Shown here: positions 1 to 25,549 of the stretch, piece by piece
Layout of the letters: each line of letters begins with the position of its first letter
Position numbering within the stretch: position 1 is the first letter of the stretch
Virus record (IMG/VR): IMGVR_UViG_3300033571_006541
Span: 1-25,549 of that record
Direction: 5' to 3' (one strand)
Source: a virus
Length of the DNA: 25,549 nucleotides
Translations under genes and position numbers: made by a program
The notes under the pieces: generated by a model
What the model saw: the letters and a program-made list of their open reading frames with translations, nothing else
Told to the model about the DNA's origin: nothing
The model's database searches: none

Positions 1-161
1 GGATCAGCATCCATAATCGGGTATCTAACAATCTGCTTTCCAGCATCAATCAATCTTTCAGCAAAAACCTGATGCTGAATACCGTTTTCAAACAGAAATT
101 CCTTTAGCGAATCAGGCTCCCCGAAGATTGGAGTAGCCAAGGTGTCCATATTCAGGCTCAT
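1..161 (-). CDS. Hypothetical phage protein, 3' truncated by window edge
   Basis: An open frame starts at ATG 161-159 (MSLNMDTLATPIFGEPDSLK) and stays open to the left edge, so at least 53 residues are present and the C-terminus is missing. It starts one base after the stop of the preceding tail gene, which suggests translational coupling at the end of the tail-fibre cluster. The region around residues 18-36 (LKEFLFENGIQHQVFAERL) is helical. It resembles small proteins that sit beside tail-fibre genes in aquatic phages, but I cannot assign a function. Its reality rests on the frame being open and on the tight packing. Confidence 0.7.
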   Translation of the reverse strand, partial: MSLNMDTLATPIFGEPDSLKEFLFENGIQHQVFAERLIDAGKQIVRYPIMDAD

Positions 162-162
162 G

Positions 163-573
163 TCATACGCCGTAGTAAGGAACCTTCTTGTTTACCCCAC
201 CAATCTGCACGGTCACATAGCCTTCAGGATTTAACGGAAGGCTAGGATCAGGCATAGCAGCCGTATTAGCTGTTGTACTTGTAATATTTACATTAGCCAG
301 TGTTGCAAGCTGAGTCACATCAATCGTTGTAAAGTTTCCAGTGCTGCCACCATCTACTTTTTGCCAAACAGTTCCATTGAATGCAGCCCAATCTCCTACT
401 CCCCATAGGGTTTCACCGTCTAGGTTCGTATTCCCTGCAACTGAAACCACGTAATAATCCCCTTTGGAGCCTACTCCAGAAGCCAGAGCAGGGCTATTAG
501 TGCTGGCGTTCCAAACGCCCTTGTAGTTAAGGGCGCCAATCGCGTTTACGATTGAAGAGATTGTCTTAAGCAT
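163..573 (-). CDS. Tail-fibre-associated protein with carbohydrate-binding-like repeat
   Basis: 136 residues. The N-terminal half (about residues 17-75) has the pattern YKGVWNASTNSPALASG, then KGDYYVVSVAGNTNLDG, then WGVGDWAAFNGTVWQKVDGG. This is the pattern of a small beta-rich module often found in phage tail fibres and spikes that contact carbohydrate. The C-terminal half is Thr/Asn rich and ends KKVPYYGV. It lies downstream of the long fibre gene and ends just before the partial gene at the left edge. Assignment as a tail or receptor-binding accessory protein is inferred from this motif and its position; the exact role is unknown. Confidence 0.7.
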   Translation of the reverse strand: MLKTISSIVNAIGALNYKGVWNASTNSPALASGVGSKGDYYVVSVAGNTNLDGETLWGVGDWAAFNGTVWQKVDGGSTGNFTTIDVTQLATLANVNITSTTANTAAMPDPSLPLNPEGYVTVQIGGVNKKVPYYGV

Positions 574-575
574 GG

Positions 576-905
576 TTAAAGTCCCTCGCCTGGCGTCACA
601 TAAACGGTGGCCGTGCCTGCGGTAGTAATCCCGGTAAAGAAGGCGTTAGGCGGCGCAGAAATGATCTTGTCCGTGCCAGGCAACAATGGATAACCATATC
701 CAGTAGATGTCACAACAACGGCATTGTTTGATGCCTCAGCCAAAGTTGTGCCATACCCCAAAAATACGGTCACATTGCTAGGGTTTTGCACTTCGTATTG
801 CGTAGCGCCAATCCCAACAGAAACAGCCTGAACGGGCGCTGGCGCAGTTACGTTTGCCGTAAACGCAATCGTATTGCCAAGTTTAGAAAAGGCTGTCACG
901 TTCAT
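576..905 (-). CDS. Small beta-rich virion/tail accessory protein
   Basis: 109 residues, rich in Val, Thr, Ala and Gly with little charge, as expected for a beta-sandwich virion protein. The segment QYEVQNPSNVTVFLGYGTT and the C-terminal stretch APPNAFFTGITTAGTATVYV look like a small protein family seen repeatedly in phage structural clusters, where it may decorate the capsid or tail. It starts within a few bases of the stop of the preceding gene and has no clear Shine-Dalgarno sequence, so reinitiation by coupling is likely. Function is not established. Confidence 0.7.
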   Translation of the reverse strand: MNVTAFSKLGNTIAFTANVTAPAPVQAVSVGIGATQYEVQNPSNVTVFLGYGTTLAEASNNAVVVTSTGYGYPLLPGTDKIISAPPNAFFTGITTAGTATVYVTPGEGL

Positions 906-906
906 A

Positions 907-1227
907 TTATGCGGCCCAGGGAAGCGGAAGGGCTACAACAGGCGGGTTGATTTGAGTCTGGATTTGCTGCTCGATATTAGCTTCTGTAGCGTCTTTGTCA
1001 ACGCCGTTTGACCAGCACCAGCCGAGCACCTGATCTTGGGTCAGTTGGTCGTAGGGGGTGAAAGCGCCGCCGTCGTAGGTAAACCCGCAAGAGCCGTAGA
1101 CCGTAGCGGCATACATCCCGTCTACCCCGTTGCACCGCCAAGCGGCGGTAATCACCACGTCGGTTTCACCATCCTGTTGAACGGCACATTGCATTTGTTC
1201 GATAATCCAAGTGATTTGAGTGGCCAT
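907..1227 (-). CDS. Small conserved phage protein (DUF7936-like), tail-fibre cluster
   Basis: 106 residues. The layout is ITWIIEQMQC, then alternating beta strands (VVITAAWRCNGVDGMYAATV, YGSCGFTYDGG), then FTPYDQLTQDQVLGWCW and a C-terminal helix ending in NPPVVALPLPWAA. This pattern matches a small family placed next to tail-fibre genes in many phages; I recall it as DUF7936-like but could not check. A Shine-Dalgarno-like AAGGAAAA lies just upstream of ATG 1227. It may be a fibre assembly factor or minor structural protein. The function is unknown. Confidence 0.7.
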   Translation of the reverse strand: MATQITWIIEQMQCAVQQDGETDVVITAAWRCNGVDGMYAATVYGSCGFTYDGGAFTPYDQLTQDQVLGWCWSNGVDKDATEANIEQQIQTQINPPVVALPLPWAA

Positions 1228-1235
1228 GATTTTCC

Positions 1236-2771
1236 TTAAGCTAAACGATAAACAACGTACGTTGCAGTGCCGGTTTTACGGAGCCGGAATATTGAAGACT
1301 CATTTAAACCAATAACCGCGCTACCAACAATAGTAACGCCAGTGTTAACAAGCAAACTTTGCGCCCCGGAATCGGTATTGATAATAGTAAAATCAAAAGC
1401 GCCATTAGTAGGAAAACTTGATGGAAGCCCAGAATCAAGAGCACTTCCTGTTGGCATCGTAATATTCTGAGCGCCGCCATCTATAGGAATTATTTGAGTA
1501 AGTAATTGTGCGGCAGTTAGCGTTGCAGGTGCAGTAACGGTCGCAGTTGGTGCTGGCTGATAACCATACTGAGTGTCTCGGAAAAGTGATGTTCCGTTGA
1601 CATCAAGTTTAGTAATGGCAGAAGTAGTTCCAATCCCCAAGTTACCGGAGGAGTCGAGGCGCATCCGTTCGGAGTTGTTGGTAAACATTGCCATGTAATT
1701 AGCAGTGTGTTCGTATTGAATACGACCAACGGAGCCATTTTCTGGATCGCCAAAAGTAATATAACCACTAGATGTATTTGGGGTTAATATGTTTAACCCT
1801 GTATCTCCACTAGACTCAACAACTAAATGAGCAAGACTTGTTGTAGAAGTGGCACCTGACGCTGCGGATCGGACATGAAGCGTCTTATATGGCGAAGCAA
1901 CCCCAATACCAACATTCCCCGCAAAGTAGTTCTGCGCCGTTCCGCTTGCGTAGATGTTGTATTTGTTCGCGCCGCTGGAGACTAGGCTGGTGATGCCGTA
2001 GTTGTTGGTGCCTTGGGTTTGATCGGATATGTAGACACCATGCTGGTTCGTGATGGTGCTACCTGCGCCTTTGATTGCGTCAGCCGACCAAAACGACACT
2101 GCCGCGCTTGTAGTAAAAGAAGCGGCCTCTGTATCTGCCCTTCCGTATACAGCCCTGACAGAGCCAGTCGCTCCAGAAGTACCGCTTGCCCTAACCTGCA
2201 CTCCGTATTGATTTGTGCCAGATGCAGCAGGGCCAACTATGTATAATTTAGAATCTGTGCTTGCCGCCGCTCCGATCCCCATATACCCATTCACCGTCAC
2301 AGTGTCGGTGGACGCATCGCCTAGCGTGACGTTACCAGTAGCACTCAGCGTCGTAAAAGCCCCCGCCGCAGGAGTCGAGCCGCCAATCGAAGTTCCGTCT
2401 ATCGTGCCGCCGTTAATGTCGGCGGTAGTAAGGACGGACGATCCAATCGTCATTACGCCAGTGCTATTGGCAATAGTCGCAGAAGCAGTGCCATCCTTGG
2501 CATTGATGTTCGTGACTTCTACGTTAGTCGCATCAAGCGTCGTTACATTAGCCACGTTAATGGTGACATTACCGCTGCTAATGGATACGTTTGACAGGCT
2601 TGCATTAGCAATAGAGCCGCCAGTAATGTTTACGTTCGACAAGGCTTCAGCACCATTCGCCATGCCATTGATGGCAACCGCAACAGTGCTGAAATTGTTA
2701 TCAAGCTGACTCAGCGGAATGCTTGCATTGGCATTCGCAAAGGTATTCGGGATAACTACTGGAAGGGCCAT
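1236..2771 (-). CDS. Tail fibre protein
   Basis: 511 residues of low-charge, Asn/Ser/Thr/Val-rich sequence. The N-terminus (MALPVVIPNTFANANASIPL SQLDNNF) is the kind of segment that attaches fibres to the virion. It is followed by repeated short strands (LSNVNITGG, LSNVSISSG) typical of a beta-helical shaft. Two units of the type GNVGIGVASPYKTLHV and GNLGIGTTSAITKLDVNGT lie in the second half. The last about 90 residues form a beta-rich tip (IIPIDGGAQNITMP to YVVYRLA). No chaperone autocleavage domain or glycosidase motif was recognised. A GAGG lies about 9 bases upstream of ATG 2771. It probably contacts the host surface; the receptor is unknown. Confidence 0.85.
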   Translation of the reverse strand: MALPVVIPNTFANANASIPLSQLDNNFSTVAVAINGMANGAEALSNVNITGGSIANASLSNVSISSGNVTINVANVTTLDATNVEVTNINAKDGTASATIANSTGVMTIGSSVLTTADINGGTIDGTSIGGSTPAAGAFTTLSATGNVTLGDASTDTVTVNGYMGIGAAASTDSKLYIVGPAASGTNQYGVQVRASGTSGATGSVRAVYGRADTEAASFTTSAAVSFWSADAIKGAGSTITNQHGVYISDQTQGTNNYGITSLVSSGANKYNIYASGTAQNYFAGNVGIGVASPYKTLHVRSAASGATSTTSLAHLVVESSGDTGLNILTPNTSSGYITFGDPENGSVGRIQYEHTANYMAMFTNNSERMRLDSSGNLGIGTTSAITKLDVNGTSLFRDTQYGYQPAPTATVTAPATLTAAQLLTQIIPIDGGAQNITMPTGSALDSGLPSSFPTNGAFDFTIINTDSGAQSLLVNTGVTIVGSAVIGLNESSIFRLRKTGTATYVVYRLA

Positions 2772-2773
2772 GA

Positions 2774-4501
2774 TTAGAACCTCGCTCTCAATTCGTGTTC
2801 GTATTGCAATCCGCTAATGGTAAAAGGCGTCGCATTTGCCGTAATGGTCATGCCAAGATATTTGCCATACATCTTTGCATCTGAACGATACAGATAATAT
2901 CCAGCGCCAGGATTAACATTATTAGTCCAGATAACAACATTTGAACTGTTGTTTATCCAGTTAATAGGAGCTAGAGAATTGTTAATCCATTGCGTAGAAT
3001 TGGCAAAAGCTATTGGCGGCGATTGAGCAGATTCAGAATCAACATACCCAACCATTACAACCGGCAGGTTGCCAAGCGTAGCCTCAATGCCAATCTTCAG
3101 CGCCTGCTTATCACGGATGGGGTCGCCCATCGGCATCAGCGCGGTTTCTATGATAACGTCAACGCCAGTGGTGTCATCGTAGTAAAAGCGATGCAAGTCT
3201 GTGCCGGTCGTTGAATACGCATTTAGGATGTTGTCATTGAATGCGTTAGTCAGATAGAAGCCATTAGTAAGCTGGTTAGAAAAAAACCATTTACGCTCAA
3301 AAAATACAGCCTGTACCCATTCATCTGTTCCGTCATTGTCGTATTTAAAATTCCATACGGCACACAGAATATTGTTTATCAGGCATTGCCCACCAGTTAC
3401 CTCTGTCGTGAAGTCAATCAATGGGAACACACCGTCCAGCGGATCGCTAATCTTGGTCGTGGTCGAACCTACCAGCGCATAGACGCCGTATTCGTTCATA
3501 AACACTATCGAACGGAAATACGGAAATATCGCGTGGTTGAGCTTTGTGCCAACAGATGCGGATACGTTGGTATTGGTAAACAACGAAACGCCAGAAGTCG
3601 GGTCAATCCTAACGTCAGAAAAGACGTTGATTGAGTCCTCGCCAAACACATACAGAAAGTTATTGGCCGACAGAATCCTGGTAATGTCTGTCCGTAGCGT
3701 AGAGTCCGTGATGGTCAGGAACCCTGCGGATACGTTGTAGAAGTCATTGAACGTATCGGCTGCGGAATAGAAAACCGTTCGTCCATCAGCAATCCATGAG
3801 CGCCCTGAGAACGTAGCAACGTCAATGCCACTCTGGTTTAGAATCGTGCAGGTAACATTTGCACTCGTCCCGGCTCCGGTAATCGTTACGCTAGGGGCGC
3901 TGGTGTAGCCCGTTCCGGCCTCGGTAATGACAATCTCAGCCACCGCATTAGCAACAACTACAACCTCACCAGTAGCCTGTATGCCGTTAGCTTGGTTTGG
4001 AGCGCCAAAGGTAACAGTAGTATTGGTGGCATAACCGGAACCGCCGTTGTTGATGGTTACGGCATTGATGCTTCCAATATCGTGCAGGTCAGTGCCGTCC
4101 CAAGTCTTGTATCCGTTGTTCGGATCAATAATTAGGGCGCGTTCGTTTTTCCACTGAGTCGCCATGACGCCGGTATTGGAAAACGTGCCGGCATTGGCTA
4201 TGTTGCCCACGGAGCCTGTCGAAATATTGACATACTGCGCCCGGCCATCCTGTTGGAATGCCAGGACGTATTCCGTATTGCTGATATTGACGCTGGTCAT
4301 GTATGTCGCGGTGTTGGCAAACGTGACATTGGCAAGCTGGCTAGCGGCATTGAGAATCTTAATGTTGCCGTAGCCAATCGGCATGGCGTTTTCCATCCAG
4401 GAAAACTCGCCATTGTCGATTACAGTGCGATTGTTCTTGGTATTTACGCCCTTGAAGTCTTTGACTACAGCGTAATTCTTCTTCTGCTCAACCGCAGCCA
4501 T
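2774..4501 (-). CDS. P22 gp10-like tail hub / DNA stabilisation protein
   Basis: 575 residues. The N-terminus (AVVKDFKGVNTKNNRTVIDN, then ENAMPIGYGNIKILNAAS) and the following propeller-like repeats match the podovirus stabilisation/tail-hub family represented by P22 gp10, which plugs the portal after packaging and binds tail parts. Typical pieces are NERALIIDPNNGYKTWDG (about 119-136), FSGRSWIADGRTVFYSA and LYVFGEDSINVFSDV. Two GGSGY-type strands (about 147-168 and 188-211) look inserted into the propeller. The gene lies directly after the adaptor gene, with one shared boundary, as expected for the head-to-tail connector order. The family is inferred by pattern, not by search. Confidence 0.75.
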   Translation of the reverse strand: MAAVEQKKNYAVVKDFKGVNTKNNRTVIDNGEFSWMENAMPIGYGNIKILNAASQLANVTFANTATYMTSVNISNTEYVLAFQQDGRAQYVNISTGSVGNIANAGTFSNTGVMATQWKNERALIIDPNNGYKTWDGTDLHDIGSINAVTINNGGSGYATNTTVTFGAPNQANGIQATGEVVVVANAVAEIVITEAGTGYTSAPSVTITGAGTSANVTCTILNQSGIDVATFSGRSWIADGRTVFYSAADTFNDFYNVSAGFLTITDSTLRTDITRILSANNFLYVFGEDSINVFSDVRIDPTSGVSLFTNTNVSASVGTKLNHAIFPYFRSIVFMNEYGVYALVGSTTTKISDPLDGVFPLIDFTTEVTGGQCLINNILCAVWNFKYDNDGTDEWVQAVFFERKWFFSNQLTNGFYLTNAFNDNILNAYSTTGTDLHRFYYDDTTGVDVIIETALMPMGDPIRDKQALKIGIEATLGNLPVVMVGYVDSESAQSPPIAFANSTQWINNSLAPINWINNSSNVVIWTNNVNPGAGYYLYRSDAKMYGKYLGMTITANATPFTISGLQYEHELRARF

Positions 4502-5140
4502 TTAATACCCCGCGACATAAGGTGTAGGGAGCCTGCGGGTAAACGTGCTACCCAAAATCTCGCGCACATGCTTGTTGTATTGTTGGTCAAATATTTCAGC
4601 CTCGCCGTAGGACTGCTCCTGATACTTCGCCATGTAAGCCGCAAAAAACGGGATAGCCTCGGTAAATGGCGCTGGTAGCGTTTCTACGTCACTGCCCAAA
4701 ACCATAGGATCAACCTCAACCACGGTGTCAAATTCCATGACATAGCTTTGATCCGGGCTAGGGCCAATGTATAACTGTTTCGGGCCATACATTGAGTATG
4801 CAATCGGCCTGCCGGTGTAGTTCTGCCAGTAACGCAGTTGCGCGTTAAAGTCAGTCCAGGCAAGGTAATAAAGAGGAATGCGAGAGTTGCCCCAATACAG
4901 ATTGACATTGATTACGTCAATGGTCTTGTCACCTTGGGGAAGTGCGGTAAAGCTAATAGTCTCAACGCTAGCAGGCGCTGTATGACTTTGCAGGACGCGA
5001 TTACACCCGGTGTCACGAACCAGAGTGTTCCTGCCGTCGTTAATGTAATCCGTTAATTCAGCGTCAGTCCAGAAGTTCGCATTAACGTCATGCAATAAAC
5101 GACGGGTCTGCGTGATGTAACCCGATAAAGTCTGAGCCAT
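4502..5140 (-). CDS. Phage SU10-type head-tail adaptor protein
   Basis: 212 residues. The opening LSGYITQTRRLLHDVNANFW followed by TDAELTDYINDGRNTLVRDT is characteristic of connector/adaptor proteins that form a ring under the portal (SU10 adaptor family, comparable in role to P22 gp4). Further family-like pieces are YYLAWTDFNAQLRYWQNYTG and PKQLYIGPSPDQSYVMEFD. The helical C-terminal part (PFFAAYMAKYQEQSYGEAE) would pack against the portal. Its position between capsid-proximal genes and the tail hub supports this. The start codon has no strong Shine-Dalgarno sequence and lies two bases after the preceding stop. Confidence 0.75.
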   Translation of the reverse strand: MAQTLSGYITQTRRLLHDVNANFWTDAELTDYINDGRNTLVRDTGCNRVLQSHTAPASVETISFTALPQGDKTIDVINVNLYWGNSRIPLYYLAWTDFNAQLRYWQNYTGRPIAYSMYGPKQLYIGPSPDQSYVMEFDTVVEVDPMVLGSDVETLPAPFTEAIPFFAAYMAKYQEQSYGEAEIFDQQYNKHVREILGSTFTRRLPTPYVAGY

Positions 5141-5142
5141 GT

Positions 5143-5481
5143 TTACTCATTTATTGCTGAAACTTTCGCCGCACCCTTTGCTTTTGGCATAGGGGCGGCT
5201 ACTCGCTCCACCACAGGGGCTGACAAGTGGACTGGCTTGGAAGGCTCTTTTGAAAACGAAAACTTGCTGAGTTTGTCCATCCCGGATTGAAACTCGTTGC
5301 TCATCTTTATCCAGCCGAGCCTTACCAAGTAGGGTTCCTTATTGTCATCACCATAACCAAAAATGTGTTTTGCCGCTTCTTCAGGCAGTTCTATTTCTTT
5401 GCCAGGGATGAAGTCGTATTTGACCCCATCAAAGCCATCAGAAAGAGAGTCCTGACTGTTGTTGCGGACATAAACGGTCAT
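5143..5481 (-). CDS. Conserved small head/connector-region protein
   Basis: 112 residues. Residues 1-60 carry a compact conserved-looking domain: VRNNSQDSLSDGFDGVKYDF, then PGKEIELPEEAAKHIFGYGD and LVRLGW. The tail (about 75-112) is Pro/Ala/Lys rich and probably disordered. The start ATG overlaps the stop of the preceding gene by four bases, so the pair is likely co-translated. The position between capsid genes and the adaptor suggests a minor virion or assembly protein. I do not recognise a characterised function. Confidence 0.7.
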   Translation of the reverse strand: MTVYVRNNSQDSLSDGFDGVKYDFIPGKEIELPEEAAKHIFGYGDDNKEPYLVRLGWIKMSNEFQSGMDKLSKFSFSKEPSKPVHLSAPVVERVAAPMPKAKGAAKVSAINE

Positions 5482-5882
5482 AGCGTGACAATATCCCCGT
5501 AAACAGCAACGTCGCAGGTAACGGCGTTGGTGTTGGCAACCAGTCGCAGATACAGCGGCTTGGCAGTCAGCACCGTAGTATTACCAGATGCGCTTAAAGT
5601 CAGGTCAACGAAACTCGTGTTGGCCGTGGCACCCGAAGTCACCTGAGCGTTAGCAACGGCAGTGCCGGTGCCGCCCGCAGCAGGGAACAGCGCGACGTTA
5701 GCATTGGATGCCGCGCCGCTGAAGTTTGACAGGGTAACTCGACGAACAATGTATTTCGAAGCCTCTTGAGGGACAAGGGTAGCAACATCGCCAGTCGCAG
5801 CCAGGCTTACGCCAGTGACTTGCGCCAGACGAACATTGCCAAACTCATCCGGGTATGAACGTCCTACTGCATTTGCGTCCAT
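5478..5882 (-). CDS. Beta-rich virion protein (possible capsid decoration)
   Basis: 134 residues. After a short head (MDANAVGRSYPDEFGNVRLA) the sequence is made of alternating small and beta-branched residues (YIVRRVTLSNFSGAASNANV, TSFVDLTLSASGNTTVLTAK), typical of a jelly-roll or immunoglobulin-like virion protein. It has very few Lys or Arg residues. It follows another small beta protein and the major capsid gene, so decoration or head stabilisation is plausible. A GGAGG-like sequence lies just upstream of ATG 5882. No catalytic motif is visible. Confidence 0.75.
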   Translation of the reverse strand: MDANAVGRSYPDEFGNVRLAQVTGVSLAATGDVATLVPQEASKYIVRRVTLSNFSGAASNANVALFPAAGGTGTAVANAQVTSGATANTSFVDLTLSASGNTTVLTAKPLYLRLVANTNAVTCDVAVYGDIVTL

Positions 5883-5891
5883 GACCCCTCC

Positions 5892-6215
5892 TTAAGCGTA
5901 AGTTTCGCCAGCAGCCTGACCGCCGTTGATATCCAGCAGAGTAACATTTGCGTTACCACTGCTGTTTTTCACATAGACGTTCACGCCGTCCGAAATGACC
6001 ACGCCGCCGGTGTTCGCCGCCATCACAGTAGCATTGGAGCTACCGTTGTTGGCAATCACCGTCACGTTGGTCGATGGAAACATCACATAAATGCCGGCCG
6101 GAACAACAGTGCCGTTGCCAGAATCCACGGCCGTCACGGTGACGGTCTGGAAGTAGGCGCCAGCAGTGTTGGTGGTCGCACCAGCAAGAATGATCTTGTT
6201 AGTAGCAAGTGCCAT
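5892..6215 (-). CDS. Small capsid-proximal beta protein (possible decoration protein)
   Basis: 107 residues, almost uncharged, with many Asn, Val, Thr and Gly residues (YFQTVTVTAVDSGNGTVVPA, VYVKNSSGNANVTLLDINGG). It follows the major capsid gene directly, and a good AAGGAG lies upstream of ATG 6215. Small beta proteins in this position often trimerise on the capsid surface, so a decoration protein is the best guess. No family was firmly recognised. Confidence 0.7.
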   Translation of the reverse strand: MALATNKIILAGATTNTAGAYFQTVTVTAVDSGNGTVVPAGIYVMFPSTNVTVIANNGSSNATVMAANTGGVVISDGVNVYVKNSSGNANVTLLDINGGQAAGETYA

Positions 6216-6227
6216 GTTCGTTTCTCC

Positions 6228-7238
6228 TTACAGGCTCAGAGAGTTGTAGCCGGTAACTTTCGTCATGGCCTTGGGCTTGGTGTTGACGAGTTCAGCAATC
6301 ATCAGCACGGCGCCAACGTAACCAATCTGGAAGTTGGGCAGGGTGGACTCAAAGCCGGTGAACGCGAACGAAGCCTGCTCATGGATATACATGGACAGAT
6401 AGTTCGTGTTCAGCAGGTAGAGGGTTCCTTCCGGGCAATACGGATCGGGGTAGATCGGCACGCCGGCAACCATCAGGGCGCGGAACGCAGCCTGCGGGCC
6501 ATTGGCATCACCATCGAAACCGGAGCCAGGGGTAATCATATACTGCTCTTGGCCCACGTAGTCTTGAGCCAGCAGCGTCCAGGTGCCAAAGCCGCACACA
6601 CCAAAAGTCGGAACCTCGGCGCCGTTCTTCACGGTGCCGCTGATGTATTGCAGCACGTTCTGGCGGGTCGGGTTGACCGAGCCAGCAGCGTATTGCTTCG
6701 ACTTCCACCAGGTATTCGATGAACGGCTGATGTTGCCGTAGGTCGCGGTGCCAGTGCCATCATCCACTGCCGCCGGCAGGCCGATGAATTGCTGGTTGTT
6801 GGTGGTGTTGGTGTAGAGGGCAGTCGCCATCGAATCCATCATCACGTTGGTCGCATCGTTCATGCGAGCTTCGATCAGCGGGATGATCGCGTAGTCCTGC
6901 TGCACGGCACCCTCCATGCCGAGGAACGGCACCGGGGAAACCAGCAGCTTCAGGTTAAATTCGGCGTTATACGCACCCTGTTGCACCGAGGGCTGTGCGA
7001 ATGAGCCAGAGTAATCCGACCACTGCGCGTTCACGAATTGCGAACCCTGGACAGGAACCGTCACGCTCGACACACCGCCAGAAGCGGTTTGGGAGTTAGC
7101 GATCAGCGCCGCCATCAGGGGCGTCGAGTTGTAGATTTGAACAACCAGCTTCGGGATAAAAGCACGGCGAGTGACGTAGGTCAGCTCGTTGTATTGATTA
7201 GTACCCGAAGCCGGAAGAATACCGCCGCCAATAGGCAT
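6228..7238 (-). CDS. Major capsid protein
   Basis: 336 residues. The order (portal, scaffold-like gene, this gene, small beta proteins, adaptor) and the sequence fit a HK97-fold coat protein. The N-terminus (QYNELTYVTRRAFIPKLVVQ, IYNSTPLMAALI) leads into a central region with LIEARMNDATNVMMDSMATA, the helical spine region. The C-terminal part (VAGVPIYPDPYCPEGTLYLL, FIGFESTLPN-like segment, then YVGAVLMIAELVNTKPKAM) has the refolding pattern of coat proteins that report pucker-domain residues. No N-terminal protease-cleavage domain is evident, in agreement with a separate scaffold gene. A strong GGAGGT precedes ATG 7238. Confidence 0.9.
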   Translation of the reverse strand: MPIGGGILPASGTNQYNELTYVTRRAFIPKLVVQIYNSTPLMAALIANSQTASGGVSSVTVPVQGSQFVNAQWSDYSGSFAQPSVQQGAYNAEFNLKLLVSPVPFLGMEGAVQQDYAIIPLIEARMNDATNVMMDSMATALYTNTTNNQQFIGLPAAVDDGTGTATYGNISRSSNTWWKSKQYAAGSVNPTRQNVLQYISGTVKNGAEVPTFGVCGFGTWTLLAQDYVGQEQYMITPGSGFDGDANGPQAAFRALMVAGVPIYPDPYCPEGTLYLLNTNYLSMYIHEQASFAFTGFESTLPNFQIGYVGAVLMIAELVNTKPKAMTKVTGYNSLSL

Positions 7239-7266
7239 GATTTACCTCCGAAGTTTTAAAAGCCCC

Positions 7267-7794
7267 TTACAGCCCGATAGGTTTCGGGTTCTTGCGAAGT
7301 TCTGCAAGAGCCGCCGCCGCGTTTTCACGCGCCGCACCCACCGGATTTTTCATATAACCCTTAACATCCATACGCGACATAACCGGCTGCGGGTAGCCAG
7401 GCGTCGGAACGGCAGATTGCCGCATGTAACGCCAGTAGTCAGCCGCAGTTTCATGGTTTGCAATACCTTTTTCGGTCATCAGCTTTTCAATCTCCTGGAT
7501 TTCTTCCTCAGATTGAACGTAGCCTTTTTCCTTCAAGGAATTGCGTCGTTTAGTGAGTTCTTCGCGCACCTCGCGCTGCCGCAGTTTGGCTTCAAGTTGC
7601 TGAACCCGATGCTCGGCCGCAGATGCACGTTTATCAACCGCCTCTTCCATTTCAATCTCAGGAACCGGAAGATCAGGCATCACCTTCTTTGCCAGCTTGA
7701 GATAGTCCTTGCGAGTAGCAGGATCTTCAGCAAGCCGCTTGGAAAGCGCCGCTAGTTCTTGGATTGCTTCTGGCGAGTAGTTTTCAAGACTCAT
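7267..7794 (-). CDS. Scaffold-like capsid assembly protein
   Basis: 175 residues, strongly charged and helical. Residues about 50-105 (KRASAAEHRVQQLEAKLRQR, then EVREELTKRRNSLKEKGYVQ) look like a coiled coil, and the C-terminus is basic (AALAELRKNPKPIGL), as in scaffolding proteins whose basic C-terminal helix binds coat protein. It sits immediately upstream of the major capsid gene in the direction of transcription. An AAGGGG lies about 8 bases before ATG 7794. The function is inferred from position and coiled-coil character, not from a recognised domain. Confidence 0.7.
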   Translation of the reverse strand: MSLENYSPEAIQELAALSKRLAEDPATRKDYLKLAKKVMPDLPVPEIEMEEAVDKRASAAEHRVQQLEAKLRQREVREELTKRRNSLKEKGYVQSEEEIQEIEKLMTEKGIANHETAADYWRYMRQSAVPTPGYPQPVMSRMDVKGYMKNPVGAARENAAAALAELRKNPKPIGL

Positions 7795-7815
7795 AATCAG
7801 CCCCTTATCTCAGTC

Positions 7816-8001
7816 TTAGTAAACTTTTTTGGTGTCGCCAGGCTTGCTCATGGTCATGCCATTGCGCTTACCTACTTTCGACGCATTGTCCAGCCCGCCA
7901 AACGGCTCGAAACGAGGCGTATTGACGATCTGGCCGTTTTGCTGCGAGTTGTCCGTCGGGCGACGGGGTTGCAGCGCACCTTTTGGTTTGAAGAGTTCCA
8001 T
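7816..8001 (-). CDS. Small hypothetical virion-cluster protein
   Basis: 61 residues (MELFKPKGALQPRRPTDNSQ...). I chose ATG 8001 because AAGGAGA lies 6-10 bases upstream and it sits ten bases after the preceding stop; an upstream in-frame start at 8088 would overlap the previous gene by 77 bases. The protein is polar, Pro/Asn/Gly rich and probably disordered, with the phrase PRFEPFGGLDNASKVGKRNG in the middle. No function is recognised. Its place between portal-proximal and scaffold genes suggests a small assembly or virion protein. Confidence 0.65.
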   Translation of the reverse strand: MELFKPKGALQPRRPTDNSQQNGQIVNTPRFEPFGGLDNASKVGKRNGMTMSKPGDTKKVY

Positions 8002-8011
8002 TAGATTCTCC

Positions 8012-8452
8012 TTACATGGGAAGTGGAGGCGCGGTAGTGCCCGCAGCCGGTGCCATTGCCATTTCCCTCTGCGCGGGCGAGGCACCACCAGCCTGCGGCA
8101 GAGTTTGAATCATTTGCAGAATTTCAGCCGGGATCAGTTGCCGCGTGTCAGCCTCACGCTCACCAAAGCTCATCGTGATGCTACGCACAACATCTTCCAG
8201 CGTCTTGGCTTCCTTGGAATTTTCGGGGAACATGACCATAGACTGCTGGAGCATGTCCAGCGCCAGCATGATATTCAGCCTGGCCTTTTCCTGCTCGCCA
8301 GCCTTAGGTTCCGGGGTGCTCATCGGGGAGGCCATCGGAGCCGTGGTTTCGTTTTGCTCAAAAGTAGGGGTGGTTTCCATGTCAGTAGCAGCAGCCTTTT
8401 CTGGCTTGCCTTGCCGCAACATGCTCATCACTTCCTCATTTTTTACAGCCAT
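8012..8452 (-). CDS. Portal-proximal hypothetical protein, partly disordered
   Basis: 146 residues. A short helix at the N-terminus (NEEVMSMLRQGKPEK) is followed by a Thr/Pro/Glu-rich linker. A central helical region (about 50-118) contains LNIMLALDMLQQSMVMFPEN and TLEDVVRSITMSFGERE. The C-terminus is rich in Ala, Pro and Met. An AGGAG precedes ATG 8452. It lies between portal and scaffold-like genes, where phages often encode assembly or internal virion proteins. No known family was recognised. Confidence 0.7.
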   Translation of the reverse strand: MAVKNEEVMSMLRQGKPEKAAATDMETTPTFEQNETTAPMASPMSTPEPKAGEQEKARLNIMLALDMLQQSMVMFPENSKEAKTLEDVVRSITMSFGEREADTRQLIPAEILQMIQTLPQAGGASPAQREMAMAPAAGTTAPPLPM

Positions 8453-8516
8453 GCGTTACTCCTGTTTTGCGTAGTGGAATACAAGCATTTCAAAAAGTCA
8501 AGTGATTACCCACTAA

Positions 8517-8696
8517 CTAACCTCTGGAGCCACTACGGGAAGAGTTATTCCGAGTACTGGCGCCCCTTGGCTGGTAGCGCACGTAGCTCATGGAAGGCGG
8601 GGCTTTGGCCTCGCCCATGTCGCGCTGCGTCACGCGGGGCTGATCGCCAGATTTAATCATGGATTGGCTGTTCATCGCGCCTGAGTTCTGGTTCAT
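8517..8696 (-). CDS. Small basic portal-coupled protein
   Basis: 59 residues starting at ATG 8696-8694, which overlaps the portal stop codon as ATGA; AAAGG lies 7 bases upstream. The sequence (MNQNSGAMNSQSMIKSGDQP, then RVTQRDMGEAKAPPSMSYVR) ends in a Ser/Arg-rich tail (STRNNSSRSGSRG). This fills the otherwise empty gap between the portal gene and the gene at 8452. It is probably disordered and may bind nucleic acid or another virion protein. The coupling and ribosome site support that it is translated. Confidence 0.6.
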   Translation of the reverse strand: MNQNSGAMNSQSMIKSGDQPRVTQRDMGEAKAPPSMSYVRYQPRGASTRNNSSRSGSRG

Positions 8697-10378
8697 ACGA
8701 CTGCCTTTAGTTGAGGGGGGCTAAGTTCACCCGTAACATCAAGATTTTGCGGGGTTTCCGGGCCAGCAGGGGTCTGCGGTGCCGGAGCCGCAGCCGCTTG
8801 CTGTGCCGCCTGCTCTGCCGCCATCTTCTCGGCCCGCTTGATATCCTCGATGAGCATTTCCTTCATCGGAACATCCATCAAGTCAATCAGGCGAGTCTTG
8901 GTAATTGCGCCGGCATTGAAGAGGCTAAACGCCAGTTCCCGCATATCTTCCATGAAGATCGGGCTGTTAGAGTGAGCGTCCACTTTCACTACAAAGTTCG
9001 GGGTAAACTGTGCAGCAATAAACTTATTGCCATCAGTGTCAACATACGCAGTATCATCATATACTTGCATCATTCGCAGGTAGAGGGTCGCCATTTTTTC
9101 CAGGCTATCTTCAACGATCATAGCGCGTTTCTTGGCGCGGCTGGAACCGAGGCGGGCAAGCTGGCTAGCGTGTCCGGCAGAACGCACGCCGGTTTCGCCT
9201 CGCCCTTGCAGCACAGACACAATCCCGGATGCTTCCTCAAACATGCCGTCAATGGCGCCGATTTCTCGGAACAGGTCATTGGGCAGGTCAGGGGAAAACT
9301 CTTCAACCTTGGCGTTTGGCATGTCAGATGCGATCATGCCGCCGGCGCGGTTCAGGGCAAAGTTCTTCTCGTCCAGAATGCCGGTAAAGCCCATCATGGC
9401 TTTGGGCGGGTTTACCTGCTTGTCCAGCAGTTCCAGAATCTGTCCGGTGCGCTTGTTCCGCATGTCTTGCAGGAACACCAGCCGTTGCACCTCAGACTGT
9501 CCCCAATAGTAGTCATACTGCGGGGAGGGGCAGATTTGCACGAACGGTTGCTCACCCTTCAGGAAAAGACTTTCCGCAGGCCGGTCATAGATAAACACGT
9601 GCGGGTCTGCAATCGTGACACAGATGTAGTCATTGATCTCATCATCGAACACCCACAGTTCATACATCTTGACCGTGGGTTCACCGATCCTGGGCACGTA
9701 GGTATTCGTTCCAGCCAGGCTCATCTGCACGTTGCCATAGATGGTCGGGCTGATAGCGGAAGTCACTAGGCGCTCGACGCCTTCCGGGTATTGCTTGGTA
9801 TCCTGCTCGGCCAGGGCAATACGGCTGATGATTTCGTCACGGTTCGGGTGCGCGTAAAGGCGAGAATACAACTCGCTCTTCGTCATAAAGTATTCCTGCA
9901 CCATCGCCTCTTGGCGGTCAGTGTAGGGCGTATCTTCTCGCAGCACGCCAAAGACACCAGGCTCAACCATGTAGGGATGGATGCCATTGCGCCAGATCAG
10001 CTTCACGAAACTGCTGTTGTAGCACAGCGCCCAATTCAGCGCCTGCCCAAAGACTTGATCCGCGTTACTGTTTAGCCAGTAGTCGTGCAGCGCCCTGGTC
10101 AGCGCGGGGATCATCTTGTGATAGGACTTAGGTTCCGATGCGCCAATGTTGATAGAGAAGCGCGTCGTATCGGCCGAATACATGAATGCCGCAAGCTGGT
10201 CAATGTGCGGGTAAATCTTGTTGAAGTGCGCCGGCGATTCACTTTGCCCGGCGCCATGCAAATAATAAGAGCGCAGGGTAGAGTAATTCGCCATGCGCTC
10301 ATTTTGCGATACCAGACATTTTTGCAGCAGGTCAAAGTAAAACGCCTGCCGGTCAAGCGGTTCGGTCGGGATTCTCAT
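8693..10378 (-). CDS. Portal protein
   Basis: 561 residues, in the usual portal size range. The N-terminal part (MANYSTLRSYYLHGAGQSES, then FNKIYPHIDQLAAFMYSADT) and central QALNWALCYNSSFVKLIWRN match the beginning and clip/stem regions of podovirus-type portals. The later part (LVFLQDMRNKRTGQILELLD, then RSAGHASQLARLGSSRAKKR) corresponds to the region containing the long stem helices. The C-terminus is Ala/Gln/Pro-rich. The portal forms the dodecameric vertex through which terminase pumps DNA. It is linked by ATGA overlaps to genes on both sides. Confidence 0.88.
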   Translation of the reverse strand: MRIPTEPLDRQAFYFDLLQKCLVSQNERMANYSTLRSYYLHGAGQSESPAHFNKIYPHIDQLAAFMYSADTTRFSINIGASEPKSYHKMIPALTRALHDYWLNSNADQVFGQALNWALCYNSSFVKLIWRNGIHPYMVEPGVFGVLREDTPYTDRQEAMVQEYFMTKSELYSRLYAHPNRDEIISRIALAEQDTKQYPEGVERLVTSAISPTIYGNVQMSLAGTNTYVPRIGEPTVKMYELWVFDDEINDYICVTIADPHVFIYDRPAESLFLKGEQPFVQICPSPQYDYYWGQSEVQRLVFLQDMRNKRTGQILELLDKQVNPPKAMMGFTGILDEKNFALNRAGGMIASDMPNAKVEEFSPDLPNDLFREIGAIDGMFEEASGIVSVLQGRGETGVRSAGHASQLARLGSSRAKKRAMIVEDSLEKMATLYLRMMQVYDDTAYVDTDGNKFIAAQFTPNFVVKVDAHSNSPIFMEDMRELAFSLFNAGAITKTRLIDLMDVPMKEMLIEDIKRAEKMAAEQAAQQAAAAPAPQTPAGPETPQNLDVTGELSPPQLKAVV

Positions 10379-10791
10379 TTTTGGATTTTCAAGCCTTCGT
10401 GGTCAGCCATGTAAGAACCGACCTTAGGGCCGGTCAGTGATTGCCCACTTCCTTTGACAGCCTGCATACCCGAAACAGATTCACCGGCAACAGACCTGAG
10501 ATTGTAATTGCCAAGCTCGGCAGGCGAACCCCAACGCGGGGCAAAAGGATTGTTGGGCGTTGCGTAACGCGGCGGTTGCGCCTCGCCTTCTCTGGTTGAT
10601 TTGATATCACCCATCTTAAAATCCTTCGCTAAACCCTTGAGCGTGCTGTCATTATGCTTGGTTTTATCGCTTTTTACACCAACCGCCTTCAAAAAGACAA
10701 CAGAAACATCAGAACATCCAGCAGGACACACCGCTTGCGTGGATTCAAAGAAGCCGTGAACCGGGCACTTGTAGTCTTTCAGCACAGCCAT
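10375..10791 (-). CDS. Zinc-ribbon-containing phage protein
   Basis: 138 residues. The N-terminus has KDYKCPVHGFFESTQAVCPA followed by GCSDV: a Cys-x2-His and Cys-x3-Cys pair (C9, H12, C22, C26) that looks like a small zinc ribbon. The rest is polar, with RYATPNNPFAPRWGSPAEL in the middle and no recognised enzyme motif. GGAG lies upstream of ATG 10791, and the stop overlaps the portal start by four bases. Similar proteins stand before the portal in related phage clusters; the role is unknown. Confidence 0.7.
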   Translation of the reverse strand: MAVLKDYKCPVHGFFESTQAVCPAGCSDVSVVFLKAVGVKSDKTKHNDSTLKGLAKDFKMGDIKSTREGEAQPPRYATPNNPFAPRWGSPAELGNYNLRSVAGESVSGMQAVKGSGQSLTGPKVGSYMADHEGLKIQK

Positions 10792-10803
10792 GTTGTTCTC
10801 CTA

Positions 10804-11184
10804 TTAAATAATCTTTTTGTTGTTGAATGTATATTTGTTTACGATACCTACTCGCATCCTAAACTCTCCACCTACATTTTGTAACCCTATACTTCTTGCC
10901 ATCGTGGGGCGCTGCTCTTCCTTGCGGTGATACCCAACGCTCTTGCGGCCAGCGATATCCATCCTGGGGCCAGCCTCGCCATTCTCTAGGGCTAACAGGG
11001 CACGGGATAACTTGCGCTGGCTGAGTTCGGTCATCGGCACATACTCGGTATAGATACGCCGGAAGTGTCTGTAATCGAAGTCCGCAAACTCAACAAAGTG
11101 ATACATCTTGAATCCGCGCTGTTTATTCAGATACATTGCCTTGATTCTGGCAAAAATCTCTTCTTTTGTCAGTATTTTCATCAA
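10804..11184 (-). CDS. Helical protein between terminase and portal (candidate small terminase)
   Basis: 126 residues, basic. The first two-thirds are helical (LTKEEIFARIKAMYLNKQRG, then FADFDYRHFRRIYTEYVPMT) and include SQRKLSRALLALENGEAG, which could be a DNA-binding helical unit. The C-terminus is rich in Lys and Asn. The start overlaps the terminase stop as ATGA. No separate small terminase gene is evident elsewhere in the window, so this is a candidate by position. The assignment remains weak because no clear homeodomain-type motif can be seen. Confidence 0.6.
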   Translation of the reverse strand: MMKILTKEEIFARIKAMYLNKQRGFKMYHFVEFADFDYRHFRRIYTEYVPMTELSQRKLSRALLALENGEAGPRMDIAGRKSVGYHRKEEQRPTMARSIGLQNVGGEFRMRVGIVNKYTFNNKKII

Positions 11185-12938
11185 AAACCCAATGCTTTTA
11201 GGTAGTTTGACACCTGTTTTTGCACTTGTTGCCCGCTTCCGCTGTCGTTTTCGTCGGTTTCTACCTGTTTTTTCTCTCTGGTAAGGCGCATTTGAATCAA
11301 ACGGGGCTGAATCTGCTCGGCAAACGCGGCCGCAGCCAGCGCAGAGGCGATTACACGGTCATCTTTAGCCCTTCCAGCCGCAGCAATCGTGCCCTGATCC
11401 CTTACGATACCCTTCATTTCATCAATACACTCTGTTGAATATACATTTAACATGCCCCTCTCAAAATAATCCTTGAGGTAGTTAAGCATTCGTTCCTTGC
11501 TGGAATGTGTTGTTACCCATCCGATGCTGTTGGAAATGCCGAAACTGTCGTTTCTGCGCCACAGGTAGTGCTTCATGTGGCTCAAAACGTCGTGCAGGTG
11601 CTTGGCATTCCCTCCGGGCAGGGTTTCAGCCTGGCGTTTCAAATTCCGCATCTCGTTGAGCACAGCCTGTCCGGGGCCATTGACCTCAAGGTTGAGGGTA
11701 GAGTTGACGTAGGCACCGGCTAGGTAGCAGATCACCCAGGCAAACTGGAAGGTATTGAGTTCGCTGGTGCAAAACTCGGCCACCTGATCCATCCCGTCGG
11801 CGTAGCAGCGGTAAACCTGGATGCAGAAGCGGTCAGCCCAATCGCTAGAGCCATAGGCAGGGTCAGCGCCAATGACGTAGTAACCAGAGGAGACAGGTTC
11901 CTCCCATATCTTCAGGGTAGAGAGGCGCTCATTGGACTGGATCAGGCTGGTGTCCTGGAAGTTTGCGCCCATCGAGAAGCGGTAGGGAATGAATGCCTCA
12001 CGCTTGGCAACCTTCATGGCGTCGGTGCAGCGGGCCGTAGAAAAGAAACTGGAACCCGTCATCACGAAGGCATAGTCCTCGGTTGGCGGGAACTCCTGAT
12101 ACATCAGCCCTTCGTCCTTCAGCCCTTCGTGGAGCTTCCATCGCCACCAGGCCATCTGCCGGCTGTTGATCTCTACGCCGTAAATCTTGCGGATATCCTT
12201 CGTCCATTCCTTCTCTTCCGCAGAGAGCTTGCCGTCCCAATACACCTTGTAGATATCCGACTTGGGATCAGCAGAGTAGAGTTGGTTACGCCACCAGCCT
12301 ACAAAAATTGCCTTCTGCGTCCTAGCCCGTTTTGCAGTGATCCACATGTCATGGAACATGTTGAAGCCTCGGGCGGTGGATTCAAACATGTAGTAGCGCA
12401 GCGGGTTAGTTTCAGCCAAGGAAGCTAGCAGGGAAGCCAAGCCTTCCTCGTCACCCCATGAGCTAGTTTCCGTGCCATGCAGGAAGGTAATCCCCTTGCC
12501 TCGTCCAAGGCCGCCTTTGGCGCGGAGGCCAGCCACCTGATAGAACATGCGACTGCGGTTCTTCAACACCATCTGATTGCGGTTATGGCTCATCAGAGGG
12601 ATTTTGTATTGCTTGGGCAACCCGTCCATATACATCTGAAGGGTGCTTCTGAACTGCTCCCGGTTCTCTTCCGTGTCCGTGGTCAGCGTGCCCTGCATCC
12701 CCGGATGGATGAAGTGCCAGTAAAGGTCTAGGGCCAGGCTAATGGTCGTGATACCCAACTGCCTGCCCTTTAGCACCACAAAGAAGTGTTTATCCTCGGC
12801 CAGCCCCCTAGCCACCTCATCCATGACGTAGGTCTGTGTGCCAAGCAACTCATTGCCGAGCACCACCATCCCCCGTTCCTTGGACTCAATCTTCAGGTTG
12901 CGGCAGAACGTGTAGAACTTTTCTCGATTGAAGTCCAT
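11181..12938 (-). CDS. terL: Terminase large subunit (DNA-packaging ATPase/nuclease)
   Basis: 585 residues. The ATPase domain shows a variant Walker A, VVLKGRQLGITT (about 54-65), with the packaging-motor pattern R-x-x-G-I-T in place of the classic GKT. It is followed by a Walker-B-like segment around GITFLHGTETSSWGDEEG with the acidic pair. The nuclease domain contains YVIGADPAYGSSDWADRF (first acidic residue), the middle segment LNLEVNGPGQAV, and the C-terminal KDDRVIASALAAAAF with the last acidic pair. The protein cuts and translocates concatemeric DNA into the portal. It starts at ATG 12938, overlapping the stop of the small Cys-rich gene. Confidence 0.92.
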   Translation of the reverse strand: MDFNREKFYTFCRNLKIESKERGMVVLGNELLGTQTYVMDEVARGLAEDKHFFVVLKGRQLGITTISLALDLYWHFIHPGMQGTLTTDTEENREQFRSTLQMYMDGLPKQYKIPLMSHNRNQMVLKNRSRMFYQVAGLRAKGGLGRGKGITFLHGTETSSWGDEEGLASLLASLAETNPLRYYMFESTARGFNMFHDMWITAKRARTQKAIFVGWWRNQLYSADPKSDIYKVYWDGKLSAEEKEWTKDIRKIYGVEINSRQMAWWRWKLHEGLKDEGLMYQEFPPTEDYAFVMTGSSFFSTARCTDAMKVAKREAFIPYRFSMGANFQDTSLIQSNERLSTLKIWEEPVSSGYYVIGADPAYGSSDWADRFCIQVYRCYADGMDQVAEFCTSELNTFQFAWVICYLAGAYVNSTLNLEVNGPGQAVLNEMRNLKRQAETLPGGNAKHLHDVLSHMKHYLWRRNDSFGISNSIGWVTTHSSKERMLNYLKDYFERGMLNVYSTECIDEMKGIVRDQGTIAAAGRAKDDRVIASALAAAAFAEQIQPRLIQMRLTREKKQVETDENDSGSGQQVQKQVSNYLKALGF

Positions 12939-13093
12939 CAGCCCTCATCAGTGCCAGGCTCGTAGCGGAAGTCTATGCACCGCCTGAACGCTAGCCGATT
13001 GTGTTTCTGACACCAGAGCTTGCACCCTACCGATTCAGGGTTTTGCAGCACAGCCCCGGTGTCAGCACTCCAATAACAAGAACGACAAGTCAT
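12938..13093 (-). CDS. Small Cys-rich protein, putative zinc-binding
   Basis: 51 residues, MTCRSCYWSADTGAVLQNPE and so on. C3, C6, C24, C28 and H31 (CRSC and CKLWCQKH) form a plausible zinc site. ATG 13093 overlaps the methyltransferase stop as ATGA, and its own stop overlaps the terminase start by one base (TGATG). It fills the gap of about 150 bases between the two large genes exactly, which strongly suggests a real gene. Function is unknown; small zinc-finger proteins next to terminase can be packaging accessories. Confidence 0.65.
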   Translation of the reverse strand: MTCRSCYWSADTGAVLQNPESVGCKLWCQKHNRLAFRRCIDFRYEPGTDEG

Positions 13094-13863
13094 TTACGGA
13101 TGATCTGCACCGACTTGCCCTGTGGCTCGTCCTTCGCCTCCAGCCGGAAGCTGGCATCCTTGTGGATCGCCACTACCGTGTTGCCAAACACTTCCAGGTT
13201 ATACCCAAACCCGGTCAGCAGGGACTTGATCTCTTCGGCAGTCTCCTGATACCAGTCAAACTGCGTCCAGGACTCATACACAATCGCAGGGAATTTATTG
13301 ACCTCAAGGAATCCAGCAGCACCCTTCAATACCTGCAACTCGGAACCCTCTACATCCATCTTGACCAGCCTCACCGGGGCACTGAATCCAAGTTTATCCA
13401 GAGTGATGCAGTCCACCACCTCTTTCTTGCCGCCAGCCTTAGCCTCTTGGCTGTTCGTCCTGACCATATTACTCATGCTCCAAGCCCCCACGTTCGGGTT
13501 TGTAGCGTAGTCAGGCATGTCAATCTCAACACTGCCATTAACGTTGCTTACAGCCTCATTGTAAGCATGAACGTTATGGCAATGATTCAAGGCCACGTTC
13601 CCACACAACTGCTGGAACACCACCCGCTGCGGCTCCCAGGCATGAACCTCATACTGCGGATACAGCTTTGCCAGCGGCACCGTTACCGTGCCCATGTTGG
13701 CGCCAATGTCCAGCACTACCCCACTCTCATACCCACCCGCAATCATGGCGCACAGATTGACCACCTCCAATTCGTAATGCCCATGCAGCGCCAGGTTCGC
13801 ACTAATCAAATCATTCCCCGGCCGCACCATAAACCTACCGTGTCTTGTTTCTAAAATGTTCAT
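13090..13863 (-). CDS. FkbM-family SAM-dependent methyltransferase
   Basis: 257 residues from ATG 13863 (MNILETRHGRFMV); this start has GGAG five bases upstream, whereas an in-frame GTG at 13881 has none. SAM-binding motif I is VLDIGANMGTVTVPLA, with the ribose-binding acidic residue in VHAWEPQ. The FkbM signature VRLVKMDVEGSELQVLKGA follows in the middle. Family members O-methylate sugars or other small groups; the substrate here is unknown. It overlaps the upstream gene by 29 bases and is within the late operon, so it might modify a virion component, lipopolysaccharide or a nucleotide. Overall length is normal for the family. Confidence 0.85.
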   Translation of the reverse strand: MNILETRHGRFMVRPGNDLISANLALHGHYELEVVNLCAMIAGGYESGVVLDIGANMGTVTVPLAKLYPQYEVHAWEPQRVVFQQLCGNVALNHCHNVHAYNEAVSNVNGSVEIDMPDYATNPNVGAWSMSNMVRTNSQEAKAGGKKEVVDCITLDKLGFSAPVRLVKMDVEGSELQVLKGAAGFLEVNKFPAIVYESWTQFDWYQETAEEIKSLLTGFGYNLEVFGNTVVAIHKDASFRLEAKDEPQGKSVQIIRK

Positions 13864-14044
13864 ACGCTCTCCCGTCCTCACTCATTGATAAATACTTCAA
13901 CTGCTCTCTATACAACCCATACCAGGGGTCAGCAGGGTCAGCCTTCTCCAGCAACTCAATCGTCTGGAAAACCACCTCCCTGCCTCGCCTTATCGCAAAG
14001 TCAGCGTAATGCTTCCCCCACTTCTTCGGATCAACCCAATCCAC
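13835..14044 (-). CDS. Small hypothetical protein before FkbM methyltransferase
   Basis: 69 residues, starting at GTG 14044 directly after the previous stop (TGA then GTG), with GTGGAG just upstream. The sequence (VDPKKWGKHYADFAIRRGRE, then VVFQTIELLEKADPADPWYG) is helical and charged. The last 29 bases overlap the methyltransferase in another frame. Adjacent methyltransferase and shared translation suggest a helper, but there is no recognised domain. A shorter form from ATG 13886 would have only 16 residues and is unlikely. Confidence 0.6.
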   Translation of the reverse strand: MDWVDPKKWGKHYADFAIRRGREVVFQTIELLEKADPADPWYGLYREQLKYLSMSEDGRAYEHFRNKTR

Positions 14045-14257
14045 TCACTCCACCCGCCATATCCTTACCCCCTCACCATCCCTCTTCGCAATAAACTTCA
14101 TCTGCAACTTCAATCCATTCCTCTTGTTGTAATTGCACATCGCTCCAATAGGCATACCTTCTACAAAGAAGCTATCACCCACATTCATCTGTGCATACGG
14201 AAACGAATGCTTCCTACGCACCTTCGGCACCTCTACACCACTCTCTACGTTATACAT
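14045..14257 (-). CDS. Small conserved phage protein (DUF7303-like), first gene of late operon
   Basis: 70 residues. The pattern HSFPYAQMNVGDSFFVEGMP, then CNYNKRNGLKLQMKFIAKR and final GVRIWRVE, matches a common small phage family that I recall as DUF7303. It starts at ATG 14257 behind a strong AAGGAGATATAG. It is the first gene after the divergent control region and so would be the first translated product of the leftward transcript. Function is unknown; the compact beta-rich sequence with a terminal Arg-x-Trp-Arg-Val-Glu may bind nucleic acid. Confidence 0.75.
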   Translation of the reverse strand: MYNVESGVEVPKVRRKHSFPYAQMNVGDSFFVEGMPIGAMCNYNKRNGLKLQMKFIAKRDGEGVRIWRVE

Positions 14258-14315
14258 CTATATCTCCTTTTAGTTATGAAGCAAGTGTAGTGTAACACAG
14301 ATAAACCGATTTTTC

Positions 14316-14355
14316 CTTGGGGCGGGGAAAACCCAAATTCTCTTGGGGCGGGGAA
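14316..14355. repeat. Two direct copies of CTTGGGGCGGGGAA, 26-base spacing
   Basis: The 14-base word CTTGGGGCGGGGAA occurs at 14316-14329 and 14342-14355. The spacer is A-rich and 12 bases long. Two helical turns (26 bases) separate the copies, as for a protein binding one face of DNA, so they may be operator sites near the late promoter. Nothing else of the kind is found in the window. Confidence 0.7.
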
Positions 14356-14587
14356 GGGAATGGGGCACGCACGCACAGAAGTCCAAACCCATTCACTCGG
14401 CCGCGCATCGTCAAGTCCAGCCCGGCCAGTCCAGGCCACTGGTCAACCGCGCATCAGCGTAGCATCCAGGCACATCCAGGCCAGCTGCCAGGCCAGGACA
14501 GCCCGCAGCACGTGCGACCAGGTGCCCATGTGAATTGGTGAGCACGCCAACAGTGTGACAGCCCCCATACGCATCCGATGCTACCCT

Positions 14588-14679
14588 TATCTAGATAGCT
14601 ATCTAGATACCTACCTACATAGAAGTCCTATATAGATATAGGTAACCTATAGCTATAGGTTACCTATAGCTATAGGATA
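14588..14679. repeat. Palindrome and iteron array (candidate origin or operator)
   Basis: Three connected elements. First, a perfect 22-base palindrome at 14588-14609 with repeated TCTAGATA. Second, CCTATAT-AG-ATATAGG at 14627-14642. Third, tandem 17-base units CCTATAGCTATAGGTTA (14646-14662) and CCTATAGCTATAGGATA (14663-14679). A perfect 32-base palindrome spans 14637-14668, centred in the first unit. Such A/T-rich symmetric iterons are typical of initiator or repressor binding sites. Its position between divergent operons suits either an origin or a switch. Confidence 0.8.
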
Positions 14680-14797
14680 GCTACCGGATACTATTACAGT
14701 TTACGTGATTACCTATTACAAACTTTCATAGTAAATAGAGTAAACTTTTCTTGCGTGTATCCGTTCATATATGAGAAGATGCAAGTGTAGTCTGTTT

Positions 14798-14813
14798 TAA
14801 TCCTAACGAAAGG
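14798..14813 (+). promoter_or_regulatory. Leader motif TAATCCTAACGAAAGG (ribosome site of ardC)
   Basis: The 16-base sequence TAATCCTAACGAAAGG, whose GAAAGG is the Shine-Dalgarno, lies 7 bases upstream of ATG 14821. An identical 16-base copy lies at 19117-19132 before the gene at 19139. Shorter CCTAAC versions occur before 15768, 16486 and 17001. The conserved bases upstream of the Shine-Dalgarno suggest a shared early-gene translation signal or RNA-binding site. Confidence 0.65.
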
Positions 14814-14820
14814 CTAGACA

Positions 14821-15690
14821 ATGGACATTGCACAATTGATCACTGATCGCATAATCAGTGAATTGGAAAAGGGTGCTACGCCATGGGTTAAACCCTGGCG
14901 CAGTCTGAAACAGGCGCCTGGCGCCGGGATGCCGTTTAATCCGGCCAGCAAGACAATCTACCGGGGCATCAATAATGTATGGCTAGGAATGCAGCCGTAC
15001 GCCATGCCTTGGTATGTCACTTTCAAACAGGCGCAGGACTTAGGTGGCAACGTCAAGGCCGGCGAGAAGGGTACGCCCGTCGTATTCTGGAAGATAGGTA
15101 AACGGGAAACCGTTGATGCTACTGGCGATAAGACTACAAGTGCCTACGCACTAGTCAAGCATTACTGGGTTTTCAACGTCTCACAGTGTGAAGGCCTTGA
15201 GATTCCGGCCATGCCACAGCTACCGGCGCCGGCCTTTGACCAAAATCCGGCGGTAATGGCCGTCGTTGATCGCCTGGGGCTAGCTGGTGGCCTTACACAT
15301 GCCGGCGATTCGGCTTATTACCGGCCGTCAACGGATGCCATTGTCATGCCACCAATTCCGGCATTCAACGACGCCGGCCAATACCATGCCACCTTGCTGC
15401 ATGAGTCCGTACATGCTACCGGCCATAAATCAAGACTGGATCGAATCACGCCGGCCCGGTTTGGAAGTGAGGAGTACGCCTACGAGGAGCTTGTCGCAGA
15501 GCTTGGCGCAGCTATGCTTTGCTGTAGCCTGGGCATCGACGGCGATCTGCGCCATGCCGGATACATTGGCAATTGGTTACAAGCTCTGCGAAACGACAAA
15601 AAATTCATTATCAGCGCATCAGCAAAAGCACAAGCTGCGATGGACTACTTGACAAGTGCAGGTGAACAGGTGGAAAGTGTAGCTGCCTGA
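14821..15690 (+). CDS. ardC: ArdC-type antirestriction protein with zincin-like metallopeptidase domain
   Basis: 289 residues. The N-terminal domain (about 1-125) opens with ITDRIISELEKGATPWVKPW and includes YRGINNVWLGMQPY, WYVTFKQAQDLGGNVKAGEK and GTPVVFWK, the typical ArdC single-stranded-DNA-binding domain. The C-terminal zincin domain has HESVH at 194-198 in LLHESVHATGHKSRLDR; a third ligand could be a Glu in YAYEELVAELGAAML (about 220-232). ArdC proteins protect entering DNA from type I restriction in conjugative plasmids; here it is the first early gene, so it would protect phage DNA. The leader holds TAATCCTAACGAAAGG just before the ATG. Confidence 0.9.
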   Translation: MDIAQLITDRIISELEKGATPWVKPWRSLKQAPGAGMPFNPASKTIYRGINNVWLGMQPYAMPWYVTFKQAQDLGGNVKAGEKGTPVVFWKIGKRETVDATGDKTTSAYALVKHYWVFNVSQCEGLEIPAMPQLPAPAFDQNPAVMAVVDRLGLAGGLTHAGDSAYYRPSTDAIVMPPIPAFNDAGQYHATLLHESVHATGHKSRLDRITPARFGSEEYAYEELVAELGAAMLCCSLGIDGDLRHAGYIGNWLQALRNDKKFIISASAKAQAAMDYLTSAGEQVESVAA

Positions 15691-15699
15691 TTGTAGCGT

Positions 15700-15741
15700 G
15701 CAGGGTAGTGACAGTACCCTGCGCGATACCGATCCGGTATC
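15700..15741 (+). promoter_or_regulatory. Double hairpin leader before the clamp-like gene
   Basis: Two perfect stems stand in the gap between ardC and the next gene. GCAGGGTA (15700-15707) pairs with TACCCTGC (15715-15722) across a 7-base loop. GATACCG (15725-15731) pairs with CGGTATC (15735-15741) across a 3-base loop. No U-run follows, so they are not standard terminators. The sequence continues TTAACCTAACGAGGG to ATG 15768. They could be RNase processing sites or stabilise the mRNA. Confidence 0.7.
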
Positions 15742-15767
15742 ACCTTAACCTAACGAGGGAATCAACC

Positions 15768-16412
15768 ATGCAAGTCAACCTGAAATACCTGCAAGCATTA
15801 GCAAAGCACATCGCCCCTAAGTCCGATATCCGCTATTACCTGAACGGCGTGCTGATTGAAGTTACCGAGGCCGGCCGATTCTACGCTGCAACAGACGGGC
15901 ATAAGCTCGTCGTAATACGCGAGGCAAGACAGGAAACGGATACTGATGGCCAATGGATTTTGCCCCGCGACGTCATCCTGGGGATCAAGATGAAAAAGGC
16001 CGGCCGGAACCCGGTAGAGCACGCAGAACTGGAAACCGATGGGGCAAAGGCTAAACTAGACTATTGCGGCACCGGCACCGTGTTTGCTTTCATCGACGGT
16101 AAATTTCCGGACTGGCGCCGTGTTGTCCCGACGGCCACAACGGGTGAGATCGCACAATACAATCCAGACTTGCTGCTGGCGGTGCGCGATTGCGCGGCTG
16201 CTGCTGTTGGTATCGGCCGGTATTCAGGCCTGCACATGGCGCATAATGGCCCCGGGCCTGGCCTGTATCAGTGTGCCAGCCCTGATTTTATCGGACTCGT
16301 CATGCCGCTGCGCCTAAACAAGTCCGAAGTTTACATGCCGGCACCGACTGATCTACACGTTAATTGGGGCTTTTCGGCACCGGCACCGGCTCAGGAATTG
16401 AAAGCGGCCTAG
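15768..16412 (+). CDS. Short DNA polymerase III beta-clamp-like protein
   Basis: 214 residues from ATG 15768, chosen for its GAGG and its match to the family start. Residues 20-50 (DIRYYLNGVLIEV, ATDGHKLVV) closely follow bacterial DnaN domain 2 (DVRYYLNGMLFE, ATDGHRLAV as I recall E. coli). IDGKFPDWRRVVP (109-121) matches VDGRFPDYRRVLP, and VMPLRL (178-183) matches the DnaN C-terminal VMPMRL. DnaN has about 366 residues and three domains; this protein lacks domain 1, and the interval between the last two motifs is about 57 residues versus roughly 150. It then has a 31-residue extra tail. It may be a phage sliding clamp or a decoy of the host clamp. Ring formation is not shown. Confidence 0.75.
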   Translation: MQVNLKYLQALAKHIAPKSDIRYYLNGVLIEVTEAGRFYAATDGHKLVVIREARQETDTDGQWILPRDVILGIKMKKAGRNPVEHAELETDGAKAKLDYCGTGTVFAFIDGKFPDWRRVVPTATTGEIAQYNPDLLLAVRDCAAAAVGIGRYSGLHMAHNGPGPGLYQCASPDFIGLVMPLRLNKSEVYMPAPTDLHVNWGFSAPAPAQELKAA

Positions 16413-16485
16413 TGCTCGACCTGATACCGGCTCTGCCGGTATCGGGGCGCGTATTGACGCCATAACCTAACCTAGTGAGGACATC
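16413..16485 (+). promoter_or_regulatory. Hairpin leader L2 before hypothetical gene
   Basis: The leader begins with the last stop codon (TAGTGCTCGACCTG), then GATACCGG (16423-16430) pairs with CCGGTATC (16436-16443). This is followed by GGGGCGCGTATTGACGCC, a second weak hairpin, then CATAACCTAACCTAGTGAGG and the ATG. It is built like the leader at 16924-17000 but with different paired bases. Its likely job is expression control of the early mRNA. Confidence 0.65.
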
Positions 16486-16923
16486 ATGGCAAAAGTATCA
16501 GCACACGGGCACGAAGTCGGCACAATTCACTTCTTGACATACGCCAAGCTTTACATGTCAGACGGCGTAGTCCTGAAGAACATCGGTTTTGGGTGGAAAA
16601 TCCACGGTAAGGTAAAACCTGGCGTCACGCCAGAACAAGCATTCAGCAACGCGTCTGATCGCGTGCGTGCGTATCGTGCCGAGCGTCCAGCGTATTCAGC
16701 GTATCGCGCGGCTCTGCACAATCTAGCCGGATTGTCGAAACGGTGGAAACTGCACGCTTGCGTCGAATTGATGCCAGACGATCCCGATGGCGTCTGGAGC
16801 GAGGCGTGCGACGGCTACGGTGATAACGTGCATGCCGATATCGACGAAGTTTCCAGACTGTGCAATCTTTACAAAGATTCGCTGCGTGAAGAGTCCGAAA
16901 TTAAACAGTCCGTAACGGCTTAG
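16486..16923 (+). CDS. Hypothetical early protein
   Basis: 145 residues, opening with MAKVSAHGHEVGTIHFLTYA and KLYMSDGVVLKNIGFGWKIH, then a helical middle (VTPEQAFSNASDRVRAYRAE, RWKLHACVELMPDD). The C-terminal region is acidic and helical (DIDEVSRLCNLYKDSLREES). A TGAGG lies just before ATG 16486. I recognise no domain. It sits after the clamp-like gene with a hairpin leader shared with the next gene, so it is probably an early host-takeover protein. Confidence 0.75.
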   Translation: MAKVSAHGHEVGTIHFLTYAKLYMSDGVVLKNIGFGWKIHGKVKPGVTPEQAFSNASDRVRAYRAERPAYSAYRAALHNLAGLSKRWKLHACVELMPDDPDGVWSEACDGYGDNVHADIDEVSRLCNLYKDSLREESEIKQSVTA

Positions 16924-17000
16924 TGCTCGACCTGCTGCGCCTACACGGGCGCAGTGGGGCGCGCATTGGCGCCGTTAACCTAACAAGTGAGGGATTTATC
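16924..17000 (+). promoter_or_regulatory. Hairpin leader L3, related to L2
   Basis: It repeats L2: TAGTGCTCGACCTG, then CTGCGCC (16935-16941) pairs with GGCGCAG (16948-16954). Then GGGGCGCGCATTGGCGCC (a GGCGC/GCGCC stem), GTTAACCTAACAAGTGAGG, then ATG 17001. Sequence in the first stem differs completely from L2 but pairing is kept. This is direct evidence of conserved RNA structure. Confidence 0.7.
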
Positions 17001-17180
17001 ATGCAACCAAGCTACCAGAATCAATTGGCAATGGCCCGTTATGTCCTGCGAGATTTAGGCGCCCAGGCGCTACTGAATCCGCACGCTATGACGGGCCGGA
17101 TATGCGGATGCAAATCCTGTTTCTGCTGTGCGGCTCTAGCTGTTTATAACGAACACAAAAAGGAATCCGCATCATGCTAA
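17001..17180 (+). CDS. Small Cys-rich early protein
   Basis: 59 residues from ATG 17001, which has GTGAGGG upstream and follows leader L3. The N-terminal half is helical (MQPSYQNQLAMARYVLRDLG) and the C-terminal half has ICGCKSCFCCAALAVYNEHK, with four closely spaced Cys residues (CGCKSCFCC) as in a metal site. No family was recognised. The gene overlaps the next one by seven bases. Confidence 0.7.
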   Translation: MQPSYQNQLAMARYVLRDLGAQALLNPHAMTGRICGCKSCFCCAALAVYNEHKKESASC

Positions 17181-17254
17181 AAGCTGCCATGGAATACCTA
17201 GCCGGCGCCCTGTTCGGCGCCTGGATTCTGTTCGCGCTGTGGATTAGCTTGTAA
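17174..17254 (+). CDS. 26-residue single-span membrane peptide
   Basis: ATG 17174 overlaps the end of the previous gene, and the product is MLKAAMEYLAGALFGAWILF followed by ALWISL. About 20 residues are hydrophobic with a short charged head, so it should insert as one transmembrane helix. Coupling to the upstream gene and a stop followed immediately by the next ribosome site support translation. Phages use such peptides as membrane toxins, holin-like or inhibitor peptides; I infer no specific target. Confidence 0.55.
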   Translation: MLKAAMEYLAGALFGAWILFALWISL

Positions 17255-17265
17255 GGAAACGACTG

Positions 17266-17439
17266 ATGGAAATGAGAATCGACCGACTGCGAAACTCGAC
17301 GGAGACCCTATGCGACCGCGCCGACGCACTGCTAAAACAGTTAGAAAGACACCTGCCGGCAGAAAACGCCGGCCTGCTGCCCCTGATATCAGACCTGGAC
17401 GATGCGATCCTGAAAGCGAGGGAAGCATTGTGGCGATAG
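17266..17439 (+). CDS. Small helical early protein
   Basis: 57 residues from ATG 17266 (MEMRIDRLRNSTETLCDRAD, then ALLKQLERHLPAENAGLLPL). It is amphipathic and highly charged, possibly a coiled coil. AAGGAAAC lies upstream of the start. It overlaps by ten bases with the following gene, which starts at GTG 17430. No function is recognised. Confidence 0.6.
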   Translation: MEMRIDRLRNSTETLCDRADALLKQLERHLPAENAGLLPLISDLDDAILKAREALWR

Positions 17440-17600
17440 GAAAACTCTACGATCATGACCCGCGCCATTGGCAATTCACACGCCGACTGGATGACCATAC
17501 CGGCCTGGTTGACCCGGTACCCTCGCGCACGCACCGATGGCTGCGGCTGGCTGGTCTGCTGCTGGTGCTGCTGGCCTGCCTGACCCTGATAAGTGAGTGA
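17430..17600 (+). CDS. Small protein with C-terminal transmembrane segment
   Basis: 56 residues from GTG 17430, with GAGGG about 8 bases upstream. The N-terminal 35 residues are polar (IGKLYDHDPRHWQFTRRLDD), and the C-terminus LRLAGLLLVLLACLTLISE is one membrane helix. Such a tail-anchored topology would put the polar part in the cytoplasm. No family was recognised. It may work with the upstream membrane peptide. Confidence 0.6.
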   Translation: MAIGKLYDHDPRHWQFTRRLDDHTGLVDPVPSRTHRWLRLAGLLLVLLACLTLISE

Positions 17601-17608
17601 ACACTAAC

Positions 17609-17938
17609 ATGAAATGTCCGGCCTGTTACTCCAAGATTGGCCCCTTTGACCGTAGCTGCCCCTGTGGATGGGGGGCGGCTGTGGTCAATGCCCCGCCGTC
17701 GCATGGCTGCGGCTGGCCCGACTGCCAGGCGCCTGCGCTTGCCAGTGTGACCGCATCAGGTAAACGCGTAAATTTGTGCAGGGTTCACTACTCTGAATTT
17801 TTCGGGCGCCAGGCGCTCGCGGGCGCACGCGCGAAGGGGCTGACTAGCCCCGATGATTGCAGAGAATGGCTCAAGGCTAACCGATTGAAAGCAATGAAGT
17901 TTCCTAACCCTGAGGTATCCGATGAAACTGCCCCTTAG
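17609..17938 (+). CDS. Protein with two zinc-binding Cys motifs
   Basis: 109 residues from ATG 17609 (MKCPACYSKIGPFDRSCPCG); a GTG at 17597 is possible but has a weaker site. C3, C6, C17 and C19 look like a zinc ribbon. C34, C39, C57 and H60 (CGWPDCQAPALAS and CRVHY) form a second cluster of the small C-x4-C / C-x2-H type often found in phage proteins. The C-terminal half is helical and charged. It overlaps the following signal-peptide gene by 17 bases. Nucleic-acid binding is plausible but not proven. Confidence 0.7.
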   Translation: MKCPACYSKIGPFDRSCPCGWGAAVVNAPPSHGCGWPDCQAPALASVTASGKRVNLCRVHYSEFFGRQALAGARAKGLTSPDDCREWLKANRLKAMKFPNPEVSDETAP

Positions 17939-18260
17939 TGCTGCCCCTTTTGCCCTAGCTGCTACCCTGCTGGCTGGCCCTGCTCACGCGCAGATGGAAT
18001 GGATCGCCCGCGCCAAAAATAACGGCGGCGGGCTGATTGTCCTGCTGGCTGCGGTAGATACCTGCATCAACGGGCGCCGGATGTACACATCATCGCCCAC
18101 CGGCCGATCACAGTGGGGCTGCTGGATCGCCACCGACAACCATATCATCGTAGCTTGGGACGGCCAGAGCCATGTCACAACCTACGACTACGCTGGATGG
18201 GAACTGAACCCGGCCCGAGAGAAGCCCAACGCGCAGCCTAACCGAGGCCATAATTTTTAG
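17922..18260 (+). CDS. Secreted/periplasmic small protein
   Basis: 112 residues. The first 23 (MKLPLSAAPFALAATLLAGP then AHA) form a signal peptide with a likely cleavage site after AHA. The mature part contains two Cys residues (VDTCINGRRM and WGCWIATDN), which could form a disulfide in the periplasm, and many aromatic residues (HIIVAWDGQSHVTTYDYAGW). Phage-encoded exported early proteins may exclude superinfecting phages; that is a guess. It is the last gene before the non-coding block at 18261. Confidence 0.7.
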   Translation: MKLPLSAAPFALAATLLAGPAHAQMEWIARAKNNGGGLIVLLAAVDTCINGRRMYTSSPTGRSQWGCWIATDNHIIVAWDGQSHVTTYDYAGWELNPAREKPNAQPNRGHNF

Positions 18261-18289
18261 TTGACAAAAAAATCGGATAGACAAATAAT
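18261..18289 (+). promoter_or_regulatory. Near-consensus sigma-70 promoter
   Basis: A perfect -35 box TTGACA (18261-18266), a 17-base spacer and a -10 box AATAAT (18284-18289, five of six matches to TATAAT). It begins immediately after the stop of the preceding gene. A start of transcription near 18296 is expected, just ahead of the structured RNA described next. It is the best promoter match in the window on either strand. Confidence 0.8.
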
Positions 18290-18295
18290 CGCAGC

Positions 18296-18442
18296 GCCTG
18301 TGCAAAAGACAGGTCGCTCTGTGGTGGGGCGTGAGTCAGCATGAACCCTTACGCATTGGGTTTCGGTCTTGATGTGCGACTTTGCTGACTTGCGCCCATC
18401 ATCACCGCGACCGTAAACCCAAGCCGTAAGGGTTTTTCTTTT
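18296..18442 (+). ncRNA. Candidate small structured RNA (about 147 nt)
   Basis: It is framed by a strong promoter and an intrinsic terminator with no plus-strand gene between. Visible pairings include CCTGT (18297-18301 region) with ACAGG, GGGCGTGAGTCAGC (18327-18340) with GCTGACTTGCGCCC (18384-18397, 14 pairs including two G-U), and AACCCTTACG (18344-18353) with CGTAAGGGTT (18425-18434). The last two sets cannot all form at once, which suggests two alternative folds. I do not recognise an Rfam family. Function may be regulation of a host or phage mRNA, or an immunity RNA in the style of C4. Confidence 0.6.
18415..18442 (+). terminator. Intrinsic terminator of the candidate RNA
   Basis: AAACCC (18415-18420) pairs with GGGTTT (18430-18435) across the 9-base loop AAGCCGTAA, followed by TTCTTTT to 18442. 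A longer stem can form with upstream bases (18344-18353 with 18425-18434), which would strengthen or compete with the short one. Termination in plus direction is expected here; some read-through must occur for the downstream early genes if they have no other promoter. Confidence 0.7.
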
Positions 18443-18654
18443 GCTCAGGCTTGTAGCAAACCGGGGGTGAGGCCCGCCCCTCGCGTAGGTTGAGGCGACC
18501 AAGCGAATAGACGCTGCATTAAACGGCATGGTGTCCGTTGCTGGAATCTTCCAGCGTTGCAACCGGAAACGAGAGCCTCCCTCAATTTTTGAGGAACCCC
18601 ACCTTATATACGTGGGGCCGTTGACCATGTAGCTGATGTAGGAGATAAGGGAAT
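18443..18654 (+). promoter_or_regulatory. Structured non-coding leader before DUF5710-like gene
   Basis: No gene was found on the plus strand. Several perfect hairpins occur: GGGGTG/CGCCCC (18464-18480), AACGG/CCGTT (18522-18539), GCTGGAA/TTCCAGC nearly back to back (18540-18555 region), CCTCAA/TTGAGG (18580-18594) and CCCCAC/GTGGGG (18597-18617). The last is 38 bases before ATG 18655. The density of hairpins suggests a second RNA domain or a regulated leader. A minus-strand open frame covers the same interval; see findings. Confidence 0.55.
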
Positions 18655-18858
18655 ATGGCAAAGGTGTTTGTCAATGTGAGCTTCCAGAGCAAAGAATCAG
18701 CGAAGCGTGCAGGTGCCAAGTGGGATTGGGTTTCGAAGTCCTGGTATTTTGAAGATGTAGTCCCACCAAGTTTCCAGACTAAGCACAGTCAATCTTTCGA
18801 GCAGCGGTTAGCAGAAGCCAAGCGCAAGCACCAGGAAAGCAAGTTATGCAAAGCATGA
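18655..18858 (+). CDS. DUF5710-like small protein
   Basis: 67 residues. FVNVSFQSKESAKRAGAKWD, then WVSKSWYFEDVVPP, is the typical DUF5710 pattern (beta strand, KxxAKxxGAKWD, W-Y), a small domain found alone or attached to DNA primases and nucleic-acid enzymes. The C-terminal helix is Lys/Gln-rich (FEQRLAEAKRKHQESK). It starts at ATG 18655 and overlaps the next gene by 13 bases. The exact role is unknown; DNA or nucleotide binding is possible. Confidence 0.75.
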   Translation: MAKVFVNVSFQSKESAKRAGAKWDWVSKSWYFEDVVPPSFQTKHSQSFEQRLAEAKRKHQESKLCKA

Positions 18859-19100
18859 GGCAAGAGGGGCAGCAACGTAAGGTGCTGGACTCAGTGAAAA
18901 GTGGCAATGTTACTTGCAATGAAATAGCTGAGGCCACCAAGATTGAGAAGTCCCAGGTTTACAATCATCTGAGGCGGTTGGTAACGCAAGGTGTAATCAA
19001 GACGCAACGCGGTAACGGATGGACAAAGTATTACCCTGTTGGTGAATCGCCAGTCTTGTTGGAAAGGTTTTGGAAAAGCCCGATTGTTGTTAAGAAATAG
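18846..19100 (+). CDS. Winged-helix-turn-helix transcription regulator
   Basis: 84 residues from ATG 18846 (AGGA lies 9 bases upstream); an ATGA-overlap start at 18855 would give 81 residues. The pattern KVLDSVKSGNVTCNEIAEAT, then KIEKSQVYNHLRRLVTQGVI and KTQRGNGWTKYYPV is a winged-helix domain of the MarR/IclR-like kind: helix-turn-helix plus a beta wing. It likely controls early or late promoters, for example through the palindromes at 14588-14679. No ligand-binding domain is present. Confidence 0.8.
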   Translation: MQSMRQEGQQRKVLDSVKSGNVTCNEIAEATKIEKSQVYNHLRRLVTQGVIKTQRGNGWTKYYPVGESPVLLERFWKSPIVVKK

Positions 19101-19138
19101 ATTTTTTAAACCCGAGTAATCCTAACGAAAGGGGCATC

Positions 19139-19384
19139 ATGCAAAAGCATGTGGTTGTGCAGAAGCGGCTGCTGGCCGATCTAATCTTCTACGGCATCAT
19201 GGGCGGCATCCTGGTCGCCATGTTTGGGTGGGGATTGTGGTCTGCGCTTGAGATTCAGGAGCAAGAGCGACAGCAGGCCGATGAAATGAAAATGTATAAG
19301 GCGTGCAAGTGGCCCAAGATTGATGGCGCCATGACTGTGATTGCCATGATTGATGGCAAGCTGACCTGTTGGGTATGGCAATGA
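19139..19384 (+). CDS. Small membrane protein, one N-terminal span
   Basis: 81 residues. After a short basic head (MQKHVVVQKRLLAD) there is a membrane span, LIFYGIMGGILVAMFGWGLW, followed by a charged segment (EIQEQERQQADEMKMYKACK) and a C-terminal part with two Cys. The ribosome site is the 16-base TAATCCTAACGAAAGG also present before ardC. The stop overlaps the next ATG by two bases. Function not known. Confidence 0.7.
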   Translation: MQKHVVVQKRLLADLIFYGIMGGILVAMFGWGLWSALEIQEQERQQADEMKMYKACKWPKIDGAMTVIAMIDGKLTCWVWQ

Positions 19385-19569
19385 ACAAAGACGAAGAACT
19401 GATGCAGCAGGCGTTGGAGGCACTGGAGGCCAATCTTGGCAATTGGGCGGCGAAAACCAAGACCATCACCGCCCTGCGCGAGAGGCTGGCTTCGTGGGAT
19501 GCGTTAGAGCGCATGGCCGATAACGCGCGAGAGTTAGGACTGGACTACGATGAACCCCGTAGAAGCTAA
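19381..19569 (+). CDS. Small acidic helical protein
   Basis: 62 residues from ATG 19381, which overlaps the previous stop (ATGA). It consists of two charged helices (DEELMQQALEALEANLGNWA and TKTITALRERLASWDALERM). Earlier starts at 19369 and 19375 would add a few residues in the same frame. No domain is recognised. Similar short helical proteins occur in early regions of related phages. Confidence 0.65.
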   Translation: MNKDEELMQQALEALEANLGNWAAKTKTITALRERLASWDALERMADNARELGLDYDEPRRS

Positions 19570-19586
19570 GATAAAGGGGAAAAACG

Positions 19587-19823
19587 GTGGCTAGGCATGG
19601 CATTAACTATAAAAAAGTTATCGTCCAGAAAGGAAAGCTAGCGGCGGTGTATCCGTTTTACTGGCGCGGCGAACCGTTTGTCGGCAGAGTAGAGCGAGTG
19701 CGTAAAAACAAATATGGAAGGTATGGTTATGTCATCAACGGACGCGAATGGAGCGCCGAGGAATTGTATCCTGATAACCGGCAACAAAAATTAAAGGTGC
19801 CTTATGAAGTTATTTATGCGTAA
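19587..19823 (+). CDS. Small basic hypothetical protein
   Basis: 78 residues from GTG 19587, with AAAGGGG about 7 bases upstream. It has an SH3-like beta pattern (KVIVQKGKLAAVYPFYWRGE, VGRVERVRKNKYGRYGYVIN, GREWSAEELYP) and is rich in Lys, Arg and Tyr. Nucleic-acid binding is plausible but not shown. Overlaps the following gene by 20 bases. Confidence 0.65.
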   Translation: MARHGINYKKVIVQKGKLAAVYPFYWRGEPFVGRVERVRKNKYGRYGYVINGREWSAEELYPDNRQQKLKVPYEVIYA

Positions 19824-20016
19824 CAATTACGATAACCCGGAACATATTGCGCCCATCAAAAACCCGATGGACTACAACGCAATTTGCTTGCGCTGTGCCG
19901 GGATCATGGGTGGGAAACCTGCTAATCAAATGTCAACCTGGCATATCGCTAACTGCGATTGCTGCGGATTGGAAACACCTGTAACGCAGCCGCGTGATTT
20001 TCTTTGGAGAAATTGA
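19804..20016 (+). CDS. Small phage zinc-finger protein
   Basis: 70 residues from ATG 19804 behind AAAGGTG. The pattern AICLRCAGIMGGKPANQMST, WHIANCDCCGLETPVTQPRD, FLWRN belongs to a common small phage family with a C-x2-C ... C-x2-C zinc site (C28, C31, C51, C54) and a final VTxPRDF motif. Function is unknown, but the family is found widely in early operons. The stop overlaps the next ATG by one base. Confidence 0.75.
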   Translation: MKLFMRNNYDNPEHIAPIKNPMDYNAICLRCAGIMGGKPANQMSTWHIANCDCCGLETPVTQPRDFLWRN

Positions 20017-20249
20017 TGCAAACCGTTGACATATTCATTGTTGTTTGTGTTATTGTGTTCCTTGTTGTTGCACTATTCCTAACTACCAAAAGAGTTTCCG
20101 ACCATGACCGCATTACCGGAATCCTGGCCGTTCCCAAGCCTGGGAAGCCAGCCAAGAGCAAGCGCACCTACACCAAGCGCAGCACCTACTGGAGTGACGA
20201 ACGTAAAAAGAAGGCTGCAAAGAAAGCCTCGCAAAGCAATCAATCTTAA
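20016..20249 (+). CDS. Small membrane protein with basic C-terminal tail
   Basis: 77 residues from ATG 20016; GGAGAAAT lies just upstream. Residues 5-23 (DIFIVVCVIVFLVVALFL) form one membrane span. The C-terminal half is strongly basic (GKPAKSKRTYTKRSTYWSDE, KKKAAKKASQ), so it could bind DNA or RNA at the membrane. No family was recognised. Confidence 0.65.
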   Translation: MQTVDIFIVVCVIVFLVVALFLTTKRVSDHDRITGILAVPKPGKPAKSKRTYTKRSTYWSDERKKKAAKKASQSNQS

Positions 20250-20270
20250 CGATATAGAAAGGGCACCCCT

Positions 20271-21164
20271 ATGAGCGACTTTACCCCTGAAGTCAGAAAC
20301 AAAGCACTGTGGTCTGGTGACGCCCGCCGCTTCGTAGAAGGCAGAGGCGGCGAGGTTTACGCCGAGAAGCTAGGTCTAAAGGAAATGGATGACCTGAGCG
20401 ATGTTGAGTCTGTGCAGATGGGCTTGGTGATGCAAGAACCGATCATGCGCGAATATGCCAGGCGCAACGGCATCGAGTTCAAGGACGCAGACTACGCACT
20501 CTACCATCCCCGCGAGTCATTCCTTGCCAGCCACTTTGACTACATCAGCGCCGATGGCCGCACCCTGTATGAGGTGAAGAACCTGGGAGTTCATCAGCGC
20601 AAGAAGTATGGCGATGACGGCAGCAACCAGGTTGACATTGGCTATCGCGTGCAATGCTTGCATGAGGCTACCGTGCATCAGATCGAGTCTGTGGTGCTGG
20701 TGGTCTGCTTTGGCGGGCAGGAAATTGTAGGCTACCCGCAGACATTCGGCGCCGATATGATGGATATCCATATCAAGGAAATGGCCGAGTTTTGGGGCCG
20801 CATCCAGGCCCGCAGCTTCGATCCCGATACGATGGGTGACGCTGCCAAGCTGGTGTATCGGCAGGACAACGGCACCAACCTGATCGCCACTCAAGACCTT
20901 GAGCACGACTGCATGAAGCTGGCGGCAATCAAGGCGCAGATATCGGCACTGGAGAAGGATGAAGCCACCATGCAAAAGCGTATCCAAGGCTACATGATGG
21001 AGTCCAGCCAGCTAGTCAGCGTGGACGGCACTGTGTTGGCTACCTGGAAAACATCTAAATCCAGTAAAAAGTTTTCGCAGGAGTTGTTTAAGAATGCAAT
21101 GCCTGATATATTTACCAAGTTCGTTGTAGAACAACCCGGCTCCCGCCGGTTCCTAGTGAAGTAG
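20271..21164 (+). CDS. YqaJ/lambda-type recombination exonuclease
   Basis: 297 residues, starting at ATG 20271 after AGAAAGGG. The PD-(D/E)XK core is seen as GLVMQEPIMREYARRNG (conserved E56), SHFDYISADG with D90, and EVK at 101-103. QCLHEATVHQIESVVLVVCF follows the core. The later coiled region (KLAAIKAQISALEKDEATM) is typical of YqaJ proteins. This enzyme should resect duplex DNA 5' to 3' to expose single strands for the annealing protein encoded next. Together they form a lambda Red-like recombination pair used in replication and genome maturation. Confidence 0.88.
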   Translation: MSDFTPEVRNKALWSGDARRFVEGRGGEVYAEKLGLKEMDDLSDVESVQMGLVMQEPIMREYARRNGIEFKDADYALYHPRESFLASHFDYISADGRTLYEVKNLGVHQRKKYGDDGSNQVDIGYRVQCLHEATVHQIESVVLVVCFGGQEIVGYPQTFGADMMDIHIKEMAEFWGRIQARSFDPDTMGDAAKLVYRQDNGTNLIATQDLEHDCMKLAAIKAQISALEKDEATMQKRIQGYMMESSQLVSVDGTVLATWKTSKSSKKFSQELFKNAMPDIFTKFVVEQPGSRRFLVK

Positions 21165-21194
21165 TTATCCGGTTCCTAATCAAGAGAGGCTATC

Positions 21195-22022
21195 ATGGAG
21201 AACGTCGTATCCCTTGCGCCGCCTAGTGGCGCAGTCCTAGACCCCAAGATTCAAGATTCAATCGTTCTGAGGGGCGATCTGTCCGGCCTGAACGAAGGCC
21301 AGAAGCGTGACTACTACCTGTTCCGCTGCCGGCAGGTTGGGCTTGACCCCGCCGCCAAACCCTTCGACCTGCTCACCCTGAACGGCAAACAGATTCTTTA
21401 CGCCAATGCCGGGGCTACGCAGCAGCTTTGCAGCATCCACAAGCTGTCCACCCAAATAACGCACAGGGAACGCGTAGATGGCATCTACGTCGTTTCCGTG
21501 CGCTGCACCGGGGCCGACGGTAGGGTGAGCGAGAACCAGGGCGCTGTGGACGTTTCTAGCCTTTCTGGTGAGAAGCTAGCCAATGCCATCCTGAAGGCCA
21601 CCACCAAGGCGATCCGCAGGGCTGTGCTGGCGCATTGTGGACTTGGCATGATGGATGAAACCGAGGTGGAAACCATCCCCGAGGCCAGGCGCACCCCGAT
21701 GGTGGAGGTTGAGGCCACCAAGCCCACCGAGGCGCCGGCCGGTATCGTGTTCATGGTGCCTGGCGCCAAGGAAGCCTATGCCAAGTATCCAAACAATGAC
21801 GAATGGGTAGCCGGATACCTGGAAATGGCGGGAAAGATTGCTGCCAGCAAGAAGTTCAACACCGCAGAGAAGGAATCCAAGCTGAACGCACTGGCAGAAG
21901 TAAACAGTTTTATCATGGAAACTGTAGCTTCAGAGAGCAAGGTGCTGGCCGAGGTGCTTGAGCGCGGCATGGACAAAATCTTGATCCAGATCAAGGGTGA
22001 ATCCAATGAGCCAAAACAATGA
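21195..22022 (+). CDS. Single-strand annealing protein (RecT/Red-beta/Rad52-like)
   Basis: 275 residues. The central domain has FRCRQVGLDPAAKPFDLLTL, NGKQILYANAGATQQLCSI, then a charged beta segment and NAILKATTKAIRRAVLAHCG followed by LGMMDETEVETIPEAR. This order is typical of phage annealing proteins of the RecT/Rad52-like group. The C-terminal part is helical with a Lys/Glu-rich end and probably recruits partners. It directly follows the exonuclease gene, as in Red-type modules, and AGAGAGG lies before ATG 21195. The exact subfamily cannot be decided without a search. Confidence 0.85.
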   Translation: MENVVSLAPPSGAVLDPKIQDSIVLRGDLSGLNEGQKRDYYLFRCRQVGLDPAAKPFDLLTLNGKQILYANAGATQQLCSIHKLSTQITHRERVDGIYVVSVRCTGADGRVSENQGAVDVSSLSGEKLANAILKATTKAIRRAVLAHCGLGMMDETEVETIPEARRTPMVEVEATKPTEAPAGIVFMVPGAKEAYAKYPNNDEWVAGYLEMAGKIAASKKFNTAEKESKLNALAEVNSFIMETVASESKVLAEVLERGMDKILIQIKGESNEPKQ

Positions 22023-22209
22023 AATCCTGGCGTATCTAGCAAAAGGCCGATCCATTACGCCGATGGATGCTCTGGAAAAGTTCGGTTGCTTCCGGCTGGC
22101 ATCAAGAATCAATGAGTTACGGAATGACGGCCACAAGATTCATCGGATTATGAAAGAGCGTGGCGGCAAGCGGTTTGCATCCTACTACCTAATCGAGAGG
22201 GCAAAATGA
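22006..22209 (+). CDS. Small helix-turn-helix protein
   Basis: 67 residues from ATG 22006, after AAGGGTGAATCC. NNEILAYLAKGRSITPMDAL, then EKFGCFRLASRINELRNDGH and KIHRIMKERGGKRFASYYL is a common phage winged-helix pattern (helix, turn, helix, short wing). It overlaps the annealing gene by 17 bases and the following gene by four. Probable DNA-binding regulator; the site is unknown. Confidence 0.75.
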   Translation: MSQNNEILAYLAKGRSITPMDALEKFGCFRLASRINELRNDGHKIHRIMKERGGKRFASYYLIERAK

Positions 22210-22397
22210 AACTGAAGAACATTTACCTGAATTACAACCGTCACAAGGGTCACTACACCGGCACTATCGGTTTTGGTGATGGCGATGACGAGGTGACATT
22301 CACCCTCACGGAATCAGAGGCTGAGGACTTGGCATTCAGTTTCAGGGATCGGCTAAAGGCATTTGCTGGCAAGATTGAACAATCTATCAAGGACTAA
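22206..22397 (+). CDS. Small hypothetical protein
   Basis: 63 residues from ATG 22206 (ATGA overlap). The N-terminal half forms a beta hairpin (KNIYLNYNRHKGHYTGTIGF), and the C-terminal half is an acidic-to-basic helix (TESEAEDLAFSFRDRLKAFA). It resembles short beta-alpha proteins often placed in recombination clusters. No function recognised. Confidence 0.65.
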   Translation: MKLKNIYLNYNRHKGHYTGTIGFGDGDDEVTFTLTESEAEDLAFSFRDRLKAFAGKIEQSIKD

Positions 22398-22398
22398 C

Positions 22399-22665
22399 AT
22401 GGAACGCGAACGCAAAGAAGGAACCGGGGTATTGCTCACCAATCAGCGCAAGAAAGGCGCAGGCCCGGACTGGAAGGGTGAGCTAAGGATCGAACGCGCT
22501 TATGCAGCCGGTGAGGTTATCAAGCTGGCAGGCTGGACTAAGGAGAGCAGCGTCGGGGTGCTCATCAGCCTGAAGGAAGATAACTGGCGCCCGTCGCAGG
22601 AGAACAACGGGAATGTCAATCCGATCCCGGCCAAGCGTATCAATGATGACGATGTGCCGTTCTAA
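22399..22665 (+). CDS. Small protein with SSB-like acidic C-terminal tip
   Basis: 88 residues from ATG 22399, two bases after the previous stop. The first part (GVLLTNQRKKGAGPDWKGEL, RIERAYAAGEVIKLAGWTKE) matches small phage proteins of the DUF736-like group with a single beta-barrel-like unit. The end, RINDDDVPF, is almost the same as the acidic tip of bacterial SSB (DDDIPF), which binds exonucleases, RecQ, RecO, PriA and polymerase chi. The protein may recruit host repair factors or act as an ssDNA-binding protein. The stop overlaps the following start by one base. Confidence 0.75.
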   Translation: MERERKEGTGVLLTNQRKKGAGPDWKGELRIERAYAAGEVIKLAGWTKESSVGVLISLKEDNWRPSQENNGNVNPIPAKRINDDDVPF

Positions 22666-23027
22666 TGTCTAAGCTATCCAGGCAGCGCGGGGCAGGTTAC
22701 GAGCGCGAGATTGCCGCCGAAATCTTTGAGGTCACAGGCCACAAAGTAAGGCGCAATCTCAACCAGTATCAGGTCAAGGACGAAGGCGATCTGCTGCTAG
22801 GGCAGTTCCTGTTAGAGTGTAAGCGCCGCCGTAAGATAGCAGTCTATGAATGGATGGATCAGGCTGAACGATCCTGCAAGCCAAACCAGACGCCAGTGGT
22901 TGTCATGCGGGCAGATGGCGAGAAATCACTTGCAGTCATGCGTTGGCCTGATCTTTTAAGGTTGCTCAATGGCGAAGTTTCGCCCCCTCAGTCGCAGGAG
23001 GAATCCGGTGCAAAGCCGGATAGTTAG
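22665..23027 (+). CDS. PD-(D/E)XK nuclease, possible Holliday-junction resolvase-like
   Basis: 120 residues. RGAGYEREIAAEIFEVTGHK gives the first conserved Glu, GDLLLGQFLLECKRRRKIAV gives the D42, E51-x-K53 core, and YEWMDQAERSCKPNQTPVVV is the typical following segment. The pattern is found in small phage nucleases related to Hjc/VRR-like resolvases. Placed after the annealing protein, it probably resolves or trims recombination intermediates. The C-terminal 20 residues are Ser/Pro/Glu-rich and likely disordered. Confidence 0.8.
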   Translation: MSKLSRQRGAGYEREIAAEIFEVTGHKVRRNLNQYQVKDEGDLLLGQFLLECKRRRKIAVYEWMDQAERSCKPNQTPVVVMRADGEKSLAVMRWPDLLRLLNGEVSPPQSQEESGAKPDS

Positions 23028-23082
23028 GACGTTGCCGGGGCGCAGCGTTTGCGACACGCCCCACCTATAACTAGAGGACACT

Positions 23083-23820
23083 ATGGCTAAGATATTCATT
23101 GCAACACCGATGTATGGCGGTCAATGCACAGGCGTTTATGTGCAATCATTGCTTGGTCTGGTCGGCGCTTTGACCCAGGCCGGGCATCAAACCATCTGCA
23201 ATTTCATGTTCAATGAAAGTCTGATCCAGCGTGCCAGGAACAACCTGGCTTACCAGTTCCTGAAGGGTGATGCTGATTACCTGTTCTGGATCGACGCTGA
23301 TATTAAGTTCCGGCCAGAGGACGTTATCAGGATGCTGGAGGCTGATGTTGACCTGATCGGCGGGCTGTATCCCAAAAAGGAAATCAACTGGCAGTCCGTC
23401 AAAGATGCTGTCGCCAAGGGCAAGGACAACCTGCAAAACTACACTGGCAGCTTCGTGGTCAACACCCTGGGCTATCGGGACAACCTGGTTGTTCCCGTTG
23501 ACCAGCCGCTAGAGGTCTATGCCGTTGGCACTGGATTCATGCTGACCAAGCGCAAAGTGTTTGAGGAAATGCGTGAATACACTGACCAATATTCCAATGA
23601 CATGAGCCACATGCCAGCCGGTGAAAAGATTTACAACTTCTTCCAGGTTCCTGTCTGCCCTGAAACCAACCGCTTGCTGTCCGAGGACTACTTTTTCTGC
23701 AAGCATTACCGGGATCATGGCGGCAAAGTCTATGCTGCTCCCTGGTGCCAGCTTGGACACATGGGCACCTATCTCTTTGAGGGTCAGCTTGTCGCTACGG
23801 AGGAGCCTTGCAATGTCTGA
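23083..23820 (+). CDS. GT-A-fold glycosyltransferase
   Basis: 245 residues. FIATPMYGGQCTGVYVQSLL begins the Rossmann-like part, and ADYLFWIDADIKFRPEDVIR contains the Asp-x-Asp motif (D71-A-D73) for metal and nucleotide-sugar. Then DLIGGLYPKKE and VYAVGTGFMLTKRKVFEEM follow, as in family-2/Anp1-like phage transferases. The C-terminus (SEDYFFCKHYRDHGGKVYAA) carries an ED pair that may be the base. Whether it glycosylates DNA, capsid or host surface is unknown. A hairpin leader (GGGGCG/CGCCCC, 23038-23063) precedes it. It is in the early operon, distant from virion genes. Confidence 0.82.
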   Translation: MAKIFIATPMYGGQCTGVYVQSLLGLVGALTQAGHQTICNFMFNESLIQRARNNLAYQFLKGDADYLFWIDADIKFRPEDVIRMLEADVDLIGGLYPKKEINWQSVKDAVAKGKDNLQNYTGSFVVNTLGYRDNLVVPVDQPLEVYAVGTGFMLTKRKVFEEMREYTDQYSNDMSHMPAGEKIYNFFQVPVCPETNRLLSEDYFFCKHYRDHGGKVYAAPWCQLGHMGTYLFEGQLVATEEPCNV

Positions 23821-23962
23821 TGGCGCCGATTGGCAGCAGCAGCGCGGGCTTGAGGAAGAGCGCCAGCAGCAGATCATGGAAATCCTGGAGCGCGTCAGGT
23901 CTGGCACCACCACAGAAGAGGATGCTAGTGCCTTGGCAGCAGAGCTAGGCATCGTGGCATAA
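23813..23962 (+). CDS. Small Gln/Glu-rich helical protein, last early gene
   Basis: 49 residues from ATG 23813; AGGAG lies 8 bases upstream. MSDGADWQQQRGLEEERQQQ, then IMEILERVRSGTTTEEDASA is one long helix and a short second helix. It overlaps the glycosyltransferase by eight bases. The stop at 23960-23962 is inside the A-run of the terminator on the opposite strand. Function not known. Confidence 0.65.
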   Translation: MSDGADWQQQRGLEEERQQQIMEILERVRSGTTTEEDASALAAELGIVA

Positions 23963-23987
23963 AAAAAACCCCGGCACGTAGCCGGGG
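23961..23987 (-). terminator. Intrinsic terminator for the leftward operon
   Basis: CCCCGGC (23969-23975) and GCCGGGG (23981-23987) form a perfect 7-pair stem around ACGTA. On the minus strand it is followed by eight T residues (the A-run 23961-23968 on the plus strand), the classic layout for termination of transcripts coming from the lysis genes. On the plus strand no U-run follows (CAAAGG), so rightward termination here would be weak; a second hairpin, CGCGAG/CTCGCG (23995-24014), follows. Confidence 0.88.
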
Positions 23988-24023
23988 CAAAGGACGCGAG
24001 GGGAGATTCTCGCGGGAGGACAC

Positions 24024-24170
24024 CTAACGTTTCTTGGCAGTTCTGGCAGATTGTCTAAAAGCCTTGGCAGTGGGGGCGCCCTTAGTTCCGGGTTTCCGCA
24101 TACGTTCCCCGCTGCCAGAGGCGATCCTGTCGCGTTTGGCGGCTATGTTGGCATAGAGTCCTGGCTTCAT
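24024..24170 (-). CDS. Small very basic phage protein with MRKPG motif
   Basis: 48 residues from ATG 24170, with AAGGTGG upstream. MKPGLYANIAAKRDRIASGS, then GERMRKPGTKGAPTAKAFRQ is nearly identical in pattern to a small protein found beside lysis or structural genes in many aquatic phages (GLYANI, GSGExMRKPG, GAPTAKAFRQ). It is rich in Lys and Arg and probably binds DNA or a virion surface. The function of the family is unknown. ATGA overlap with the gene upstream. Confidence 0.75.
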   Translation of the reverse strand: MKPGLYANIAAKRDRIASGSGERMRKPGTKGAPTAKAFRQSARTAKKR

Positions 24171-24319
24171 TTTCCACCTTTTTGCTTGGTTTTTGAGTGA
24201 GTTAAGACTTTGCTGGACTTCGTGTGGGTGGCGCCAGTCATCAATGTCTTGCCTGATTTGTGCGTTGCACCCTTGTAAACCTTGCCACTAGGCAGGTAGT
24301 GAGTTGCAGATTTGCTCAT
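24167..24319 (-). CDS. Small basic Lys/Thr/His-rich phage protein
   Basis: 50 residues from ATG 24319 (AGAGG about 9 bases upstream). MSKSATHYLPSGKVYKGATH, then KSGKTLMTGATHTKSSKVLT contains repeated GATH and HTKSSK-type words that I recall from a small phage family placed beside the MRKPG protein. It is strongly basic with His-rich repeats. Stop and next start overlap as ATGA. Function unknown. Confidence 0.7.
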   Translation of the reverse strand: MSKSATHYLPSGKVYKGATHKSGKTLMTGATHTKSSKVLTHSKTKQKGGK

Positions 24320-24356
24320 AACAGATAACCTCTGATTTTCTAGTTAATTAAGTAAT

Positions 24357-24617
24357 CTACCTACAATTCCACCTACGCATTGATGCTCTTGCACGGCTTC
24401 CCTTTGGACTAGCTTTTGCGATAGGAGCCATACGCGCACAGAATGAGCGTTTACGGCCAGCATCCCGTTTAGTCTTAGGGTTCGGGGCAGGCGCCTTCAG
24501 ATTGCTGCCTGTAGCCCGGTTCATCTTAGCCCTACCCTTGGCAGTCAGGCCGGCACCCTTGCTCACCGGCAGCTTTTCACCCCGTCCAATCGACAGGCTT
24601 ACAGACTTCTTAGGCAT
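24357..24617 (-). CDS. DUF6321-like small basic protein
   Basis: 86 residues. SIGRGEKLPVSKGAGLTAKG, then RAKMNRATGSNLKAPAPNPK and RKRSFCARMAPIAK form a continuous conserved pattern that I recall as DUF6321, a widespread phage family of unknown role. It overlaps the endolysin gene by eight bases, so it belongs to the lysis operon. It is very rich in Lys and Arg and may package or bind nucleic acid. Confidence 0.8.
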   Translation of the reverse strand: MPKKSVSLSIGRGEKLPVSKGAGLTAKGRAKMNRATGSNLKAPAPNPKTKRDAGRKRSFCARMAPIAKASPKGSRARASMRRWNCR

Positions 24618-25053
24618 AGGGTCTGGTTCCCTTCTTGTCGATAATCAGCTTGGAGCCGCGAGGCGTGCCATCAGCCGCGTTCGGCACAGAGATATGAGTC
24701 CAGGAGTCAAACTCCAGGATGATCTGATCGAACGGCACGCCAGCAGCGATGCAGGCTTCCACCACTTCGCGGGGCTTCATGCCAGGCACCCGGATATCCG
24801 CAGCGCAGCCTATCCGGTGCTGGCTTGAATCCTTGCTGCCTACTGCATCATTCACTTGTTTCGATCTAAACCCGCTGTTAATCATCACCGGCTTGCCGCC
24901 TACCGCAGCCTTCACCTGCTGGAGCAGGGAAGCCAAGCGACGTAAATTGTCAATTTCTGCCTCATTTGGGCAGTTATCCCATCCATTGCGTTCAGCAACC
25001 TCAGAGCGCGTAAGCTCTTCCAGGGTGAAATTAGCCGATAGCGGGAAGCTCAT
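24610..25053 (-). CDS. Endolysin, peptidase M15 family (LD-/DD-carboxypeptidase-like)
   Basis: 147 residues. The zinc motif is SSQHRIGCAADI (H79 and D86) with the second His in SWTHISV (H120), the usual M15A order. INSGFRSKQVNDAVG before it is typical of the D-Ala-D-Ala peptidase fold. The enzyme cuts peptide bonds in peptidoglycan to release progeny. It has no signal peptide and so would need a holin. Its start overlaps the holin stop by four bases. Confidence 0.9.
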   Translation of the reverse strand: MSFPLSANFTLEELTRSEVAERNGWDNCPNEAEIDNLRRLASLLQQVKAAVGGKPVMINSGFRSKQVNDAVGSKDSSQHRIGCAADIRVPGMKPREVVEACIAAGVPFDQIILEFDSWTHISVPNAADGTPRGSKLIIDKKGTRPYA

Positions 25054-25451
25054 TCCTTGCCCTTCTTCATTGCTAGTATCTTCTCAAGAGTCCTGCCGCC
25101 AAAGTAGAAGGACATAATCAGCATCCCCCACTGGCCGAGCAGTTCCACGTAATTGTTGTTGACCTCGATATCCCAGGCCGACATGAGGCCAAAGGCTGTG
25201 TAGGTAATTAGGATGAACACCAGCGTCATAGGCCGGATGTTCTTGGACAGCCAAGAGTCCGATCCCATATCAGCCTTGAGGCGCTCGGTCAGTTCATGCT
25301 GTTCGGTAACGTCGGCGTTAAGCTGCGCCAGTTCACCGTTCTGCTGCATTTCTAGCAGCTTTAGCTTCGCCGCTTCCGCAGCCTGGGCGTCAGGGAAAAA
25401 CTTGTCAATCAGCTTGGCGCCAACGGTCAGTAGTGCAGGGATAGGAATCAT
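25050..25451 (-). CDS. Holin (3TM/gene-transfer-release type)
   Basis: 133 residues. The N-terminal part is a helical region with a charged stretch (ADVTEQHELTERLKADMG). SWLSKNIRPMTLVFILITYT starts the first membrane span (about 74-93), followed by a second span LLGQWGMLIMSFYFGG (about 104-119) and the basic end RTLEKILAMKKGKE. The words SxLSKxIRP and FYFGGRTLEK are characteristic of the holin family used in gene-transfer release. It likely permeabilises the inner membrane to let the M15 endolysin reach peptidoglycan. Confidence 0.82.
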   Translation of the reverse strand: MIPIPALLTVGAKLIDKFFPDAQAAEAAKLKLLEMQQNGELAQLNADVTEQHELTERLKADMGSDSWLSKNIRPMTLVFILITYTAFGLMSAWDIEVNNNYVELLGQWGMLIMSFYFGGRTLEKILAMKKGKE

Positions 25452-25549
25452 TTTAACATCACCATTTTTGCTGCTGCTTGGTTGAGTATTACTTTCACCG
25501 AATTTATATCTTCAGGCTTTTGCTTAAAACCAACACTGATATAACCAAC
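25448..25549 (-). CDS. 3' end of an upstream gene, truncated by window edge
   Basis: Open frame from the right edge to a TGA at 25450-25448, ending VGYISVGFKQKPEDINSVKV then ILNQAAAKMVMLK. The stop overlaps the holin start as ATGA, so it is probably the C-terminus of the preceding late gene. Only 33 residues are visible; function cannot be judged. Confidence 0.65.
   Translation of the reverse strand, partial: VGYISVGFKQKPEDINSVKVILNQAAAKMVMLK

What the first reader, a model, noticed from the sequence alone, without database searches (positions are those of the whole stretch)
18261..18442. Promoter, structured RNA and terminator cassette within the early operon
Directly after a signal-peptide gene there is TTGACA, a 17-base spacer and AATAAT, then about 147 bases with no plus-strand gene, ending in an intrinsic terminator (AAACCC/GGGTTT then TTCTTTT). 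Phage early operons seldom devote such space to nothing. I think this is a phage small RNA gene, and it does not match any RNA family I recognise.
Basis: partly seen in the sequence, partly recalled or inferred. Interest (0 to 1): 0.82.

Follow-up and report, generated by a model that had tools for sequence, protein, structure and literature searches.

The report
New knotted small RNA of phages
This stretch encodes a roughly 147-letter small RNA with its own start and stop signals; it folds into an intricate knotted shape, occurs in dozens of mostly unrelated uncultivated phages, matches no known RNA family and probably helps the phage early in infection, though its job has not been tested.

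Summary
About 74 viral records carry the element (54 distinct copies), most with a sigma-70-type promoter at a near-constant place, a 5' hairpin, a 135-158-nt body and a U-tract. Six helices are supported by covariation: P1, P2, P5, P8 (10+8 pairs plus a short extension) and two crossing helices, P3 and '6', which make a multiple pseudoknot. Rfam has no match. The element is patchy and is shuffled between unrelated phages. P3 is hypervariable: its sequence is replaced, pairing kept, even where a flank is 95-97% identical. It is usually followed directly by a second structured RNA of changing class, sometimes Betaproteobacteria-1. Most likely it is a stand-alone, early, trans-acting RNA that binds a host or phage factor; the partner is unknown.

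The parts
18261..18289 (+). sigma-70-type promoter, TTGACA-17-AATAAT
   Evidence: 11 of 12 matches; conserved in position across 52 copies
18296..18442 (+). RNA1, the structured small RNA (start inferred ~7 nt after the -10, end = last U of the tract)
   Evidence: model R1 hit 18293-18439, 92.9 bits, E 1.3e-19; the alignment A2 behind R1 did not include the window
18296..18314 (+). P1, 5' hairpin (18296-18301 with 18309-18314)
   Evidence: permutation z -9.0; window parse
18315..18331 (+). P2 hairpin (18315-18319 with 18327-18331); its loop holds strand 6a
   Evidence: z -11.2
18321..18405 (+). helix 6, pseudoknot: P2 loop 18321-18326 with 18400-18405
   Evidence: z -10.6, not part of the search model
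18333..18391 (+). helix P3, pseudoknot, hypervariable: 18333-18340 with 18384-18391 in the P5 loop
   Evidence: z -20.0, not part of the search model
18371..18400 (+). P5 hairpin (18371-18378 with 18392-18400); its loop holds strand 3b
   Evidence: z -9.5
18344..18434 (+). P8 long-range helix: 18344-18368 with 18409-18434 (23 pairs in the window, 2x2 internal loop and one bulge)
   Evidence: z -17.2; 98-99.6% of cells paired, 16 of 18 pairs change on both sides
18433..18442 (+). U-tract TTTTTCTTTT, probable 3' end
   Evidence: sequence; a U-run next to P8b is kept in the copies
18459..18640 (+). second conserved element (RNA2) directly downstream; partly structured, function unknown
   Evidence: conserved in L005, L004, L009, L003, L006 and, in blocks, L084, L114, L143; 2 of 18 predicted pairs change on both sides
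17922..18260 (+). upstream signal-peptide ORF (no family)
   Evidence: relatives sit directly upstream of RNA1 in L003, L006, L009, L092, L095
18655..18858 (+). downstream DUF5710 ORF
   Evidence: PF18974 E 2.1e-10

Best explanation
RNA1 is an independent phage gene for a small structured RNA. Shown by sequence comparison: a conserved sigma-70-type promoter precedes it, a 5' hairpin opens it, six helices including two crossing ones fold it, and a U-tract follows the last helix. Inferred: host RNA polymerase makes it early in infection, it ends at the U-tract, and it folds as two side-by-side helical stacks, P8 (about 22 pairs) beside 6-P5/P2-P3 (about 20 pairs), because strand 3a leads straight into the foot of P8 and strand 6b into its top. 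Inferred with less certainty: it works in trans as a folded object that binds a protein or RNA of the host or phage and so helps takeover or counter-defence. The conserved core (P1 loop, P8 with its internal loop, GGU/ACC) would be the shared working surface, and the hypervariable P3 an allele-specific part. My odds: real structured RNA gene 0.96; stand-alone and acting in trans 0.72; takeover or counter-defence as the purpose about 0.45.
For: Covariation and permutation tests; P3 and helix 6 were not in the model used to align, yet own partners beat swapped ones strongly. Promoter at a fixed place in most copies. One strong copy per locus. In L127 RNA1 lies antisense inside a minus-strand operon, with a DNA-methylase gene converging on it about 190 nt downstream and no RNA2 recognised, so no evident downstream gene is there to control. 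In L122, L134 and L155 there is no RNA2 either. Patchy and mobile: absent from phages that share the window's ArdC and exonuclease genes, yet 94% identical between phages with no similarity in 1.5 kb of flank (L111/L091, L134/L117). No variable strand has a special partner elsewhere in its own locus.
Against: No transcript or phenotype is known. In most copies RNA2 starts within about 15 nt of the U-tract with no obvious promoter of its own, which suggests read-through and leaves room for a cis role. In many phages RNA1 heads a rightward early operon. Purpose is inferred only from early position and mobility.
Confidence: 0.7

Rival explanations
1. A cis-acting leader: RNA1 is the start of the early transcript and controls, by refolding between P8 and local hairpins or by acting on the polymerase as HK022 put RNA does, whether transcription passes the U-tract into RNA2 and the early genes.
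For: RNA2 follows within about 15 nt in most copies; RNA1 often lies at the head of an early operon or between divergent operons; both the P8 arms and the local hairpins can form on energy grounds.
Against: The local hairpins show no covariation (z -2.1 and -0.1; 1 pair changed on both sides against 2.2 in shuffles), so a conserved switch is not supported. L127 has no evident downstream + gene. Downstream content is not conserved.
Confidence: 0.14
2. RNA1 and RNA2 are two domains of one longer RNA; the U-tract is a linker and RNA1 is the constant 5' domain.
For: Close adjacency in most copies; RNA2 classes are themselves structured (class of L112/L124: 22 of 49 pairs change on both sides; Betaproteobacteria-1 in L107, L128, L149).
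Against: RNA2 is missing in L122, L134, L155 and apparently L127, and its class changes freely while RNA1 stays; the terminator-like U-tract is kept.
Confidence: 0.1
3. A DNA element (origin, recombination site or palindromic mobile element) whose inverted repeats merely look like RNA stems.
For: Mobile, many inverted repeats, near recombination genes.
Against: Promoter always on the same side, G-U pairs accepted (for example 17 U-G cells at one P8 pair), U-tract kept, crossing helices of mutually consistent length.
Confidence: 0.03
4. A short coding gene on either strand.
For: A mechanical minus-strand ORF covers the region in the window.
Against: Copies are 135-158 nt long in all classes modulo 3; 34 of 52 have no open + frame and 21 of 52 no open - frame.
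Confidence: 0.01

Closest known systems
HK022 put RNA (nascent antitermination RNA; structure paper PMC9378689, abstract seen)
   Same: Phage RNA directly behind an early promoter, acts as a folded RNA without a phage protein
   Different: From my knowledge put is a shorter, two-hairpin cis element; RNA1 is ~147 nt, has six helices with two crossing, ends in its own U-tract, and in L127 has no evident downstream gene
phi29 packaging RNA (pRNA; Rfam RF00044 from memory)
   Same: Phage-encoded structured RNA of similar size; from my knowledge its loops pair between molecules and vary while staying complementary, which resembles P3
   Different: No Rfam match; no sign of a phi29-type packaging system: the terminase here is an ordinary large subunit; intermolecular pairing of RNA1 is untested
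P1/P4-type C4 and CI immunity RNAs (from my knowledge)
   Same: Phage antisense-like RNAs from early regions whose variable strands set specificity
   Different: Those pair with their own downstream leader; RNA1's variable strands have no better partner in their own flanks than in foreign ones
Betaproteobacteria-1 RNA (Rfam RF02932)
   Same: Lies next to RNA1 as RNA2 in L107, L128, L149
   Different: A different RNA; RNA1 itself does not match it

Membership tests
Any Rfam 15 family | Score at or above the curated gathering score | tested here: not met
   Window none; 17 RNA1 loci gave only Betaproteobacteria-1, in RNA2; permissive scans gave only hits far below gathering scores or none
Intrinsic terminator with a local hairpin | Local hairpin kept by covariation in homologues, then a U-tract | tested here: not met
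   U-tract kept, but the local hairpin shows no covariation (z -0.1) and 84% of cells pair against 98-99.6% in P8
HK022 put-like antitermination element | Cis position ahead of terminators and genes it must help express | tested here: inconclusive
   Many copies head an early operon, but the L127 copy lies antisense in a minus-strand operon
HK022 put-like antitermination element | Suppresses termination by host polymerase | not testable with these tools
   needs transcription assays
C4/CI immunity antisense RNA | Complementary target in the phage's own early leader | tested here: not met
   own against swapped duplex energies z between -1.6 and 1.0 over about 300-nt flanks; 10-mers elsewhere in the locus not in excess
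phi29 pRNA | Covariance-model match | tested here: not met
phi29 pRNA | Intermolecular loop pairing into a ring | not testable with these tools
   P3 could be intra- or intermolecular; sequence cannot tell
Phage small structured RNA (general kind) | Own promoter, own 3' signal, conserved structure, no coding capacity | tested here: met
   expression itself untested

The most novel reading that the evidence does not exclude
P3 is an identity tag: its two strands pair between molecules (or with an allele-matched partner), so that each phage's RNA1 assembles only with its own kind, and selection for being unlike co-infecting phages drives its rapid, pairing-preserving turnover. RNA1 would then be a self-recognising RNA assembly used for takeover or for excluding rivals.
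Probability: 0.2. Interest if true: 0.9.

Novelty: new variant of a known kind. Interest (0 to 1): 0.74.

Why it matters
Phages are known to carry small RNAs, but few have a fold of this complexity, and this one is spread over many unrelated uncultivated phages while absent from Rfam and, within the limits of these searches, from isolate phages, plasmids and bacterial species genomes. A constant core joined to a hypervariable yet always self-complementary helix is unusual and points to recognition or conflict between genetic elements. The association with changing second RNAs, one a known orphan (Betaproteobacteria-1), gives a handle on that orphan too.

Tried and rejected
Single long hairpin of the minimum-energy fold: its middle part (P2b with P5b) gains nothing from own against swapped partners (z 0.1). 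Local terminator hairpin and local hairpin in P8a as conserved elements: no covariation. miR-586 and miR-661 hits: far below gathering scores, most likely caused by the palindrome. P3 strands as antisense guides to own flanks: no signal. P8 extension GGU/ACC: 95% of cells pair but no change on both sides, so only consistent, not proven. Pairing of P1's 3' strand with GCGACCTG: weak (z -4.9) and confounded by shared sequence with P1. Minus-strand CM hits are echoes of the palindromic arms. Genome-contig hits L157-L163 are chance matches of the pattern. INPHARED blastn and plasmids: none. A search for the signal-peptide protein in viral contigs gave nothing. The Weinberg 2017 survey is not held, so its text could not be checked.

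Full report
Check of the observation. The promoter TTGACA-17-AATAAT at 18261-18289 begins on the base after the stop of ORF 17922-18260, and AAACCC/GGGTTT plus TTTTTCTTTT ends near 18442. Alone, the promoter scan is not beyond chance and the terminator is not flagged; the fold of 18291-18443 is more stable than all shuffles (z -4.1).

Homologues. The exonuclease downstream (20271-21164) led to 80 IMG/VR loci; five hold the element, one (L005) 87% identical at DNA level over 367 nt although the neighbouring proteins share only about 44-68%. Two conserved motifs then found it in many further contigs, and a third motif from the 3' half found three more. A covariance model R1, built from 21 copies without the window, scores the window at 92.9 bits, E 1.3e-19, and finds 73 loci, 71 distinct records. 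With the three later ones this makes about 74 records. Because two pattern scans fixed part of P1 or P8a and one fixed part of P8b, the conservation of those exact letters is partly by selection; conservation of their partners is not.

Structure. On 52 distinct copies 95.6% of cells in P1, P2, P8 and P5 pair, 30 of 33 pairs change on both sides, there are 208 double-change cells against 43.8 in shuffles (0 of 500), and sliding by one column drops pairing to about 50%. That alignment was fitted to this structure, so I also compared each copy's own strand pair with swapped ones: P1 z -9.0, P2 -11.2, P5 -9.5, P8 -17.2, and, for the two crossing helices that the model did not contain, helix 6 -10.6 and P3 -20.0. 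The rival continuous hairpin (0.1), the local hairpin in P8a (-2.1) and the local terminator hairpin (-0.1) are not supported. In the window all six helices can form together except for one shared base (18400, in P5 and 6). Order along the RNA: P1, P2 with 6a in its loop, 3a, P8a, P5 with 3b in its loop, 6b, P8b, U-tract. Inference: P8 (23 pairs) and the stack 6, P5, P3 (about 20) are of matching length and connect at both ends, so a two-stack bundle is feasible.

Promoter and coding. In 52 copies the best sigma-70 score averages 8.9 against 7.4 in shuffles, and 30 share one exact distance to the RNA. The RNA is not coding.

Distribution. RNA1 matches no Rfam model, is not found by blastn in INPHARED phages or plasmids, nor, by one exact pattern, as a true copy in 84,980 bacterial and archaeal species genomes. 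The nearest named phages by terminase, MW202753 and MW202825 from Manatee Spring, lack it in the stretches read. It is absent from the other exonuclease relatives, including loci that hold both ArdC and exonuclease with all between, such as L014, L038 and L041. Near-identical copies sit in unrelated flanks (L111/L091 94%, L134/L117 94%). So it appears to move between phages as a unit.

Hypervariable P3. In L101/L102 the upstream flank is 97% identical and the core 91%, but the P3 strand segments only 62% and 43%; in L141/L127 and L134/L122 one flank is 95% identical and the P3 segments about 44-64%. Pairing is kept, and foreign partners pair far worse. Since the core is also less alike than the flanks, exchange of whole alleles by recombination is likely, and P3 differs more than the core between alleles. 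The strands have no special partner elsewhere in the locus.

Neighbourhood. Genes around RNA1 differ widely; from my reading of the sequences they include primase-helicases, ParB-like proteins, recombination proteins, exonucleases and methylases. RNA2 follows in most copies, in at least five sequence classes, one being Betaproteobacteria-1, another covarying strongly. L127 lacks a recognisable RNA2 and any convincing + strand gene behind RNA1.

Verdict. A real, so far unlisted phage RNA gene; its mechanism beyond 'folded RNA, probably acting in trans' is inference. A 2025 review of phage-derived small RNAs (PMC12197685, searched by terms) showed nothing resembling it in the passages returned.

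Noticed in passing
window 18459-18640: A second conserved element (RNA2) directly behind RNA1; in other phages this slot holds different structured RNAs, at least one covarying strongly and unmatched in Rfam.
   Followed up: partly
L107 2545-2664, L128 3695-3816, L149 177-297: Betaproteobacteria-1 RNA (RF02932) sits directly behind RNA1, suggesting a phage role for that orphan family.
   Followed up: partly
L101/L102, L141/L127, L134/L122: P3 strands replaced, pairing kept, while one flank is 95-97% identical.
   Followed up: yes
window 18655-18858; L005, L113, L117, L130: A small DUF5710-like ORF recurs behind RNA2 in otherwise different phages (Pfam tested only for the window; the others by eye).
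   Followed up: partly
L122, L134, L155: An ORF (MPERIDVNFYPFHIGDYL...) could start right at the RNA1 U-tract, with GGGG of P8b as a possible ribosome site.
   Followed up: no
window 17922-18260: Family-less signal-peptide protein whose relatives sit directly upstream of RNA1 also in phages with otherwise different neighbours (L092, L095).
   Followed up: no
window 18846-19100: Small winged-helix protein that matches Csa3/CasR-type regulators through its HTH (PADLOC, E about 1e-7; TrmB-like in Pfam).
   Followed up: no
window 13090-13881: FkbM-type methyltransferase (PF05050) between the late and early gene blocks.
   Followed up: no
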